DNA of 64,000 nucleotides from Haloferax marisrubri (GTDB taxonomy: Archaea; Halobacteriota; Halobacteria; Halobacteriales; Haloferacaceae): NCBI RefSeq assembly GCF_001469875.2, contig NZ_LOPW02000017.1, forward strand, positions 375,908-439,907, read 5' to 3'. How positions within the stretch are numbered: the stretch's first letter is position 1; each line of letters starts with the position of its first letter. Below the pieces are notes generated by a model. The model saw only the letters and a program-made list of their open reading frames with translations, had not been told where the DNA came from and ran no database searches. The position numbers and the translations under genes were made by a program. Shown piece by piece: positions 1-64,000 of the stretch.

Positions 1-243
1 AGCGGAACGTATCCCCGACAGGCGGCGCTGAAGGCCGCCCGACGGCTCCACCCCGCCCCGAGCCTCGACGACATCGACGGGAAGGCGACGCTCAGGCTCC
101 GCGAGCGCGGGACCGACCGCGTCCACATCTACGAGGGGTGGGCGTGGACCGAGGAGAAAGACGATGACGCCCCCGAGTGGATGGACGACTACGTCACCCG
201 GGCGAACGTCTCGAAGCAGGGTATCGAGCACCTCGAGGCGTAA
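1..243 (+). CDS. MC1 family non-histone chromosomal protein (5' truncated)
   Basis: The frame is open from base 1 to a TAA at 241-243, giving 80 C-terminal residues; the start lies outside the window. The segment PRQAALKAARR followed by LRLRERGTDRVHIYEGW matches the MC1 chromatin protein signature (compare PRQAALKAANR and LRERGTKKVHVF in Methanosarcina MC1). MC1 is a small monomeric DNA-bending protein that takes the place of histones in some archaea. The haloarchaeal version seen here is acidic at the end. The next gene is convergent, 68 bp away. I am confident of the family. Confidence 0.9.
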   Translation, partial: SGTYPRQAALKAARRLHPAPSLDDIDGKATLRLRERGTDRVHIYEGWAWTEEKDDDAPEWMDDYVTRANVSKQGIEHLEA

Positions 244-311
244 GCCGGGGGTTCGGCGGTTCCGGGGTGACCCGCCTTCGTTTTTTGCGAGTCGCGCGTC
301 GAGTCACCGGC

Positions 312-1649
312 TTAGTCGCCGGCCTGTGCCGCCTCGCCGTGACCGCCATGGCCGTCGTCGCCGACTGACTCCGAGCGGTGGAGCCAGTAGAGGACGCCGA
401 ACAGGCCGGTGGCGAACACGTTCAACACGAGCTTGTAGTCCGCCTCGATGCTCACCTCGGCGATTTGGACGCTCTCGGGCGCCGGGATGAGCCCCACGCC
501 GAGGAAGACGAAGTGGATGATGACGCCCGTCAGGACCGCCGCGACGAATATCATCCCCGAGAGGACGGCCGCGAACGTCGTCCCGTAGTACTCTCGGTAG
601 GCGTTCATGATGGGCGGGACGATGAGGTCCGCGTAGATGTAGCTCAGGACGCTCCCGAACGGCAGGCCGTTCGAGAACAGGACCGCTCCGAACGGGACGT
701 TCCCGACCGAGCAGACGAAGGTGGCGACGCCGATGACGGCCCCGAGGACCGCGGTCCAAAAGACGTACACCGGCAGCCCGAACGTCGGCCCCGAGAACAC
801 CGAGGTCCACACCGACTCGGGGATGAACCCGGCGATGAGGCCGGCGAAGACGAACCCGATGGCGATTTCGTCCCACAGCATCCCCCACTCCTTCCATTGC
901 TTGTCGGCGAGCGCCTTCCACCCCGACAGCGACGTGGCCTGCTCGCGAACCGTCGTGTTGGCCTCCTCGGGGTCGAAGCTCTCCTTACACGACTTCGAAC
1001 AGAAGTAGAACGTCCGCCCGTCGTGTTCGACGGAGTACTCCGTCTCCTCGGGGTTCACTTCCATCCCGCAGACGGGGTCGCGGACGGTCTCGGTGCCCTC
1101 GTCTTGGACGTTCTGTCGGGCCTGTTCGACCACCTCGTCAGGAACGAGGTAGACGAAGCCGAACGCCATCAGCCCGATGAGGATGAACCCGCCGAGGATG
1201 TCGGCCACGAGGAACTGCCAGCCGAGCAGAATCCAGATGACCGCGCCGATTTCGATGACGAGGTTGGTCGAGGCGAACATGAACGCCCCGAGGGTCGCCG
1301 CCGCCGACCCGCCCTTCTTGAACAGGTTCTTCGCGGTGGCGATGGCGCTGTAGGAACACGACGAGGAGACGAAACCGAACAGCGAGCCGTAGCCGATTTC
1401 GCGCGGGCCGTGGCCCTCCAGTAGCTCCGAGACCTCCTCGCCCGAGGTCCACGCCTCCACGCCGCCGGCGATGGCGAAGCCGACGACGAGCGCCCACCAC
1501 GTCACCCACGCCATGGCCGCGGTGGTGGAAAGCGCCTCCCGGGCGCTCTCGACGAAGAACGTCCCGAGCGGTTGTGTGGTCGTGAATACGCCGAGTCCGA
1601 CCGTCGCGAGTGCGATGACCGTGAGTATCGCGTATTCGGTCCGGTCCAT
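312..1649 (-). CDS. ArsP/UPF0718-type permease with internal YHS domain
   Basis: A 445-residue polytopic membrane protein of the permease family that includes ArsP (organoarsenical efflux). Both halves carry a paired-helix block; the first has SSSCSYSAIATAKNLFKKG (about 94-112) and the second has CSVGNVPFGAVL, the duplicated motif of the family. A YHS metal-binding domain is inserted in the central cytoplasmic loop at about 191-228, with cysteines at about 194, 217 and 221 (DPVCGMEV and FYFCSKSCKESF). The C terminus ends in a His/Gly-rich tail (DDGHGGHGE). This arrangement suggests export of a soft metal or metalloid after capture by the YHS domain; the substrate is inferred. The ATG at 1649 was chosen because it begins the first hydrophobic segment. 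Confidence 0.85.
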   Translation of the reverse strand: MDRTEYAILTVIALATVGLGVFTTTQPLGTFFVESAREALSTTAAMAWVTWWALVVGFAIAGGVEAWTSGEEVSELLEGHGPREIGYGSLFGFVSSSCSYSAIATAKNLFKKGGSAAATLGAFMFASTNLVIEIGAVIWILLGWQFLVADILGGFILIGLMAFGFVYLVPDEVVEQARQNVQDEGTETVRDPVCGMEVNPEETEYSVEHDGRTFYFCSKSCKESFDPEEANTTVREQATSLSGWKALADKQWKEWGMLWDEIAIGFVFAGLIAGFIPESVWTSVFSGPTFGLPVYVFWTAVLGAVIGVATFVCSVGNVPFGAVLFSNGLPFGSVLSYIYADLIVPPIMNAYREYYGTTFAAVLSGMIFVAAVLTGVIIHFVFLGVGLIPAPESVQIAEVSIEADYKLVLNVFATGLFGVLYWLHRSESVGDDGHGGHGEAAQAGD

Positions 1650-1882
1650 GGGGGTAGATATGAGGGGAGCCGTACCTAACTCGGTTGTGCCTAGGAGAAT
1701 CGGGCTTTCGACGCGGCGTGAGTTTGGGTTCCGAAGACGAGTCGGCGGCCGGGTTTAGACGGAAAGCCGAGCGTCGGCGCGGCGGCTCCGACGACCGGCC
1801 GGAAGGCGAGCGATGCGCGCGATACCGGGCGATTCCCCCCGACACCAGAGGGTTAACTTCTCATGGGACCTACCCTCGACGC

Positions 1883-2560
1883 ATGACCCTTACTGCGGAG
1901 TTCGTCATCCGTTCGCCCTCACTTCCGTTCGTCAGCCTCGCGGCGTCGCTCCCGTCGCAGCAACTGGAGTGCGTACACGGGCTCTGTCACGAGGGTGGCT
2001 CTCGGGTGTTCGTCGTCTACCTCGAACCCGACGACAACGTCTCCGAGGCGGACCTCTCCGCGCTCGACGAGGTCGTGGACACCTCCCCGCTCGGACGTGC
2101 GAGCGGCAAGGAGGTCTATCAGCTCACCATCGAGCTGGCGGACGTCGTCTCGGAGGCGTTCGCGCCGGAGCGGTTCACCGCGACCCAGATGGAGCCGACG
2201 GTGGTCACGCCGGACGGCTGGTACGAAACCAAACTGTTCCAGAACTACAACGCGTTCAACGGCATGCGGACCCGGTGCGAGGAGTACGGTATCGGGGTCG
2301 AACTGGTGTCGATATCGCAGAACCCTCCGGAAGACGACGGCTCGTCCCAGTACGGGCTGACCGAGCGACAACAGGAGGCCCTCCAGTTGGCGATTGCCCG
2401 TGGCTACTACGAAAGCCCGCGACAGGTCAGCACGAAAGAACTCGCCGAGGAGATGGACATCTCACAGCCCTCGATGTCGAGTCTCCTCCGGCGCGGCGAG
2501 CGGCAACTGCTCACCTCGGCGCTCGGGTCACAGCCCCAGGTGAGAAGCCTCTCCAGGTAG
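1883..2560 (+). CDS. Bat-like HTH_10 family transcription regulator
   Basis: A 225-residue protein. The C-terminal part (about 165-215; LTERQQEAL, then STKELAEEMDISQPSMSSLLRRGERQLL) is the HTH_10 DNA-binding domain of haloarchaeal Bat-type regulators. The N-terminal 150 residues form the small-ligand or sensor-like region usually seen in this group. The ATG at 1883 is preferred over upstream in-frame starts because acidic, conserved-looking sequence begins here and the upstream extension is Arg-rich. The gene is divergent from the permease and lies upstream of two co-regulated oxidoreductases. Whether it controls either is not shown by the sequence. Confidence 0.85.
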   Translation: MTLTAEFVIRSPSLPFVSLAASLPSQQLECVHGLCHEGGSRVFVVYLEPDDNVSEADLSALDEVVDTSPLGRASGKEVYQLTIELADVVSEAFAPERFTATQMEPTVVTPDGWYETKLFQNYNAFNGMRTRCEEYGIGVELVSISQNPPEDDGSSQYGLTERQQEALQLAIARGYYESPRQVSTKELAEEMDISQPSMSSLLRRGERQLLTSALGSQPQVRSLSR

Positions 2561-2646
2561 CGCCGACTCGGGCCGGCTGGTTCTTCGGTCGCCTCGCTTC
2601 GGGTCGGACCGGGTCGGGGTTCGAACGGCGGTCTCGGCGGGGGACT

Positions 2647-2670
2647 ATTTAAGCGCACTTTCATGATAGC
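2647..2670 (+). promoter_or_regulatory. Promoter plus putative operator, copy 1 (SDR gene)
   Basis: TATA-like TTTAAG is followed at once by CGCACTTT, three variable bases, then GATAGC. The same 24-bp block recurs at 3573-3596 before the quinone-reductase gene with 20 of 24 bases identical. The block sits between the TATA box and the expected transcription start, where a bound repressor would block transcription. The repeat is seen directly; its role as an operator is inferred. Confidence 0.6.
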
Positions 2671-2707
2671 ATAACTACGAAGCCGACGGCGACCCACTCT
2701 CTATTCG

Positions 2708-3472
2708 ATGACGACAGAATTCGGTTCAGAATTAGACGGGCAGGTCGCAATCGTCACCGGAGCTTCTTCGGGAATCGGCAGCGCGACTGCCGAGTCGCTC
2801 GCATCGCGCGGTGCGAGCGTCGTTCTCGCCGCTCGCCGCGAGGGCGAACTCGAAGAACTCGCCGCAACCATCGAAGACACCGACGGCGACGCGCTCGTCG
2901 TTCCGACGGACGTCACGAACGACGACGACATCGACAACCTCGTCGAGGCGACGCTCGACGAGTACGGCCGCATCGACATCCTCGTCAACAACGCCGGTCT
3001 CATGCCGCTCGCGCACATCGCTGAGGCCGACCGCGAAACGCTCCAGACCACCATCGACGTAAACCTCACCGGCCTCATCAAGCTCACGCACGCCGTCGTC
3101 CCGACGATGATGGAACAGGAGAGCGGCCACATCGTCAACCTCTCGTCGGTCGTCGGACGGTTCCTCCAGGCGAACAGTTCCCACTACAACGCGGCGAAAG
3201 CCGGCGTCAAGATGTTCGGCGACTCGCTCCGCCTCGACGTCGCCGAGGCCGGCATCCGCGTCGCCACTATCGAACCGGGCGCGGTCGACACCGAACTGCT
3301 CGAACACATCCCCGACGACGAGGTCCAGCAGAACGTCAAGGACTACGTCGGCACGATGGACGCACTCGCCCCCGAGGACATCGCCCGAACGATTACGTTC
3401 GTCGTCACGCAACCACAGCGCGTCGACATCAACGAAGTCCTCATCCGCCCCCTCGACCAGGTCCAGCCCTGA
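2708..3472 (+). CDS. Short-chain dehydrogenase/reductase (classical SDR)
   Basis: A 254-residue classical SDR. It has the Rossmann TGASSGIG cofactor motif (about 18-25), NNAG (about 97-100), the catalytic Ser in the NLSSV segment and the YNAAK active-site motif (about 160-164). Arg residues shortly after the glycine motif (AARREGE) favour NADP(H) over NAD(H). The substrate cannot be deduced; this branch is often annotated as a serine-type or generic NADP-dependent oxidoreductase. It is preceded by an operator-like block shared with the next gene, so the two probably form one regulon in two transcripts, plausibly for aldehyde or quinone stress. Confidence 0.92.
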   Translation: MTTEFGSELDGQVAIVTGASSGIGSATAESLASRGASVVLAARREGELEELAATIEDTDGDALVVPTDVTNDDDIDNLVEATLDEYGRIDILVNNAGLMPLAHIAEADRETLQTTIDVNLTGLIKLTHAVVPTMMEQESGHIVNLSSVVGRFLQANSSHYNAAKAGVKMFGDSLRLDVAEAGIRVATIEPGAVDTELLEHIPDDEVQQNVKDYVGTMDALAPEDIARTITFVVTQPQRVDINEVLIRPLDQVQP

Positions 3473-3572
3473 GTCGGTGTTGGCGGTCGGCGACGCTTAC
3501 GACGCTTTCGTGACCGACCCGTCGCTTCAGCGGCGGACTCCGACCCTGCTCTCGTTGCTCGGCGTGCGGTCG

Positions 3573-3596
3573 ATTTAAACGCACTTTGCAGATAGC
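3573..3596 (+). promoter_or_regulatory. Promoter plus putative operator, copy 2 (quinone-reductase gene)
   Basis: TATA-like TTTAAA is followed by CGCACTTT, three variable bases and GATAGC, matching 2647-2670 in order and spacing. It lies 46 bp upstream of the ATG at 3643. Only four positions differ between the two copies, although the surrounding intergenic DNA is unrelated, which argues for selection on a protein-binding site. Confidence 0.6.
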
Positions 3597-3642
3597 GCCG
3601 AGTTCAGGGAGACTCTACGCCTCTATTTAGATACGACTCAGC

Positions 3643-4593
3643 ATGAAAGCAGTACGCATTCACGAGTACGGTAGCCCGGATGTCCTCCGGTACGAAGACG
3701 TAGACGAGCCGGAACCGGCCGCCGACGAAGTGCGCGTGCGGGTACGCGCCGCCGGCGTGAACCCGGTCGACTGGATGACGCGGAAAGGCCTCGTCGAGCG
3801 AGACGAACTCCCGTGGACGGTCGGCTGGGACGCCGCCGGCGTCGTCGACGCCGTCGGTTCCGACGTGAGCGACCTGGAGGTCGGCGACGAGGTGTACGGT
3901 CTCGTCGAGTTCGAGTACGGTGGCGGTACGTACGCAGAGGCCGTCACAGCGCCGGAAGACGAGCTCGTGCGGAAACCGGCGTCGCTCAACTTCGAGGAAG
4001 CGGCCGGCGTCCCAATGGCAGCGCTGACCGCGTGGCAGGCGCTGGAGGCGGTCGACGTGGACGCTGGCGAACGCGTTCTCATCCACGCCGCGGCCGGCGG
4101 TGTGGGTCACTTCGCCGTCCAGTTCGCACGGGAGCGAGACCTCCACGTCATCGGCACCGCCTCGGGGTCGAACGAAGAGTACCTCCGAGAGCTCGGCGTC
4201 GACGAGTTCGTCAACTACCGCGAACAGCGCTTCGAAGAGGTGCTCGACCCGGTCGACGGAGTGATCGACGGCGTCGGTGGAGAGACCTTCGACCGGTCCC
4301 TCGAAATCCTGAAAGAAGGCGGTATCATCGACAAGCTTCCGAGTCCGCCGACCGACGAGCAGCAGGAACTGGCGGACGACCAGGGCGTCGAAGCAATCAT
4401 GACGAACGTCCGCTGGAACGGTGAGTGGTTCGAAGACATCACCAAGCTACTCGCAGACGGCACCGTCTCGGTGACGCTCGACACGGTGTTGCCGCTCTCC
4501 GAAGCGCGGGAGGCCCACCGGCTGAGCGAGGAGAAACACGCCCGCGGAAAGATTATCCTCAAACCCGGCGACGACGAGCCCGCGTCGAACTAA
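3643..4593 (+). CDS. NADP-dependent MDR oxidoreductase (quinone oxidoreductase-like)
   Basis: A 316-residue medium-chain dehydrogenase/reductase. The N-terminal GroES-like fold begins MKAVRIHEYGSPDVL, and the nucleotide site is HAAAGGVGHFAVQFAR (about 147-162). Zinc ligands of alcohol dehydrogenases are absent, placing it in the zinc-free QOR/zeta-crystallin group that reduces quinones or enones with NADPH. It likely acts with the upstream SDR because the two promoters share an operator-like block. The ATG is 46 bp after that block. Exact substrate unknown. Confidence 0.9.
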   Translation: MKAVRIHEYGSPDVLRYEDVDEPEPAADEVRVRVRAAGVNPVDWMTRKGLVERDELPWTVGWDAAGVVDAVGSDVSDLEVGDEVYGLVEFEYGGGTYAEAVTAPEDELVRKPASLNFEEAAGVPMAALTAWQALEAVDVDAGERVLIHAAAGGVGHFAVQFARERDLHVIGTASGSNEEYLRELGVDEFVNYREQRFEEVLDPVDGVIDGVGGETFDRSLEILKEGGIIDKLPSPPTDEQQELADDQGVEAIMTNVRWNGEWFEDITKLLADGTVSVTLDTVLPLSEAREAHRLSEEKHARGKIILKPGDDEPASN

Positions 4594-4800
4594 CTGACGC
4601 GTGTCCCCGTGACCGGCGTCGGCTCGGACGCCCGACCGTCGCCTCTCTCGGTCGTAGTGCGATGCGTTGCCGTCGGCGAGTACACGACGCTCCCCGCGTG
4701 GATGATGCGTGCGAGGAGCTTCGAAGAGCGTTACCGTTGCGTTCGATTCCCGATTCGAATTCGTCGCGTCCAGACGTAACTCGTCACGAAATGCCTCGCA
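4594..4800. other. Intergenic DNA left of the integrative element, no gene seen
   Basis: No convincing ORF, TATA box or RNA gene is seen here. The segment keeps the high GC of the host chromosome and would be the original DNA that lay downstream of the tRNA-Arg gene before insertion of the element. Confidence 0.4.
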
Positions 4801-4828
4801 GAATCACGGGCGCTGCAGCATGTTGAAC
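4801..4828 (-). repeat. Decayed direct copy of the tRNA-Arg 3' end
   Basis: The stretch beginning GAATCACGGGCGCTGCAG aligns with 4905-4931 (GAATCATGGGCGCTGCAG) through to TTGAAC, with about 25 of 28 positions matching and one single-base indel. It is therefore a second, degraded copy of the tRNA acceptor/T-arm end, 104 bp outside the current left attachment repeat. It may mark an older integration or a local duplication. Confidence 0.6.
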
Positions 4829-4854
4829 TTCACTCGCGGCGGAGTCGCTCGATA

Positions 4855-4931
4855 GTTCAAATCCTTCGCGAAGGGATGATTCTCCACTCACGTTGTTCGC
4901 GGAAGAATCATGGGCGCTGCAGGATTTGAAC
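4855..4931. repeat. Inverted repeat containing an inverted tRNA-Arg T-arm copy
   Basis: GTTCAAATCCT at 4855-4865 is the perfect reverse complement of 4921-4931, and ATGATTCT at 4876-4883 is the perfect reverse complement of 4904-4911. Between the first pair of arms lies the palindrome CCTTCGCGAAGG (4863-4874). The left arms read like the tRNA-Arg 3' half on the + strand with an altered acceptor middle, that is, a third tRNA-end copy in opposite orientation. Confidence 0.6.
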
Positions 4932-4942
4932 CCACGGCAACT
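4910..4942. repeat. Left attachment repeat (attL)
   Basis: This 33-bp sequence is identical to 10042-10074 and equals the T-arm and acceptor 3' end of the tRNA-Arg gene read on the complementary strand. Identity stops at base 4943, where the tRNA copy at 10075 differs. It is the displaced original tRNA end left by integration. Confidence 0.88.
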
Positions 4943-5020
4943 GCGTGAAATAAACATACAGACGGGAGATAACCGCCTCCAAAAGCGTACCGCTGGCGTC
5001 TGGTTTCCAAGGAAAGACCA

Positions 5021-6052
5021 ATGCCAGAACACCACACCTTGGAACCAATCGACCCGCCCACCGCGGTCGAGATGTATCTTCAGGAGCGAGAACCGGAAGT
5101 TTCAGAAGCGACCCTAAAGGCACACAGATACCGCCTGAACCACCTTATCCGGTGGTGTGAGGCGGTGGAAGAGATAGACAACCTAAACAACCTCACCGGG
5201 CGGAAACTCCACCACTACCGTCTCTGGAGGCGAGAAGACGGTGACTTGTCGAACGTGACCGTCAAGACCCAGATGGATACGGTCCGTGTGTTCATCCGAT
5301 TCTGCGAGCGAATTGACGCGGTTCGACCGAACCTGAGTGAGTCAGTTGTCTCGCCCTCGCTCTCCGATGGAGAAAACCAACGAGAAACGATACTCACGAG
5401 CGAGGCGGCTACAGAGATATTGAACCGCTTGGAACGCTTCGAGTACGCTTCCTTCAATCACACGCTACTGATCCTCCTATGGCGAACCGGAATGCGTCTC
5501 GGAGCCGCACGGGGGCTTGACATACAGGACTATGACGCACCTCGGATGCGGTTGAAACTTCAGCACCGACCAGAACACGATACTCCCCTGAAGAACGGGA
5601 GAGACGGAGAGAGACTGATTGCACTCCGCCCGGATACGTGTGAGGTCCTCTCGGATTGGGTAGAACACCGCCGAAGGGATGTAACGGACGAGTACGGGCG
5701 TGATCCGCTATTCACGACGGCCCAAGGGAGAGCGTCACGCACGACGATACGGGAAACCGTCTACCGCCTCACGAGACCGTGCGAATACACGGGAGAGTGT
5801 CCACACGGACGGGAGATTGAATCGTGTGAAGCGATGAACACCCGGCGCAAGGCAGCGAGTAAATGCCCTTCATCGGTCTCTCCGCACGACGTGAGGCGAG
5901 GGAGTATCACGCACTTCCTCTCTCGTGATGTTCCTGAGAAAGTTGTTAGCGACCGTATGAACGTTGGTCAGCAAGTTCTCTCAAAGCACTACGATCAGAG
6001 AACCGAGGAACAGAAGGTAGAACAACGGAGAGGCTACCTAAACAATATCTGA
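5021..6052 (+). CDS. Tyrosine recombinase/integrase
   Basis: A 343-residue XerC/D-type integrase. An N-terminal SAM-like core-binding domain (about 10-100) precedes the catalytic domain. Catalytic residues are visible: Arg in TGMRLG (about 159), His-x-x-Arg in SPHDVRRG (about 289-292) and the nucleophilic Tyr in LSKHYD (about 324). Four cysteines (about 254, 260, 269, 282) form a zinc-ribbon-like insert typical of haloarchaeal integrases. It starts 79 bp inside attL and points into the element. It should catalyse insertion into and excision from the tRNA-Arg 3' end. Since the gene is whole, the element may still be mobile. Confidence 0.93.
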   Translation: MPEHHTLEPIDPPTAVEMYLQEREPEVSEATLKAHRYRLNHLIRWCEAVEEIDNLNNLTGRKLHHYRLWRREDGDLSNVTVKTQMDTVRVFIRFCERIDAVRPNLSESVVSPSLSDGENQRETILTSEAATEILNRLERFEYASFNHTLLILLWRTGMRLGAARGLDIQDYDAPRMRLKLQHRPEHDTPLKNGRDGERLIALRPDTCEVLSDWVEHRRRDVTDEYGRDPLFTTAQGRASRTTIRETVYRLTRPCEYTGECPHGREIESCEAMNTRRKAASKCPSSVSPHDVRRGSITHFLSRDVPEKVVSDRMNVGQQVLSKHYDQRTEEQKVEQRRGYLNNI

Positions 6053-6099
6053 ATAGGACGGTACCCACAACAACCTCCAGCCTATTTTTGAACTAGGTC

Positions 6100-7812
6100 T
6101 TACACACCCCACAAATTCACGATATCTTGAGCAATCGTCCGGGTACGGTCTTCTATCGTCTCAAAGCCCCAGGAAGGATAATTGTCTGGAATTCTCTGAG
6201 TCATGGTAATATCTGACTGCTCGTACTCAGCGCACTTCTCAGCATACGAGCCATTCCTTACTCTCGAATTCTGCCGGTCTGCAAGTAGCGTAAGGTTTCC
6301 AAGTCTGGATTTGTAGTGATCAAAGCGTTCTTCATTATGATTGAAGACCGCTGCCCATGTGCTATATCTCTCCGATGAAAGAGAGCTAAGCGGTGCGATA
6401 TGCTCAAGATCGACTTGGTCAAGGTCAATTCTGGTCTCACGAGAGCCAGCGTTATAGTAATCTTCCTCCAGAGCACGGAGCAGGAAACGGGTGAAGCGGC
6501 TGTTCGGAAGCTCTCGGCCTTTCAATATCTCTTTTAACTGCTTGTCGCTGACGGTACGTTCTTTTATTAGCTCTTCTGCTTCATCCTCCCACTTGGACTG
6601 CTTACTATCGATGAGCTTAGTTACAAGTTGGTACATGCTGTCTCGATGGTAAGCTGGCGCAGCATCCTGCAAGTTCAGACGGACATTCAGCTTGTTCGCT
6701 AATCGCAGTAAATTCTCCATCTCGTCCGCTGTATCAATGTTCTCGACAAGATACAAGAGGACAACCGGAGCATGAGAATTCTTGCTCTGGAAGAACCTCA
6801 TTTGGTCGTTAATCAAACTCCTCTTGTTACGCTGATATTTACGAACGGTTCCTTCGTGGATATCTATGTACCTGTCTGTGTAGTCCTCAAGCTTTGAGAT
6901 GAATCGACGGATCTCTGTAGCCCCCTCATGCTTGTCCAAAGCAGCCGCGAATGTCCGGTAGAAGTCTTTGGTGGTCACTCTACTCCGAACGTCGTATTCT
7001 TCGTCGACAATCAAGTAGTGCGTAAACGCTCTTCGGGGGGCTGCGCTGCTCACCTGGTCGTTTTCTTCTAACCGGGTGGAAATGTTTTCCCAACGGCGTC
7101 TAACGGACTCCTCGTTCAGTCCAACCAGACTCGCCTCTTCTAGGAGTTTTGTTTTAGCGAGATTAAGCGGAGATAACGCAAGCCCACGGTCGTTTTGTGT
7201 TTGAAACACTTGGTACGCCGCAGTCATACTACCACACGAAGTCCGAACTAAATCAACATTGTTGACGACGTTCTTGAGAAGGTCTATTTGTTCATCGGTA
7301 TCCAGATCAGATAGCTTCTGCTTGAAGAAATCGTACGCTTCACGGATTCGGTGATCCTCTTCAATCAGCTCTGGGCTTCCATCGTAGAGATGTTGGTATG
7401 CTTCTTCGTCTCCATCAAGGAGGTGGAGAGTTCGTATTTCGTCTCCGTTCTTATCATGTGTCGTGAGTATGCTCTCTACGTTTTTGTTATCGTGGAGATC
7501 TGCAGCATCTCGAATTGCGCAGACTAATATAGAAAATGTAGTCAGTCGCTGTTGGCCATCTACGATCTTGTATGTGTCTACGTCTTCGTCGGACTTCCTC
7601 TCATCTTCTACAAGAATAACCTGTCCGACAAAGTGAGAAGGCTTTGCCTCAGTACCTATCGTTTCAATATCATCCCATAATTCGGAACGTTGCTTCTGTT
7701 TCCACTTATACTCCCTTTGGAAGATCGGAACACGGAAGATACGGGTTCGTTCACCCAGTAGATCAATAAGCCTCAATTCCTCGGCTTCAAGATCCATATC
7801 GCTATTTCCCAT
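6100..7812 (-). CDS. DUF262-DUF1524 fusion, GmrSD-type restriction nuclease
   Basis: A 570-residue protein. The N-terminal DUF262 (GmrS-like, ParB/Srx fold) carries VPIFQREYKW and the nucleotide-binding motif IVDGQQRLTT (about 83-92). The C-terminal DUF1524 (GmrD-like HNH) carries DLEHIAP (about 468-474), then RLGNLTLL and the following Asn. Single-chain GmrSD proteins are type IV restriction enzymes that cut modified, especially glucosylated, phage DNA, and DUF262 proteins also appear in other defence systems. The ATG at 7812 lies about 27 nt from a TATA box, so it is leaderless; a TTG at 7824 would be upstream of the transcript. The gene is much more AT-rich than the host, a sign of transfer. 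Confidence 0.88.
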   Translation of the reverse strand: MGNSDMDLEAEELRLIDLLGERTRIFRVPIFQREYKWKQKQRSELWDDIETIGTEAKPSHFVGQVILVEDERKSDEDVDTYKIVDGQQRLTTFSILVCAIRDAADLHDNKNVESILTTHDKNGDEIRTLHLLDGDEEAYQHLYDGSPELIEEDHRIREAYDFFKQKLSDLDTDEQIDLLKNVVNNVDLVRTSCGSMTAAYQVFQTQNDRGLALSPLNLAKTKLLEEASLVGLNEESVRRRWENISTRLEENDQVSSAAPRRAFTHYLIVDEEYDVRSRVTTKDFYRTFAAALDKHEGATEIRRFISKLEDYTDRYIDIHEGTVRKYQRNKRSLINDQMRFFQSKNSHAPVVLLYLVENIDTADEMENLLRLANKLNVRLNLQDAAPAYHRDSMYQLVTKLIDSKQSKWEDEAEELIKERTVSDKQLKEILKGRELPNSRFTRFLLRALEEDYYNAGSRETRIDLDQVDLEHIAPLSSLSSERYSTWAAVFNHNEERFDHYKSRLGNLTLLADRQNSRVRNGSYAEKCAEYEQSDITMTQRIPDNYPSWGFETIEDRTRTIAQDIVNLWGV

Positions 7813-7835
7813 ACCGTTTGACAATGGAATAGGGT

Positions 7836-7943
7836 CTTAAAAACTTGTAGATGGGTTGAAATCAGGTATGGACTTCCCGTCTGGATCGGATGCAGTTACG
7901 GTCCTTCTCGCACAGTCTGGGCGTAAAGGCTAGGCTTTTTAAG
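7836..7943. promoter_or_regulatory. Mirror-image divergent TATA boxes
   Basis: CTTAAAAA at 7836-7843 (minus-strand TTTTTAAG) and TTTTTAAG at 7936-7943 are identical 8-mers exactly 100 bp apart. One drives the nuclease, the other the serine recombinase, both with the ATG about where transcription should begin. The symmetry suggests matched basal strength or shared control. Confidence 0.6.
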
Positions 7944-7958
7944 CACTAAGAGGTGGGC

Positions 7959-8612
7959 ATGAAGGTCGGTTGCTATTGCCGTGTTTCTACTCCGGATCAA
8001 AACCTTGACCGCCAAATTGGGTCCACTACGTCCTACGCTCAGCATGAACTTGGTGTGAACCTCTCAGAGCTTCGTGTGTATCGAGACAAAGCAACGGGTA
8101 CGAACACTTCTCGAGACGGCTACAAGCGCCTCATGGACGACGTGGAGGCGGGAGATGTGGAAACGGTAGTTGTTCATGAGATTAGCCGTCTCGCTCGGTC
8201 GCTCCAAGATTTAGACCGCACCGTCTCTCGCGTCATGGGGTTGGGTGCGACGATACACTTCGTCAGAGACGGTCTCTCGTTTGGGGACGGAAACGAACAA
8301 CCGATGTACCGACTGCAGATGCAGATGCTCGGAGCGTTCGCAGAGTGGGAAGCACGAGTAAAGCAGATGAACACGAGAGAGGGCATAGCGGCACGTCAGG
8401 CAAACCCTGAGTACCACCACGGCCCCGCCCCGCTCGGATTCGAGAAAGACGATGGGATGCTCATAGAGGGCCCGCAATACGACCGTGTGGTTGCTGTTCT
8501 CGACATGGTTCAGAAAGGCGAACTCTCGAAACGGAGTGCAGCAAAGGAACTGGACACGTCTCGTCGGACTATCTCGCGAGCGTTAGATCGGGATAGTTTG
8601 TATGGACTCTAA
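7959..8612 (+). CDS. Serine recombinase (resolvase/invertase family)
   Basis: A protein of 217 residues from the ATG at 7959; a GTG at 7953 is possible but is less likely given the TATA position. The resolvase catalytic domain begins CYCRVSTPDQN with the nucleophile at about Ser10, followed by RDKATGTNTSRDGYKRLM and VVVHEISRLARSLQDL. The C-terminal segment (ELSKRSAAKELDTSRRTISRAL) is a helix-turn-helix. Size fits small resolvase/invertases rather than large serine integrases. It may resolve dimers of the excised circle or invert a segment; no clear invertible segment was found. It ends overlapping a convergent small gene by 4 bp. Confidence 0.9.
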   Translation: MKVGCYCRVSTPDQNLDRQIGSTTSYAQHELGVNLSELRVYRDKATGTNTSRDGYKRLMDDVEAGDVETVVVHEISRLARSLQDLDRTVSRVMGLGATIHFVRDGLSFGDGNEQPMYRLQMQMLGAFAEWEARVKQMNTREGIAARQANPEYHHGPAPLGFEKDDGMLIEGPQYDRVVAVLDMVQKGELSKRSAAKELDTSRRTISRALDRDSLYGL

Positions 8613-8794
8613 TCAAGAACGGTCCACTCGCCCGTCGCTACCAACCTTTTCAAGTCTTTAACCTGTACGGTGAATGCATCGTTACCGACCTCGCCCCGAA
8701 ACCAGAACCGACGTTCTTGTTCACCCGGATACGTACCGCTCGCGAAGGCGATTACGATTTCACCGTTTTCGGTTCGATATCTGCTCTCTTTCAT
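8609..8794 (-). CDS. Small conserved-looking protein of the element
   Basis: A 61-residue ORF, beginning MKESRYRTENGEIVIAF and ending VKDLKRLVATGEWTVLD. It is the only sizeable frame in its interval, ends with a 4-bp convergent overlap with the recombinase, and has alternating hydrophobic strands followed by a helix, suggesting a small beta-alpha fold. No motif is recognised and no function is proposed. It could be a small DNA- or protein-binding accessory of the element. Confidence 0.55.
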   Translation of the reverse strand: MKESRYRTENGEIVIAFASGTYPGEQERRFWFRGEVGNDAFTVQVKDLKRLVATGEWTVLD

Positions 8795-9216
8795 TCGAAT
8801 TGGATTCCATTGACCAGACTATTCTACCGTACTTCTTGCGGTTGTCCTCGGTCGTACGGTAGACCGGAAACGCTTACCGGTTGGTCGGTCCTCTCGTCCC
8901 GCGTTATACTCGGGATTCCTTGCGGGTGTCCTCAGTCACTCTCTCCGAGACTACTCAGTCTCTTCGAGAGCGAGACCCACGCCTAGGCTAGCTTGCTTGA
9001 GCCCCCTATCCCTTTAGACAGCAACGGTGGCTGGGGTTCAGGGTGACAGGGTTATGGTCACGGGAGACTACTTCCCGGTACTTTCCATATCCCGCTCTTC
9101 ACCGTCGGTCGTTTCTCAGAGTAAATAAGGGTTTCATCGCTACAGTCGCTAACGGTCGAGTACGTACCGTATACAACCAAACTTGTATATAGAACAATCA
9201 CATTTGTTTATCTACT
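8795..9216. other. Non-coding control region of the element, with dyads and direct repeats
   Basis: This 422-bp gap holds no ORF worth calling. It has a perfect 9-bp inverted repeat CTACCGTAC/GTACGGTAG (8824-8832 and 8854-8862). The 21-nt loop (starting TTCTTGCGGTTGTCC) is repeated nearly exactly at 8917-8938. A dyad GAGACT-ACTC-AGTCTC lies at 8947-8962. A TATA box (GTATATA, 9185-9191) sits about 28 nt before the ATG at 9217. These could be recombinase res sites, origin iterons or operators. Confidence 0.5.
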
Positions 9217-9414
9217 ATGTCTCAATGCTTTGGCTCCATATCGGTTGGAACGAAGACGGATGATGCTATGTGTGAGTTCCTGAACCGTGAGTCGGAACAA
9301 CTTGGGGTATCTAATTCTGAACTCATTAGACGAATTCTCGAACACTACCGAGATGGGCGGTCTGGGGACCTTCGGTGTCCACATTGTGAGGGACTGCTTG
9401 AGGTGGTGGTATAG
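9217..9414 (+). CDS. Small RHH-like protein with C-terminal CxxC
   Basis: A 65-residue protein. Residues 8-48 (VGTKTDDAMCEFLNRESEQLGVSNSELIRRILEHYRD) have the beta-helix-helix pattern of ribbon-helix-helix repressors, and the tail has a CPHC knuckle that could bind zinc. The leaderless ATG lies about 28 nt after GTATATA. It is the first gene of a three-gene set at the right end of the element. A repressor of the integrase or of its own operon is plausible. Confidence 0.72.
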   Translation: MSQCFGSISVGTKTDDAMCEFLNRESEQLGVSNSELIRRILEHYRDGRSGDLRCPHCEGLLEVVV

Positions 9415-9416
9415 CC

Positions 9417-9566
9417 ATGCCCTTTGAGAAGGCACCAAGTGAGCTGGCGTCACCTCATTCTGGACTCACGTCACCGGGGTTCAGACTCGGGGTTATCTCG
9501 ATAGCTATCCTTCTGATCTCGGTCTACGTTCAGACGATGCCGAGAAACGAGGTGGGCGTTGTATGA
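9417..9566 (+). CDS. Tiny single-pass membrane protein
   Basis: A 49-residue ORF starting 2 bp after the RHH gene: MPFEKAPSELASPHSGL, then a hydrophobic stretch FRLGVISIAILLISVYV (about 22-38), ending NEVGVV. The stop overlaps the next start in the ATGA arrangement, so the three genes are translated as one unit. One transmembrane helix with an N-terminal polar region. Function unknown. Confidence 0.6.
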   Translation: MPFEKAPSELASPHSGLTSPGFRLGVISIAILLISVYVQTMPRNEVGVV

Positions 9567-9766
9567 TCCCACTCCAAGAGAACGTGGCTGAACGAGCCGT
9601 TCGGACCCACAGCTTTGAGCATCACATTCGGTGGGACTATGTTCTGATTGTACTCGCAGTTGTGTTAGTCACGTATTCACTCAGACACTCTCAACTCTCC
9701 CGAGACGGCGGGAGTGGACGGCGGGAGCCGGACCCAGAGGGAGAGGCGGGACCCACGGAGCGATAG
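9563..9766 (+). CDS. Small membrane protein
   Basis: A 67-residue ORF overlapping the previous gene by 4 bp (ATGA). It has a polar N terminus, a transmembrane helix (DYVLIVLAVVLVTYSL, about 25-40) and a charged Gly/Glu/Arg-rich tail. The coupling and paired single-pass design suggest that it works with the 49-residue protein, possibly as a two-subunit membrane factor of the element. No family is recognised. Confidence 0.6.
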   Translation: MIPLQENVAERAVRTHSFEHHIRWDYVLIVLAVVLVTYSLRHSQLSRDGGSGRREPDPEGEAGPTER

Positions 9767-9963
9767 CGGAGTGGGGGCAAACACCCTCGGACGGAAGCCC
9801 GCCTTATCGAGTGGGCGTGACGCAGAGATAATCCGATAATACACAGATGTAGCGAACCATCTGTGGTTTTGGTTCTGTTTATCTTGAGATAACTACTTGT
9901 AGAGTACCGTGTTCGGATCTAGCGGAAGCCACGACGACGGCGACTCGCGTCACGTAACGTGTT

Positions 9964-10001
9964 CAAATCAGTCTGGACAGGGGGGTTTGCTTCGGACCAA
10001 T
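9964..10001 (+). pseudogene. tRNA-Arg fragment (D arm and anticodon arm), inverted relative to the intact gene
   Basis: CAGTCTGGACAG (9969-9980) and CTTCGGACCAA (9990-10000) match the D loop and anticodon loop of the intact tRNA-Arg with the same spacing (28 of 32 positions identical), but on the opposite strand. The anticodon stem is no longer paired and the acceptor stem is missing, so it cannot be a working tRNA. It is a decayed tRNA piece just inside the right end of the element. Confidence 0.7.
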
Positions 10002-10041
10002 TGCTCTCCTGTACGGTCAATTCCAATCGAGAAGTATCGGG

Positions 10042-10074
10042 ATGGGCGCTGCAGGATTTGAACCCACGGCAACT
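10042..10074. repeat. Right attachment repeat (attR) within tRNA-Arg
   Basis: This 33-bp sequence is identical to 4910-4942. It covers the T arm, acceptor 3' strand and discriminator base of the intact tRNA gene, so integration regenerated a complete tRNA at this end. Confidence 0.88.
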
Positions 10075-10117
10075 TGGTCCGAAGCCAAGCACTCTGTCCA
10101 GACTGAGCTAAGCGCCC
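10043..10117 (-). tRNA. tRNA-Arg (anticodon TCG)
   Basis: Read on the minus strand, the acceptor GGGCGCT pairs with AGCGCCC. A D arm with AGTCTGGACA loop follows. The anticodon arm is CTTGG-CTTCGGA-CCAAG (anticodon TCG, Arg, reading CGA), and the T arm carries TTCAAAT. The discriminator is A and no CCA is encoded. The 3' end is the insertion target of the element to its left. Confidence 0.95.
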
Positions 10118-10211
10118 TACATGACTTCGTCTGTTGTGGACTGTTTTAAATGGATTGATTCGAGGCGGCGACTCCGCGCGATTTATACCCGACCTCCGAA
10201 CAGTACGGGGT

Positions 10212-11066
10212 ATGTCTCTCGGCACGCGAGCGCGCGGGTTCGTCGAACTCACCCGACCGGGAAACGCCGTCGCCGCGGGCGTTCTCACCTTCACCGGGGC
10301 GTTCGTCGCCGGGGCGACTCCGGGCGACGCGCTCGTCGTCGTCGCGGCGATGCTCGCCACCGTGTTCGCCACGGGCGCGGGCAACGCCATCAACGACTAC
10401 TTCGACCGCGACATCGACCGCATCAACCGACCGGACCGGCCCATCCCGCGCGGCGCGGTAACCGCGGCAGAGACCAAGTGGTTCAGCGTCGCGCTGTTCG
10501 GCGGGGCGGTCGCCTCGGCGCTCGTCCTTCCGGTCGTCGCCATCGCCATCGCCGTGGTCAACCTCGTCGCGCTCCTCGCGTACACGGAGTTCTTCAAGGG
10601 ACTCCCCGGCGTCGGCAACGTCGTCGTCGCCGCGCTCACCGGTTCGACGTTCCTCTTCGGCGGCGCGGCCATCGGCGAGCCGCTCGGCGCGGTCGTCCTC
10701 TGCGCGCTCGCCGGGCTGGCGACGCTGACCCGCGAAATCGTCAAAGACGTAGAAGACATCGGCGGCGACAGAGAGGAGGGGCTTCGGACGCTCCCCATCG
10801 TCGTCGGCGAGGAGGCGTCGCTGTGGCTCGGGGCCGCGGTCCTCGTCGTCGCCGTCGGCGCGAGCGCGGTGCCGTTCGTCTGGGGCGGGTTCGGACTGGC
10901 GTATCTCGGGGTCGTCCTCCCGGCCGACGCCGTCATGCTCGCGGCCGCGGTTCGGTCGTTCGCGGACCCGGCCGCCGCCCAGCGCCGACTCAAATACGGG
11001 ATGTTTTTAGCGGCGTTCGCCTTCATCGTCGGACGGGCGACGGCACCGACGGGAGGACTGTTATAA
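10212..11066 (+). CDS. UbiA prenyltransferase, likely geranylgeranylglyceryl-phosphate geranylgeranyltransferase
   Basis: A 284-residue polytopic membrane enzyme. The first Asp-rich site NDYFDRDIDRINRPDRPIPRG (about 60-80, split here: NDYFDRDID then RINRPDRPIPRG) and the second, DVEDIGGDREEG, are those of UbiA enzymes. The RPDRPIPRG continuation fits the archaeal digeranylgeranylglyceryl phosphate synthase that attaches the second C20 chain to membrane lipid precursors. The ATG at 10212 is close behind a TATA-like sequence and gives the expected N terminus LGTRARGFVELTRPGN. A different UbiA, menA, lies at 36.2 kb, so the two roles are separable. Confidence 0.88.
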   Translation: MSLGTRARGFVELTRPGNAVAAGVLTFTGAFVAGATPGDALVVVAAMLATVFATGAGNAINDYFDRDIDRINRPDRPIPRGAVTAAETKWFSVALFGGAVASALVLPVVAIAIAVVNLVALLAYTEFFKGLPGVGNVVVAALTGSTFLFGGAAIGEPLGAVVLCALAGLATLTREIVKDVEDIGGDREEGLRTLPIVVGEEASLWLGAAVLVVAVGASAVPFVWGGFGLAYLGVVLPADAVMLAAAVRSFADPAAAQRRLKYGMFLAAFAFIVGRATAPTGGLL

Positions 11067-11180
11067 ATGGACGCGAACGAACAATCGGTCAGTTTCGGGG
11101 GAACGCGCCGACGAACAGGGAGTGTTCGATTCTCCAATCAAAAAGAATATTACCGGCTCACCGCATGGTCGTACTATCCG

Positions 11181-11261
11181 ATGACCCCCGGCGAGCGGAA
11201 GCGTCACGCGACTGCGTTCCTCGGAGTCGACGCCATCGAACCGAGGTACTCGCATGTATAA
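11181..11261 (+). CDS. Possible 26-residue leader ORF
   Basis: The short frame MTPGERKRHATAFLGVDAIE continues to PRYSHV and stops 8 bp inside the next gene. A TATA-like AGAATATTA lies about 30 bp upstream, so this ATG would be the first in the transcript. The overlap would allow translational coupling to the ATPase gene. Evidence is only positional; it may be untranslated. Confidence 0.3.
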   Translation: MTPGERKRHATAFLGVDAIEPRYSHV

Positions 11262-11865
11262 GCTAGGCGCAGACCTCGACGTCGAGGTCGAACCGGGCAC
11301 GAACCTCCTTCTCGTGGGACCGCCCTTGACCGGCAAGCGCTCGCTGGCGCTCGACATCCTCGCGGAGGGGACCCGAAGCGGCGAAGGCTCCGTCATCGTC
11401 ACGACCAAAGACGGCGCGGACCGCATCCTCAACGACTTCGGAAAGCGACTCGACTACGAGGGCAAACCCGTCGCAGTCGTCGACTGCGTCACGAAACAGC
11501 AGGGCGTCGGCGAGGTCCGCGACGACGAGCGAATCCGATACACGTCGTCGCCGGTCGACATGACCGGTATCGGAATCAAGCTCTCGGAGATTCTCCAGGA
11601 GTACTACCAGGACCGCGGACTCGCGGAGAACCGCATCATGCTCCACTCGCTGTCGACGCTCCTGATGTACGCCGACCTCCAGACCGTCTTCCGATTTCTC
11701 CACGTGTTCACCGGCCGCATCCAGAGCGTGGGCGGCCTCGGTCTGTTCACCATCGACGCCGACGCCCACGACGACCGGACGATGAACACCATCAAACAGC
11801 TCTTCGACGGCATCATCACGACCCACGAGGACGCGCCGCCGGACATCCGCATCGCGGACCACTAG
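11254..11865 (+). CDS. KaiC/RecA-like P-loop protein
   Basis: A 203-residue protein with a Walker A-like motif GPPLTGKRS (about 23-31) and a RecA/KaiC-type core (SVIVTTKDGADRILNDF; FTIDADAHDDRTM). It is shorter than KaiC and resembles the haloarchaeal group of single-domain RecA-superfamily ATPases often linked to signal transduction. No partner domain is present. Role unknown; it may regulate an adjacent process by ATP-dependent switching. Confidence 0.75.
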   Translation: MYKLGADLDVEVEPGTNLLLVGPPLTGKRSLALDILAEGTRSGEGSVIVTTKDGADRILNDFGKRLDYEGKPVAVVDCVTKQQGVGEVRDDERIRYTSSPVDMTGIGIKLSEILQEYYQDRGLAENRIMLHSLSTLLMYADLQTVFRFLHVFTGRIQSVGGLGLFTIDADAHDDRTMNTIKQLFDGIITTHEDAPPDIRIADH

Positions 11866-12030
11866 GCCGGCGCGACTCGCTCCGACGACGACGGCGAGAG
11901 AGAACCCCGGTGACGTGGACCGAGACGATGACACGACCGCGGAGACGGTAGTCCCGACTTCCGGACTGGGACGGCGGCCGCGCCGCACACCCGCCTGACG
12001 TTTTTATCCGCAGACGGCCACGGTGTACGT

Positions 12031-12450
12031 ATGCCCATCACCAGCGACGACGACATCCGCGCGCTGTTCGACGCCGAGACCATCGCGGTCGTCGGCTGTT
12101 CGGCCACGCCCGGCAAGCCCGCCCACGACGTCCCGGCGTACATGCAGCGCCACGGCTACCGCGTCGTTCCGGTCAACCCCTTCCACGACGAAATCCTCGG
12201 CGAGACGGCGTACGACTCGCTCGCCGACGTGGACGAGGACATCGACCTCGTGGACGTGTTCCGACCGTCAGAGGAGGCGGGCGACATCGTCGACGCCGCA
12301 ATCGAGCGCGCGGCCGACCGCGGCGACGTGGAGGCAGTCTGGCTCCAACTCGGCATCCGCGACGACGACGCGGCCGCCCGCGCCGAGGAGGCGGGACTCT
12401 CGTTCGTCCAGGACAACTGCTTCAAAGTCGAACACTCGCGGCTCGCCTGA
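12031..12450 (+). CDS. CoA-binding domain protein (YccU-like)
   Basis: A 139-residue Rossmann protein. It has IAVVGCSATPGKPAHDVPAY near the N terminus, VPVNPFHDEILGETAYDSL, and the C-terminal NCFKVEH motif of the CoA-binding YccU family (PF13380). The family binds CoA or a related nucleotide; a physiological role is not established. It stands alone between the RecA-like gene and the convergent cysteine synthase gene, with a leaderless-type spacing after GTTTTTAT about 30 bp upstream. Confidence 0.88.
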   Translation: MPITSDDDIRALFDAETIAVVGCSATPGKPAHDVPAYMQRHGYRVVPVNPFHDEILGETAYDSLADVDEDIDLVDVFRPSEEAGDIVDAAIERAADRGDVEAVWLQLGIRDDDAAARAEEAGLSFVQDNCFKVEHSRLA

Positions 12451-12498
12451 GAACGCGAACGAAGGTTCTGCCGGGGGCCGCGTCCGACCCGTCTTTTG

Positions 12499-13479
12499 TC
12501 ACCCTTCCCACGACTCGAAGTCGCCGTAGACGCCCTTCGAGAGGTATCGCTCCGAGGAGTCGGGGAAGACGGTGACGACGGCGTCGTACGGGAGGTCGAG
12601 GTCGCCGGCGGCGGCGCGCTCGGCCACGTCGATGGCGGCCAGCGAGTTGGCCGCGGCGCTCGACGCGACGAGGTGGCCTTCTTCCGCGGCGAGGCGCTGC
12701 ATCTCGTCGTGGGTGTCGCGGTCGGCGACTTGGACGATTTCGTCCACCAAGTCGGGGTCGAACAGCTCGTTCGTCGCGGGGTCGTGCGTGCCGATGCCCT
12801 CGGTCTTGTACGACGCCTCGGCCACGTCGCGGCCGTGGAGTCGGGCGTAGAGCGACCCCTCGGGTTCGACGGCGGTGACGAACGTGTCCTCGTGGTGCTC
12901 GCGGCCGTAGCGCGCCATCCCCATGAGCGTGCCCGCGGTGCCACAGCCGGCGACGAGCGCGCCGACCTCGCCGTCGAGGGCGTCGTAAATCTCGGGTGCG
13001 GTCGTCTCGTAGTGCGCCTCGGGGTTGAGCGGGTTGGAGAACTGCTGGGGAACGACGGCGTCGTCGAGTTCGTCGGCGAGCTTGTGGGCGCGGTCGATAG
13101 CGCCGCCCATCCCGTCGTCGGTGGGCGTGTTCACCACGTCGGCTCCGAGCGCGCGCATGAGCGTCTGTTTTTCCACGCTGAACCGCTCGGGGACGACGAA
13201 CACCGCGCGGATGCCGAGCTGTCCGGCCGCGACGGCCAGCCCGATGCCGGTGTTGCCGGCGGTCGGCTCGACGATGGTACCGCCCTCGGGGAGTTCGCCC
13301 GATTCGAGCATCTGTTCGAGCATGTACTTCCCGATGCGGTCTTTGACGCTCGCGCCCGGATTGAACGATTCGAGCTTCGCGTAGACGGGCACCTCGTCGG
13401 GCGACGCGTGGACCCTGACGAGCGGCGTCTCCCCGACGGTGTCGAGCACCGAGTCGAAGGGTTCGCGGTGCGTGGTCAT
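12499..13479 (-). CDS. PLP-dependent cysteine synthase family protein
   Basis: A 326-residue fold-type II PLP enzyme. PLP lysine motif NPGASVKDRIG (about 38-48), PTAGNTGIGLA (about 71-81) for the substrate carboxylate, and the phosphate-binding GCGTAGTLMG loop. These are the CysK/CBS features; the enzyme would make cysteine from O-acetylserine or O-phosphoserine and sulfide, or a related beta-replacement. The ATG at 13479 begins MTTHREPFDSVLDTVGETPLV in the position expected for the family; an upstream in-frame ATG would add 13 unconserved residues. Confidence 0.87.
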   Translation of the reverse strand: MTTHREPFDSVLDTVGETPLVRVHASPDEVPVYAKLESFNPGASVKDRIGKYMLEQMLESGELPEGGTIVEPTAGNTGIGLAVAAGQLGIRAVFVVPERFSVEKQTLMRALGADVVNTPTDDGMGGAIDRAHKLADELDDAVVPQQFSNPLNPEAHYETTAPEIYDALDGEVGALVAGCGTAGTLMGMARYGREHHEDTFVTAVEPEGSLYARLHGRDVAEASYKTEGIGTHDPATNELFDPDLVDEIVQVADRDTHDEMQRLAAEEGHLVASSAAANSLAAIDVAERAAAGDLDLPYDAVVTVFPDSSERYLSKGVYGDFESWEG

Positions 13480-13651
13480 ACGCGGGCAAAAGTTGCCCCT
13501 GACCCTGAACGTTTTCATCCCGTTGTCACCCCTCGTCGGAAGTTGGCTCGTGTGAGACCGATTCGAACGACGCGTCTCTGGGGGTCGAGTTGAGGGTCTG
13601 GGGGGAGTGCGGTGTCGAAAGAGAACGAGAGAGACGGAGGGGTCGGTCGGC

Positions 13652-13975
13652 TTACGCGTCGTCGTTGGTCGCGTCGCCGTCAGACGCGTCGGCGGTCGCC
13701 TCGGTCTCGTCTCCGGCCGAGCCCTCCTCGGCCTCAGAGATGTGCGCCTGCGCGATTGCGGCGTCGAGGTCGACGCCCTGTTCTTCCGCGATGGCTTCGA
13801 GAATCGCCCGCTGTTCGGCGTTCTCGGCTTCGAGTCGGTCGACGCGCGACTTCGTCTCGTTGACCGTCTCACGGACCTCGACGACCTGCTCGCGCAGTTC
13901 GTTGAGTTTCTTGTACACGTCTTCGGCCATCTCTGCGACCTTCTGGAGCTTCTTCGCGGTGCCTCCGAGTGCCAT
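13652..13975 (-). CDS. Haloarchaeal coiled-coil protein (DUF5798-like)
   Basis: A 107-residue protein, MALGGTAKKLQKVAEMAEDVYKKLNE onwards (split here as MALGGTAKKLQKVAEM and AEDVYKKLNEL), with heptad-rich coiled coil over about 8-65 (RDQVVEVRETVNETKSRVDRLE-type pattern) and an acidic Asp/Ala-rich tail. From memory it resembles the DUF5798 family of haloarchaea. Likely an oligomerising structural or adaptor protein; function unknown. The start at 13975 was chosen over an upstream in-frame start because of the family-like N terminus. Confidence 0.75.
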   Translation of the reverse strand: MALGGTAKKLQKVAEMAEDVYKKLNELREQVVEVRETVNETKSRVDRLEAENAEQRAILEAIAEEQGVDLDAAIAQAHISEAEEGSAGDETEATADASDGDATNDDA

Positions 13976-14071
13976 GTGTCGCCTCTCGGACTCGGGGCTT
14001 GTACGACTTCCGGTGCGGTGTCGCAAGAAGGCCGGACGCGAACATCGCGAGCGGGGCGGAGAGACCGGGCC

Positions 14072-15130
14072 TCAGCCGAGTTCGTTCGGGTCCACCCGGT
14101 CGACGACGAACCGGAGGCCGACGAGCGCGACGACGCCGACGAAGACGAGCCCCGCGACTGCGGCCTTCGCGCCGATGCCCGCCGTCCCGAGCGCCAGCCG
14201 CGCGGCCGTGTTCGCGGGACTCAGGGGGAGAAGCGACGTGCCCGCGAAGACGAGGAGCACGCCGATGGAGTACAGGAGCTGTGCGACCCGGCGGTCGGGC
14301 GAGGTAATCGCCACCGCCGCGCCGAGGGTGACGACGACGGCCGAGAGCCCGGCGACCATACCGAACAGCCACGGGACGCTCTCGATGGCCGTCCCGTTCA
14401 GTTGGAGGAGGACCATCCACGCGATGGCCTGTACCGGTGCCAACCCGCCGGCCGCGAGGAGCTTTCCGTCCACGACGGCCGCGAAGCTCACGGGCGCGAC
14501 CCGCAGGAGTTCGAGCGTCCCGCGGGCGACCTCCTCCGTGAGCGAATCGACCACCAGCGACCCCGAGATGAACACGGGCAGGAACAACAACAGCGGGACG
14601 AGCACCGTGTAGGTGAAGCCGAAGTACGGGCTCGACTCCGCCGCCGGAGGGAGGGAAAGCGGGGTCGTGGAGAGGAACGCGCTCCGTTCCGCGCGCTCGT
14701 TGCGCTCCAGTTCGCGGAGCGCGTCGCGGAGACGGGTCACCACCGCCGTCGTCTCCACGCCCGTGTCGGGCGCGACCGCCGCGACTCGTATCCTGCCGTC
14801 CTCGCCCGTGGACGCCTCTAAGACGGCATCGACCTCCCGCCCTTGGAACGCCGCCATCGCGGCCGACGACGAGGCGTACGGTCGCCCGCTGAGCCCGTCT
14901 TCCGTCCCGACGGCGCGAAGCAGGTCCTCGACGGCCTCCTCGTCGCCCGTGACGGCCACGTCGACCTGATAGCTCGCCGCGCCGGGGTCGTACAGCGAGA
15001 CGAGGCCGACGACGAGGAACGACGAGAACGCCGCGACGAACAGCTGGATGGCCAGCGCCAGCACGATGGTCTTCTCCTTGCGGAGGCTCCCGAGTTCGCG
15101 CCGAGCGATGGCGAGTCGCGGGCTACCCAA
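14072..15130 (-). CDS. ABC-2 type permease subunit
   Basis: A 352-residue membrane protein: N-terminal helix after a short cytoplasmic start (IARRELGSLRKEKTIVLAL), a large extracellular domain (about 45-190) and five to six C-terminal helices, the ABC-2/NatB-like layout. It follows the upstream permease with an 8-bp overlap and belongs to the same operon as the ATPase at 17.9 kb. Together they should form a heteromeric exporter; the substrate is unknown. Confidence 0.85.
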   Translation of the reverse strand: MGSPRLAIARRELGSLRKEKTIVLALAIQLFVAAFSSFLVVGLVSLYDPGAASYQVDVAVTGDEEAVEDLLRAVGTEDGLSGRPYASSSAAMAAFQGREVDAVLEASTGEDGRIRVAAVAPDTGVETTAVVTRLRDALRELERNERAERSAFLSTTPLSLPPAAESSPYFGFTYTVLVPLLLFLPVFISGSLVVDSLTEEVARGTLELLRVAPVSFAAVVDGKLLAAGGLAPVQAIAWMVLLQLNGTAIESVPWLFGMVAGLSAVVVTLGAAVAITSPDRRVAQLLYSIGVLLVFAGTSLLPLSPANTAARLALGTAGIGAKAAVAGLVFVGVVALVGLRFVVDRVDPNELG

Positions 15131-16979
15131 GGGCGCTCACCACCTGGAGGTTGTAGACGAGGTGAATCGCGATAGCACCCACGAGCGCGACGCCGTAGGC
15201 CGAGCGCCCCCGACTCGCCCCGAAGGCGGTCACGCTGGCGGTCACCGCGTGGAGCGCCAGCGGCGCGAGGAACAGGCCGAGGACGACGAGGGCGCTCACA
15301 CCGGTGCCGTCGGCGATGCCGACGCCGGAGGGCGCGAAGGCGGTCTGTCCGAGCGTGAGCGACTGCAACCCGGCGAGTTGGGCGATGGCGGTGAACTTCT
15401 CGCCGACGAAGAAGCCGAGGCCGGAGAGTCCGCCGAGGACGAGCGACGACCGGAGCGTCCGCGAAAAGCGCGCCTTCTCGAAGGCGGCGAGGACGTGGAG
15501 GCTCTTTGCCAACTCCTCGATGACCGCGACCGCGACGAGAATCATCGGAACGGTCAGGTCCACCGGGAGGACGAACAGCACCGCGATGGCCAGCAGTTCG
15601 GCGATGAAGACGAACGGAATCGACAGCGCAGACAGGGTCGCCACGGAGCGCGCCCGCGAGATTCGGCTGTCGAGCGCGTCGAGGAACTTCAGCGGGACCG
15701 GCCGCTGGGTGAACATGTCCTCCTCGCGGTAGACGCCGACGCCGAGGAGGAACAACACGCCCGCGGCGAGGAGAATCGGCCCGACGGAAAACAGGAACTC
15801 GCCGAGCGGAATCGACTCGCCCGCGAGGTCACGGACGACGAGCGTCAACGGCGAGATGAGCGCGATGGGCGTGACGTTCGTGAAGATGGCCGGGACGAAC
15901 GTGTACGTCGTCAGGAACACCGACACCGTCACCGTGACGAACGTGAGTTCCTTGAACGAGCGGGCGAACATCGCGCCGACGAACGTCGAGGCGAGAAACA
16001 GGAGGCCGATGGGGACGACCGCGGCCACCGAGACGACGCCACCGCCGACCGCCGCCGCGATGGCGACGGTGATAGCGACCGTTCCGAGCAGGTACGGCAG
16101 CGTCTTGCCGGCGACGATGTCGCCCGGCGAGATGGGCGCGACGAGGAGCAGTTCGCCGCGGCGGTTGATGCGCTCGTTGAGGACGCTCGACCCGTAGGCC
16201 TGAATCACGAAGTTCATCGGCACGAGGAAGGCGAAGGCGAGGACGAGCGAGGCGAACGGGAACGGCGGACTGATGCTCGCCGGCGACCCGCTGGTGTCGC
16301 CGCCGAAGAGGCTCGCCATCCCGCCGAGTGACGGGGCGTCGACGCCGCCGTCGTCGGCCGCCGCGGCGTCGGACGCGTCCGGGCCGTCGGCCGAGGTTCC
16401 GCCCGCGTCGTCAGCGGTTCCGCCACCGGTTCCGGCGTCGGCTCCGCCGCCACTACCGGTTCCGGTTCCGCCACCACCTCCGCCCGCACCGCCGTCGACG
16501 CGGCTCCCGGCCGGGACCAGCGCGTCGCGCTCGCGGTACTGGAGGTCAACGACGACCGGGAACGCCGCGGACTGGTTCTCCTCGCGGGCCATCTGTCTCT
16601 CGTTGTACGACTGGACCGCGTCGCGGAACGCGCTGTAGGCGGCCCGGCCGGTCTGCGTGTCGGCGACCGAGATGTGCGTCTCGCTGACGACGAGTTCGAC
16701 GTTCGGGTCGGAGACGGGCCGCGGGTCGAGCGTGGATGACTGGTCCACGGCGTCGTAGTAGGGGCTGTCGCCCGCGATGCCGACGCGGTAGAGGTCGCGG
16801 TCGAGCGCGACGCCGCCGCCCGCCGCCCCGGCCGCGATGCCGCCGGCGACGAGGACGGCGACCAGGCCGATGACGGCGGTTCGGCGGTCGAGCGTCCCCG
16901 CCGAGCGCGACACCTCCCAGCGGGCGATTCGGAGGACGGTCCGGGCGTGCGCGACGAGCCGCGTTCGGAGGTCGGTCAC
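15123..16979 (-). CDS. ABC-2 permease fused to a PrsW-like intramembrane protease domain
   Basis: A 618-residue fusion. Residues 1 to about 395 are an ABC-2 permease: first helix, large extracellular domain with a Gly/Ala/Asp-rich low-complexity linker (about 165-215), then helices. Residues about 430-618 look like a PrsW (CPBP-related) domain: VIEELAKSLHVLAAFEKAR with the EE pair, GLGFFVGEKF with a second Glu, ALHAVTASV and a terminal HLVYN His. If active it would cleave membrane substrates, perhaps gated by export. It overlaps the ATPase gene by 4 bp (ATGA) and the next permease by 8 bp. Confidence 0.82.
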   Translation of the reverse strand: MTDLRTRLVAHARTVLRIARWEVSRSAGTLDRRTAVIGLVAVLVAGGIAAGAAGGGVALDRDLYRVGIAGDSPYYDAVDQSSTLDPRPVSDPNVELVVSETHISVADTQTGRAAYSAFRDAVQSYNERQMAREENQSAAFPVVVDLQYRERDALVPAGSRVDGGAGGGGGGTGTGSGGGADAGTGGGTADDAGGTSADGPDASDAAAADDGGVDAPSLGGMASLFGGDTSGSPASISPPFPFASLVLAFAFLVPMNFVIQAYGSSVLNERINRRGELLLVAPISPGDIVAGKTLPYLLGTVAITVAIAAAVGGGVVSVAAVVPIGLLFLASTFVGAMFARSFKELTFVTVTVSVFLTTYTFVPAIFTNVTPIALISPLTLVVRDLAGESIPLGEFLFSVGPILLAAGVLFLLGVGVYREEDMFTQRPVPLKFLDALDSRISRARSVATLSALSIPFVFIAELLAIAVLFVLPVDLTVPMILVAVAVIEELAKSLHVLAAFEKARFSRTLRSSLVLGGLSGLGFFVGEKFTAIAQLAGLQSLTLGQTAFAPSGVGIADGTGVSALVVLGLFLAPLALHAVTASVTAFGASRGRSAYGVALVGAIAIHLVYNLQVVSALG

Positions 16980-17968
16980 GACTGCCCGTTACCTCCGGGG
17001 ACCCGCTGTTCGTGCTCGCCAGCGCCGATGGACTCGTCGGCGGCCGCTCCGCGACCGCCCTCGGCTTCGCTTGTCGTCGGCGCTTCGCGGGCGAGTCGGA
17101 GGAAGATGTCCTCCAGCGACGCCTCGTCGGTTCGGATGTCGGCGACGCGGCCGCCGGCGGCCTCGGCGCGCTCGCGGAGCGACTCGACGGCCGCCATCTC
17201 GTCGACGACGGCGACGTGGCGCGCTTCGCCTTCGCCTCCGACCTCGTCGTCCGCGGGGAGCGTCTCCGCGAGCGGGACGGTCGTGAAGACGCGGTAGGTG
17301 GTCTCGCCGTGTTCCGCGCGAATCTCGGGGACCGTCCCGCGGGCGATGATTTCGCCGCGATTCATGATGACGACGCGGTCGCAGATGGACTCGACGTGAA
17401 AGAGGTTGTGCGCGCTGAAGACGACGGTCTTGTCCTCGTCGCGGAGTTCGCGGACGAACTCCAAGACGACGTTCGTCGTCAGCGGGTCGAGGCCGCTGGC
17501 CGGTTCGTCGTAGATGAGCAGGTCGGGGTCGTTGACGAGCGACCGGGCGATGGCGACCTTGCGCTTCATCCCCTTCGACATGTCGCCGAGTCGGCGGTCG
17601 CGGTACTCGAGGTCGAGGCGGTCGAGCACCGCGCCGGTTCGCTCGTCGGCCACGTCGCGGGGCACGTCGTAGAGGTCGGCGAAGAATCGGAGGTACGACC
17701 GCGCCGTCATGTCCTCGTACAGCGGCGACTCCTCGGGGAGAAAGCCGAGTTTTCGCCGCATCGCCGGCTCTTCGGGGTCGTATCCGAGCACCGACGCCGA
17801 CCCGCCGGTCGGTTCGACGAGTCCGGCGAGCATCTTCAGCGTCGTCGTCTTCCCCGCGCCGTTGGGGCCGACGATGCCGAACACCTCGCCCGACTCGACC
17901 GAGAAGTCGCTTCCCACGACGGCGGGGAAGTCGCCGTAGGTCTTCCGGAGGTTCTCGACCGTAATCAT
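16976..17968 (-). CDS. ABC transporter ATP-binding protein (NatA/CcmA type)
   Basis: A 330-residue ATPase with Walker A GPNGAGKTTTLK (about 33-44), signature region LGDMSKGMKRKVAIARSL, Walker B DLLIYDEPASGLDP and the switch His in VVFSAHNLFHVE. The C-terminal extension (about 230-330) is typical of drug- or sodium-export ATPases. The ATG at 17968 opens the canonical MITVENLRKTYGDF. First gene of a three-gene operon with the two following permeases, translationally coupled by overlaps. Confidence 0.94.
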   Translation of the reverse strand: MITVENLRKTYGDFPAVVGSDFSVESGEVFGIVGPNGAGKTTTLKMLAGLVEPTGGSASVLGYDPEEPAMRRKLGFLPEESPLYEDMTARSYLRFFADLYDVPRDVADERTGAVLDRLDLEYRDRRLGDMSKGMKRKVAIARSLVNDPDLLIYDEPASGLDPLTTNVVLEFVRELRDEDKTVVFSAHNLFHVESICDRVVIMNRGEIIARGTVPEIRAEHGETTYRVFTTVPLAETLPADDEVGGEGEARHVAVVDEMAAVESLRERAEAAGGRVADIRTDEASLEDIFLRLAREAPTTSEAEGGRGAAADESIGAGEHEQRVPGGNGQS

Positions 17969-18079
17969 TGAGAGACCTTCACGCGGGACGGGATAAAAGG
18001 GTTCGCGCGGGATTTCAGGATTGATAGCCTTCCCCTTCGCGGGGCAACAGTTTCGTCTCCCCGCAGCCAAGGAACGTGT

Positions 18080-18334
18080 ATGCCCGCAGACGACTACCTC
18101 TCACCGTCGTTCGTCCTCTTCGTCGGCGGGTTCGTCGCCGCCGTGTTCCTGTTCGGCGCGCTCCTCGCCTTCGTCGCCGCCGCCGGGTCGCAGACCGTCG
18201 AGGGACTGGCCGTTGCGCTGGCGGGACTCGGCGGACTGTTTCTCGTCGCGGGGGCCGTCGGTGCCGGAGTGATGCGCTATCGCCGCGGGTCGGGGTCGGC
18301 GTCGAAGACGGCGGCGACGGGAAAGCGACGTTAG
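18080..18334 (+). CDS. Two-helix small membrane protein
   Basis: An 84-residue protein: [11 protein letters not shown], two hydrophobic helices (about 11-33 and 39-63) and a basic tail (MRYRRGS... TGKRR). The stop overlaps the convergent hbd gene by 4 bp. No family recognised; the positive-inside rule would place both ends in the cytoplasm. Conserved-looking amino-acid composition and GC3 pattern support coding. Confidence 0.7.
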
Positions 18335-19191
18335 TCGTACTCGTAGAAGCCCTTGCCCGTCTTCTTCCCGAGGTCGCCCGCCGCGACCTTGCGCTTGAGC
18401 AGGTACGCCGGCTTGTAGCGGTCGCCGAGTTCCTCGAACAGCGTCTCGGAGGCGTCCAGACAGATGTCGAGGCCGATGTGGTCCGCGAGGGTGAGCGGCC
18501 CCATCGGGACGTTCGTGCCGAGAGTCATGCCGCGGTCGATGTCTTCCTTGGAGGCGACGCCCTCGTCGTAGGCGCGGATGCCCTCGTTGAGCCACGGCAT
18601 GAGGATGCGGTTGGTGACGAAGCCGGGCTTGTCGTCGGACTCCCACGTCTCCTTGCCGAGGGCCTCGGAGAAGTCGTGGGCGAACGCGACGACCTCGTCG
18701 TCGGTCTTCTCGCCGCGGACGACCTCGACGCCCTTCATAATCGGAACGGGGTTCATGAAGTGGAGGCCCACGACGAGTTCGGGTCGCTCCGTCGCGGCCG
18801 CGATGGTCGTGATTGAGAGCGTGCTGGTGTTCGTCGCCAGCACGACGCCCTCCGGGACGATATCGTCGAGGTCGGCGAAGATGTCGCGCTTGACGTCCAT
18901 GTTCTCGACGGCCGCCTCGACCACGAGGTCGCAGTCGGCGAGGTCCGCGAGTTCGGTCGTCCCCGAAACGCGCCCCTTCGCCGCATCGGCTTCGTCCTCG
19001 GTCAGTTTCTCCTTCGAGACGAACCGCGAGAGGCTGTCGTCGATGGCCGACAGGCCGCGTTCGACGTACTCGGGTTCGAGGTCGCGCATGACCACGTCGT
19101 AGCCGGCCATCGCGGCCACCTGCGCGATGCCGTTGCCCATCGTTCCCGCGCCGACGACGCCCACCGTGTCGATATCTTCGGTATCGTACAT
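18331..19191 (-). CDS. hbd: 3-hydroxyacyl-CoA dehydrogenase
   Basis: A 286-residue enzyme. Rossmann motif [15 protein letters not shown] (about 10-24), catalytic His in [12 protein letters not shown] (about 140) and the C-terminal helical domain starting [21 protein letters not shown], all typical of FadB/Hbd. It oxidises 3-hydroxyacyl-CoA with NAD+ in fatty-acid or polyhydroxyalkanoate-related metabolism. Start at 19191 gives [11 protein letters not shown]; the upstream extension of the frame is Arg/Ser-rich and unlikely to be translated. Confidence 0.93.
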
Positions 19192-19306
19192 GTCGGGGTC
19201 TGCGCGAGGTGGGGAGGTAAAACTTGCCGATGCGTTCGGAATAGTGACAGACCCGTGACTTTCACGGGAAGACTCAAGTCGGGCGCAAGAATGGGGACAT
19301 GCAACG

Positions 19307-20221
19307 GTGACTGGGGTGAACGACGCCGGCAGACACGAGGAAGACGACGCGGGCGGGGACGGAGGGGAAGCCGTCTCGGACGCGCGCCCGAGCGACGGCG
19401 AGGGTGCGAACCGGGCGAACGACGCCGACGAGGGGCCGTCGGACCCCGACGAGGCGCTGACACATCTACTCAGACCGCGAGGTGCCCGCGCGAGCGACGC
19501 GGTCCCGACCGAGCTACAGGACCTGAAGTACGTCGGCCCGGCGACCGCCGAATCCCTCGCCGAGTCGAACATCGACGTGGACGCCATCGTCGACGGCGAG
19601 GTGTGCTACCGCGACCTCGTCGCCGCCGGTGCGAACCCCGGCGTGGCGGCGAAGATTCGGCGTTGGCACTCGCTTTCGTGGTCGTTCAACTCCGGCGACG
19701 ACCTCGACCGGCGCTCCTCGCAGGTCCGCGGACTGGGCGACGACGAGCGCGAGTGGGTCGCGGCGAGTTCGGGCGACTGGGACGCGACCGACGGCGCGGC
19801 CGACGGCGACGACTCCGGCGATTGGACCCCGGAAGGACGGGCGGAGGCGGCGGAAACGAGCGGCCCGGCGCGAGACGGGGACTGGACGCCGTCGGGTTCG
19901 GGCGGCGACACGGACGCGTCCTCGGAGCCGGCGGCATCGGGAGATTGGACACCGAGCGGGCGGCAGACGACGGGTACGTCGGCCGACGGGTCGGGAGACG
20001 CGCTCGCGGCCGAGGCGGCGTGGCGCGAGCGGTCGAAGCCCAAGCCGCTCACGACGCTCGCCGACATCGACGAGACCGACGCCGAACTGCTCGCCGAGGC
20101 GGGCGTCCGGTCCGTCAGACGACTCGCCACCGCCGACCCGGAACACGTCGCCGACGCCCTGCAAATCGACCCGACCGTCGTCAGCGCGTGGAAGGCGCAG
20201 GCGCGCGACGCGATGGAGTGA
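19307..20221 (+). CDS. Helix-hairpin-helix protein with GDWTPxG repeats
   Basis: A 304-residue protein starting at GTG 19307. Two HhH-like modules, about 65-115 ([23 protein letters not shown]) and about 245-300 ([23 protein letters not shown]), flank an acidic disordered middle that repeats [25 protein letters not shown] and SGDWTPSG (about 150-215). HhH pairs bind DNA or RNA non-specifically; the Trp-containing repeats may be docking sites. The start codon is uncertain because no in-frame ATG is nearby. Divergent from hbd. Confidence 0.78.
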
Positions 20222-20249
20222 GCGCCGGTTCTGACTGCTGTCCGAATTT

Positions 20250-20267
20250 TTACTATCTGAGTAGTAA
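20250..20267. promoter_or_regulatory. Palindrome TTACTA-N6-TAGTAA, TrmB-like site upstream of fbp
   Basis: TTACTA (20250-20255) and TAGTAA (20262-20267) are perfect inverted arms. The core reads TACT-N7-TAGTA, one mismatch from the TACT-N7/8-GAGTA motif known for the sugar regulator TrmB of Halobacterium. It lies about 95 bp upstream of the TATA box, on the activation side, fitting a gluconeogenic gene. Binding is inferred. Confidence 0.45.
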
Positions 20268-20361
20268 TTTCTATTCGTGCGTTATTTTTCCGTAATATTT
20301 TGTTACGAACCTCATAACGACTGAATTCGGCAATATCTCCTAAACCACTCTAGACGCAGTC

Positions 20362-20369
20362 TTTATATA
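20362..20369 (+). promoter_or_regulatory. TATA box of the uORF-fbp transcript
   Basis: TTTATATA lies 25-32 bp before the ATGATG at 20394/20397, so transcription should start at or next to the first codon of the 43-codon ORF and not at fbp itself. Confidence 0.65.
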
Positions 20370-20393
20370 GGTAGTTACACCATTTTGAACCAG

Positions 20394-20525
20394 ATGATGC
20401 CCGGTTCCGATACGGCCGCCGACTCCCCGCAGACGGAATCTCCCGCCCCGACGACGCTCGGGGTCAGCTCTCGATTCGCCGACGATTCGCGCTCGACTCG
20501 CCGCCGCCCCGAGGGGTGGGCCTGA
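20394..20525 (+). CDS. 43-residue ORF coupled to fbp
   Basis: Starts ATGATG just where the transcript should begin and ends in TGATG, its stop overlapping the fbp start by one base. The peptide ([19 protein letters not shown]..., ending RRRPEGWA) is Pro/Ser/Thr-rich, then Arg-rich, with no domain. Either it is a leader whose translation delivers ribosomes to fbp, or fbp is made from an internal start. Translation is inferred from position and overlap. Confidence 0.5.
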
Positions 20526-21418
20526 TGGCGACGACCGACATCAACACCGCCGACACCGCCCGCGACGTACGCACCATCGACCGCGTGGTCGACGTCATCG
20601 CGAGCACCGCGCCCGAGATTCGAACCGGCCTCCCCGGCCGCCGCGTCACCGCCGAGGACGAGAACCCGAGCGGCGAGACGCAGATGGCCGCCGACGTGTT
20701 CGCCGACGACCTCCTCTGCGAACGCATCGGCGCGCTCGAAGGCGTCGGCGAGTACGCCAGCGAGGAGCGCCCCGAGTCCGTGGACGTGGGCACCGGCCGG
20801 CTGTCGGTCGCAGTCGACCCGCTCGACGGCTCCTCGAACCTGAAGCCGAACAACACGATGGGGACCATCTTCGCGGTGTACGAGGCCCCGCTTCCGGCCC
20901 ACGGCCGCGACCTCGTCGCCGCCGGCTACGTCCTCTACGGCCCCGTCATGACGATGGTCGTCGCCCGAAACGGCACCGTCGACGAGTACGTCATCCACGA
21001 CGACGCGAGCCACGAACTCGTCCGCGAGGACGTCACGCTCCCCGACGAGGGGTCGGTCTACGGCTTCGGCGGTCGCGTCCCCGACTGGACCGACGACTTC
21101 GAGACGTTCGCCCGCGAGGTCGAACAGGACGCCTCGCGAAAGCTCCGCTACGGTGGCTCGATGATCGGCGACGTGAACCAGATTCTGACCTACGGCGGCA
21201 TCTTTGCGTACCCCACGCTGGAGTCCGCCCCGGAGGGCAAACTCCGCGTCCAGTTCGAGGGCTACCCCATCGGCTACGTCATCGAGACGGCCGGCGGCGC
21301 GACCTCCGACGGCACGAAGTCGCTCCTCGATGTGGACAAAGACGACCTCCACGCGCGGACCCCGATGTACGTCGGCAACACCGACCTCGTGGCGAAGCTC
21401 GAAGCGGCGCTGGACTGA
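20525..21418 (+). CDS. fbp: Class I fructose-1,6-bisphosphatase
   Basis: A 297-residue enzyme of the FBPase/inositol monophosphatase superfamily. DPLDGSSN (about 99-106) is the metal and phosphate site; [14 protein letters not shown] and [13 protein letters not shown] match class I FBPase, where the last block positions the sugar. It removes the C1 phosphate from fructose 1,6-bisphosphate, the committed gluconeogenic step. Translation probably depends on the overlapping 43-codon ORF. A strong hairpin follows 30 bp after the stop. Confidence 0.94.
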
Positions 21419-21447
21419 GCGTGCGCACCTGACCCGTCTATTCGCGG

Positions 21448-21472
21448 GTCCGACGTGCTGGGCACGTCGGAC
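21448..21472 (+). terminator. Strong hairpin after fbp
   Basis: GTCCGACGTGC and GCACGTCGGAC form a perfect 11-bp stem with a TGG loop, 30 bp past the fbp stop. There is no U-tract, so it may stabilise the mRNA 3' end or be a mobile hairpin rather than a terminator in the strict sense. Confidence 0.5.
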
Positions 21473-21655
21473 GTGCCGACTGCAGTAACCCACCAACCGC
21501 ATCGAGCGAACCGAAACGACCGGGCACACTCGTTTTCCACGGACTCCGCGGTCGATAACGACCGTTCTCCGACCAGACTGCCACCGGTCTCCATTTGACC
21601 GACCGGCAAATCGTGCATGGAAAACCATTTTGAATACGGTGGTGCATCACCGAGT

Positions 21656-23401
21656 ATGAAGGTCAGAATCGGCGACGGCGCGACCGGCGACGAGGCCGAG
21701 GCCATCGCCAGCGCGCTGGCGCGACACCTCGGGACGGACGTGAACGTCTTCGTCGGCGACGGCGAGGAGGCCGTCGCGGACGCCGAACCGCCCGCGGACG
21801 CCTTCCCGCTGGACGACGACATGGGACCCACAGAACGCGAGGAGAAACTCCGCGAGGAGATAGCGGACATTCTCGGCGGCGGCCCCGAGAAGTACAAACA
21901 GCGCCTGCCGGAGTCGGGGAAACTGTTCGTCCGCGACCGCCTCGACCTCTGGTTCCCGGAGGGGCTGAAGTTCGAAGACGGCAAGTTCGCCAACTTCGAC
22001 TCGTGGCACGAGAACTCCCCCGAGGTCGACGAGGCGGACCCGAACACCCGCCTGCCGGGCGACGGCCTCCTCACGGGCGCCGCCGAGTTCGAGGGCCGCG
22101 ACCTCCACTTCATGGCCAACGACTTCACCGTCAAGGCCGGGTCGATGGCCCGCCGCGGCGTCGAGAAGTTCCTCCGCATGCAACAGCGGGCGCTCAAGAC
22201 CGGCAAGCCGGTGCTCTACCTGATGGACTCCTCGGGCGGCCGCATCGACCAGCAGACCGGCTTCTTCGCCAACCGCGAGGGCATCGGGAAATACTACTAC
22301 AATCACTCGATGCTCTCGGGATACGTCCCCCAGATATGCGTCCTCTACGGGCCGTGTATCGCCGGCGCGGCCTACACGCCCGTCTTCGCCGACTTCACCA
22401 TCATGGTCGAGGGGATGTCCGCGATGGCCATCGCCTCGCCGCGCATGGTGAAGATGGTCACCGGCGAGGAGATTTCCATGCAGGACCTCGGCGGCGCGCG
22501 GATGCACGCCAAGGAGTCCGGGAGCGCCGACCTCGTCGCCCGCGACGAAGCGCACGCCCGCGAACTCGTCTCGCAACTCGTCACCTACCTCCCCGACAAG
22601 GCCGGCGAGAAGCCGCCGCGCTCCGAGTCGAAACCGCCGCGGTACTCGCCCGACGGCATCGACGAACTCATCCCCGAGTCGCCGAACCGCCCCTACGACG
22701 CCCACGACCTCATCGAGCGCGTCGTCGACGCGGAGTCCGTGTTCGAACTGAAACCCGACTACGGCAAGGAAATCGTCACGGCGTTCGCCCGCATCGACGG
22801 CCGGCCGGTCGGCATCGTCGCCAACCAGCCCACGGAGCGGTCGGGAGCCATCTTCCCCGACGCCGCCGAGAAGGCCGCGGAGTTCATCTGGACCTGCGAC
22901 GCCTACGAGATTCCGCTCCTCTACCTCTGTGACACGCCCGGTTTCATGGCCGGGTCGCAGGTCGAAAAGGACGCCATCCTGGAGAAGGGCAAGAAGTTCA
23001 TCTACGCCACGTCGTCGGCGACGGTGCCCAAACAGACCGTCATCGTGCGGAAGGCCTACGGCGCGGGCATCTACGCCATGGGCGGCCCGGCCTACGACCC
23101 GGAGAGCGTCATCGCGCTTCCCTCGGGCGAAATCGGCATCATGGGACCCGAAGCCGCCATCAACGCGGTGTACGCGAACAAGCTCGCCGACATCGACGAC
23201 CCCGAAGAGCGGGCGCGGATGGAAGACGAACTTCGCGAGGAGTACCGCGAGGACATCGACGCCCACCGGATGGCGAGCGAGGTCGTCATCGACGAAATCG
23301 TGCCGCCGTCGAACCTCCGCGACGAACTCGTCGCCCGCTTCGAGTTCTACGCCGACGTGGACAAGTCGCTCCCGGACAAGAAGCACGGAACGGTGCTCTG
23401 A
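21656..23401 (+). CDS. Acyl-CoA carboxylase carboxyltransferase subunit
   Basis: A 581-residue carboxyltransferase (PccB/AccD-type). The crotonase-fold halves show DSSGGRIDQQTGFF with YGPCIAGAAYTP in the N-terminal part and LYLCDTPGFMAGSQVEKDAIL with GGPAYDPE in the C-terminal part. It would transfer CO2 from biotin to acetyl- or propionyl-CoA; biotin subunits are not in this window. An 80-residue N-terminal extension is longer than usual. The ATG at 21656 is preferred because a TATA-like ATTTTGAATA lies about 26 bp upstream; the ATG at 21617 would be before the transcript start. Confidence 0.9.
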   Translation: MKVRIGDGATGDEAEAIASALARHLGTDVNVFVGDGEEAVADAEPPADAFPLDDDMGPTEREEKLREEIADILGGGPEKYKQRLPESGKLFVRDRLDLWFPEGLKFEDGKFANFDSWHENSPEVDEADPNTRLPGDGLLTGAAEFEGRDLHFMANDFTVKAGSMARRGVEKFLRMQQRALKTGKPVLYLMDSSGGRIDQQTGFFANREGIGKYYYNHSMLSGYVPQICVLYGPCIAGAAYTPVFADFTIMVEGMSAMAIASPRMVKMVTGEEISMQDLGGARMHAKESGSADLVARDEAHARELVSQLVTYLPDKAGEKPPRSESKPPRYSPDGIDELIPESPNRPYDAHDLIERVVDAESVFELKPDYGKEIVTAFARIDGRPVGIVANQPTERSGAIFPDAAEKAAEFIWTCDAYEIPLLYLCDTPGFMAGSQVEKDAILEKGKKFIYATSSATVPKQTVIVRKAYGAGIYAMGGPAYDPESVIALPSGEIGIMGPEAAINAVYANKLADIDDPEERARMEDELREEYREDIDAHRMASEVVIDEIVPPSNLRDELVARFEFYADVDKSLPDKKHGTVL

Positions 23402-23590
23402 GCCGGATCGGGGGGTTAATGCTCCGTTTTTCCGGCGGGTAATCTCACAGTAACTGACCTAAGCGGTTCGTACTGAGGACGGCAGCGGTGCTACGGACCT
23501 CATCGTCGGCCGACACCCGTTCCGTTCCGCCCATCGCGCCCCGACAGTCTCGCCGCGACATCGGGAATCGTCGCCTGCCGATAGCCCGCC

Positions 23591-23950
23591 ATGAGCCACG
23601 AAGTCCCTCTTCCCGAGACGCCCCGAGCGGTACTCGCACACGCGGTGAGCGACGAGCACGTCCTCTGGACCGTGACGATGCTGGCGTTCGTCCTCGACGT
23701 GCTGACGACGCTCTACGGCCTCGGCCGGGGGCTGGCCGAACTGAACCCCGTCGTCCTCGCGCTCATCCCCGCGCTCGGTCCGGTGGGCGCGCTCATCTCG
23801 CTGAAACTCGTCGTCCTCGCGGTCGCGGTCGTCGCGTGGCGCGTCCTCCCCAGTCGCTACCGCGGGGCGATTCCAATCGGCGTGGCCGTCCCGTGGGGCG
23901 TCGCCGGGCTGATGAACACCCAGCTCATCCTCGTCACGATGTTCGGGTAG
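23591..23950 (+). CDS. DUF5658-like membrane protein
   Basis: A 119-residue protein with three hydrophobic helices. The motif LDVLTTLYGLGRGLAELNP (about 38-56) is the D-x-x-T-T...E-x-N-P signature that I associate with DUF5658. The conserved acidic residues within the membrane suggest a catalytic or ion-handling role, which is unproven. It overlaps the convergent DoxX-like gene by 17 bp. Confidence 0.75.
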   Translation: MSHEVPLPETPRAVLAHAVSDEHVLWTVTMLAFVLDVLTTLYGLGRGLAELNPVVLALIPALGPVGALISLKLVVLAVAVVAWRVLPSRYRGAIPIGVAVPWGVAGLMNTQLILVTMFG

Positions 23951-24389
23951 GCCGCCGAAGCGACTCGACCAGCACGGCCCACGCGAGGCCCGCCAGCCCG
24001 ATGTCGCGGGCGAGCACGTCGCCGAACAGGCCGCCTTCTACGACGAAGACGACCGCGAGATAGAGACACGTCGCCGACAGCGAGACGGCCGCGACTGCGC
24101 TCGCGAGGGCGGTGTAGCGGTCGGCGACGATGGCCGCCCCGAAGCCGACTTCGAGGACGCCGTTTGCGAGCATGAACGTCACCGGCGAGACGACGAGAAA
24201 CGGCGCGAGCCACGGGACGACGTAGGCCGACCACGAAAGCGGGTCCAGAAGCTTGTGGACGCCCGCGGCGAACACCATCGCGCCGAGGCCGACCCGGGCG
24301 ATGGTCGCGGGTTCGGGGGCGCGGGCGGCGACCGAGGCGACCCGGGCGGCGACCGACGCGGTCCGCGCGGAGAGGCCGTCGAAATCCAT
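23934..24389 (-). CDS. DoxX-like membrane protein
   Basis: A 151-residue protein with four transmembrane helices and the DoxX-type pattern ARVGLGAMVFAAGVHKLLDP, W-x-x-Y, then NGVLEVGFGAAIV. DoxX-like proteins are membrane subunits of redox or thiosulfate:quinone systems, but many members are uncharacterised. No soluble partner is adjacent. The start at 24389 places an Ala/Arg-rich segment before the first helix. Confidence 0.7.
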   Translation of the reverse strand: MDFDGLSARTASVAARVASVAARAPEPATIARVGLGAMVFAAGVHKLLDPLSWSAYVVPWLAPFLVVSPVTFMLANGVLEVGFGAAIVADRYTALASAVAAVSLSATCLYLAVVFVVEGGLFGDVLARDIGLAGLAWAVLVESLRRPTRTS

Positions 24390-24456
24390 GTCCGGCCTAG
24401 CGACGCCGGGGAGAAAACGGTGCGGGTGGGCGCGGAGTCCGGAACGGTCCGGAGAT

Positions 24457-24930
24457 TCAGGCGTCGTCGGCGCCGGCGTCGGCGAACTCGCGTTTCAGCG
24501 ACAGCGCCGTCCGCTCGAACTCGCAGACGAGGTCGTCGTCCTGGTTGAACACCTCGACTTTCATCGTCACCACGCCGCGCTCGCCGTCGGAGGTCTCGCG
24601 CTTGTCGAGGACGGTCGTCTGCGCCCGGAGCGTGTCGCCGTGGAACACCGGGTTCGGGTGGGACACGTCGTCGTAGCTGAGGTTCGCCACGATGGTCCCG
24701 TCGGTCGTGTCGGGAACCGAGAGGCCGACCGCGAGGCTCATCGTGTAGAGGCCGTTGACCAGTCGCTCGCCGAACTGCGAGTCGCCCGCGAACTCGGCGT
24801 CGAGGTGGAGCGGCTGCTGGTTCATCGTCATGTCGCAGAAGCGCTGGTTGTCCGACTCCGAGACGGTGCGGCGCTTTTCGTGTTCGATGGTCCGGCCGAC
24901 CTCGAACTCCTCGTAGTACAGACCGGTCAT
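24457..24930 (-). CDS. MaoC-type hot-dog hydratase
   Basis: A 157-residue single hot-dog domain. The family's hydratase region is seen at ESDNQRFCDMTMNQQPLHLD (about 23-42), with Asp and His as the likely catalytic pair, and ERLVNGLYTMSLAVGL follows. Such enzymes hydrate enoyl-CoA; the mesaconyl-CoA hydratase of the methylaspartate cycle belongs here. The location beside glutamate dehydrogenases and a CitE-like lyase makes a C4/C5 dicarboxylyl-CoA substrate plausible. A TATA-like TTTTATCAC about 25 bp upstream makes it leaderless. Confidence 0.85.
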   Translation of the reverse strand: MTGLYYEEFEVGRTIEHEKRRTVSESDNQRFCDMTMNQQPLHLDAEFAGDSQFGERLVNGLYTMSLAVGLSVPDTTDGTIVANLSYDDVSHPNPVFHGDTLRAQTTVLDKRETSDGERGVVTMKVEVFNQDDDLVCEFERTALSLKREFADAGADDA

Positions 24931-25145
24931 GGTGAATCGTGTGATAGACCGTGATAAAATCGTGCCGGTCGGCCGTACTGTGTGACAACTATTGCCCCGA
25001 GCGAAACTAGATAACAACCATTATAATTATCCACAATAGAGGATTGCGAAAGCGCCCGATGGCGGCCGATTCGACGGTCGCAGCGGGCGCGGGACAGCGC
25101 GTCTGTCTCCCGGCTCAGCCGGCATCCGCCCGGCACGAACGCATC

Positions 25146-26432
25146 ATGGCATCCGCAGCACCATCCACCGCGACGGACGACGAACCGACGGAAGAGACAG
25201 CCCTCGAGACGGCCCGCCGACAGCTCGAACGCGCGGCGGCGCACCTCAACGTCGACCCCGGCGTCATCGAGCGGCTCCGACACCCGAATCAGGTCCACCG
25301 CGTCTCGGTGCCCCTCGAACGCGACGACGGCTCGACCGCGGTCTACACCGGCTACCGCGCCCAGCACGACAGCGTCCGCGGGCCGTACAAGGGCGGCCTC
25401 CGGTTCCACCCCGGCGTGACCGAAGCCGAGTGCATCGGGCTCTCGATGTGGATGACGTGGAAGTGCGCCGTGATGGACCTCCCGTTCGGCGGCGGCAAAG
25501 GCGGCATCGTCGTCGACCCCAAGGACCTCTCGACCGACGAGAAAGAGCGACTCACCCGCCGGTTCGCAGAGGAGCTTCGGCCCTTCATCGGCCCCACGAA
25601 GGACATTCCCGCGCCCGACATGGGCACCGACGCCCAGACGATGGCGTGGTTCATGGACGCCTACTCGATGCAGGAAGGCGAGACGACGCCCGGCGTCGTG
25701 ACGGGCAAGCCGCCGGTGGTCGGCGGGAGCAAGGGCCGCGACACCGCGCCCGGCCGCTCCGTCGCCATCATCGCCCGCGAGGCCATCGACTACCTCGGCT
25801 GGGACATCGAAGACACCACCGTCGCGGTACAGGGGTTCGGCTCGGTCGGCGCGCCCGCCGCGCGACTCCTCGACGACGAGGGCGCGACGGTCGTCGCCGT
25901 CTCCGACGTGAACGGGGCTATCTACGACCCCGACGGCCTCGACACCCGCGACGTGCCGACCCACGAGGAAGAGCCCGAGGCGGTCATGAAGTACAACGCG
26001 CCGCGGAAGCTCTCGAACGAGGAACTGCTCGAACTCGACGTGGACGTGCTCATCCCGGCCGCCGTCGGCAACGTCCTGACCGCCGAGAACGCCCGCGACG
26101 TGCAGGCGAACCTCATCGTCGAGGGCGCGAACGGCCCGACAACCTCTGCCGCGGGCGAAATCTTCGAGGCGCGCGAGATTCCGGTCGTCCCCGACATCCT
26201 CGCCAACGCCGGCGGCGTCACCGTCTCGTACTTCGAGTGGCTGCAGGACCTCAACCACCGCTCGTGGTCGCTCGAACGCGTCCACGACGAACTGGAGACC
26301 GAGATGCTCCGCGCGTGGACCGCCGTCCGCGAGCGCGTCGAGGAACACGACGTGACGTGGCGCGACGCCGCCTACATGGTCGCGCTCGAACGCGTCTCCG
26401 AGGCCCACGAACACCGCGGCCTCTGGCCCTGA
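25146..26432 (+). CDS. gdhA: Glutamate dehydrogenase (first copy)
   Basis: A 428-residue hexameric-type GDH. Dimerisation and substrate domain with [30 protein letters not shown] (catalytic Lys) and PAPDMGTD; Rossmann domain with [15 protein letters not shown]. It interconverts glutamate and 2-oxoglutarate. The start is uncertain: ATG 25146 gives the usual length, but a TATA-like TTATAATTAT at 25021-25030 would place the ATG at 25059 (29 more residues, Cys-containing and unlike GDHs) close to the transcript start. A second GDH gene lies 1.0 kb downstream. Confidence 0.92.
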
Positions 26433-26483
26433 GCCGGGTCGGCGACGAGTCGATATTTCACCGCTCCCCTCGATACACACACT

Positions 26484-27323
26484 ATGCCCCGACGCAGCGT
26501 TTTGTTCTCCCCCGGCGACCGACCCGAGCTACTGCGGAAAGCCCCCGGCGCGGGCGCGGACGTGCTCGTCTTCGACCTCGAAGACGCCGTCTCGCCCGAC
26601 AGGAAAGCCGAGGCTCGGGAGACCGTCGCCGCGGTCCTCTCGGCCCCCGACTTCGACCCCGACGCCGAGGTCGCGGTCCGCGTCAACCCCGGCGACGCCG
26701 GGCGCGACGACATCGCCGCCGTCTGCGCCGCCCACCCGCCGGACGCACTCGTCGTCCCGAAGGCCACGAGCGCCGACGACGTGACGAGCGTCGCCGGCGC
26801 GGCCCGGGAGGTCGGCGCTGACTGTCCCGTCATCGCTATCGTCGAGAGCGCGGCGGGCGTCCTCGCCGCCCCCGAAGTCGCGGCCGCGCCCGACACCGCC
26901 GCGGTCGTCTTCGGCGCGGAGGACTTCGCCGCCGACGTGGGCGCGACTCGGTCCGACGAGGGCACCGAAGTGCTGTACGCCCGCGAGCGCGTCGTCGTCG
27001 CGGCCGCGGCCGCCGGCGTCGACGCCATCGACACACTCCACGTCGATTATCAGGACGAGGCGGGACTCCGCGAGGACGCCGCGTTCGGCCGGCGACTCGG
27101 CTACGACGGGAAACTCGCCATCCATCCCGCGCAGGTTCCCGTCATCAACGAGGCGTTCTCGCCCGACGACGAGGACGTGACGTGGGCGAAGAAAGTGCTC
27201 AACGCCCGCGACGAGGCCGCCGGCGAGGGTCGAGGCGTCTTCGGCGTCGACGGCGAGATGATAGACGCCCCGCTCGTCAAGCAGGCCGAAAACATCCTCG
27301 ACCGCGCCGGCGAGTCGTACTGA
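26484..27323 (+). CDS. citE: CitE-like lyase (malyl-/methylmalyl-CoA lyase family)
   Basis: A 279-residue HpcH/HpaI aldolase-type TIM barrel. RSVLFSPGDRPELLRKA, DVLVFDLEDAVSPDRKAEAR and FGAEDFAADVGATR carry the metal-binding Glu/Asp and CoA-site residues of CitE-like enzymes; KLAIHPAQVPVINEAFSP is the usual C-terminal block. In haloarchaea this branch includes L-malyl-CoA and beta-methylmalyl-CoA lyases or thioesterases acting on glyoxylate and acetyl- or propionyl-CoA. Which reaction applies here cannot be read from sequence. It stands between the two GDH genes. Confidence 0.88.
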   Translation: MPRRSVLFSPGDRPELLRKAPGAGADVLVFDLEDAVSPDRKAEARETVAAVLSAPDFDPDAEVAVRVNPGDAGRDDIAAVCAAHPPDALVVPKATSADDVTSVAGAAREVGADCPVIAIVESAAGVLAAPEVAAAPDTAAVVFGAEDFAADVGATRSDEGTEVLYARERVVVAAAAAGVDAIDTLHVDYQDEAGLREDAAFGRRLGYDGKLAIHPAQVPVINEAFSPDDEDVTWAKKVLNARDEAAGEGRGVFGVDGEMIDAPLVKQAENILDRAGESY

Positions 27324-27461
27324 GCGCTCCCGAGCCGGCGCGGTCTCCCGTTGCTCGGATGCTCGATTGGTGGCACATTTTATCAATGGGTGTGTGTCTC
27401 AATATTGTGGTATGCTAAAATCCCCGCTACGCTTAACCGGATGCCCGGAGCGTATTAGGGC

Positions 27462-28715
27462 ATGGCACAAGAGGCGAATCCCTTCGAGAGTCTGCAGGAG
27501 CAAATCGACGACGCGGCCGCCTACCTCGACGTGCGCGACGACGTTATCGAGCGGCTGAAGAACCCGGAGCGAGTCCTCGAAACGAACCTCGCCGTCGAGA
27601 TGGACGACGGCGAAGTCGAACTGTTTCGCGCCTACCGGTCGCAGTTCAACGGCGACCGCGGCCCGTACAAAGGCGGGATTCGCTACCACCCGAACGTCAG
27701 CCGAGACGAGGTGAAGGCGCTGTCCGGCTGGATGGTGTACAAGTGCGCCGTCGTGGACATCCCCTACGGCGGCGGCAAGGGCGGCATCGTCATCGACCCC
27801 AAGGCGCACTCCGAGTCCGAACTCGAACGCATCACCCGGTCGTTCGCCAAGGAGCTTCGCCCCTTCATCGGCGAGAACCGCGACATCCCCGCGCCCGACG
27901 TGAACACCGGCCAGCGCGAGATGAACTGGATTAAGGACACCTACGAGACCCTCGAAAACACCACCGCGCCGGGCGTCATCACCGGCAAGGCTCTCTCGAA
28001 CGGCGGGAGCGAGGGGCGCGTCGAGGCGACCGGTCGCTCGACGATGCTCACCGCCCGCGAGGCGTTCGACTACCTCGGCCGCGACATCGAGGGCGCGACC
28101 GTCGCCGTCCAAGGCTACGGGAACGCGGGCTCCGTCGCCGCGAAGCTCATCGAGGACCTCGGCGCGACGGTCGTCGCCGTCTCCGACTCCTCCGGCGGCA
28201 TCTACGACGCCGACGGCCTCGACACCCGCGCGGTCAAGCAGTTCAAAAACGAGACGGGCACCGTCTCCGACTACGAGGGAACGGAGGCCATCACCAACGA
28301 GGAACTGCTCACCCTCGACGTGGACCTGCTCGTCCCCGCCGCGCTGGAGAACGCCATCGACGGCGAACTCGCCCACGACGTGAACGCGGACATCATCGTC
28401 GAGGCCGCCAACGGCCCGCTCACCCCCGACGCCGACGACGTGCTCACCGAGAGCGAGGTCCACGTCTTCCCCGACATCCTCGCCAACGCCGGCGGCGTCA
28501 CCGTCTCGTACTTCGAGTGGGTCCAGAACCGCCAGCGGTTCTACTGGACCGAAGACCGCGTCAACGACGAACTGGAGCGCGTCATCGTCGAGGCCTTCGA
28601 GGAACTCGTCGACGCCTACGAGACCCACGACCTGCCGAACTTCCGCACCGCGGCCTACGTCGTCGCCATCCGCCGCGTCGTCGACTCCTACGACTCCGCC
28701 GGCAACTGGCCGTAG
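27462..28715 (+). CDS. gdhB: Glutamate dehydrogenase (second copy)
   Basis: A 417-residue GDH with [30 protein letters not shown] (catalytic Lys), PAPDVNTG and [15 protein letters not shown]. It is clearly homologous to the upstream copy but diverged in the cofactor loop and start region, so the two are old paralogs, possibly one anabolic (NADP) and one catabolic (NAD). It has its own promoter: GCTTAACC about 30 bp before the ATG. The symbol is a convenience label for the second copy. Confidence 0.9.
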
Positions 28716-28911
28716 GGTCGGAGTCAGTCGTCGCCTCGGCGGTTTCGTCCTGCCGTCTCGTCGCTTCGCCGCCTCGTTTTCCGACCGTTTCGTCCGCGCT
28801 TCTGTGTCCGCCGCGGTCGCCGATATCGCCGATTCTGTGCATGGTGGTGAATATCACTCGAAGCGTCCGATGCCGGGGGATTCAAGTCGGTGTAGGTCGC
28901 GTCATTCATCG

Positions 28912-29826
28912 ATGCGTCAGGACCACCTCATCTCCGCGTCGCACCTCTCGCGGGAGGACATCGAGGCGGTGCTCGACCGCGCGGCCGACATCGACGACGA
29001 CCCGGCCGCGTTCCGGCAACGACACGCCGGGAAGGTTCTCGGGCTCTGTTTCTTCGAGCCGAGCACGCGAACTCGGATGAGCTTCGACTCCGCGATGAAA
29101 CGCCTCGGCGGCCAGACCGTCGATATGGGACCGGTCGAATCGTCGTCGGTCAAGAAGGGCGAGACGCTCGCCGACACCGTCCGCGTGGTCGAGGGCTACG
29201 CGGACGCGCTCGTGCTCCGCCACCCGAGCGAGGGCGCGGCCACGATGGCCTCCGAGTTCGTCGACGTCCCGCTCGTCAACGCGGGCGACGGCGCGGGCCA
29301 GCACCCGAGCCAGACCCTCCTCGACCTCTACACCATCCGGGAGAACGCCGGCCTCGACGACCTCACCATCGGCATCATGGGCGACCTGAAGTACGGCCGG
29401 ACGGTGCACTCGCTGGCCGAGGCGCTGACGAACTTCGACGCCAGCCAGCACTTCATCAGCCCCGAGAGCCTGCGACTCCCCCGGAACGTCCGCTACGACC
29501 TCCACGCCTCGGGCGCGCAGGTCAGAGAACACACCGAACTCGACGAGGTGCTCCCCGAACTCGACGTGCTCTACGTGACGCGCATCCAGCGCGAGCGCTT
29601 CCCCGACGAAAACGAGTACCGCAAGGTCGCGGGACAGTACCAAATCGACTCGGAGACGCTGGAAGCGGCGGCCGACGACCTCACTATCATGCACCCGCTG
29701 CCCCGCGTGGACGAGATTTCGCCGGACATCGACGACACCGACCACGCGACGTACTTCGAACAGGCTCACAACGGCATCCCGGTCCGGATGGCGCTGTTGG
29801 ACATCCTCCTCTCCCAAGACCGATGA
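28912..29826 (+). CDS. pyrB: Aspartate carbamoyltransferase catalytic subunit
   Basis: A 304-residue transcarbamoylase. Carbamoyl-phosphate loop [12 protein letters not shown] (about 45-56), KKGETLADT with the active-site Lys, [12 protein letters not shown] and HPLPRVDEI (aspartate site). It makes carbamoyl aspartate, the first dedicated step of pyrimidine synthesis. The following pyrI overlaps by 4 bp (ATGA), so the two subunits are co-translated as a holoenzyme. Confidence 0.97.
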
Positions 29827-30290
29827 CAGACGACCACCAACTCCGCGTCTCGAAGATTCGAAACGGCACCGTCATCGACCACGTCGCCGCGGGGCAGGCG
29901 CTCAACGTCCTCGCCATCCTCGGCATCGACGGCACCAGCGGGGAGGCGGTCTCGGTCGGGATGAACGTCCCCTCCGACCGCCTCGGCCGCAAAGACATCG
30001 TGAAGGTCGAAGGCCGCGAACTGAGCCAGTCCGAGGTGGACGTGCTGTCGCTCATCGCGCCCGCCGCGAGCATCAACATCGTCCGCGACTACGACGTGGT
30101 CGAGAAGAACCGCGTCGTCCGCCCCGACGCCGTCGCGAGTATCATCTCGTGTCCGAACAGAAACTGCATCTCCAACGCCGACGAGCCCATCCAGTCCCGC
30201 TTTACGGTCCTCTCGGACGGCGTGCGCTGTGACTACTGCGAGACCATCGTCCGCGAGGACGAAGTCGCGGCCAACCTCGACGTGAACTGA
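29823..30290 (+). CDS. pyrI: Aspartate carbamoyltransferase regulatory subunit
   Basis: A 155-residue regulatory chain. The N-terminal nucleotide domain has [12 protein letters not shown]-like [19 protein letters not shown] and [22 protein letters not shown]. The C-terminal zinc domain has four cysteines: CPNRNC and CDYC. It binds the catalytic trimers and carries CTP/ATP allosteric control. Starts inside the pyrB stop (ATGA). Confidence 0.97.
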
Positions 30291-30296
30291 CCGTCT

Positions 30297-31931
30297 TTAG
30301 GAGTCGTCCGACGCCCTTTTTCCCGCGGCGCTCGCCTGACAGCGGTGGTCCTCGTCGGCGAATTCGACGCCGTCGAACTCGAAGCGCGCGCCGCCGGTCG
30401 CCGCCGCCTCGACGGAGACCGACCAGCCGTGGGCCTCCGCGAGCGACCGGACGATGTCGAGGCCGAAGCCCGTCCCCTCGGGCGAGGTGGTGAAGCCGCG
30501 TTCGAACACCCGCGTGACGATGGCGGCGTCGATGCCGATACCGTCGTCTTCGACCGCGAGCGTCTCGTCGGCGGCCGACGCGGTGACGCGGACGGTCAGC
30601 GGCGAGGCCCGCTCGCCCGCGGTCCCGTGTTCGACCGAGTTCCGAAACAGGTTCTCGAACAGCCGCTGGAGCCGACCGGGGTCGGCGTGAACCGTCGCGG
30701 TCGATTCGACGACGAGCGTCGCGTCGCCCGTCTCGACCGTGTCCCACGCGCGGTGGGCGATTGCCTCGACGGAGACGGGCGTGAACTCGACGACCGCCGT
30801 CCCGCGGCGCGCCGCGGTCAACACGTCGTTGACGATGTCGTCGATTCGGGTCAGCGAGGTGGCAACCCGGTCGAGGTTCCCGGAGTCGTTCACCTGTCGT
30901 TCGAGGTCGAGAAAGCCGATTGCGACCGAAAGCGGGTTTCGAAGGTCGTGGGAGAGGACCCGCGCGAACTCGCCCAGTCGCTCGTTTTGCTGTGCGAGTT
31001 GTTCTTCGTGTTGCCGGCGGGTCGTGATGTCGCGGCCGACGCCGCAGAAGCCGACGACCCCGCCGTCCGGCCCCGTGAGCCGACGGCCGGTGAGTTGGAA
31101 CAACAGCATGCCGTCGTCGGTCGGCAACCGCGCTTCGACGACGGTCGTCCCCGTTCGAATGACCTCCTCGACGGCGCGCTCGACCGCCGGACGGTCGGCC
31201 TCGTGGAAGAACGCGTCCGCCGACATGCCGGTGAGTTCGGCCTCCGACAGGCCGGTGAGTTCCGAGAGTCGCTCGTTCCACGAGACGAGTTCCCCCTCGC
31301 GGTCGTAGACGTAGAACACGTCGTCGAGCGCGTCGAGCGCGTCCTCGATGAACCACCTCGCGTCTACTGGGCTCTCGCCCAACTCGACCGCGTCGGTGTC
31401 GACCCGCGACCTATGATGTTCGCAGGCGAGACGATGGACTCGCGAACCGAGTCCATCGGCCGAGTCGGTGGTTGCCTCGGCGTCGTCGGTGTCGTCAGCG
31501 TCGTCGGTGTCGTCAGCGTCGTCGGTGTCGTCAGCGTCGTCGGTGTCGTCAGCGTCGTCGGTGTCGTCGGTGTCGTCGGCGTCGTCAGACTCCGCCCGTC
31601 CGAGGAACTCCTCGCGGACGAGGTAGGCGTCGATAGCTAAGTCGACCAGTTCCGTCACGGAGTGGTCGGCGTCACCGGACGCGAGGAAGACGACCGGGAG
31701 GTCGTCGTCCGCCGCTCGGAGTTCGCGGAGCAACGAGACGGCGTCGCCGTCGGGAAACGCCGCGCCGAGGACGAGACAGTCGTACGCGTCTTCGCCGTCG
31801 AGGGCGCGGCGGGCGGCGGCGAGCGTCGCGGCCGAGTCGACGACGGCGTTCGGGACCGACCGCTGGACGACGCGGGAAATCGCGCGGTCGCCGTCGGCGG
31901 AGAGAACGCGAGGCGGGGAATCGAATAGCAT
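30297..31931 (-). CDS. PAS sensor histidine kinase with degenerate receiver and Asp/Thr repeat linker
   Basis: A 544-residue soluble protein. Residues 1-113 resemble a receiver, but the phosphorylation Asp position reads VLGAAFPDGD (Gly in place of Asp), so it is probably not phosphorylated. A linker of repeated DDADDT (about 115-150) follows, then a PAS domain (about 190-305: YVYDREGELVSWNERLSEL... GRDITTRRQHEEQ), HisKA (VLSHDLRNPLSVAIG, phospho-His) and HATPase (ENLFRNSVEHG, DDGIGID, GTGFGLDIVRSL). A typical haloarchaeal cytoplasmic kinase; its partner and signal are unknown. Confidence 0.92.
   Translation of the reverse strand: MLFDSPPRVLSADGDRAISRVVQRSVPNAVVDSAATLAAARRALDGEDAYDCLVLGAAFPDGDAVSLLRELRAADDDLPVVFLASGDADHSVTELVDLAIDAYLVREEFLGRAESDDADDTDDTDDADDTDDADDTDDADDTDDADDTDDAEATTDSADGLGSRVHRLACEHHRSRVDTDAVELGESPVDARWFIEDALDALDDVFYVYDREGELVSWNERLSELTGLSEAELTGMSADAFFHEADRPAVERAVEEVIRTGTTVVEARLPTDDGMLLFQLTGRRLTGPDGGVVGFCGVGRDITTRRQHEEQLAQQNERLGEFARVLSHDLRNPLSVAIGFLDLERQVNDSGNLDRVATSLTRIDDIVNDVLTAARRGTAVVEFTPVSVEAIAHRAWDTVETGDATLVVESTATVHADPGRLQRLFENLFRNSVEHGTAGERASPLTVRVTASAADETLAVEDDGIGIDAAIVTRVFERGFTTSPEGTGFGLDIVRSLAEAHGWSVSVEAAATGGARFEFDGVEFADEDHRCQASAAGKRASDDS
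31481..31588. repeat. In-frame 18-bp tandem repeat in the kinase gene
   Basis: The unit GTCGTCAGCGTCGTCGGT (with one 9-bp partial unit) repeats about five times, encoding DDADDT on the minus strand. Near-perfect identity between units suggests slippage and length variation between strains; all changes in unit number keep the frame. Confidence 0.8.
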
Positions 31932-32106
31932 CGGGCGGAAGGGAACGAACTGAACGACTGACAGAATGCCCCCATATAATATAACTTTTCTGCGGGTTTT
32001 GTCACTTAATTAACGGCAGCAGAAAACGTGTATCCAGTTTCTGGTCAGTCGTCGCGTGTGTCTCGGTGTCGTAATCACTTAGTGCGGTGCGGTCGAAGTT
32101 CTCGGT

Positions 32107-32211
32107 ATGTCCAAGAAGGCCAAACTGGTCCTGGTACTGGCGCTCGTCGCGGTTCTCTACACCGTGTTCTCCGGTAGCGGAGAGACCGTCGAAGTCGAAA
32201 TCGAAGAGTAA
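32107..32211 (+). CDS. 34-residue membrane microprotein
   Basis: MSKKAKLVLVLALVAVLYTV followed by FSGSGETVEVEIEE and a stop. Basic N terminus, one transmembrane helix, acidic exposed tail: the classic design of small haloarchaeal membrane proteins. It sits alone in a 410-bp gap with codon use like its neighbours. Function unknown. Confidence 0.65.
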   Translation: MSKKAKLVLVLALVAVLYTVFSGSGETVEVEIEE

Positions 32212-32342
32212 CCGATTTTTTCGGCGCTCGGTCGCCTGCGACCGAGTCAGCCCCACTCTCGACCGTTTAGCGACTGCACCGAGGAGCGAGTCAGACGCCC
32301 GAGAGCGAACGACTTACCCGACGCCCGCGCGAAGACCGAGCC

Positions 32343-33218
32343 ATGTACGGGGTCGTCACGCGCAACGAAGAGGAAGTCGACTGGCCGGAGTTCGACCGCG
32401 GGTTCTACGAGGTCAAGGACGTCACCGGCCGGGCGGCCGAACCGCTGTCGAACGCCGTCAACATGATCTCCTGTTTCGGCGACAACGCCGCCGCCAACGA
32501 GAGCCCCGAGTTGGTCCCCGTCGACGGCGAGGGGAACCCCGCGACGCGGGACCGCACGTACTTCGACTGGGCGTACATCTGCCCGACGAACGAGAAGTAC
32601 CGCGCCGGCCTGCTCGAAATCGTCGAAGACGCCGCCGCGGCCAACGGCGACGTGCGCCTCGACGACGTGGGCTTCCCGCGCGACGAGTACTGCCGGTGTG
32701 ACCGCTGTACCTCGCAGTTCGAAGCGTGGGCCGACGACCGCGGCCGCGACGCCGACGACGAAGAGGCGTGGTTCGAGTGGCGCGCCGAGGTCATCACCGA
32801 CTTCGTCGCCGACGCCGCCGAGCGCGTCCCCGGCCGCCTGTATCTCACGCTGTATCCCGACCCCTATCCGGGACATCTCTACCGCCGCGCCGGCCTCGAC
32901 ATCGAGGCGCTCTCGGAGTACGTCGACGAGTTCGTCGTCCCACTGTACGACACCAACTACGGGACGACCTACTGGCTCGAAACCATCGCCCGCGGCTTCG
33001 TCTCGCTTCTGGAGCCGTACGATGCCGACTTCTCGCTCGAACTGTACGCCGTGAACGTGGACGTCGACGACCTCATCCACGCCATCGAGGTCGCAGACGA
33101 GTACGCGAAGGACGTGCTGTTCGGCTACGACGCGAGCAACGCCGCCGCGACGCTCCGCCGGATGACCGCCGACGGCTCGCGCGGGAAGTCCTACCACCCC
33201 GAGGACGCGACCCGCTGA
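32343..33218 (+). CDS. Uncharacterised TIM-barrel-like protein (glycoside-hydrolase-like)
   Basis: A 291-residue soluble protein. Strand-loop patterns such as YFDWAYICPTNEKYRAGLLEIV, VRLDDVGFPRDEYCRC, RLYLTLYPDPYPGHLYRRA and FVVPLYDTNYGTTYWLET resemble the barrel of putative glycosidase or sugar-deacetylase families, where Asp/Glu sit at strand ends. A CRCDRC cluster (about 118-123) could hold a metal. I do not recognise a named family; a carbohydrate-linked role is only a guess. No neighbour gives further context. Confidence 0.72.
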   Translation: MYGVVTRNEEEVDWPEFDRGFYEVKDVTGRAAEPLSNAVNMISCFGDNAAANESPELVPVDGEGNPATRDRTYFDWAYICPTNEKYRAGLLEIVEDAAAANGDVRLDDVGFPRDEYCRCDRCTSQFEAWADDRGRDADDEEAWFEWRAEVITDFVADAAERVPGRLYLTLYPDPYPGHLYRRAGLDIEALSEYVDEFVVPLYDTNYGTTYWLETIARGFVSLLEPYDADFSLELYAVNVDVDDLIHAIEVADEYAKDVLFGYDASNAAATLRRMTADGSRGKSYHPEDATR

Positions 33219-33293
33219 GCGCGAGACTCGGCGGGACTCCACGGAACTCGACGAGATTCGACGCGCCGGCGAAGAGTCGGGGTCGCCCCGCGC

Positions 33294-33407
33294 TCAGAAC
33301 GCGCCGGCGAGGTAGCCGATGACGACGATGCCGAGGAGGAAGACGAGCGCCGCGAACGCGAACAGCGCGAACATGAGTCGCCGCTGTCCGCTCGTCGGTT
33401 GTGCCAT
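33294..33407 (-). CDS. 37-residue membrane microprotein
   Basis: MAQPTSGQRRLMFALFAFAA continues as LVFLLGIVVIGYLAGAF and stops. Short polar basic start, then one long transmembrane helix to the C terminus. ATG at 33407, TGA at 33294-33296. Between a + strand gene and the ThuA-like gene. Coding is supported by frame-specific hydrophobicity and GC3. Confidence 0.6.
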   Translation of the reverse strand: MAQPTSGQRRLMFALFAFAALVFLLGIVVIGYLAGAF

Positions 33408-33484
33408 GGACGTTCTCCGGACTGCACCCACTTATCATAGTCGGCGCTCCGGACGGTCCCGCTGGGCGGTCGAACTCCGACGGC

Positions 33485-34201
33485 TCAGTCGAGGTCTTCG
33501 ATTGGGTCCGCGTTGCCGAAGTACGGGTCGGGGCCGTCGCCGGGGGCCGCCCACGCGACGGCGTTGTCGAGGACGGTCCGAACCTCCGCCTGCTCGTAGA
33601 TTGGGTAGGTCTCGTGGCCCGGCCGGAAGTAGAAGACGCGACCCTTGCCGCGGGTGTAACAACAGCCGGAGCGGAACACTTCGCCGCCCTCGAACCACGA
33701 CGTGAAGACGAGTTCGTCCGGCGCGGGGATGTCGAACCGCTCGCCGTACATCTCGGCGCGGGGGACCTCGAACGACTCGGGAAGCCCGTCGGCGATGGGG
33801 TGGCCGGGTTCGACGACCCAGACGCGCTCTTTTTCGCCCGACTCGCGCCACTTCAGCGAGCAGGTCGTCCCCATCAGGCGCTTGAACGGCTTGGAGTAGT
33901 GCCCCGAGTGGAGCACGAGTAGGCCCATCCCGTCGCGGACGCGGTCGACCACGCGGTCAACGATGTCGTCCTCGACCTCGTCGTGGGCCTTGTGGCCCCA
34001 CCACGCCAGCACGTCGGTGTCGTCGAGGACCGACTCGGTGAGGCCGTGTTCGGGTTCGTCCAGCGTGGCGGTCTGCACGTCGTAGCCGGCCTCGCGGAGT
34101 CCCTCGGCTATCGTCGCGTGGATACCGTCGGGGTAGATTTCGGCGACCTCGTCGTTTTCCTTCTCGTGTCGATACTCGTTCCAGACGGTGACGGTGACCA
34201 T
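33485..34201 (-). CDS. ThuA-like domain protein
   Basis: A 238-residue class I glutamine amidotransferase-like fold of the ThuA/trehalose-utilisation family. [32 protein letters not shown] opens the family pattern, [14 protein letters not shown] and [21 protein letters not shown] follow, and [21 protein letters not shown] closes it. These proteins are often associated with sugar oxidation or remodelling, with no fixed reaction known. ATG at 34201 matches the family N terminus MVTVTVWNE. Confidence 0.87.
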
Positions 34202-34273
34202 ACTCCCGCCGTCGCCGGGCGGCGACAAGTATGCACCGAACGCGGGGCCGGTGGTGGTCGTCCACCGAGGCAG

Positions 34274-35083
34274 TTACTTCCCTTCGAACGCCGGTTCCCG
34301 GCGACTCATGAACGACTCCACGCCCTCGGCGTGGTCGTCGGTTTCGAACATGACCGCCTGCGCCGACGCCTCGTGTTCGATGGCCGCCTCGATAGAGTCG
34401 TCGGGGCGGCGGAGCAGGCGATTGGAGGCGGTGAGCGCCTTCGTCGGGCCGCCGGCGATGCGCTCCGTGAGGGCGGCGAGTTCGGATTCGAACTCGTCCT
34501 CGCCCGCGACGCGGTTCACGACGCCGAGTTCCAGCGCCCGCTCGGGGCCGAGTTTCTCGCCCGTGTAGACGAGTTCCATGGCGACGTTACGCCCGACGAG
34601 TCGCGGGAGGAGGTACGACAGCCCCGAATCGACCGCGAGGCCGACCCGGCGGAATCCGAACCCGATGGAGGCGTCTTCGCGGAGGAGTTGGAGGTCGCAG
34701 GCGATGGCGAGCGCGCCGCCCGCGCCCACGGCCGGGCCGTCGATGGCCGCGACCGTCGGCAGGTCGCACTCGTAGACGCGGCGCACGCAGTCGGCGGTGT
34801 CGCGGACGACGTGGTCGACCGCCTCGGGGAGCGTCATCGCGTCCGCCTGTAGCTCTAACATGGCGTTCACGTCGCCGCCGGCGCAGAACGCGCCCGCCTC
34901 GTCGCTCCCGCGGAGGACGACACAGCGCGCCTCGTCGGGGAGCGAGTCCAGCGCCTCGCGCACGCCGGCGGTGACTTCGACCGTCAGCGCGTTCCGAACC
35001 GCCGGGGCGTCCAGCGTCACCGTCGCCACGCCGTCGGCGAGCGCGAGTCCTACCGCGTCGGAGTCGAGTTCGACCTCGGTCAT
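34274..35083 (-). CDS. Enoyl-CoA hydratase/isomerase family protein
   Basis: A 269-residue crotonase. GAFCAGGDVNAMLE (about 65-78) and IDGPAVGAGGALAIACDL (about 110-127) form the oxyanion hole; Glu/Asp positions for hydration are replaced or uncertain, so isomerase or another crotonase reaction is possible. It lies 69 bp downstream of menC on the same strand; the true menB is at 39.7 kb, so this is not the naphthoyl synthase. Confidence 0.88.
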   Translation of the reverse strand: MTEVELDSDAVGLALADGVATVTLDAPAVRNALTVEVTAGVREALDSLPDEARCVVLRGSDEAGAFCAGGDVNAMLELQADAMTLPEAVDHVVRDTADCVRRVYECDLPTVAAIDGPAVGAGGALAIACDLQLLREDASIGFGFRRVGLAVDSGLSYLLPRLVGRNVAMELVYTGEKLGPERALELGVVNRVAGEDEFESELAALTERIAGGPTKALTASNRLLRRPDDSIEAAIEHEASAQAVMFETDDHAEGVESFMSRREPAFEGK

Positions 35084-35152
35084 CTCCCGGTTCGACGTGC
35101 AGAATCGTGAAAAACGTTTGGACCGTGGTGAGTTGACGCGCCGCCGACCGGG

Positions 35153-36205
35153 TCAGGGAAACACCGCGTCCACGTCGATGCCGAGGCCCGGACTTTCGGG
35201 GACGCGCATCCGTCCCTCGCGTACGGGTGCCGGGTCGGCCGCGAGGTCGGCGTCGAGAAGCGAGGCGGTCGCCAGTCCGTGCGCCCGGTCGCCGGGGAGC
35301 GACGCCGCGACGTGGAGCGCGCCGAGTCGGGCGACGACGGCGTCGATGGTGGTCGTGACGACGACCGCCACGCCGGCGTCGCGGGCGCGAGTCGCGAGGT
35401 CGCGGACGCGGTCCGGGCCGCCGAGCGCCATCGGCTTGCAGACGAGCACGTCCGCCGCGTTCGAGGCGAGCGCCCGCCCCGGCGGGACCGCCGCCAGCGA
35501 CTCGTCGAGCGCGATGGGCGTGTCGTGGAGCCGTCGGAGCACGGCGTGGCCGTCGAGTTCGTCGGCCGGAAGCGGCTGTTCGAGGTAGTCGAGGTCGAGT
35601 CCCAGTTCCTCGACGGAGTGCAGGAATCGGTCGGCGGTCCAGCGGTCCCACGCGGCGTTCGCGTCGGCCCGGAGCGACACACCGGGGCCGACCGCCTCGC
35701 GGACCGCCCGCAGGCGCGCCACGTCCTCGGTCGGGTCCCGCGCGCCGACCTTCAGTTTGAGACAGTCGTACCCCGATTCGACGGCGGTCTCGGCGGCTTC
35801 GACGGTCACCTCTGGGTCGTCGTCGCCGAGGGTCGCATTCACCGGAAGCGAGGTGTGCGGGTCGGTGGCTAGGGCCGCGGCGAGCGGTCGGTCGGCGGCG
35901 CGAGCGCGGGCGTCGGCGACCGCGAGCGAGACGGCGTGTCTCGCGGCGGGCGCGTCCGCGAGCGTCCCGTCTTCGAGCGCGGACTCGAGGTCGGAATCAC
36001 CGGTGGCGTCGTCTTCGGCGAGGCCGGCGAGCACGTCGCGGCAGTCGGCGAGCGACTCGGTCCAGCCCGGAAGCGGGGTCGCCTCGCCGACGCCGGTTTC
36101 GCCCGCGACCTCGACCGCGACGAGGAATCCCTCGCGGCGTTCGATATCGCCCGCGGCGGTCGAAAGCGGCGTTCGGAGGTCGACGGCGAACTCGCGGAGT
36201 CGCAT
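35153..36205 (-). CDS. menC: o-Succinylbenzoate synthase
   Basis: A 350-residue enolase-superfamily enzyme. LKLKVG (catalytic Lys of the KxK pair, about 150-155), LRADANAAWD (metal Asp), LEQPLPADEL (metal Glu) and IALDESL (metal Asp) are all in order, and VCKPMALGG has the second Lys. It dehydrates SHCHC to o-succinylbenzoate in menaquinone synthesis. The start at 36205 is 2 bp after menA stops, so the two are one operon, which supports MenC over other enolase-superfamily reactions. Confidence 0.92.
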   Translation of the reverse strand: MRLREFAVDLRTPLSTAAGDIERREGFLVAVEVAGETGVGEATPLPGWTESLADCRDVLAGLAEDDATGDSDLESALEDGTLADAPAARHAVSLAVADARARAADRPLAAALATDPHTSLPVNATLGDDDPEVTVEAAETAVESGYDCLKLKVGARDPTEDVARLRAVREAVGPGVSLRADANAAWDRWTADRFLHSVEELGLDLDYLEQPLPADELDGHAVLRRLHDTPIALDESLAAVPPGRALASNAADVLVCKPMALGGPDRVRDLATRARDAGVAVVVTTTIDAVVARLGALHVAASLPGDRAHGLATASLLDADLAADPAPVREGRMRVPESPGLGIDVDAVFP

Positions 36206-36207
36206 CG

Positions 36208-37155
36208 TCACGCGAGGACGAGGCCGACCGAGAAGAGGACGGCGTAGAGCGCGAGGAGTTTGCCCGTGTCTTCGAGCGCGGGGTTGAGCTTCTCGCCTTT
36301 CGTCTCGGTCACGACGGTCCGCGCGATGCGGGCCGCGACTGGCATCGAGAACATGGGGAGAAGGACGAACCAGTCGAAGCCCGCGCGGGTCCACAGATAG
36401 ACGGGGACGGCGTAGGCGAGCGCGAGCATGGCGACGTACTCGGCGCGGGCGAAGCCGTAACCGAACCGGACCGCGAGCGTTCGCTTGCCCGTGGTCGCGT
36501 CTTCCTCCTTGTCGCGGACGTTGTTCACGACGAGGATGTTCGTGGAGATGGCCGCGATGGGGAGGCTGGCGAGGACGGCGACGACCGTGACGGTCCCCTC
36601 CGGAATCCCGACGGTGAGCGGGGCGGCGAGGACGCTCGCGGCCTGCACGTAGAACGTGCCGACGACGGCGACGAGGCCGAAGAAGACGAAGACGAACAGG
36701 TCGCCGAGGCCGTGGTAACCGAGGGGATACGGGCCGCCGGTGTAGGCGATGCCCGAGGCGACAGAGAGCAGGCCGATGACGAGGATGGGCACGCCGCCGA
36801 CGTAGACGAGATACGTGCCGAGGACGATGGCGGCGGCGAAGGTGAGGTACATCGCCCGCTTGACCTCGGCCGGGGGGATGAGTCCGCCCGCGGTGACGCG
36901 GGTGAAGCCCTCGCGCGCCTCGGTGTCCGCGCCCTGCACCGCGTCGTAGTAGTCGTTGGCGAAGTTGGTCCCGACCTGGATGAGGAGCGCGCCCACGAGC
37001 GCCGCGAGCGCGGGGAGCGGGGCGAACAGGTCGGCGTGGACGGCGACCGCGGTGCCGACGACGACCGGCGCGGCGGCCGCCGGGAGCGTCTGCGGCCGCG
37101 ACGCCATCACCCACGCCCGCCTGCGAGAGATGTCCTGCGTGCTCATTGTCTGCAT
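36208..37155 (-). CDS. menA: 1,4-Dihydroxy-2-naphthoate polyprenyltransferase
   Basis: A 315-residue UbiA membrane enzyme. First Asp-rich motif NFANDYYDAVQGADT (about 65-79), second NNVRDKEEDATTGKRTLAVRFG (split: NNVRDKEED and ATTGKRTLAVRFG), and the MenA-type start RAWVMASRPQTLPAA. It attaches the prenyl chain to DHNA to give demethylmenaquinone. Two ATG codons (37155 and 37146) are possible starts. Adjacent menC confirms the pathway. Confidence 0.93.
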   Translation of the reverse strand: MQTMSTQDISRRRAWVMASRPQTLPAAAAPVVVGTAVAVHADLFAPLPALAALVGALLIQVGTNFANDYYDAVQGADTEAREGFTRVTAGGLIPPAEVKRAMYLTFAAAIVLGTYLVYVGGVPILVIGLLSVASGIAYTGGPYPLGYHGLGDLFVFVFFGLVAVVGTFYVQAASVLAAPLTVGIPEGTVTVVAVLASLPIAAISTNILVVNNVRDKEEDATTGKRTLAVRFGYGFARAEYVAMLALAYAVPVYLWTRAGFDWFVLLPMFSMPVAARIARTVVTETKGEKLNPALEDTGKLLALYAVLFSVGLVLA

Positions 37156-37245
37156 ACGAGTGCCGGAGAAGTGAGTAAGTTCCTATCCGAAAGCGCGCGA
37201 CGCCGAGGCGGTGGGTGGGAGAACACGGTGGCCCGGCGCGCGGCG

Positions 37246-37299
37246 CGGTTCGGCGCGGTCCGGTGCGGTCCGGTGCGGTCCGGTGCGGTTCGGCGCGGC
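37246..37299. repeat. 10-bp GC-rich tandem repeat
   Basis: GCGGTTCGGC and GCGGTCCGGT units repeat about five times head to tail in the gap between menA and the flavoprotein gene. No frame uses it as protein. It may be a slippage-prone spacer. Confidence 0.75.
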
Positions 37300-37361
37300 G
37301 CTCCCCGGCGTCGGCGACGACGTGGTCATCGCCGTCGCCGACCGACCGGGGCGGGGCCTCG

Positions 37362-38330
37362 CTATTCGGCGTCGGAATCGGAATCGGAGTCCGAACCGGC
37401 GTCGAAGCCGAGGCGGGCGGCGAGTCGCTCGCGGCCTCGCTCGGCCCGAGTTTCGACCGTCTCGTCGGAGACGTACATCTCGCGCTGGCGCTCAACGTCG
37501 GCCTCGCGGAGTTCGCGGAGTCGCTCCTCGGAACGGTCGCAGTCGTCGGGGACGCGGCTGTCGAATCGCTCGCGCCAGTCGTCGCGGGCGGCCGCCTCGT
37601 CGGCGAGTTCCGCTTCGGGGCGTATCCAGTCCCAGTGGCGCGCGAGGTCCTCGGGATAGCCCCGTTCGAGACGGTGGTCGGTGATGACCGACCGCCCGAC
37701 TCGCGCGCCCTGTCCGGCCGACATGATGGCTTGCACGTTGACCTCGCTCACCGGCGCGGCGACGTACAGCCCGTCGATTGGCGTGCGCCCCTCGATGTCG
37801 GCGTAGTCGCGGTCGAACTTCGTCCGCGTCTCGCCGTCGTACTCGTAGGTGACGAACATCTCGTCGTCGCCGAGCGGTTCGAGGAAGTCGCCGCCGTAGC
37901 GGGCGGCCGCGACGACCCGCCTCGCGGTGACGGTCTCGCCGCTCTGTGTCGTGACCGCGAAGCCGGGGCCGGCGGCGTTCGCGGTCGCAGCCGCGTCGTC
38001 GCCGGCGGGTTCGACCGCCTCGACGAGGTCCGAAACGAGGTCACAGCCGGCCTCCTCGACGTGGTCGTGGATGAGTCCGTAGAACGTCTCGATGTCGATG
38101 CCGCCGGGGAAGCCGAGGTAGTTCTCCAGATAGGCACAGCGCTGGAGCGACGACCGGCCGCGGTCGAAGACCACGGTGTCGAGGCCGTACCGGCCGGTGA
38201 AGAGGCCCGCCGAGCAGCCCGTCGGCCCGCCGCCGACGATGGCCACGTCGTAGTCGAACGCCGCGGCCTCCGGGCCTGTCGCCGTCTCCGTCGTCGTGTT
38301 CGCCTCCTCGGAGTGCCCGGCGTCTGCCAT
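37362..38330 (-). CDS. FAD-dependent oxidoreductase (thioredoxin reductase-like)
   Basis: A 322-residue flavoprotein. FAD-binding motif VAIVGGGPTGCSAGLFTGRYGL (split: VAIVGGGPTGCSAG, about 29-42), LENYLGFPGGIDIETFY typical of TrxR-like proteins, and GLYVAAPVSEVNVQAIMSAGQGARVG near the FAD ring. The redox CxxC pair of true thioredoxin reductases is missing and the C-terminal 100 residues are charged and helical. Its stop-to-start gap with the upstream lipoprotein gene is 1 bp, so it is probably part of an iron-responsive operon, perhaps reducing ferric carriers. Confidence 0.82.
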   Translation of the reverse strand: MADAGHSEEANTTTETATGPEAAAFDYDVAIVGGGPTGCSAGLFTGRYGLDTVVFDRGRSSLQRCAYLENYLGFPGGIDIETFYGLIHDHVEEAGCDLVSDLVEAVEPAGDDAAATANAAGPGFAVTTQSGETVTARRVVAAARYGGDFLEPLGDDEMFVTYEYDGETRTKFDRDYADIEGRTPIDGLYVAAPVSEVNVQAIMSAGQGARVGRSVITDHRLERGYPEDLARHWDWIRPEAELADEAAARDDWRERFDSRVPDDCDRSEERLRELREADVERQREMYVSDETVETRAERGRERLAARLGFDAGSDSDSDSDAE

Positions 38331-38331
38331 C

Positions 38332-39543
38332 TCAGAACTCCCCGTTGACGATGTCCGCGACGCGCTGGCGGTCGAACAGTTCGGCGTCGCCCGTCACGTC
38401 GCCGAACTCGTCGGGGTACATCTGTTTCGCGGCGCGCTCGGTCAGGAACAGGTTGTGAATCGGCCCCTGGAACAGGTAGCCGCCGCGGTAGACCCGGCCG
38501 TTCTGGACGGCCGCCAGCTCGCCGCCGACGGGGTGGTCTTCCATGTACGCGAGGACGGTGTCGCGGAACTCCTCGGGGGTCTTGCGCTCGTGGCCGCGGA
38601 CGAGAATCACGTCGGGGTCGATTTCGAGGAGGTTCTCGTAGTCGAGTTCGCCGCGGTTGGTCGTGCTGAGGTTCTCGATGTCGGTCCCCGAGAGCGCGTC
38701 GGTGACGCCGAGGTCGTTCCACTGCTTTTTGCTCGTGCCCTTGTCGTTGAGGCGGTACGGCGAGAACGTCTCGGGTTCGGTCGTCCCCTCGTAAGTGAGA
38801 AAGACGTTCGGGCGCTCGTCCGCCGGCGGCAGTCGAGACTGTATCTCCGCGATGAACTCGTCGTGGAGCGCCTCGAACGCCTCGTAGCGGTCCTCGCGCT
38901 GGAACACCTGCGCGACCTTCTCGAACGCCTCGTAGAGCGTGTAGTAGCGGTAGTCGTGCCAGCCGTCCGAGCGGCGGAAAACGAGGTTGCCGACGAACGG
39001 GGCGACGTTCTCCGCGATTTCGTCCACGTCGGCTTGGTCCCAGTCGAACCAGTTGATGAGCATGTTCGGGTCGTAGAGGTGGACGTCGTTGTCGAGTTCG
39101 TAGAACTCCTCTTTCGTCCGGACCTCGGGATACGCCTCGACCTGCTCGCGGTCGACGCTCACGCCGGGGAGTTCGTCGTAGACGTAGGTGTAGTACCGGC
39201 CCGCGCCGCCGACCCCCGTCAGCCCGTCGCCGACGCCGAGCGCGACGGCCATGTCGGCGTAGCCGCCGTCGTAGGCGGCCCACGACTCGGGTACCGAGTC
39301 GAACGTGACCTCGCCCATCGGCTCCATCGTCACCGAGTACGAGGTGTCGGCCTCGGTGGTCTGGGTCGCGGTCGCCGTTTCGGTCGCTTCCTCGGTCGTC
39401 GTCTCGGGCGCAGCGGTCGTCTCGTCGCTCCCCGACGAGTCCGACGTACAGCCGGCGAGCATCCCGGCCCCGAGAGCCGTGCCGCCGTACCGAATGTAGT
39501 TGCGTCGCGTGAGTCCCTCCTGCCCGGTGGATTTCTCGTCCAT
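38332..39543 (-). CDS. ABC substrate-binding lipoprotein, iron/siderophore type
   Basis: A 403-residue exported protein. A Tat-like start (LTRRNYIRYGGTALGAG) leads to a lipobox LAGC (Cys at about 32), followed by an acidic Thr-rich linker with TTEEATETATATQT. The mature part has the two-lobed BtuF/FecB fold (ESWAAYDGGYADMAVALG; DPDVILVRGHERKTPEEF). It would bind a ferric siderophore, haem or cobalamin at the cell surface for an ABC importer encoded elsewhere. A DtxR-like palindrome overlaps its promoter, so iron is the likely ligand. Confidence 0.87.
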   Translation of the reverse strand: MDEKSTGQEGLTRRNYIRYGGTALGAGMLAGCTSDSSGSDETTAAPETTTEEATETATATQTTEADTSYSVTMEPMGEVTFDSVPESWAAYDGGYADMAVALGVGDGLTGVGGAGRYYTYVYDELPGVSVDREQVEAYPEVRTKEEFYELDNDVHLYDPNMLINWFDWDQADVDEIAENVAPFVGNLVFRRSDGWHDYRYYTLYEAFEKVAQVFQREDRYEAFEALHDEFIAEIQSRLPPADERPNVFLTYEGTTEPETFSPYRLNDKGTSKKQWNDLGVTDALSGTDIENLSTTNRGELDYENLLEIDPDVILVRGHERKTPEEFRDTVLAYMEDHPVGGELAAVQNGRVYRGGYLFQGPIHNLFLTERAAKQMYPDEFGDVTGDAELFDRQRVADIVNGEF

Positions 39544-39547
39544 GGGG

Positions 39548-39563
39548 TTTAGGCTTGCCTAAA
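39548..39563. promoter_or_regulatory. DtxR/IdeR-like iron box
   Basis: TTTAGGCTTGCCTAAA: 7-bp inverted arms around TT, only 5 bp before the ATG at 39543 and immediately after the minus-strand TATA box TTATACA (39564-39570). It resembles the TTAGG...CCTAA arms of DtxR-family sites, so a metal-loaded repressor would block transcription when iron is plentiful. Another CCTAAAC half-site lies at about 39593-39599. Confidence 0.65.
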
Positions 39564-39669
39564 TGTATAAGAGCGTTCCTATTTTTCGGCGCACCTAAAC
39601 CTTGGCGACCCAACGAGTTCCGGCCCGGTGGCGCGGCTGTGGCCCGATAGCGTCGGTTCCGTCAGGCCC

Positions 39670-40587
39670 TCAGTAGTGCCACGGGTAGTCGCGGAAGCGC
39701 GGTTCGCGCTTTTCGAGGAAGGCGTCGCGGCCCTCCTGTGCCTCCTCGGTCATGTAGGCGAGCCGGGTCGCCTCGCCGGCGAACACCTGCTGGCCGACCA
39801 TGCCGTCGTCGGTCATGTTGAAGGCGTACTTGAGCATGCGCATGGCCGTCGGCGACTTCTTCGTCATCTCGTCGGCCCACTCCAGCGCCACGTCTTCGAG
39901 GTCCTCGTGGGGAATCGCCTCGTTCGCCATGCCCATGTCCACGGCCTCCTCGGCGGAGTAGGTCTTCCCCATGAAGAACACCTCGCGGGCCTTCTTCTGG
40001 CCGACCTGTTTGGCGAGGTACGCGGAGCCGAAGCCGCCGTCGAAGGAGGCCACGTCGGGGTCGGTCTGGAGGAACTTCGCGTGCTCCTCGGACGCGAGCG
40101 TCATGTCGCAGACGACGTGCAGGGAGTGACCGCCGCCGACGGCCCACCCCGGCACGACGGCGACGACGGGCTTGGGCATGAAGCGGATGAGCCGCTGGAC
40201 TTCGAGGATGTGCAGGCGACCGGCCTTCGCCTCGCGGACGAGCGGGTCGTCGGAGGCGTCGGCCTCGTCGTCGTCGCGGTACTCGTAGCCGGAGCCGCCG
40301 CGGACCGACTGGTCGCCGCCGGAGCAGAACGCCCAGCCGCCGTCCTTCTCGGAGGGGCCGTTGCCGGTGAGCAGGACGCACCCCACGTTCGCGCGCTTTC
40401 GGGCGTCGTCGAGCGCGGCGTAGAGTTCGTCCACGGTTCCCGGGCGGAAGGCGTTTCGGACCTCGGGGCGGTCGAACGCGATACGGACCGCCGGCACGTC
40501 GACGGCGCGGTGGTAGGTGATGTCGTCGAACTCGTCGGACCCCGGGACGGGCTCCCAGCGGTCGGGGTCGAAAATCTCCGAGACCAT
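39670..40587 (-). CDS. menB: 1,4-Dihydroxy-2-naphthoyl-CoA synthase
   Basis: A 305-residue crotonase with MenB-specific features: RPEVRNAFRPGTVDEL (about 40-55), GGWAFCSGGDQSVRGGSGY (about 83-101), VVPGWAVGGGHSLHVVCDMTLAS (oxyanion hole) and TDPDVASFDGGFGSAYLAKQVG. The C terminus RFRDYPWHY is the usual MenB tail. It cyclises o-succinylbenzoyl-CoA to DHNA-CoA. Acts with menC, menA, menD and menF in this window; menE is not seen. Confidence 0.95.
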   Translation of the reverse strand: MVSEIFDPDRWEPVPGSDEFDDITYHRAVDVPAVRIAFDRPEVRNAFRPGTVDELYAALDDARKRANVGCVLLTGNGPSEKDGGWAFCSGGDQSVRGGSGYEYRDDDEADASDDPLVREAKAGRLHILEVQRLIRFMPKPVVAVVPGWAVGGGHSLHVVCDMTLASEEHAKFLQTDPDVASFDGGFGSAYLAKQVGQKKAREVFFMGKTYSAEEAVDMGMANEAIPHEDLEDVALEWADEMTKKSPTAMRMLKYAFNMTDDGMVGQQVFAGEATRLAYMTEEAQEGRDAFLEKREPRFRDYPWHY

Positions 40588-40709
40588 ACCGAGAGGCGGC
40601 GCGGGCGGCGCAAAAAGATTCGCTTGCGGCCGCGGTTCGGAAGACAGGCCGCCACCTGACCGCTCCCCCGGCCCGGGGCTATTTGTCAGTCCGCAAATGA
40701 CTCTCGCGT

Positions 40710-41153
40710 ATGTCGGCCGCGACCAGCCTCCTCGTCAGGTTCGTCCACGTCGTCGGGATGTCGCTCGTCTTCGGCGGCGCGGCGTTCGCGTGGGCGCTGT
40801 TCAGCGACGCCCGAAGCGAGGGCACGGCCGGAAGCGACCCGACCCCGCTCGCGGCCACTTACGAGTGGGTCTTCTGGGCGACGATGGGCGCGATGGTCGT
40901 CACCGGCGTCGGCAACCTCGGCGCGCTCGGCCCGCCCGGACCGTCCGGGCGCTGGGGGACGCTCCTGACCGCGAAGCTCCTCGTGGTGACCGCGTTCGTC
41001 CTCGGGTCGTTCGTCCGCACGCTCGTCGTGCTCCGGCTCCGGCGAGACCACCCGGCGGGTGCCGGGCGCTCGCTCCTCGCGAAGAGCTACGGGGCGACCG
41101 CCGCCGCGCTCCTCGTCCTCGTCGCGCTCGCGGAGGTGTTGGCCCATGGCTGA
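40710..41153 (+). CDS. CopD-like four-helix membrane protein
   Basis: A 147-residue membrane protein with four helices; LVRFVHVVGMSLVFGGAAFAW at the start has the His near the membrane face typical of CopD/DUF2269-like domains. Such proteins are tied to copper or redox handling, with unclear mechanism. The stop overlaps the next membrane gene by 8 bp, so the pair probably works together. Confidence 0.75.
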   Translation: MSAATSLLVRFVHVVGMSLVFGGAAFAWALFSDARSEGTAGSDPTPLAATYEWVFWATMGAMVVTGVGNLGALGPPGPSGRWGTLLTAKLLVVTAFVLGSFVRTLVVLRLRRDHPAGAGRSLLAKSYGATAAALLVLVALAEVLAHG

Positions 41154-41676
41154 TGCCGCCGCCGGCCGCTTCGAGGCGTGGGTCGTCTCGACGTTCAATC
41201 TCGTCGCCCTGAGCCTCGTCGGGCTCCTCGCGGCGCACGCGAGCGGCGCGCTCGAAGGCGAACTCGCCGGCTTCGGAACGATTCCGGGCGTCGCCGTCTT
41301 CGCCTACCTGTGGCTCCTCACCGCGGCCGCGACCCGGTGGGCGCTGGCGGACGGCGGGCTGGAAGACCTGCGGAGCGGCCTACGGGGACTGTGGCGACTC
41401 GTCCTCCGCGGGTTCGCGGCGGGCGCACTCATCGGGGGCGCGTTTCTCCTCGGGGTGCTCCTCGTCGGCGCGATTCTGAACGGCGCGCCACTCCTCTCGC
41501 TGGCGTTCATCGCGCTCATCGGCGTCGCGGCCGCGAGCGTCGTCGGGGGCGTCATCGGCGGCCTGTCGGTCGTCCTCGACGCCGGCTGTTACTGGGTTGC
41601 CGGCCGGCTCGTGGGGCGGTGGACGGAGTCGGACGCCTCGGGGCGAGCCGCCGACGTGGAGTCAGTGGGTAAGTGA
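41146..41676 (+). CDS. Membrane protein coupled to the CopD-like gene
   Basis: A 176-residue protein with four to five helices (about 15-33, 45-62, 85-108, 112-150) and a polar tail. ATG at 41146 overlaps the preceding stop by 8 bp, indicating co-translation. Ala/Gly/Leu-rich; no named family recognised. A short run of GTCA repeats begins right after the stop. Confidence 0.7.
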   Translation: MADAAAGRFEAWVVSTFNLVALSLVGLLAAHASGALEGELAGFGTIPGVAVFAYLWLLTAAATRWALADGGLEDLRSGLRGLWRLVLRGFAAGALIGGAFLLGVLLVGAILNGAPLLSLAFIALIGVAAASVVGGVIGGLSVVLDAGCYWVAGRLVGRWTESDASGRAADVESVGK

Positions 41677-41705
41677 GTGAGTCAGCCAGTTAGTCAGTCA
41701 GCCAG

Positions 41706-42218
41706 TCAGCCCCGAATCGGGCCGCGCGGACTCGTCAGCCACGACGCCAGCCCGACGAGTACCGCGGCTGCGATGCCGACGAGAAAGGCGGTCGCCCCGG
41801 CAAGCGACCCGTACGCGACGAGTCCGGTCCCGACGAAGGCGGTGGCGAGCGACCGGCGGCGACCCATCGACTCGGGGTAGCCGACGGCCTTGAACCGGGC
41901 GAGTCCCCACGCAATCACGGCGACGAGCGGCGCGAGGCCGAGACCCATGAGCGGGCGCTGAACGACGAACCAGAGGACGGGCAGGGCGACCACGACCGCG
42001 ACGAGCGCGAGCGTTCCGCGACGGCCGAGCGCCGGAGGATAGCCGCGTTCGGCGAGGTCCGAGAGGAGTACCACGCCGAAGACGACGGTCCCACCGGCGA
42101 AGACCCCGGCGAGCGGTTCGTGTGTGACGACGGCCGCGTAGGCGAACACGAGGACGCCGAGGAACCCGGCGACGGCGTAGACGCTACCGCGGTACTGGCG
42201 GAAAACCGTGGAGGACAT
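41706..42218 (-). CDS. Hypothetical membrane protein
   Basis: A 170-residue protein with five to six predicted helices (VYAVAGFLGVLVFAYAAVV; ALVAVVVALPVLWFVV; AFVGTGLVAYGSLAGATAFLVGIAAAVLVG). Charged loops contain ERGYPPALGRR and GYPESMGRR, an internal repeat of a G-Y-P-x-x-x-G-R-R pattern suggesting a duplicated three-helix unit. It is next to menD on the same strand. No function is proposed. Confidence 0.7.
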   Translation of the reverse strand: MSSTVFRQYRGSVYAVAGFLGVLVFAYAAVVTHEPLAGVFAGGTVVFGVVLLSDLAERGYPPALGRRGTLALVAVVVALPVLWFVVQRPLMGLGLAPLVAVIAWGLARFKAVGYPESMGRRRSLATAFVGTGLVAYGSLAGATAFLVGIAAAVLVGLASWLTSPRGPIRG

Positions 42219-42248
42219 GTCGCCACGATTCGGAGCGCGGGAGAAAAG

Positions 42249-42300
42249 TCAGTCGGTCGACTGGTTCGGTCAGTCGGTCAGTCGGTCAGTCGGTCAGTCG
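42249..42300. repeat. 8-bp tandem repeat at the end of menD
   Basis: The unit CAGTCGGT repeats about six times (interrupted once by CGACTGGT), running across the menD stop at 42286. A related GTCA/GCCA run lies at 41683-41709. Such arrays mutate by slippage and could shift the menD C terminus. Confidence 0.7.
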
Positions 42301-44034
42301 CTCGACGGCGCGCTCGGCGATGCGCTCGCGCACGCGGTGCGAGGATTCGGCGTCGGTGCGGACCTCGATGACGTCGGTGCCGTCGGTGGCGACCGACTCG
42401 GCGTAGGCGTCGCGGAAGTCGTCCGGGTCGACCGACGCGAACGAGAGGTCGTAGAGGTCGCCCGTGGCTTCGAAGTCGAGGCCGTGGGGCGTCTTGAACT
42501 GGTCCGTAAAGGGCGGTTCGTACTCCTCGATGGGGAGCATGTGGAAGATGCCGCCGCCGTCGTTGTTGACGAGGACGATGGTCGCGTCCACGCCGAGGCG
42601 ACCGAGCGCGAGCAGGCCGTTCATGTCGTGGTAGTACGCGAGGTCGCCGGTCAGGAGCGTCAGGTGGTCGGTCGCCGCGGAGCCGGCTCCGAGCGCCGAG
42701 GAGACGACGCCGTCGATGCCGGACGCGCCGCGGTTACCGAGGACCGTCCGGGACTTCGTCGAGGGGCGCGCGAAGCGGTCGAGGTCGCGGACGGGCATGG
42801 AGTTCGAGACGAACAGCGTCGACGGCTCGGGCGCGAGGTCGGCCACGTCGGCCGCGAGTCGGCCCTCGAACGCGTCGGTCTCGTCGTCAACGAGGCTCCA
42901 GTAGGCCTCTTCCGCGTCGGTCCACAGCGCGTTCCACGACTCGTCCGGGCGGTTGCGGATGAGTTGCGAGAGCCGCCACGCGAGCACCGACGGCTCGGCC
43001 TCCACGAGGTCGGTCGCGCCGAACTCGGCCTCGCGCCAGCGGCCCGTCGGGTCGACGAGGAACTGTCTGGCATCGGTGCGCGCGAGGTACTTCCGGAGCG
43101 CCTTCGAGGTCGGCGACGCGCCGATGCGGACGACGACCTCCGGGTCGGGCCAGTCGGCGGTGACGCGCTCGTCGAGGTAGGCGTCGTAGCCGCCGAGAAC
43201 GGTCGTCGTCCGGGTGTGGCCGCCGAAGCGGAGCCCCGAAAGCGGGTCAGCGACGACGGGGAAGCCGGTCGCGTGGGCGAACGCGGCGACGGCCTCGGCG
43301 TTGAATCCCGGCGGGTCGGCGGGGCCGGCGACGATGAGCCCCCGGTCGACCGCGAGGTCGTCGGCGAGCTTTCGGAGGTGGTCGTCCGAGAGTTCCGGCG
43401 CGCCCGCGGTCGTCTTGACGTAGGGGCGGCTTCCGCTCCGGCCGTCGAGCGCCTCGGGGTCGAGGTCGGCGGGCACGTCGTCCTCGACGTACGTCGGTTC
43501 GAGCGGCTTTCTGAAGGGGAAGTTGAGGTGAACGGGGCCGGCGTCGACGCCGGTCGCCTCGGAGACGGCGCGGCCGGCGGTCGTCCGGAGGCTCCGGAGT
43601 TTCCTGTCTGTGGCCTCCGGTTCGGGCATGTCCTTGTACCAGCGGACGGCGTCGCCGTAGAGCTTCTCTTGGTCGACGGTCTGGTTGGCCCCGCTGTCGC
43701 GGAGTTCCGGCGGGCGGTCGGCCGTGAGGACGAGCATCGGCACGCGGGCCTGCGACGCCTCGATGACCGCGGGGTGGAAGTTGGCCGCGGCGGTGCCCGA
43801 GGTGCAGACGATGGGCGTCACCTCGCCCGTGCGACGGGCGCGGCCGAGCGCGAAGTAGGCCGCCGAGCGCTCGTCGAGGTGCGAGAACGTCTCGATGTCG
43901 TCGTGGCGGTCGAACGCCTCCGTGAGGGGCGTCGAGCGACTGCCGGGTGCGATGCACACCGCGTCGATGCCGGTGCGTGCCAGTTCGTCGGCGAAGGTCC
44001 GTGCCCAGAGGGCGTTTCGGTTCGGTGCTGTCAT
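42286..44034 (-). CDS. menD: SEPHCHC synthase (MenD)
   Basis: A 582-residue ThDP enzyme. N-terminal NALWARTFADELARTGIDAVCIAPGSRSTPLTEAF (the SRSTPL block is MenD-specific), IVCTSGTAAANFHPAVIEASQ, then the C-terminal ThDP region NRGASGIDG and TGDLAYYHDMNGLL with NNDGGGIFHMLP. It joins isochorismate and 2-oxoglutarate in menaquinone synthesis. 77 bp downstream of menF on the same strand, so probably one operon. Confidence 0.96.
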   Translation of the reverse strand: MTAPNRNALWARTFADELARTGIDAVCIAPGSRSTPLTEAFDRHDDIETFSHLDERSAAYFALGRARRTGEVTPIVCTSGTAAANFHPAVIEASQARVPMLVLTADRPPELRDSGANQTVDQEKLYGDAVRWYKDMPEPEATDRKLRSLRTTAGRAVSEATGVDAGPVHLNFPFRKPLEPTYVEDDVPADLDPEALDGRSGSRPYVKTTAGAPELSDDHLRKLADDLAVDRGLIVAGPADPPGFNAEAVAAFAHATGFPVVADPLSGLRFGGHTRTTTVLGGYDAYLDERVTADWPDPEVVVRIGASPTSKALRKYLARTDARQFLVDPTGRWREAEFGATDLVEAEPSVLAWRLSQLIRNRPDESWNALWTDAEEAYWSLVDDETDAFEGRLAADVADLAPEPSTLFVSNSMPVRDLDRFARPSTKSRTVLGNRGASGIDGVVSSALGAGSAATDHLTLLTGDLAYYHDMNGLLALGRLGVDATIVLVNNDGGGIFHMLPIEEYEPPFTDQFKTPHGLDFEATGDLYDLSFASVDPDDFRDAYAESVATDGTDVIEVRTDAESSHRVRERIAERAVERLTD

Positions 44035-44111
44035 CTCGTCTATGTCGTCAAGTCGGATTGAATCGAATCAAGGTCTGTCGTCGGCTCCGACGCCGGTCGT
44101 CGGTCCCGAAC

Positions 44112-45443
44112 TCAGTCGTCGCGTTCGAGTTCGTCGAGGACGGGGCGGTACTTCAGTTGCACCTCGTCCCACTCGGCGTCGGGGTCCGAGTCGGCGACGA
44201 GGCCGACGCCCGCAAAGAGCGTCGCCAGCGTCTCCTCGACGATTGCCGAGCGGAGCGCGACCGCGAAACTGCCGTCGCCGTCGGCGTCGAACCAGCCGAC
44301 CGGCGCGGCGTACCAGCCGCGGTCGAACGGCTCGGTGTCGCGAATCACGTCGAGGGCGGCCGCCGGTGGGAGACCGCCGACCGCGGGCGTCGGGTGGAGC
44401 GCGTCCACGAGCGAGAGGACGTGCTCGTCGCGTTCGAGCGTCGCGTCGATGGGCGTCCAGAGGTGCTGGACGGTCGCGAGCTTCCGAATCCCGCGGTCGC
44501 CGACGCGAATCTCGGCCGACAGGGGCGCGAGCTGTTCCCGAATCGTCTCCGCGACGAGTTCGTGTTCGTGGTTGTCCTTCTCGCTTCCGAGCAGTTCGTT
44601 CGCCAGCCACTCGTCTTCGTCGTCGGTGTCGCCGCGGCCGGTCGTCCCGGCGAGCGCGCCGGTCTCAACCTCGCGGCCGCGGAGCGAGACGAGCCGCTCG
44701 GGCGTCGCGCCGAGGAAACTCGCCCCGCCGTTCGGCTCGACGAGGAAGCGGTGGCAGTCGGGGTACGTCCGGCCGAGGCGGGCGAGCAGGTCGGGCGCGG
44801 CGGCGGGGCGGTCGAGTTCGACTTCGAGCGCCTGCGCGAGGACGACCTTCTGGAGGTCGCCGGCGCGGATGCGCGAGACCGCGGCATCGACGCTCTCGTG
44901 CCACGCCTCCACCGAGGTCGTCCGGTGGCGGTCCGAGACGCCCGGCGGCCCCTCGGGGGGCGCGTCATCGAGCGATTCGAGCGTCTCGCGGACCTCGTCG
45001 AGTCGGTCGCCGACGCTCTCGGGGTCGGCGTCCGCGCCGACGGCGGTGACCGTGAGCCACGCGTCGTCGCCGTCGAAGGCGACCTGCACTTCGGGGACGA
45101 CGAAGCGCGCGGCCGGGAAGTCGGCCCACGGGTCGCGGCCGGTCGCCTCCTCGTGGAAGGCGAGGCCGCCGAAGAATCGCGGGCGGGCGGCGTCGGGGCC
45201 GTCCACGTCCGCGCCCTCGAACAGCGCCGTGGCCGACCGGCGGACGCGCGCGAGTCGCTCTGGGCCGTCTGCCTCGACGGCCACGGCGACGCCGCCGCCG
45301 ACGACTGTTGGCTCGTCGGGGGCGGTCCACAGCGCCCGCGGGCGGCGCATCGTCGCGAGCGACGCCGACACGGGCGGCGCAGACAGTCGAACCGACCTGC
45401 TGACGAGGTGAGTGCTCACCTCGTCTGTCCGCAACGGTTCCAT
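44112..45443 (-). CDS. menF: Isochorismate synthase
   Basis: A 443-residue chorismate-utilising enzyme. AGDLQKVVLAQALEVEL (about 205-221), ASFLGATPERLVSLRGREVETGALAGTTGRG (core), VQHLWTPIDATL, LHPTPAVGGLPPAAAL and the closing GWYAAPVGWFDADGDGSFAVALRSA are all conserved in MenF/EntC/DhbC. The ATG at 45443 starts MEPLRTDEVSTHLVSRSV, where the family begins; upstream frame is unconserved. It feeds isochorismate to menD. Confidence 0.94.
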   Translation of the reverse strand: MEPLRTDEVSTHLVSRSVRLSAPPVSASLATMRRPRALWTAPDEPTVVGGGVAVAVEADGPERLARVRRSATALFEGADVDGPDAARPRFFGGLAFHEEATGRDPWADFPAARFVVPEVQVAFDGDDAWLTVTAVGADADPESVGDRLDEVRETLESLDDAPPEGPPGVSDRHRTTSVEAWHESVDAAVSRIRAGDLQKVVLAQALEVELDRPAAAPDLLARLGRTYPDCHRFLVEPNGGASFLGATPERLVSLRGREVETGALAGTTGRGDTDDEDEWLANELLGSEKDNHEHELVAETIREQLAPLSAEIRVGDRGIRKLATVQHLWTPIDATLERDEHVLSLVDALHPTPAVGGLPPAAALDVIRDTEPFDRGWYAAPVGWFDADGDGSFAVALRSAIVEETLATLFAGVGLVADSDPDAEWDEVQLKYRPVLDELERDD

Positions 45444-45596
45444 CGACCGTGGGTCAGGACCGGGGACGCTTGAAACTCTCCCTTCTGTCCCGCGCGCCGG
45501 GTCGGCAAACTGGCGGAACGCGCACATCTGTCCACCGAACGACAACGCTGGTGACTCGGACGCGAAGCGACCGCCGAAAACGCTGGAAAATCAGCC

Positions 45597-45721
45597 TAGC
45601 TGTACCGCTCTTCGTTCCACGGGTTCGCCCACCTTTTTCCGTGGTTCGCTACGCTCACCACGCAAAAATCTGGACCAAAAACTTAGGTTAGCTGTACCGC
45701 TCTTCGTTCCACGGGTTCGCC
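45597..45721. repeat. 33-bp duplication of a gene 3' end with hairpin spacer
   Basis: 45597-45629 and 45689-45721 are identical over 33 bp (starting TAGCTGTACCGCTCTTCG). The right copy is the stop codon and last residues of the oxidoreductase gene; the left copy has no gene attached. The 59-bp spacer contains the inverted arms CGTGGT (45640-45645) and ACCACG (45657-45662), and CCACGG of the left copy pairs with CCGTGG (45639-45644). Confidence 0.85.
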
Positions 45722-46281
45722 GTGTTCGAGTACCCGCGTTTCTCCCAGTAACCGCGTTCGGGTTCGGTGAGGAACTCGACGCCCGAGACCCACTTCGCGC
45801 CCTTGTAGGCGTACTTGTGCGGGGTGACGACCCGGAGGGGACCGCCGTGGTCGGCGGGCAGGTCCTCGCCGTCGTAGCCCCAGACGAACATGACCTCGTC
45901 GCGCATGCACTGGTCGAGGGGCAGGTTCGTCGTGTAGCCGTCCATGGCGTGGAACATCACGTGGACTGCGTCGTCGTCGACGCCGACCGCGTCGGCGAGC
46001 GTCGGGAACGTAACGCCCTCGAACTCGCAGTCGAACTTGCTCCAGCCGGTGACGCAATGGAAGTCCTGTACCTGCGTCTCGGAGGGGAGGTCGCGGAACT
46101 CGTCGAACGAGAGGTCGAGTTCGGTCTCGACCGCGCCCCACGCCTCGAACGACCACGTCTCCGGGTCCCACGAGGGCGTGCCGCTCTTGGAGAGCACGGG
46201 GAACCGCTGGGTCTCGCGTTGCCCCGGCGGGAGTCGGTCGTCGCCGAACTCCTCGTAGAGGTGGGTCACGTCGTTGGCCAT
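45688..46281 (-). CDS. Molybdopterin-dependent oxidoreductase (sulfite-oxidase fold)
   Basis: A 197-residue oxidoreductase molybdopterin-binding domain. DFHCVTGWSKFDCEFEGV (about 81-98) has the Cys that ligates molybdenum; MDGYTTNLPLDQCM and GGPLRVVTPHKYAYKGAKWVSGVEF continue the SUOX fold. It lacks a haem domain, dimerisation domain and Tat signal, so it is a cytoplasmic single-domain member like YedY-related proteins; substrate unknown. Its last 33 bp are duplicated 92 bp downstream. Confidence 0.88.
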   Translation of the reverse strand: MANDVTHLYEEFGDDRLPPGQRETQRFPVLSKSGTPSWDPETWSFEAWGAVETELDLSFDEFRDLPSETQVQDFHCVTGWSKFDCEFEGVTFPTLADAVGVDDDAVHVMFHAMDGYTTNLPLDQCMRDEVMFVWGYDGEDLPADHGGPLRVVTPHKYAYKGAKWVSGVEFLTEPERGYWEKRGYSNTANPWNEERYS

Positions 46282-46463
46282 GGTCGAAGCTTCGGCCCGA
46301 CGCACCTATCACTAACGACTCCGGACACCCGCCGGCGACCGGCCCGACGGCCGCACTAACCGAACGTAAGGGGAGATTCGCGTTCGCCCGGGCGACCTTC
46401 GGAAAACCCGATTATTCCCCCGGTAGAGTTATATACGGCCCTTCCAAAGCGACGGACGTTCAG

Positions 46464-46676
46464 ATGCCCAAAGTAGAGATTACCGTGCCGGAACACCTGG
46501 AGATGCAGATCGTCCAACTCGTCGAACAGGGCGAGTTCGTCAACCGCGACGAAGCCATCGAGGACCTGCTGTCGACCGGTATCCGCGCGTACAAGACCAG
46601 CGGTCCGATGTCCGACGAGGACCGCGCGTACGAAGACGACGGGATGATGGGCCACGAAGACGAATACGTCTTCTGA
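46464..46676 (+). CDS. CopG/RHH family transcription regulator
   Basis: A 70-residue RHH protein: PKVEITVPEHLEMQIVQLVEQGEFVNRDEAIEDLL (beta strand and two helices, about 2-37) with an acidic C-terminal tail (SDEDRAYEDDGMMGHEDEYVF). TATA-like AGTTATATA about 30 bp upstream gives a leaderless start. Likely a small DNA-binding regulator; the tail is unusual and may mediate contacts with other proteins. Confidence 0.87.
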   Translation: MPKVEITVPEHLEMQIVQLVEQGEFVNRDEAIEDLLSTGIRAYKTSGPMSDEDRAYEDDGMMGHEDEYVF

Positions 46677-46734
46677 GCCGAGTGACAGTATCCCCCAATA
46701 ACGCTTAAACCGCCCTCGCGCCTAACCAACGCTC

Positions 46735-47013
46735 ATGCACAAGGACGAACTGCTGGAGCTGCACGAACAGATGGTTATCATCAAGGACCACTTCTCGGCC
46801 CGCGACCACGTCGATTCGAGCCTGTTCGACCCCTACGACGAGCTTGCGGTCGAGCCCTCCCACGTCCACAAATCGAAGAGCGAACACAAACACGCCGTGT
46901 TCGTGCTCGGAAACGCCCTCGCGACCGCGATGAGCGACGACGAGTTCTCCAGCGCGGGCCGCGTCGGCAAGCGCATGGAAGAGCTGGCGGACGACGCCGA
47001 AGGGAAAATCTGA
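46735..47013 (+). CDS. UPF0058 family protein
   Basis: A 92-residue, mostly helical protein that matches the archaeal UPF0058 family (MHKDELLELHEQMVIIKDHF; SHVHKSKSEHKHAVFVLGNALA). His-rich middle (HVHKSKSEHKH) may bind metal. A TATA-like GCTTAAAC lies about 28 bp upstream. Function not known; found widely in Euryarchaeota, often beside small regulators. Confidence 0.9.
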   Translation: MHKDELLELHEQMVIIKDHFSARDHVDSSLFDPYDELAVEPSHVHKSKSEHKHAVFVLGNALATAMSDDEFSSAGRVGKRMEELADDAEGKI

Positions 47014-47145
47014 GCGGCCGCCCGCCGCGACCGACCGCCCGACTCGGAGCCGCCTCTCGCGGTCGAGTTCGTGTCGTTCGCTAGCACCTCTCAAGCAGTT
47101 CTCCGCGGGTTTCTTTATCACCCATTCGTACGACACACGTAGCTA

Positions 47146-48798
47146 ATGCTAGAGATACCGGGCTGGATACCGTTCCAGCGGCTCGCCGCGCTCCTCGCGC
47201 TCCTCGCCGCGGCCGTCGCGCTCGCTGTCGTCGACAGACCGAGTCGGCTCTCGGCGGCGCTCCGGCGGCGCTTCCTGTTCGGCCTCCCGCTCGGAACGCT
47301 CGTCAGCGCCGGCGGCGTCCTCCTCGTCTACCTCGTGGTTCAGGACGGCTGGTCGTCGTGGTATCGGCCCATCGTCATCCCGTTCCGGGCGTGGTCGTAC
47401 TTCTACCCGACCGGGATGCTGACCGCCGCGTTCGCCCACTCCAGCGCCGGGCACCTCATCGGCAACCTCGTCGGCACGCTCACCCTCGCCCCCGTCGCGG
47501 AGTACGCGTGGGGCCACTACCCGACGCGCCGCGGGTCCACGTCGTTCGGGTCGGCCCGCGAGAACCCCTACGTCCGGTCGCTCGTCGTCTTCCCGGCGGT
47601 CGTCTTCGGCGTGGGGCTTCTGACTTCCGTCTTCGCGCTCGGCCCGGTCGTCGGCTTCTCCGGCGTGGTGTTCGCGTTCGCCGGCTTCGCGCTCGTCTTC
47701 CGGCCGCTCACGACCGTGTTAGCGTTCGTCTCCGGGCGCGTCGTCAGCCTGTTTTACGACGCGATGCTCTCGCCCGAAGTCGTCTCGTCGGCCCGTCCCA
47801 TCTTCTCGACGCCGTGGTGGTCGCAAATCGCCATTCAGGGCCACGCCATCGGCTTCCTGTTCGGCGTCCTCCTCGGCGTGTGGCTCAGCCACCGGCGCGA
47901 GGGGTCCAGCCCGCCCGCGCTCCGGAGCTTCGCCGGCGTCCTCCTGTTCGGCGTCAGCGAGTCGCTGTGGGCGGTGTACTGGTACCGCGGCGGCGAGACC
48001 TACGTGCTGTTTCGCGCCGTCGGCTTCGCGCTCGTCGTCGCGCTCGCGCTCGTCGTGGCGTTGACGGTCGCGGCGTCCGACAAGCCGCTCCGCGAGTACG
48101 CGCCCGAGAACTCGGTGTTTTCGGCCCGCCGCTGGCAGGCCGGCCTCGCCGTCCTCCTCGTCGTCGTCGCGGCCCTGTCGGGACCGGCGATGCTGTACAA
48201 CACGTTCACCGCGAGCGGCGACGACCTGCCGGGCGAGAGCGTCTCGGTCAGGGACTACGACGTGACCTACGCCAAGGACGTGCCGAACGGGCTGACCGCC
48301 GTCTTCGACATCGAACTGTTCGGCGAGTCGACGACGACCAACACCTCCGGGGTCATCGTCAGAAGCGAGCGGCGCGGCATCTGGACGACGGCCGTCTCCA
48401 CGAGCCGGCTGGCGTTCGACGGCGAGTCGACGGTCAGGCTCGGCGGCCTCGGCTGGCGGGACCAAGTGACTGCGGTCCGCGACGGCTACGTCGTCTCGGG
48501 CGCGGGAGCCGCCTACCGGGTGCTCCTCGTCGCCGACGGCGAGGCGCGACTGGCCTACGAGACCGGCCCGGTCCGGGCCGAACCGGTCGTCTCCCGCCGG
48601 AACATCTCCGTCGTGCCGACGGCGACGGGCTACGACATCCAAGTGTCGTCGGACAGCGGGACCGTCAGGGGGCCGATGCCGACGAAGAACGCGAGCACGA
48701 CGCTCGACGGCATTCGGTTCGTCCGCGAGAAGTCGTTCGTCTTCGCCGAGTCGCGGGGGACGAAGGTCCGCATCGCGCGACAAGAGACGTACAATTAG
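47146..48798 (+). CDS. Rhomboid family intramembrane protease
   Basis: A 550-residue protein. A rhomboid core in the N-terminal half: AFAHSSAGHLIGNLVG (HxxxN-type, about 91-106), VVGFSGVVFAF with catalytic Ser in GFSG (about 170), and GHAIGFLFGVLLG with the catalytic His (about 231). Further helices and a soluble C-terminal domain (about 365-550) follow. It resembles, from memory, the RhoII protein of H. volcanii whose loss alters S-layer glycosylation. A TATA box about 30 bp upstream gives a leaderless start. Confidence 0.88.
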   Translation: MLEIPGWIPFQRLAALLALLAAAVALAVVDRPSRLSAALRRRFLFGLPLGTLVSAGGVLLVYLVVQDGWSSWYRPIVIPFRAWSYFYPTGMLTAAFAHSSAGHLIGNLVGTLTLAPVAEYAWGHYPTRRGSTSFGSARENPYVRSLVVFPAVVFGVGLLTSVFALGPVVGFSGVVFAFAGFALVFRPLTTVLAFVSGRVVSLFYDAMLSPEVVSSARPIFSTPWWSQIAIQGHAIGFLFGVLLGVWLSHRREGSSPPALRSFAGVLLFGVSESLWAVYWYRGGETYVLFRAVGFALVVALALVVALTVAASDKPLREYAPENSVFSARRWQAGLAVLLVVVAALSGPAMLYNTFTASGDDLPGESVSVRDYDVTYAKDVPNGLTAVFDIELFGESTTTNTSGVIVRSERRGIWTTAVSTSRLAFDGESTVRLGGLGWRDQVTAVRDGYVVSGAGAAYRVLLVADGEARLAYETGPVRAEPVVSRRNISVVPTATGYDIQVSSDSGTVRGPMPTKNASTTLDGIRFVREKSFVFAESRGTKVRIARQETYN

Positions 48799-48877
48799 GG
48801 CGCGGTCGGCGGGCGATTCGTGCGGTGTCTACGGACGGTTCGCGCAGTGATGGACCGGCGATGCGACCGCCGCCGCC

Positions 48878-49504
48878 TCACCACTCGATGCGGAACACTT
48901 CGGCGTCGAGCTGTCGGCGGTCCTCGTCGTGGAAGTCGAACTGGCGGTCGAGGTCGAACGTCGCCCGGAACGCGTCCGTGAGGTCGCCGCCGGCGTCGGC
49001 GACGAACGACTCGACGAACTCCTTGCTCCCCTCGTTGTGGACCGAGTAGGACACGTCGGCGACCGACGCGACCGATTCGAGGAAGGCGCGGTCGGCGTGT
49101 TCGTTGCCCCGCTGCGCGCCGAACGGCGGGTTCATGAGCACCGTGACCTGCCGGTCGTCGGGGAGACAGAGCGGCAGGCGAGTGGCGTCGGCGCGAATCC
49201 AGTCGATGGGTGCGCTCGCGCCGACCCGGCGGGCGTTGTCCGTCGCGGTTTCGAGCGCGTCGTCGTCGAGTTCGACGCCGACGACGCGGGCGGGCGAGCG
49301 GAGCGCCGCGCCGAGTCCGAGCATGCCGGTTCCGGAGCCCAAATCGAGGACCGTCGCGTCCTCGATGTCGCCGCGGAGGTCCGCGAGGTGGACGAGGTGC
49401 GCGGCGAGGTCCGGCGGCGTCGGGTACTGTTCGAGCGAGACCTTCGGGTTCTCGAAGCCGGCGACCACCGCCAACTGCGCCTCCAGCGCGGCCTTAGTTG
49501 CCAT
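48878..49504 (-). CDS. METTL5-type RNA methyltransferase
   Basis: A 208-residue class I SAM methyltransferase. VSLEQYPTPPDLAAHLV at the start, SAM site VLDLGSGTGMLGLGAALR (about 50-67) and catalytic VLMNPPFGAQRG (NPPF motif, about 127-138) match archaeal METTL5 homologs that make m6A in 16S rRNA or act on tRNA. The upstream gene's stop overlaps this start by one base, linking translation. Confidence 0.9.
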   Translation of the reverse strand: MATKAALEAQLAVVAGFENPKVSLEQYPTPPDLAAHLVHLADLRGDIEDATVLDLGSGTGMLGLGAALRSPARVVGVELDDDALETATDNARRVGASAPIDWIRADATRLPLCLPDDRQVTVLMNPPFGAQRGNEHADRAFLESVASVADVSYSVHNEGSKEFVESFVADAGGDLTDAFRATFDLDRQFDFHDEDRRQLDAEVFRIEW

Positions 49505-49899
49505 CAGCCGTCGATGGAACCTCGAAGCTCAAAAGCGACACCCTCGCGCCGGGCGCGCTCGCCGAGCGCCGCGAGCGCCGACTCGGCGTCGTCGGGGCGA
49601 CAGCACTCCGCGACGTCGACGGCGACGCGCCCGACGCCGAGGAACGCGGCGGCGCGGACGTACTCGCGGAGGCGGTCGGACTCCGACTGCACCGCGAGCG
49701 GGTCGTCCTCGCAGAAGCGGGCTTCGACGGTGAGTTCCGCCGGGAGATAGCCCTCCTCGGCGAGTCCGGCCTTCAGGTCGCGGAGGTGCGACGGAGCGGT
49801 CGACTCCAGCCCAGCGGCGTCGAGGACGACGGGGGTCAGGTCGGCGGGACGACCGGCGGCGAGTGCGGCTTCGACGGACGAGGATTCGAGCGTGCTCAT
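49504..49899 (-). CDS. Hypothetical protein coupled to the methyltransferase gene
   Basis: A 131-residue protein starting MSTLESSSVEAAL, with alternating strands and helices (LTPVVLDAAGL; LPAELTVEARFCE; VGRVAVDVAECCRPDDAESAL) like part of a TIM barrel. A minus-strand TATA (GATATATACATAA) lies about 25 bp before the ATG, giving a leaderless start; the stop overlaps the methyltransferase ATG (TGATG). It therefore leads this two-gene operon. A link to RNA metabolism is likely but unproven. Confidence 0.75.
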   Translation of the reverse strand: MSTLESSSVEAALAAGRPADLTPVVLDAAGLESTAPSHLRDLKAGLAEEGYLPAELTVEARFCEDDPLAVQSESDRLREYVRAAAFLGVGRVAVDVAECCRPDDAESALAALGERARREGVAFELRGSIDG

Positions 49900-49980
49900 G
49901 TTGCACACACATTTCCTTTGGTTATGTATATATCTTTGTAAATGCTCGGTAGTAATTTATTTGGGTGGAATCCGGCGATG

Positions 49981-50085
49981 GCGCGGGGCTTCGCCGTTCC
50001 GGCGTGACAGCCTAGGGGCTGATAGCCATGGTAACCGTACTGCCGATGGGGGCACACGCTCCACCCCCATTCCCCCTGACCGCGC
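49981..50085 (+). ncRNA. Candidate structured non-coding RNA
   Basis: In a 231-bp gap, GCGCGG (49981-49986) pairs with CCGCGC (50080-50085) to close a domain containing three hairpins: GCCG-TTC-CGGC (49993-50003), CAGCC-TAGG-GGCTG (50008-50021) and ATGGGGG/CCCCCAT (50046-50070). A TATA-like TAATTTAT (49953-49960) is about 25 bp upstream. No ORF fits. Strand, ends and function are inferred; it does not look like 7S RNA or RNase P RNA. Confidence 0.4.
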
Positions 50086-50130
50086 GGGCGGTCCACTCGG
50101 ACGCCGAGGTTCATTCCGACGTTAATTTCG

Positions 50131-51114
50131 CTACTCGTACGTGTACGAGAGTACCTCAGTCCCCGCGGCGTCGCGAATCGTGACCGTGTCGCCGCCGTTG
50201 TTCCACACCGCGCCGCCGCGACCCCAGTAGACGTCCTCGTCGGTGTCGGTTCCCGACCCCGTGTGGAGCGTCAGCGACGCGCCGGGGTCGAGTTCGGTCC
50301 CCTCGGCGAACGTGTAGGTCGCGCCCGCCGCGTCGGAGACGGTCCACCCCGAGAGGTCGATGGCGGCGTCGCCGTCGTTCCGGAGCGTGACGTACTCCTC
50401 GTTCAGGTTGTCGTTGTCGTTGCCGGGCGCGTCGGCGACGACCGAGACCGAGAGGCCGTCGTCGGTGGTCGCGTCCGCGCCGCCCGCGGCCGACCCTTCG
50501 GTCGCGCAGGACCAGAGGCCGACCCCGCGCTCTCTGGCGTCGCGTTCGGCGCGCTCGTAGCGCTCGCGCTCCTCGAACGAACTCTCGTAGACCCGGGCGT
50601 GGCCCTCGGCGATGAGGTCGTGGTTGAACTCCGCGCCGTCGACGACGACGTACGCGAGGAGTCGGCCGTAGTAGCCGCGCTCGCCGGCTTTCTCGTCGTA
50701 GCGGAGTTCGACGGTTCGGTCGGCGAGTCGGGACTTCGCGTAGGCGCTCGCGTTCTCGCCGGCCGCGCGGAGGCAGGTCCGGCCGGCCTCGGTCTCGGGG
50801 ACGCCCTCGAACTCGTCGGGCGTGTTCTCGGCGTGGACCTCCGGGGTGTCGACGCCGAGGAGCCGAACCGTCTCGCGCGCGCCGTCCGGCATGACGACCT
50901 TGATTGTGTCGCCGTCGACCACCTCGACCACCTCGACTGTCACGTCGCCCGCGGCGGCCGCGGTCGTCGGCGACCCCGACTGCGCCGTCGGCGACGCCGT
51001 CTCCGTCACGGTCGATTCGACCGTCGTCGGCGCGCCCGCGCCACCCCCGCCGAGACAGCCCGCGAGGACCGCGAGAACGACGACAACGAGTGTCGTGGTA
51101 GCACGTCTGACCAT
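50131..51114 (-). CDS. Secreted thermonuclease-like lipoprotein with lamin-tail domain
   Basis: A 327-residue exported protein. Start helix and lipobox LAGC (Cys at about 19), a Thr/Ser-rich linker, then a staphylococcal-nuclease-like domain (VEVVDGDTIKVVMPDG; VRLLGVDTPEVH; YDEKAGERGYYGRLLAYV, the catalytic Arg/Glu blocks). A C-terminal lamin-tail domain (about 220-327; NDNLNEEYVTLRNDGDAAIDLSGWTV) may anchor or recognise DNA. Likely a surface nuclease used to degrade external DNA. ATG at 51114 is 28 bp after a TATA-like TTATACA; a GTG at 51123 is less likely. Confidence 0.88.
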   Translation of the reverse strand: MVRRATTTLVVVVLAVLAGCLGGGGAGAPTTVESTVTETASPTAQSGSPTTAAAAGDVTVEVVEVVDGDTIKVVMPDGARETVRLLGVDTPEVHAENTPDEFEGVPETEAGRTCLRAAGENASAYAKSRLADRTVELRYDEKAGERGYYGRLLAYVVVDGAEFNHDLIAEGHARVYESSFEERERYERAERDARERGVGLWSCATEGSAAGGADATTDDGLSVSVVADAPGNDNDNLNEEYVTLRNDGDAAIDLSGWTVSDAAGATYTFAEGTELDPGASLTLHTGSGTDTDEDVYWGRGGAVWNNGGDTVTIRDAAGTEVLSYTYE

Positions 51115-51255
51115 TCGATTCACCGTTAGTCAGGGAACTGTATAAGTAGGTGCGTCCCAGTCGCCCGAATTCGGAGTCGTCGAATCGCCAGACAGCGGCC
51201 TTTATCATATTTCTGTTACAAAGGTTTAAATTCACGCTCCACCAGAAACCTTTTA

Positions 51256-52209
51256 ATGGAACGTCCGAGCCGGCAGCGTCAGCGAGAGGAGGAGGCAACG
51301 GCACAAGAGGACGAGCAAGTCAACTGTCCGGAGTGCGGCTCTGACCAGATCGTCACGGACGCAGACCAGGGGGAGCTGGTGTGTGACGACTGTGGTCTCG
51401 TCCTCGATGAGCGACAAATCGACCGCGGCCCGGAGTGGCGGGCGTTCAACCACTCCGAGCGCCAGTCGAAGTCGCGCGTGGGTGCGCCCATCACGGAGAC
51501 GATGCACGACCGGGGGCTGACGACGACCATCGACTGGAAGGACAAAGACGCCTACGGCCGCTCGCTTTCGTCCGAGAAACGCTCGCAGATGCACCGCCTG
51601 CGCAAGTGGCAAGAGCGCATTCGGACGAAGGACGCCGGCGAGCGCAACCTGCAGTTCGCGCTCAGCGAAATCGACCGCATGGCGTCGGCGCTCGGCGTCC
51701 CGCGGTCGGTCCGCGAGGTCGCCTCGGTCATCTATCGCCGCGCGCTCAACGAGGACCTGATTCGCGGGCGCTCCATCGAGGGCGTCGCCACATCGGCGCT
51801 GTACGCCGCCTGCCGTCAGGAAGGCATCCCGCGCTCGCTCGACGAGGTCGCGGAGGTATCGCGCGTCCCGCAGAAGGAAATCGGTCGCACGTACCGCTAC
51901 ATTTCGCAGGAACTCGGTCTCGAACTCAAGCCCGTCGACCCCAAGCAGTTCGTCCCGCGGTTCGCCTCCGCGCTCGACCTCTCCGAGGAGGTACAGGCGA
52001 AGGCGACCGAAATCATCGACGTGTCCGCCGAGCAGGGCCTGCTGTCGGGCAAGTCGCCGACCGGCTTCGCCGCCGCCGCAATCTACGCCGCGTCGCTTCT
52101 CTGCAACGAGAAGAAGACCCAGCGCGAGGTCGCGGACGTGGCGCAGGTGACGGAAGTCACTATCCGGAACCGCTACCAAGAACAGATCGAAGCGATGGGC
52201 TTCCGCTGA
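51256..52209 (+). CDS. tfb: Transcription initiation factor IIB
   Basis: A 317-residue TFB. Zinc ribbon [24 protein letters not shown] (split: CPECG, CDDCG; about 24-48), B-finger region, then two cyclin folds ([51 protein letters not shown]). It binds the TATA/TBP complex and recruits RNA polymerase. Haloarchaea carry several TFBs, so this is one paralog. TATA-like GGTTTAAATT is about 28 bp upstream; leaderless. Confidence 0.96.
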
Positions 52210-52281
52210 GCGTCGGCCTGCCGACCCGACCCGCGACCCGGCTCACCGTCACCGACTGACGTCCGTCGACGACGCTCAGTT

Positions 52282-53925
52282 TTAGTTTTTCACGAACACC
52301 ACGACCGACCGACCCCAGAGGCCGGTGTCGTACTGGTGTGCGACGTAACCGTCGAGGAGCGGCGCGACCGTCCCGCGCTCGTCGGCGGGCGCGATGACTA
52401 CCGGCGGCACCGACGACCGGGTTTCGAGCGCCTCAGGCGTCGCCGCCGACGTCGAGTCGGCACCGATTCGCTCGACGTACCACGCCATCGGGAGCTGTTC
52501 GCCCCACGACTCGGGGACCGGCGGATAGTCGGCCGCGCCGTCGGCGACGTACATCGAACTCCCGTAGTAGAGCACCTCCGGCCCCTCGTCGTCGGTCGGC
52601 CCGACCCACGCCGAGAGGTTGTCGCGGAACGACGAGAACTCGCTGGACGGCTGTGCGAAGTGCGCGAGTTCGGTGTCGCGGTCGCTCGGGCCGTACGCCT
52701 CGGTCGTCGCCACCGCGCCGGTCTGGGCGACGAGCGCGAGCAGGACGATGACCGCGGCCGCGACGCGGGGCACGTTCCGGGTGTCGAACGCGCTCCGACC
52801 CCAGCGGACGAGCGCCGCGAGACCGATACCCGCCGGGAGCGCGAGCGGGACGACGACGTAGACGCCGAGCCACGGCGCGGACACCTCGGTCAGCATGGGG
52901 ACGAACACCAACGACGCGCCGGCCCAGTAGACCGCCGCCGACACCTCCGGACGGGGCCCGCCGGCCGTGTAGCGGTCGACGAGGAACACCGCCGCGCCGA
53001 GGAGGACGACCGGGAGCGCCGCGAGCACGAGCGTTCCGAGGAGGTCGCCGAGGTACGGGAGGTACTCGTGGGCCCCCTCCGGGTAGCGGTCGACGACGCG
53101 GACGCCGACGAACCGACGGACCGAGTCGAACAGCGCCGCGTCGATTGCGCCGAGAACCGTCCCCGGCGTGTAGAGCCCCACACCGTCGGTGTCGCCCGCC
53201 CGCGGGGCGAACGCGAAGACGTAGAGCGCGACGAAGACGAGGAGCGCGCGGGCCGCGGGCGTCGCCGCACCGCGGAGTCGGGCGGTGTACTCACCGAGGC
53301 GCATCGCGGCCGGTCGCGCCGAGGGGAGGAGCGCCGCGTGGTCGAACACCAAGAGCCCGGCGACGCCGAGACAGCCGAGCGCGACGAGACCGAGTCCCGA
53401 CGAGGCGACGGCGAGCGCGACGGCCGCGGCGAGTCCGTAGGCGTTGCGCCGCCCCGCGCCATCGACGAGGCAGAGCGCGAAGCCGAAGGCGACGAGCGAG
53501 AAGCCGACCGCGAGCACGTCGCCGCGGGCGAACCGGCCGTAGTAGAGGAGAATCGGGTTCGCCGCGAGGACGGCCGCGAACCCGACGGTCTCGTCGGCGG
53601 CGAGGCGGCCGCGGAAGAGGAGCGCGGCGAGCGGGAGGGCCGCGCCGAACAGCGCGAAGGGGAGGCGGAGCGCGAAGTCCGTCGCGCCGAACAGCGCGAG
53701 CGACGGCCGCGAGAGGAGGTAGACGAGCGGGCCGCCGGCGACGGGGCGGTACGAGAAGAAGCCGGTTTCGAGCGACCGGAGGCTCCAGTAGCCGACGCGG
53801 GCCTCGTCCCAGTGAAGCGGCCGGTCGCCGAGGCCGACGAGGCGGACGACGAGCGCCGCGGCGGCGAGCGCGACGACGGCGAGCGTCGTTCGGTCGGGTC
53901 GCCGCCCGACGCGGGAGGGAATCAT
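52282..53925 (-). CDS. Agl23-like membrane protein (flippase-associated, TIGR03663)
   Basis: A 547-residue multi-helix membrane protein. DRPLHWDEARVGYWSLRSLETG (split: RPLHWDEARVGYW, about 33-45) is the acidic first-loop motif of GT-C/PMT-like glycosyltransferases; about ten helices follow, then a soluble C-terminal domain. It fits the haloarchaeal Agl23/TIGR03663 group found near N-glycosylation functions. Whether it transfers sugars or assists a flippase is not known. Confidence 0.82.
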   Translation of the reverse strand: MIPSRVGRRPDRTTLAVVALAAAALVVRLVGLGDRPLHWDEARVGYWSLRSLETGFFSYRPVAGGPLVYLLSRPSLALFGATDFALRLPFALFGAALPLAALLFRGRLAADETVGFAAVLAANPILLYYGRFARGDVLAVGFSLVAFGFALCLVDGAGRRNAYGLAAAVALAVASSGLGLVALGCLGVAGLLVFDHAALLPSARPAAMRLGEYTARLRGAATPAARALLVFVALYVFAFAPRAGDTDGVGLYTPGTVLGAIDAALFDSVRRFVGVRVVDRYPEGAHEYLPYLGDLLGTLVLAALPVVLLGAAVFLVDRYTAGGPRPEVSAAVYWAGASLVFVPMLTEVSAPWLGVYVVVPLALPAGIGLAALVRWGRSAFDTRNVPRVAAAVIVLLALVAQTGAVATTEAYGPSDRDTELAHFAQPSSEFSSFRDNLSAWVGPTDDEGPEVLYYGSSMYVADGAADYPPVPESWGEQLPMAWYVERIGADSTSAATPEALETRSSVPPVVIAPADERGTVAPLLDGYVAHQYDTGLWGRSVVVFVKN

Positions 53926-54026
53926 GGGATGACGTGGCGCGCCGGACGGCAGAAAGGTTACGACTTGGAAGGCCGGCGGCCCGCCCCTTCGAAAGCGTCA
54001 TCCCCGCCGACCGGTAGCACTCGGAT

Positions 54027-54314
54027 ATGTCGCTCATCGAGTCGCTACCCGCTCGCCCCCTCGAACCGCAGGAGCTGACTTCGCTGAACCGCGCCGACGC
54101 GTTCGAACTCGTCGTCGCCGTCGAGGACGACGGTCCCGCCCGAAGTCTGCTCGTCGCCACCGAGGGGTGGGTCAAGGCCATCGCCTACGAGGACGACGCC
54201 GGCTGGTCGGTCGTCGAGACGGTCGAACTCGACGACGAGACCGAGCGAATCGACGGACTGCAGGCCTGCGAGGAGGCCGTCCTGTCGTTCCGAGGCGACG
54301 AGAACGAGGAGTAG
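54027..54314 (+). CDS. Small acidic hypothetical protein
   Basis: A 95-residue soluble protein: MSLIESLPARPLEPQELTSLNR, then strands RSLLVATEGWVKAIAYEDD and WSVVETVELDD and a C-terminal helix. No family is named with confidence. It lies 34 bp upstream of uspA on the same strand and might be co-transcribed, although uspA has its own TATA-like sequence at the end of this gene. Confidence 0.7.
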   Translation: MSLIESLPARPLEPQELTSLNRADAFELVVAVEDDGPARSLLVATEGWVKAIAYEDDAGWSVVETVELDDETERIDGLQACEEAVLSFRGDENEE

Positions 54315-54348
54315 TATTAACCCCGTTCCGAACTAAGTATAATTTGTC

Positions 54349-54834
54349 ATGTACAGCGAAATCCTCGTCCCGACCGACGGTAGCAAGGCCGCCGAACGCG
54401 CCATCGACCACGCGCTCGACCTCGCGAAGACCTACGACGCGCGGATTCACGCGCTGTACGTCGTCGACACCAGCATCTACACCTCGCTCGACGCCGGCGC
54501 GGACGTGGTCATCGACGCCCTCGAACGGGAGGGCGACGCCGCGACCCGACACGTCAGCGAGGCCGCCGAGGAGGCCGGTATCGAGGTACAGGCGGAGGTC
54601 GTCACCGGGACCGCCTACCGCTCCATCCGGGAGTACATCGACGACCACGCGATAGACCTCGTCGTCATGGGTACCCACGGGCGCACGGGGCTGAGCCACT
54701 ATCTCCTCGGAAGCGTCACCGAGCGCGTCGTCCGCACCTCGCCGGTGCCGGTGCTCACCATCCGACTGGACGACGAAGACGAGGCGGATGCCGCGGACGA
54801 AGAGACGGACGCGGACGCCGAAACCGAGGAGTAG
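54349..54834 (+). CDS. Universal stress protein (UspA family)
   Basis: A 161-residue UspA. Starts MYSEILVPTDGSKAAERAID and ends the domain with the ATP-binding GTHGRTGLSHYLLGSVTERVVRTSPVPVLTIR (GxxGx9GS-type, about 105-135), so it probably binds ATP. A long acidic tail (DDEDEADAADEETDADAE) is added. TATA-like AGTATTAACC about 28 bp upstream. Confidence 0.93.
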   Translation: MYSEILVPTDGSKAAERAIDHALDLAKTYDARIHALYVVDTSIYTSLDAGADVVIDALEREGDAATRHVSEAAEEAGIEVQAEVVTGTAYRSIREYIDDHAIDLVVMGTHGRTGLSHYLLGSVTERVVRTSPVPVLTIRLDDEDEADAADEETDADAETEE

Positions 54835-54954
54835 CCCGAACGGGCGCGAGTCGAGCGTTCGCCGCATCGTCCGTTCATCTCGGCCGGCGCGGTCGGCGAC
54901 GGGGGGCCGCGGCTTTGATAAACAGTTTTGGTGCGGTCGCTCATAGGCCGCGGT

Positions 54955-55281
54955 ATGACCGAGTACACCGTCGAGTTCGTCGGCACGGGCGAGACCATCA
55001 CCGTCTCCGACAAGCAGACTATCCTCAAGGCCTGCATCGAGGAGGGCATCGCACAGGAGTACTCCTGCCGCGTCGGGATGTGCCTCGCTTGCTCCGCCGA
55101 GATTCTCGAAGGCGACGTCACCCAGCCCGCCGCCCGCGGGCTGACCGACGAGGAGGCCGAGCGCTTCGCGCTCACCTGCATGGCCCGCCCGCAGAGCGAC
55201 CTCAAACTCGACCGCGGCGTCTACCCGCCGAGCATCGAGGGCGACGCCGCGGCCGCCGGCACCGCCGCAGACGACGACTGA
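54955..55281 (+). CDS. 2Fe-2S ferredoxin
   Basis: A 108-residue plant-type ferredoxin domain. Four cluster cysteines: YSCRVGMCLAC (about 39-47) and TCMARP (about 75). It is shorter than the main haloarchaeal ferredoxin and lacks its N-terminal insertion, so it is an accessory electron carrier. TATA-like TTTGATAAA about 32 bp upstream. Acidic tail DDD at the C terminus. Confidence 0.92.
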   Translation: MTEYTVEFVGTGETITVSDKQTILKACIEEGIAQEYSCRVGMCLACSAEILEGDVTQPAARGLTDEEAERFALTCMARPQSDLKLDRGVYPPSIEGDAAAAGTAADDD

Positions 55282-55395
55282 CGACGGGTACTCTCCGGGG
55301 CCGGGCCGCCGGCCCACGTTCTCAGTTCCGCAGCGCGCCGCTGAGCCGACGCGCCGGCCCGACATAGCTCGGCCGCGGGTCTCGCGGACCGCGTC

Positions 55396-56544
55396 TCACG
55401 CCTCGCTCGTCGCCGCGCAGTTGTTCGGCCCCAACTCGACTTCGAACGCCTCCTCGTCCGACAGCGAGTCGCGCCCGAGGTTCGTCTCGATGATGCGCTC
55501 GTAGTTGGCCGGCCGCGGCGGCATATCGGAACAGACGAACGAGACGAACGCCGCCTCGTCCATCGAGAGCGCCCCGAGTCGGTCCCGGAGCGTCCAGAGT
55601 TCCGCGACGTACGCGCCGGTTTCGTCCGGGACCGTCCGGGGGCCGTAGTGGGCGGGCGCGACCAGCGTGTCGTCGGCGAACTCCCCGTAGCGTTCCGTGA
55701 GCGTCGCGTGAAGCCGCCTCGCAGCATCGGGCGCGCCCTCGTCGCCGTCTTCGAGGTCCGGGCGAGCGACGCTCTCTAGGAAGAGGCTGTCGCCGGCGAG
55801 AAGCAGGTCGCCGAGTCGGAACGCGGTCATCTCGGTCGTGTGCCCCGGCGCGTGGACGGCGACGAGTTCCGCGTCGCCGACGCCGACGGTCTCGCCGTCA
55901 GCGACGAGTCGCGCGTCGAAATCGAGGCCGCGGTCGGTCGCGCCCGCCGGGAGGACGGCGCTCGCGTCGGTGCGCTCCGCGACCGCGCTGACGCCGCTGA
56001 CGTGGTCGGCGTGGACGTGGGTGTCGACGGCGGCGACGACTTCCGCACCGTGCTCGCGGGCGTCTTCGACGTATCGGTCCGCGAACGCCCGAAGGGGGTC
56101 GACGACGACCGCCTCGTCGCCGGCGACGACCAGATAGGCGAGACAGCCGCTTGAGGGGCGGTCGTACTGGAGGACCGTCGCGTCCGCGTCCGCGTTCCCG
56201 ACGGGGAATTCGCGGGCGCGGTAGACGCGCGCCCAGCCGTCCATGCCGGTTTCGAGGTTCTCGGCGGGGACGCCGGCCTCGGAAAGCAGGTCGGCGACGT
56301 GCGCGCTCGACCGGCCCTCCGCGCAGACGACGACCACCGGCGAGGGGGCGTCTCGGAACTCGGCCGCGAGTTCGTCGACCGTCCCGCGAATCTCGGCCTG
56401 CGTGAAGCGAATCGCCGGAATCTGCGTCGCGGTCACGGCCGCGCCATCGACGCGCCACGTCTCGAACTCGTCGCGGTTGCGCACGTCGAGCACCGTCGTG
56501 GGGTCGCCGCGGGCGAGTCGGGCCGCCAGTTCCTCGGGAGTCAT
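55396..56544 (-). CDS. Rhodanese-metallo-beta-lactamase fusion (persulfide dioxygenase-like)
   Basis: A 382-residue fusion. Residues 5-115: rhodanese with the active-site Cys in VVVVCAEGRSSAHVA. Residues about 120-330: MBL fold with THVHADHVSG (HxHxDH), HAPGHTTEM and AGDSLF, as in ETHE1 persulfide dioxygenases; the C-terminal tail includes SFVCSDMPPRPANYE typical of the fused group. Usually the order is MBL then rhodanese; here the rhodanese is first. Likely role: persulfide or sulfide detoxification. ATG at 56544; GTG 56550 also possible. Confidence 0.9.
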   Translation of the reverse strand: MTPEELAARLARGDPTTVLDVRNRDEFETWRVDGAAVTATQIPAIRFTQAEIRGTVDELAAEFRDAPSPVVVVCAEGRSSAHVADLLSEAGVPAENLETGMDGWARVYRAREFPVGNADADATVLQYDRPSSGCLAYLVVAGDEAVVVDPLRAFADRYVEDAREHGAEVVAAVDTHVHADHVSGVSAVAERTDASAVLPAGATDRGLDFDARLVADGETVGVGDAELVAVHAPGHTTEMTAFRLGDLLLAGDSLFLESVARPDLEDGDEGAPDAARRLHATLTERYGEFADDTLVAPAHYGPRTVPDETGAYVAELWTLRDRLGALSMDEAAFVSFVCSDMPPRPANYERIIETNLGRDSLSDEEAFEVELGPNNCAATSEA

Positions 56545-56607
56545 ACGCACACGATACGCGCGCCGGGCGGAAGAACGCTCCGCGGGCCGAAACGAGGAGA
56601 GCGTCCG

Positions 56608-58356
56608 CTACTCGGTCGTTCCGCCGTCGTTGCTCAGGCGGTTCGAGGGCGGTTGGTCGAAGCCGGACTCGTCGAGGACGCCGGCCGGCGGGCCGTCGAT
56701 GCCGCCAGCAGGTTGGGTGCCGGTCCCCATCTCCCGAGCGGTGTTCGGTCCGGTGGCGTCGGCCGTCCCGCCACCGCCGAGACGTTCGGCGGCGTGACGA
56801 ATCGAGAGCACCTGTTCGGTCTGCGAGCGGTTGGCGTCGGCGATGTCGCCGATTTGGTCCGACACGGTGGTCGCGCGGGCGGTCGCGTCGTCGACCATGC
56901 GGGCGATTTGCTCGGCGCTCTCGGCTTGGTCGTCGGTCGCCGAGGCGACTTCGCCGACGCCGACGGTTGCCTGTTCGACCGCCGCCGAGATGTCCGAGAG
57001 GCTCCCCATCACGTCCTCGCCGCGGTCGATGCCGTCGTAGAGTCGCCCGGTCGTCTGCGAGAGGCTCTCGATGGTCTCCTTCGCCTCGGTCTGGATTTGG
57101 TCAACCGTGCCTTCGACCTCGGCGGCGCGGGCCTGCGACTCCTCCGCGAGGTTCTTGACCTCGCTGGCGACGACGGCGAACCCCTCGCCCGCGTCGCCGG
57201 CGCGGGCGGCCTCGATGGAGGCGTTGAGCGCGAGCAGGTTCGTCTGCTCCGCGATGTCGTTGATGGCGTCGAGCACCTCGTCTATCTCCGCGATTTGGTC
57301 GTGCAGTTGCTGGACGTCCTCGGAGGCGGTCTCCGCGGCCTCGCTCACGTCGCGCATCACGTCGATGGCCTCGTCGGCGGCGTCCTCGCCCTCGGCGGCG
57401 CGCATGGCGGCGTCGGCGCTGGTCCGCTCGACCTCCTCCGCGGTCGCCGCGATTTCCTCGACGGTCGCGCTCATGTCCGACACCTCGGCGGCGACCGTCG
57501 CCATGTCGTCGGCCTGCGCCTGCGCCGTGGTCTCGATGTCGTCGGTCCGCTCGGTGACTTCCTCGGAGGTCCGCAGGAGCGACTCGACCGGCTCGCTCAC
57601 GTCGGCTTCGACCTCGTTTGCGAGGGCGCGCCGACGCTCGGCGGCCTCCCGCGCGGCCCGGCTGTACGAGTGGATGTACGTCTCCATCGCCACCTGCTGG
57701 TCGAGAGACAGGAGCTTCAACACGGGGAGGATACGCGCGACGACCTCGTCGACGGCGTCTTCGACTCGCCCGTCGCCACCGCGGAGACCGCTGGAGACGC
57801 CGGACGCGCCACCGAGCAGTCCCGAAAGGAGGCCGTCGTCGTCGTCGTCGGCACCGATATCGGCGTCGCTCCCCGTCGTGTCGCCGCCGGTGAACTCCGC
57901 TTTCACCTCGTCCGCGACGGCACCGAGAATACCCTCGTAGTAGACCGAGTACGCCCCGAGGTAGAACTTCGGCCCGAGGTCTATCATATCGTGTAACTTC
58001 CCGATGCGCGCCCGCTTCGCGAAGTAGTCCTCGCCGTACTCGCCGCGGCCGAGTTCGCGGAGGTAGGCCGCCTGGTCGGCCTGCAGCATCTCCGTGTTCT
58101 TCGTCGAGCGACCGAAGAACTTCGCCGCCGACGCGTGCTCGCCGAGGTGGTCGTAGAACTCCGCCGCGAACTCGTCCGCAAACTCGTCCAAGAGCGGTTC
58201 GAGGTCGTGCAGGCGACGTTCGTCACCCTCCGAGAGACGAACGAACGATTTCCGTCGGTCGATTTCCGCCACGTCGATGTCCAACTGCGAGAGCAGCGCG
58301 TCTCCATCGACGCGCGCTCGCGCGTTGGCGTCGACTTGCCCCGAGGAGTCAGTCAT
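56608..58356 (-). CDS. hemAT: HemAT-type haem-based aerotaxis transducer
   Basis: A 582-residue soluble transducer. An N-terminal globin-coupled sensor (about 20-165) has [20 protein letters not shown] with the proximal haem His at about 122. The rest is an MCP signalling domain with long coiled coils and the hairpin tip [33 protein letters not shown] (split: [18 protein letters not shown]). There is no transmembrane helix. It senses O2 and signals to CheA. Start at 58356 is about 25 bp after a TATA-like sequence. No che genes are in the window. Confidence 0.93.
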
Positions 58357-58495
58357 ATATACCGTTCTCAACAGACACCAGTATTTCAACCCTCACCGCA
58401 GAATATCACGAGTGATACCGGAACTGATTGCCGTGAGAATCCCACAGTCGTGGACCGGACCGAATGTTCACGTGACTGGCGGGCCGATAGGCGGT

Positions 58496-59131
58496 ATGGA
58501 CGCCGATTCGTTCCGCGAGTCAATCGAGACGGCGAAGCGCACGCAACTCGACCGACTCGGCTCGTCGAAGCTCCTGTTGGCGCTGACCGATGCGGACCTC
58601 TCCGAACCGGCGGTGCTCCGCGCCGCCGCGTACTCCGAGCACGCGGCCCGCGGGACGTTCGAGGGGTGGGCCGCCGACGAGTCCGACGAGGAAGCGAGAG
58701 CCGCCTTCGAGGCCACCGCGGCCCAAGAGGCCGAACACCTCGACCGCGTCCTCGACGCGCTCGACGAGGAGGTCGACCTCCCGGATGAACCCGGCGTGAT
58801 GCACGCGTACCTCCGCGGGCGCGAGGACACGGTCGAGCGGGCCGCCGCCGGGATGGTCGGCCGCGGACTCGTCTCGATTCGGACCCACACGCAGGTCATC
58901 GGCTTCTTCGTCAACGAGGCGGACGAGCCCCGCGCCGACCTCTTTCGCGACCTGAAAGCCGAGACCGAGGAGACGCTGACGACCGGCCTCGACCTGTTGG
59001 CCGACCGCTGCGAGACCGACGAGGACTGGGAGCGCGCCCGGATGGTCGCCGAGTACGTCGTCCAACTGGCGTACGACGACTACGCCGACGGCCTCGCCGA
59101 ACTCGGCGTGGACCCGAAGCCGCTCTGCTGA
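58496..59131 (+). CDS. Rubrerythrin-like ferritin-fold protein
   Basis: A 211-residue all-helical protein. AAYSEHAARGTFEGWA (about 41-56) and EATAAQEAEHLDRVLDAL (about 68-85) carry the Glu and His expected of ferritin-like diiron helices, although the second pair is less obvious. Haloarchaeal relatives are annotated as rubrerythrin family. It may scavenge peroxide or bind metal. Divergent from hemAT, so the shared 139-bp gap holds both promoters. Confidence 0.78.
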   Translation: MDADSFRESIETAKRTQLDRLGSSKLLLALTDADLSEPAVLRAAAYSEHAARGTFEGWAADESDEEARAAFEATAAQEAEHLDRVLDALDEEVDLPDEPGVMHAYLRGREDTVERAAAGMVGRGLVSIRTHTQVIGFFVNEADEPRADLFRDLKAETEETLTTGLDLLADRCETDEDWERARMVAEYVVQLAYDDYADGLAELGVDPKPLC

Positions 59132-59207
59132 GCCGAGTCGAGGGCGCCCGGAACCGCCCCGCGTCGTCGACCCAACCTATTCGTGTCCCCGAGTGGTAGC
59201 CGGAGGT

Positions 59208-59792
59208 ATGACTTCCGAGGTTCGCGGGCGCGTCGAAGCGCTGTACACCGCGCCGTCGAAGGGGGAGCCGATGGACTCCCACGAGACCGTCGCGGTCGCG
59301 GCGGGCGGCATCGAAGGCGACCGCTACGCCGACGGCGACGGCTTCTACTCGGCGACCGACGGCTGTCAGGTGACGCTCGTCGACGCCGCGGTGCTGGACG
59401 ATGCGGCGCGCGAGTACGACCTCGACCTCGCTGACGGCCAACACCGCCGGAACGTCGTCGTCCGCGGCGTCGACCTCGCCGACCTGCTCGACGCGACGTT
59501 CGAACTCGGCGGGGCCGAACTCCGCGGGACGAAACTCAGGCCGCCCTGCGCGTACCTCGCGGACCTCGTCGGCGACGACGACGTGGGCGACGCCCTCCGC
59601 GAGTCCCGCGGCGGCATCTGCGCGGACGTGCTCGCGCCCGGCCGGGTCGCGGTCGGCGACGACCTCCGCGTGACCGAGGCGAACCCGCGCGAACTGGGCC
59701 GCCAGATAGCCCAGCGACTCGGCGGTGAGCGAGTCGCGGACGACGACGAAGCCGCGGCAAGCCACGAGGAACACGGGGACAACCACGAATGA
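59208..59792 (+). CDS. MOSC domain protein
   Basis: A 194-residue MOSC protein. MTSEVRGRVEALYTAPSKGEPM, GGIEGDRYADGDGFYS and RRNVVVRGVDLADLLDATFELG are the family blocks; RPPCAYLADL has the conserved Cys thought to take sulfur or bind molybdenum cofactor. Such proteins carry sulfur to metal-sulfur clusters or bind Moco. The stop overlaps galactokinase by 4 bp (ATGA), an unexpected pairing. Confidence 0.9.
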   Translation: MTSEVRGRVEALYTAPSKGEPMDSHETVAVAAGGIEGDRYADGDGFYSATDGCQVTLVDAAVLDDAAREYDLDLADGQHRRNVVVRGVDLADLLDATFELGGAELRGTKLRPPCAYLADLVGDDDVGDALRESRGGICADVLAPGRVAVGDDLRVTEANPRELGRQIAQRLGGERVADDDEAAASHEEHGDNHE

Positions 59793-61021
59793 CTGGTGAC
59801 GACGATACCGACGCCGTGGGCGCGACGGCCTCGAATCCGGTCGAGCGCTCGAAGGCCGCACTCGCGTCGCTCCGGGACGACGGCGACACCTCGGCGTCGG
59901 CCGCAGACTCGCCCGCGAGGGCGGCCCCGACGGTCGCCGTCGCTCCCGGCCGAGTGAACCTCGTCGGTGGCCACACGGACTACAACGACGGCCTCTGTCT
60001 CCCGATGGCCGTGGACCGCCACGTCGCGGTCGCGGCCCGCCCGAGAAGCGACGGCCGACTCCGCGTCCGCGCCGCCGACTTTGACGAGACGGCCGAACTC
60101 GCCCCCGGCGACGACCCCGAGGGCTGGGCGGCCTACGTCGCCGCGGTCGCTCGCGTCCTCCGTGAGGACCGCCCGGTCGGCGGCGCGGACCTCGCCATCG
60201 CCTCGGACGTGCCCACGGGCGCGGGGCTCTCCTCGTCGGCCGCGCTCGAACTCTCTGTCGGCCGCGCGCTCCTCGCGGTCTCCGGGCGTGACCTCCCCAC
60301 CGCCGACCTCGCGCTGGCGTGCTGGCGGGCCGAACGCGAGGGCGTCGGCGTCGAGTGCGGCATCCTCGACCAGTTTTCGGCGGCGTTGTGCGAGGCCGAC
60401 TCGGCGCTCTTTCTCGACTGCCGGAGCCGCGAGTTCGAGCCGGTTCCACTCGGCGACGGCGTCGGCGTCCTCGTCATCGACACCGGCGTCTCCCACGAAC
60501 TGACGGAGTCGGGCTACAACGACCGCGTCCGCGAGTGCGCGGCGGCGCTCGATTCCCTCCGCGAGGTCGCCGACCGCGATCTCGACTCCCTGCGCGACGT
60601 GGACCGCGACCTCCTCGACGCCCACGCCGCCGCGCTGGACCCGATGCACCGCCGCCGGGTTCGACACGTCGTGACCGAAAACGAGCGCGTCCGTCGCGCC
60701 CGCGACGCGCTCGTCGCCGGCGACCTCGACCGCGTTGGCGACGCGATGCTCGCGGCGCACGAGAGTCTGCGCGACGACTACGAAGTGAGCTGTCCGGAAC
60801 TCGACGCGGCGGTCGAACTCGCCGCCGAGACGTCGGGCGTCTACGGCGCGCGGATGACCGGCGGCGGTTTCGGCGGGAGCGCGGTTGCGCTGGTCGATGA
60901 CGACGCACTCGACCGGGCGGCGCGTGAGATTCGAGACGCCGCCCCCGAGCGCGTCGGCCCCGACGCCGACGTGTTCGCCTGCCGCCCGTCGGCCGGCGTT
61001 CGACTGGTCGGCGAGGAGTGA
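59789..61021 (+). CDS. galK: Galactokinase
   Basis: A 410-residue GHMP kinase. APGRVNLVGGHTDYNDGLCLP (split: PGRVNLVGGHTDYNDG, about 53-68) is the galactokinase signature, VPTGAGLSSSAALELSVG (about 147-164) is the ATP loop and MTGGGFGGSAVALV the third motif. The N-terminal 45 acidic residues are an extra tail. It would phosphorylate galactose or a related sugar at C1. Neighbour gnaD suggests sugar catabolism, but exact specificity is not certain. Confidence 0.9.
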   Translation: MTGDDDTDAVGATASNPVERSKAALASLRDDGDTSASAADSPARAAPTVAVAPGRVNLVGGHTDYNDGLCLPMAVDRHVAVAARPRSDGRLRVRAADFDETAELAPGDDPEGWAAYVAAVARVLREDRPVGGADLAIASDVPTGAGLSSSAALELSVGRALLAVSGRDLPTADLALACWRAEREGVGVECGILDQFSAALCEADSALFLDCRSREFEPVPLGDGVGVLVIDTGVSHELTESGYNDRVRECAAALDSLREVADRDLDSLRDVDRDLLDAHAAALDPMHRRRVRHVVTENERVRRARDALVAGDLDRVGDAMLAAHESLRDDYEVSCPELDAAVELAAETSGVYGARMTGGGFGGSAVALVDDDALDRAAREIRDAAPERVGPDADVFACRPSAGVRLVGEE

Positions 61022-61094
61022 GCGCGAGCCGACGGCTCCGCGTGGAGTCTCGGAAAAATCGGAATGCGGGTCCGTGAGTTCGGGGGTGGATTCT

Positions 61095-61326
61095 GCTTCG
61101 GCTTCCGCCTCGTCGAACGAGGTGAATCAGAGATTCACCGGCTCGCCGAAGCTTACGCTTCGTCGAACAGCGCAGCACTCCGTGCTGCTGGCTCGACGAG
61201 TCGTTTCACTCCTCGTCGAATAGTGTCGAGCGAAGCTCGACTGATTCGACTTCGGCTTACGCCTCGTCGAACATAACAGACGCTACGCGTCTGTTGGCTC
61301 GACGAGTCGTTTCACTCCTCGTCGAA
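61095..61326. repeat. Hairpin array between galK and gnaD, with 32-bp duplication
   Basis: Five hairpins with 3-4 nt loops lie in this segment: GGTGAATC-AGA-GATTCACC, CGAAGC-TTAC-GCTTCG, CAGCAC-TCC-GTGCTG, GTCGAGC-GAA-GCTCGAC and AACAGACGC-TAC-GCGTCTGTT. They are separated by alternating arms CTCGTCGA and TCGACGAG (61109, 61159, 61193, 61212, 61263, 61299, 61318). 61189-61220 is repeated exactly at 61295-61326, the latter containing the gnaD stop codon. Confidence 0.85.
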
Positions 61327-62550
61327 CAGCGTCTCGCCGTCGACCATGTGCTCTTCGACGGTGTCCATGTCCAGCGTCACGCCGAGGCCCGGCTTCTCCG
61401 GAATCTCGATGTAGCCGTCCTCGATGACCGTCTCCTCGACGAGGTCGCCCCACCAGCCCAGCTCGTAGGAGTGGTACTCGACCGCCAGCGAGTTCGGAAT
61501 CGCCGTGCCGACGTGCGCGGAGGCCATCGTCGCGACCGGCGACGAGACGTTGTGCATCGCGACCGGCACGTAGTACTGGTTCGCCACGTCCGCGATTTTC
61601 TGCGTCTCGCGCATCCCGCCGACCTTCGGCATGTCGGGCGCGACGATGTCCACGGCCTGATTCTCGATGAGGCGGCGAAGCTCCGTCACGCGGTAGCGGT
61701 TCTCACCGACCGTGATGGGCGTGAGCGTGGACTTCGTGACCTCCTCCTGCACGTCGAGGTTCTCCGGCGGCACGGGGTCTTCGAGCCACCACACGTCGTA
61801 GTCTTCGAGCGCGGCCGCGAGGCGCTTTGCGCTCCCGCCCGAGAACGTCCAGTGGCAGTCGAACGCCACGTCCGCCTTGTCCTTGACGCGCTCTGTCACC
61901 TTCTCGACGATTTCGGCCTTGTGCCGAATCTCGCCGGGTCGCAGGTGGCGGTTCGCGCGGTCCTTCTCGAAGCCCGACGGCACGTCGAGGTCGAACTTCA
62001 GCGCGTCGTAACCGAGTTCGTCAACCACGCGCTCCGCCTCGTCGGCGCACGCTTCGGGGTCGGCCTCCTCTTCGGTGTGGCAGTCGCAGTAGACGCGGAC
62101 CTTGTCGCGGTACTTCCCGCCGAGAAGCTGATAGGCGGGGATGTCGAGAATCTTGCCCGCGAGGTCGTGCAGCGCGATTTCGATGCCCGCGATGGCGGTG
62201 ACGGTGACGCCCTCGACGGAGCCCTCACCGGACATCTTCTGGACGAGATGCTCGTACAGGCGGTCGATGTCGAGGGGGTTCTCGCCGATGACGAACGGCT
62301 TCATGCGCTCGATGAGTTCGGGCACGCCCGCGCCCCAGTAGGCCTCGCCGGTGCCGACGACGCCCGCGTCGGTGTAGATGCGGACGAGCGTCCACGGGAA
62401 GTTGCCGTCGACCATCGTCGTCTGCACGTCGGTGATTTCGACGTCGCGGCCGCCGCCGCGCTTGGCCGTCACGCCCATCGTCTCCGCCGACAGCTCTCGC
62501 ATCGTGTACTCCGCGTTCGGATCGTGTAACTCCGCGTAGTTCTTACCCAT
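61312..62550 (-). CDS. gnaD: Gluconate dehydratase
   Basis: A 412-residue mandelate-racemase/enolase-superfamily dehydratase. AFDCHWTFSGGSAKRLA (metal Asp, acid/base His region), WWLEDPVPPENL (metal Glu), ITVGENRYR (metal Glu) and PVAMHNVSSPVATMASAH (catalytic His) are in the order of sugar-acid dehydratases. Position and family fit H. volcanii GnaD (HVO_1488 from memory), which turns gluconate into KDG in the semiphosphorylative Entner-Doudoroff route. A TrmB-like palindrome overlaps its promoter. Its last codons are part of a duplicated repeat. Confidence 0.9.
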   Translation of the reverse strand: MGKNYAELHDPNAEYTMRELSAETMGVTAKRGGGRDVEITDVQTTMVDGNFPWTLVRIYTDAGVVGTGEAYWGAGVPELIERMKPFVIGENPLDIDRLYEHLVQKMSGEGSVEGVTVTAIAGIEIALHDLAGKILDIPAYQLLGGKYRDKVRVYCDCHTEEEADPEACADEAERVVDELGYDALKFDLDVPSGFEKDRANRHLRPGEIRHKAEIVEKVTERVKDKADVAFDCHWTFSGGSAKRLAAALEDYDVWWLEDPVPPENLDVQEEVTKSTLTPITVGENRYRVTELRRLIENQAVDIVAPDMPKVGGMRETQKIADVANQYYVPVAMHNVSSPVATMASAHVGTAIPNSLAVEYHSYELGWWGDLVEETVIEDGYIEIPEKPGLGVTLDMDTVEEHMVDGETLFDEE

Positions 62551-62559
62551 GCAGAGTGG

Positions 62560-62579
62560 TTTACTCGGACGTTAGTAAA
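62560..62579. promoter_or_regulatory. TrmB-like operator at gnaD
   Basis: TTTACT (62560-62565) and AGTAAA (62574-62579) are perfect 6-bp arms around N8. On the gnaD strand it contains TACT-N7-GAGTA, an exact match to the TrmB motif described in Halobacterium. It lies 10-29 bp upstream of the ATG, just downstream of the likely TATA (AAAAACTTT), where binding would repress gnaD when sugar is absent. Confidence 0.6.
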
Positions 62580-62626
62580 GTTTTTCCGACCGAGACATGT
62601 CTCCGGTCGGGCCTCGCGGGGCGCGG

Positions 62627-63073
62627 TCAGACCGGCGCGCGTCGGTCCAGCGAGTCGCGGAACGTCTCTCGGACGAGCGCGTCGAGGTCGGCGGGGAAGT
62701 CGAGTCGCCGGAGGTCGGTTTCGGGGTCCGCCGACGGGTCGATGTCGACGCCGCGGCGGCGGAGCGCGAGCAGTCGCCAGAGGTACGCGAGTCTGAGCAG
62801 GCGCATCGCGCCCGGCACGTCGGCGGCGCTTCGGACGCGGTAGGTCACCCACGCGGAGTCGGGAAGCACGTGGTGCGGGTCCGCGAGGCCGTCAGTCAGG
62901 AGCACGTCGCGGACGCGCTTCGTGAGCGCGAGGTCGACGACGCCGGCGTCGTGGACGTGGCCGATTTCTCTCCCGGCGACGAGGAACTCCGTTCCCCCGA
63001 AGCGGTGCGGTGCGGTCTCGACGCCGGGCCACCGCGAGACCCGCGAGACGATTCTGTCGATGGAGGCAGTCAT
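62627..63073 (-). CDS. Luciferase-domain (DUF5519-like) protein
   Basis: A 148-residue protein: RWPGVETAPHRFGGTEFLVAGREIGHVH and VDLALTKRVRDVLLTDGLADPHHVLPDSAWVTYRV (split here) match the small domain that NCBI names after dinoflagellate luciferase (DUF5519), usually 110-150 residues. The function is unknown; sequence similarity does not imply light production. ATG at 63073, MTASIDRIVSRVSRWPG. Divergent from the unassigned region on its right. Confidence 0.8.
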   Translation of the reverse strand: MTASIDRIVSRVSRWPGVETAPHRFGGTEFLVAGREIGHVHDAGVVDLALTKRVRDVLLTDGLADPHHVLPDSAWVTYRVRSAADVPGAMRLLRLAYLWRLLALRRRGVDIDPSADPETDLRRLDFPADLDALVRETFRDSLDRRAPV

Positions 63074-63411
63074 TGGTGAATGTACGCGCTCCAAGAAGAT
63101 AACGACAGAGTCGGACCGTCCCGAGGCACGACGCCCGACAGCCCGGTTCGAAGCCCGTAGCCGGACGATAACGACAGGACTTCCGGACATTCAGTTCACG
63201 GTGAGTGTCTGTCGAAAATAGACACTCGGAACGACGCGGTATTCGCGGATTAACACGGGTTAGGAACCCGAATTTTCGTATCCCGTGACGACTTCGGAGG
63301 ACGAGTCCGTCCCGAGGGTTCGCTCTCCGTCCGACGAAACCCGGGCCGCATCGGCGTCGAGGGTAGACGATTCGTAACGAAACCCTCGGGACGCAAATAA
63401 CAGGTCGAACC
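63074..63411. other. Non-coding gap with two hairpins
   Basis: No ORF is convincing. GAGTGTCT/AGACACTC (63203-63227, 8-bp stem, 9-nt loop) and CGAGGGT/ACCCTCG (63358-63388, 7-bp stem) are the notable structures. TATA-like CGCAAATAA lies at 63392-63400. Promoters for the luciferase-domain gene (minus) and the surface protein (plus) should be here. Confidence 0.45.
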
Positions 63412-63480
63412 ATGTCTCTGACTGCCACCGATGTTCCGACACAGGGAACCGACCCCGACTCCCGGGAGGCCGCGCGATGA
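63412..63480 (+). CDS. Possible 22-residue leader ORF
   Basis: MSLTATDVPTQGTDPDSREA followed by AR and TGA; the stop overlaps the next start as ATGA. A purine-rich GGGAGG is inside this ORF 8 bp before the next ATG, so it may only provide a ribosome site for that gene. Weak evidence for translation. Confidence 0.3.
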   Translation: MSLTATDVPTQGTDPDSREAAR

Positions 63481-64000
63481 ACCTCGGCCAACTCGGCGTC
63501 GGTGCCGTCGTCCTCGTCATCGTCGTGTTCGCCCTCCTGTCCGGCGGCGTGAACACGCCCGAGACGCCCTCCCCCGCCGACGATGCCGATAGAAGTATCG
63601 GTGCGGACGTGACCGACCCCGCCGCTGACGACGCGCCGGACGACGAACCCGAAGTCGAAGAAGAGCCCGTCGTCGCCGATAACTCGGGTGACGCGGGAGC
63701 CTCCGACCCCGACTCGTCTGCCGGCGACTCCGAGAACGCGAGCGGCTCGTTCGAGACGGTCGAGACCGTCACCGACGACGACACCGACTCGACGACGAAG
63801 AAGTCCTCGAAGAAGAAGCGTAGCAGTTCGAAGTCGAACAGCAACGACAGCAACGACAGCGACGACTCGTCTGCCGACGATTCGACTGACGACAGCACGA
63901 CCGAGGAGAACTCGTCCGACGACTCGACCGACGACAGCACGGGCGACTCCACGAACGACGGTTCGACCACCGACGACACCGGCTCGTCATCGGACGATTC
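63477..64000 (+). CDS. Ser/Asp-rich anchored surface protein (3' truncated by window)
   Basis: The frame is open from ATG 63477 to the window end (174 codons, no stop). It begins MNLGQLGVGAVVLVIVVFAL, a single N-terminal anchor helix, then an acidic Pro/Asp linker, a short basic patch (TTKKSSKKKRSSS, about 118-130) and a long low-complexity run of Ser, Asp and Thr (DDSTDDSTTEENSSDDSTDD type). An SD-like GGGAGG precedes the ATG. Probably a membrane-anchored cell-surface or periplasmic protein; the rest of it is not visible. Confidence 0.72.
   Translation, partial: MNLGQLGVGAVVLVIVVFALLSGGVNTPETPSPADDADRSIGADVTDPAADDAPDDEPEVEEEPVVADNSGDAGASDPDSSAGDSENASGSFETVETVTDDDTDSTTKKSSKKKRSSSKSNSNDSNDSDDSSADDSTDDSTTEENSSDDSTDDSTGDSTNDGSTTDDTGSSSDD

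What the first reader, a model, noticed from the sequence alone, without database searches (positions are those of the whole stretch)
4910..10074. Minimal tRNA-Arg integrative element whose main cargo is a GmrSD-type defence nuclease
Seen: perfect 33-bp direct repeats, intact tRNA-Arg at one end, tyrosine integrase at the other, a clear drop in GC, one large defence-like gene and only tiny accessory genes. Known: single-chain DUF262-DUF1524 proteins are type IV restriction enzymes. Inferred: this is a very small mobile defence island carrying its own excision system, with no replication or packaging genes, so it may be a satellite moved by a helper virus or plasmid.
Basis: partly seen in the sequence, partly recalled or inferred. 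Interest (0 to 1): 0.68.

Follow-up and report, generated by a model that had tools for sequence, protein, structure and literature searches.

The report
Small mobile archaeal island, tRNA-mimicking end
A 5-kb piece of DNA in a salt-loving archaeon has jumped into an arginine-tRNA gene carrying a probable anti-virus nuclease; such islands are known, but one end of this one holds a backward copy of part of the very tRNA gene it targets, and in its closest relatives that copy changes when the target changes.

Summary
A 5.13-kb, low-GC element (GC 0.51 against 0.65-0.69 around it) lies between perfect 33-bp repeats of the 3' end of an intact tRNA-Arg(TCG). It encodes a tyrosine integrase, a single-chain GmrSD/HEC-06-type nuclease with intact motifs, a serine recombinase and four small ORFs. 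Eight of 14 same-genus genomes have the empty site; the other six hold no copy of it. The integrase is SNJ2-type (47% to SNJ2); the closest two relatives (78%, 74%) sit in tRNA-Arg(CCG) with different cargo. So the mobile-island reading holds and is largely ordinary. The satellite idea is not shown, though the 3.1-kb sister element carries, besides its integrase, a recognisable spindle-virus major capsid protein gene. It recurs in the two sisters and in a fourth solo end, each best matching its own target tRNA, so an inferred target switch (CCG to TCG) changed core and copy together. A wider set shares an inverted T-loop exactly 80 nt from the tRNA. Function of these arms is inferred only.

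The parts
4910..4942 (+). attL: 33-bp copy of the tRNA-Arg 3' end left at the integrase end
   Evidence: perfect direct repeat; contiguous with left flank in empty relatives
10042..10074 (+). attR: 33 bp, 3' part of the restored tRNA-Arg gene plus one base
10043..10117 (-). intact tRNA-Arg(TCG), the integration target
   Evidence: ARAGORN; Rfam tRNA 62 bits
5021..6052 (+). SNJ2-type tyrosine integrase (343 aa), reads inward from attL; catalytic-type motifs TGMRLG, HDVRRG, KHYD present
   Evidence: Pfam; 47% to SNJ2 integrase over 98%; motifs; tree
6100..7812 (-). single-chain GmrSD/HEC-06-type nuclease, ATG at 7812 (frame open to TTG at 7824); motifs DGQQR, NDRG, LEHIAP, LGNLTLL present
   Evidence: Pfam GmrSD_N and GmrSD_C; PADLOC HEC-06 E 5e-70; PDB 9jfl_B over full length; motifs
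7953..8612 (+). serine recombinase (resolvase/invertase type), diverges from the GmrSD gene
   Evidence: Pfam Resolvase E 1.5e-32; 72% homologue in another genus
8609..8794 (-). 61-aa protein of unknown family, homologue (69%) only in the G040 element
9217..9414 (+). 65-aa ribbon-helix-helix protein with C-terminal CxxC pair, possible element regulator
   Evidence: RHH_1 E 5e-4, just below cut-off; 54% homologue in the G040 element
9417..9766 (+). two short ORFs (49 and 67 aa), each with one hydrophobic stretch; the second resembles an ORF at the same place in the G040 element
   Evidence: ORF list; alignment 33%; no family match
9880..10041 (+). conserved, apparently non-coding right arm next to attR (proposed attP arm)
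   Evidence: 76-80% DNA identity in G013, G040 and a solo end in G040, while neighbouring DNA is diverged
9959..9969 (+). inverted T-loop-like motif GTGTTCAAATC; TCAAATC begins exactly 80 nt from the tRNA 3' end
   Evidence: same offset in 7 of 27 elements
9968..10004 (+). inverted copy of target tRNA-Arg nt 12-49 (D arm to variable loop)
   Evidence: z = 15.9 against shuffles; best match is its own target among 31 tRNA types
4800..4909 (+). older scar on the host side: degraded tRNA 3' end plus hairpin-rich spacer
   Evidence: repeat D2; similar unit present in empty relatives

Best explanation
A 5.13-kb integrative element of the SNJ2-type integrase group. Shown by sequence: it sits in the 3' end of tRNA-Arg(TCG), the tRNA gene is restored, relatives have the empty site, and its integrase relatives sit in other tRNA genes with other cargo. 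Inferred from integrase biology: the integrase recombines a circular form (attP) with attB in the T-arm/acceptor part of the tRNA gene, and can excise it. The right arm with its inverted T-loop and inverted tRNA 5' half is most likely part of attP, giving the integrase or a partner a target-like binding site beside the core. That would explain why the copy follows the target when the target changes (function inferred). The main cargo is a GmrSD-type nuclease, most likely cutting incoming, probably modified, viral DNA (function inferred from family). The resolvase may keep the excised form monomeric or be part of the cargo (inferred). The transfer route is unknown; cell fusion or DNA uptake would suffice without a helper.
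For: 33-bp att pair, intact tRNA, integrase; empty site with contiguous flanks in 8 of 14 genus-mates; GC drop; SNJ2-type relatives in phages, pHK2 and 156 of 170 family genomes; same layout with tRNA at the far end in 27 elements. Close elements in tRNA-Arg(CCG) of another species and another genus. Nuclease identity and motifs. Right arm conserved; inverted tRNA copies z 15.9-18.6, each scoring best against its own target among 31 tRNA types (49 vs 25, 63 vs 37, 51 vs 46, 54 vs 29); the element's integrase is nested among CCG-targeting sisters.
Against: No excised circle or empty/occupied pair within one strain could be tested. Only four inverted 5'-half copies exist, from one small clade, so they are not four independent events; one (L053) barely prefers its own target (51 vs 46). 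SNJ2 accessory proteins are absent. The 52-nt repeat around attR could be homogenised by template switching without any function.
Confidence: 0.82

Rival explanations
1. The inverted tRNA half has no recombination role. It is a quasi-palindrome beside the intact tRNA, made by a chance template switch and kept similar to the target by later template switching between the two arms.
For: The two arms lie only about 70 bp apart and a read-through strand folds them together strongly (z = -4.8); such arms are known substrates for template switching (general knowledge). This explains target matching without selection.
Against: The copy sits at the same place in a conserved 130-bp arm in three elements and a solo end; an inverted T-loop at the same -80 offset recurs in a second integrase clade whose arms otherwise differ; two further elements carry a displaced copy of their target's anticodon arm at the other end (L054, L056).
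Confidence: 0.35
2. RNA-level role: read-through of the tRNA into the element pairs the tRNA 5' half with the downstream antisense copy, lowering or tuning tRNA-Arg output or ending transcription.
For: Strong predicted fold of tRNA plus arm on the minus strand, -93.4 kcal/mol, no shuffle as low.
Against: A long inverted repeat folds well by construction; no benefit to the element is evident; more distant relatives keep only the T-loop motif, too short to pair with the tRNA 5' half.
Confidence: 0.1
3. A virus satellite: the element is packaged by a spindle-shaped halovirus or mobilised by a pHK2-like replicon, and its nuclease guards against competing viruses.
For: Small size and no replication genes; the sister element in G013 carries a His1-type major capsid protein gene besides integrase, the only such match over the cut-off in 170 family genomes and 54% to the MCP of BLv25; a pHK2-like Rep in the same genome.
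Against: The window element has no capsid or packaging match; the capsid gene in the sister could be a provirus remnant; the pHK2-like Rep frame has an internal stop; no helper is shown.
Confidence: 0.12
4. A decayed plasmid or provirus that is no longer mobile and persists as a resident defence island.
For: No replication gene; a solo right end in G040 shows such elements can decay.
Against: Att repeats are perfect, and the integrase and other frames are intact.
Confidence: 0.25

Closest known systems
SNJ2-type integrases and temperate betapleolipoviruses (SNJ2, HHPV4), plasmid pHK2
   Same: Integrase 47% (SNJ2), 46% (HHPV4), 44% (pHK2) over 93-98%; integration at a tRNA 3' end
   Different: No virus structural, Rep or accessory Orf2/Orf3 genes; the integrase start lies next to att and reads inward, whereas in SNJ2 att lies downstream of the integrase gene (PMC13107129); 33-bp att instead of 14 bp
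GmrSD family of type IV restriction enzymes / PADLOC HEC-06 / BrxU
   Same: Single chain with DUF262 and DUF1524 domains and their motifs
   Different: About 30% identity to other haloarchaeal members; substrate untested
Small tRNA-integrated elements of the same family (G013 3.1 kb, G040 4.2 kb)
   Same: Integrase 78% and 74%, conserved right arm, inverted tRNA half; G040 also has the 61-aa, RHH and membrane ORFs
   Different: Target tRNA-Arg(CCG); no GmrSD or resolvase; G013 carries a spindle-virus capsid gene

Membership tests
SNJ2-type tyrosine integrase family | At least 30% identity over 60% of the protein to the family (criterion in PMC8371274) | tested here: met
   47.4% over 98% to SNJ2 integrase
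SNJ2-type tyrosine integrase family | Phage_int_SAM plus Phage_integrase domains and catalytic-type motifs | tested here: met
   TGMRLG, HDVRRG, KHYD
SNJ2 recombination system (integrase with Orf2 and Orf3) | Accessory proteins Orf2 and Orf3 encoded with the integrase | tested here: not met
   no tblastn match better than E 1 in the element or its two sisters
Integrative element in a tRNA gene | Direct repeat of tRNA 3' end, integrase at one end, intact tRNA at the other | tested here: met
Integrative element in a tRNA gene | Empty site in relatives | tested here: met
   8 of 14 genus-mates with contiguous flanks
Integrative element in a tRNA gene | Excised circular form | not testable with these tools
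   needs reads or PCR
GmrSD / HEC-06 restriction enzymes | GmrSD_N and GmrSD_C domains in one chain with DGQQR and His-Asn nuclease motifs | tested here: met
GmrSD / HEC-06 restriction enzymes | Cleavage of modified DNA or restriction of viruses | not testable with these tools
   HEC-06 members are reported to have shown antiviral activity (PMC12988326); this protein is untested
Virus satellite | Capsid, packaging or helper-interference genes, or dependence on a helper | tested here: inconclusive
   none found in the window element; capsid gene in the sister element
Pleolipovirus / pHK2 provirus | Rep, spike, NTPase genes | tested here: not met
   no such match inside the element

The most novel reading that the evidence does not exclude
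SNJ2-type elements carry, beside the att core, a target-matched copy of tRNA sequence (inverted T-loop at a fixed 80 nt, plus the 5' half in this clade) that acts as an integrase-directing arm. Switching target tRNA then requires switching both core and arm. Within this clade cargo is swappable, from a restriction enzyme to a spindle-virus capsid gene.
Probability: 0.35. Interest if true: 0.68.

Novelty: new variant of a known kind. Interest (0 to 1): 0.47.

Why it matters
Small integrase elements are very common in haloarchaea, and how they choose and change target tRNAs is largely unexplained. A target-matched tRNA copy in the arm gives a concrete, testable clue to target choice. The element also shows that a restriction gene can travel on an island of about 5 kb, and its sister, with integrase and a viral capsid gene as its only recognisable genes, raises the question whether such islands are satellites of spindle-shaped viruses.

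Tried and rejected
Arm as coding sequence: rejected, L053 has an in-frame stop in it (reading). Arm as a known RNA: no Rfam match except the tRNA itself; plus-strand fold no better than shuffles. Archaeal C/D guide RNA: considered by eye and dropped, since no C box was seen and the D-like CUGA is missing in L055. Short database matches to GGAAGCCACGACGACGGCG: 16 loci fetched, judged low-complexity chance. SNJ2 Orf2/Orf3 homologues: none. RHH and 67-aa proteins in phages, RHH in plasmids: no meaningful match. Viral contigs with this integrase: none. GmrSD next to integrases or tRNAs elsewhere: seen in a few loci but no att pair found there, so not counted as the same system.

Full report
Observation. 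Perfect 33-bp repeats lie at 4910-4942 and 10042-10074, the second being the 3' end of an intact tRNA-Arg(TCG) gene on the minus strand. GC is 0.514 inside and 0.65-0.69 outside, by far the lowest 5-kb stretch in the window.

Mobility. Joining the two flanks of the window gives a sequence that is contiguous in G014, G013, G011, G007, G006, G008, G005 and G003, that is in 8 of 14 genus-mates; three of these also show synteny on the left. The other six have other sequence abutting the tRNA; G010 and G002 show right arms of the same general type and G001 carries another integrase (44%) nearby. The site is therefore a hotspot and the element is not ancestral. Its DNA arm and small proteins are rare: the 61-aa protein was found in no other genome of a 392-genome order sample (G040, where it was found by another route, was not in that list of matches), and the RHH protein has one good relative, in G040.

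Relatives. The integrase is 78% identical to one in a 3.1-kb element of the same genus (G013, L053) and 74% to one in a 4.2-kb element of another genus (G040, L055), both in tRNA-Arg(CCG). G040 shares the 61-aa protein (69%), the RHH protein (54%) and a membrane ORF. G013 instead carries a 72-117 aa protein with a His1 virus capsid match (PF25665, E 1e-22); it is the only such match over the cut-off in 170 family genomes, and its best phage relative is the annotated MCP of Halorubrum spindle-shaped virus BLv25 (54% over 48 aa). A wider set of relatives shares the layout of integrase beside att reading inward with the tRNA at the far end: 27 elements with an att pair, in Arg, Lys, Phe, Ile, Pro and Val tRNA genes. 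By sequence the integrase meets the SNJ2 family criterion of PMC8371274. The accessory genes Orf2 and Orf3 of SNJ2 have no homologue here, and the gene order differs from SNJ2.

The right arm. Next to attR lies a conserved arm of about 130 bp that appears non-coding (L053 has an in-frame stop). It contains an inverted copy of the 5' part of the target tRNA, nt 12-49 in the window, with z-scores of 15.9, 16.3 and 18.6 in the three elements. A fourth copy stands in a solo right end without integrase at tRNA-Arg(TCG) of G040 (L176). Against 31 tRNA types held, each copy scores best with its own target: 49 vs 25 and 63 vs 37 for the two at TCG, 51 vs 46 and 54 vs 29 for the two at CCG. In the integrase tree the window element is nested among the CCG-targeting sisters (99/95 and 99/99), so the simplest reading is a switch from CCG to TCG in which core and arm copy changed together. 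This is inferred from three integrases and is one event at most.

Wider pattern. A T-loop-like motif TCRAATC in the inverted sense begins exactly 80 nt from the tRNA 3' end in 7 of 27 elements; it occurs 11 times in all in the 200 bp searched, and shuffles never give more than one per position. The seven fall in the Arg clade and in the Phe/Pro clade; near matches at the same place occur in several others. In L057 the motif reads TTCGAATC, like the T-loop of its own target, where most others read TTCAAATC. Two further elements (L054 at Arg, L056 at Lys) have a displaced same-strand copy of their target's anticodon arm about 57 bp inside the other end, z 11.0 and 13.6. Shared ancestry inflates these counts, so they are leads and not independent events.

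Function. The most likely reading is that these arms belong to attP and offer the recombinase, or a partner, target-like binding sites. Template switching between the arms of the quasi-palindrome could explain target matching without function, and I give it a real chance. An RNA role through read-through pairing seems less likely. The GmrSD-type protein matches HEC-06, for which antiviral activity has been reported (PMC12988326), and has its motifs intact; antiviral function here is inferred from family. The satellite idea remains possible but unproven: the window element has no capsid gene. The confidence of 0.82 given for the best explanation refers to the island itself (integrative element with its own integrase and a GmrSD-type cargo); the recombination role of the arm alone I would put near 0.4.

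Verdict. A new member of a known kind as an island, a new variant in its ends. The defence-island story by itself is of modest interest; the target-matched tRNA copy and the capsid-bearing sister are what make it worth following.

Noticed in passing
L053 4555-4908 (G013 element, 4223-7394): A 3.1-kb sister element has integrase plus a spindle-virus major capsid protein gene as its only recognisable genes, with about 1.3 kb of low-GC sequence between them.
   Followed up: partly
window 4800-4909; L004, L011, L012, L016, L017, L176: Just outside attL lies a unit of about 104 bp with a degraded tRNA 3' end, hairpins and an inverted T-loop-like stretch; similar units occur at this site in empty relatives and, in L055 and L074, at tRNA-Arg(CCG).
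   Followed up: partly
L176 10252-10433 (G040 chromosome): Solo right end of a related element with a nearly perfect inverted tRNA-Arg(TCG) 5' half and no integrase left nearby.
   Followed up: yes
L054 5510-5530; L056 (integrase-forward orientation) 5962-5986: Displaced same-strand copies of the target tRNA's anticodon arm about 57 bp inside the left end, behind two hairpins.
   Followed up: partly
G000 C17:234941-236797 (L230): pHK2-like Rep gene (78%) with an in-frame stop in the same genome, about 144 kb from the element.
   Followed up: no
L057 11910-12401: A second, truncated integrase (68%) directly before the target tRNA-Arg(CCT), suggesting tandem or successive integration.
   Followed up: no
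L219, L220, L215, L218: Other haloarchaeal GmrSD-type genes lie near SNJ2-type integrases, a serine recombinase or tRNA genes, in L219 in the same divergent GmrSD-recombinase order.
   Followed up: partly
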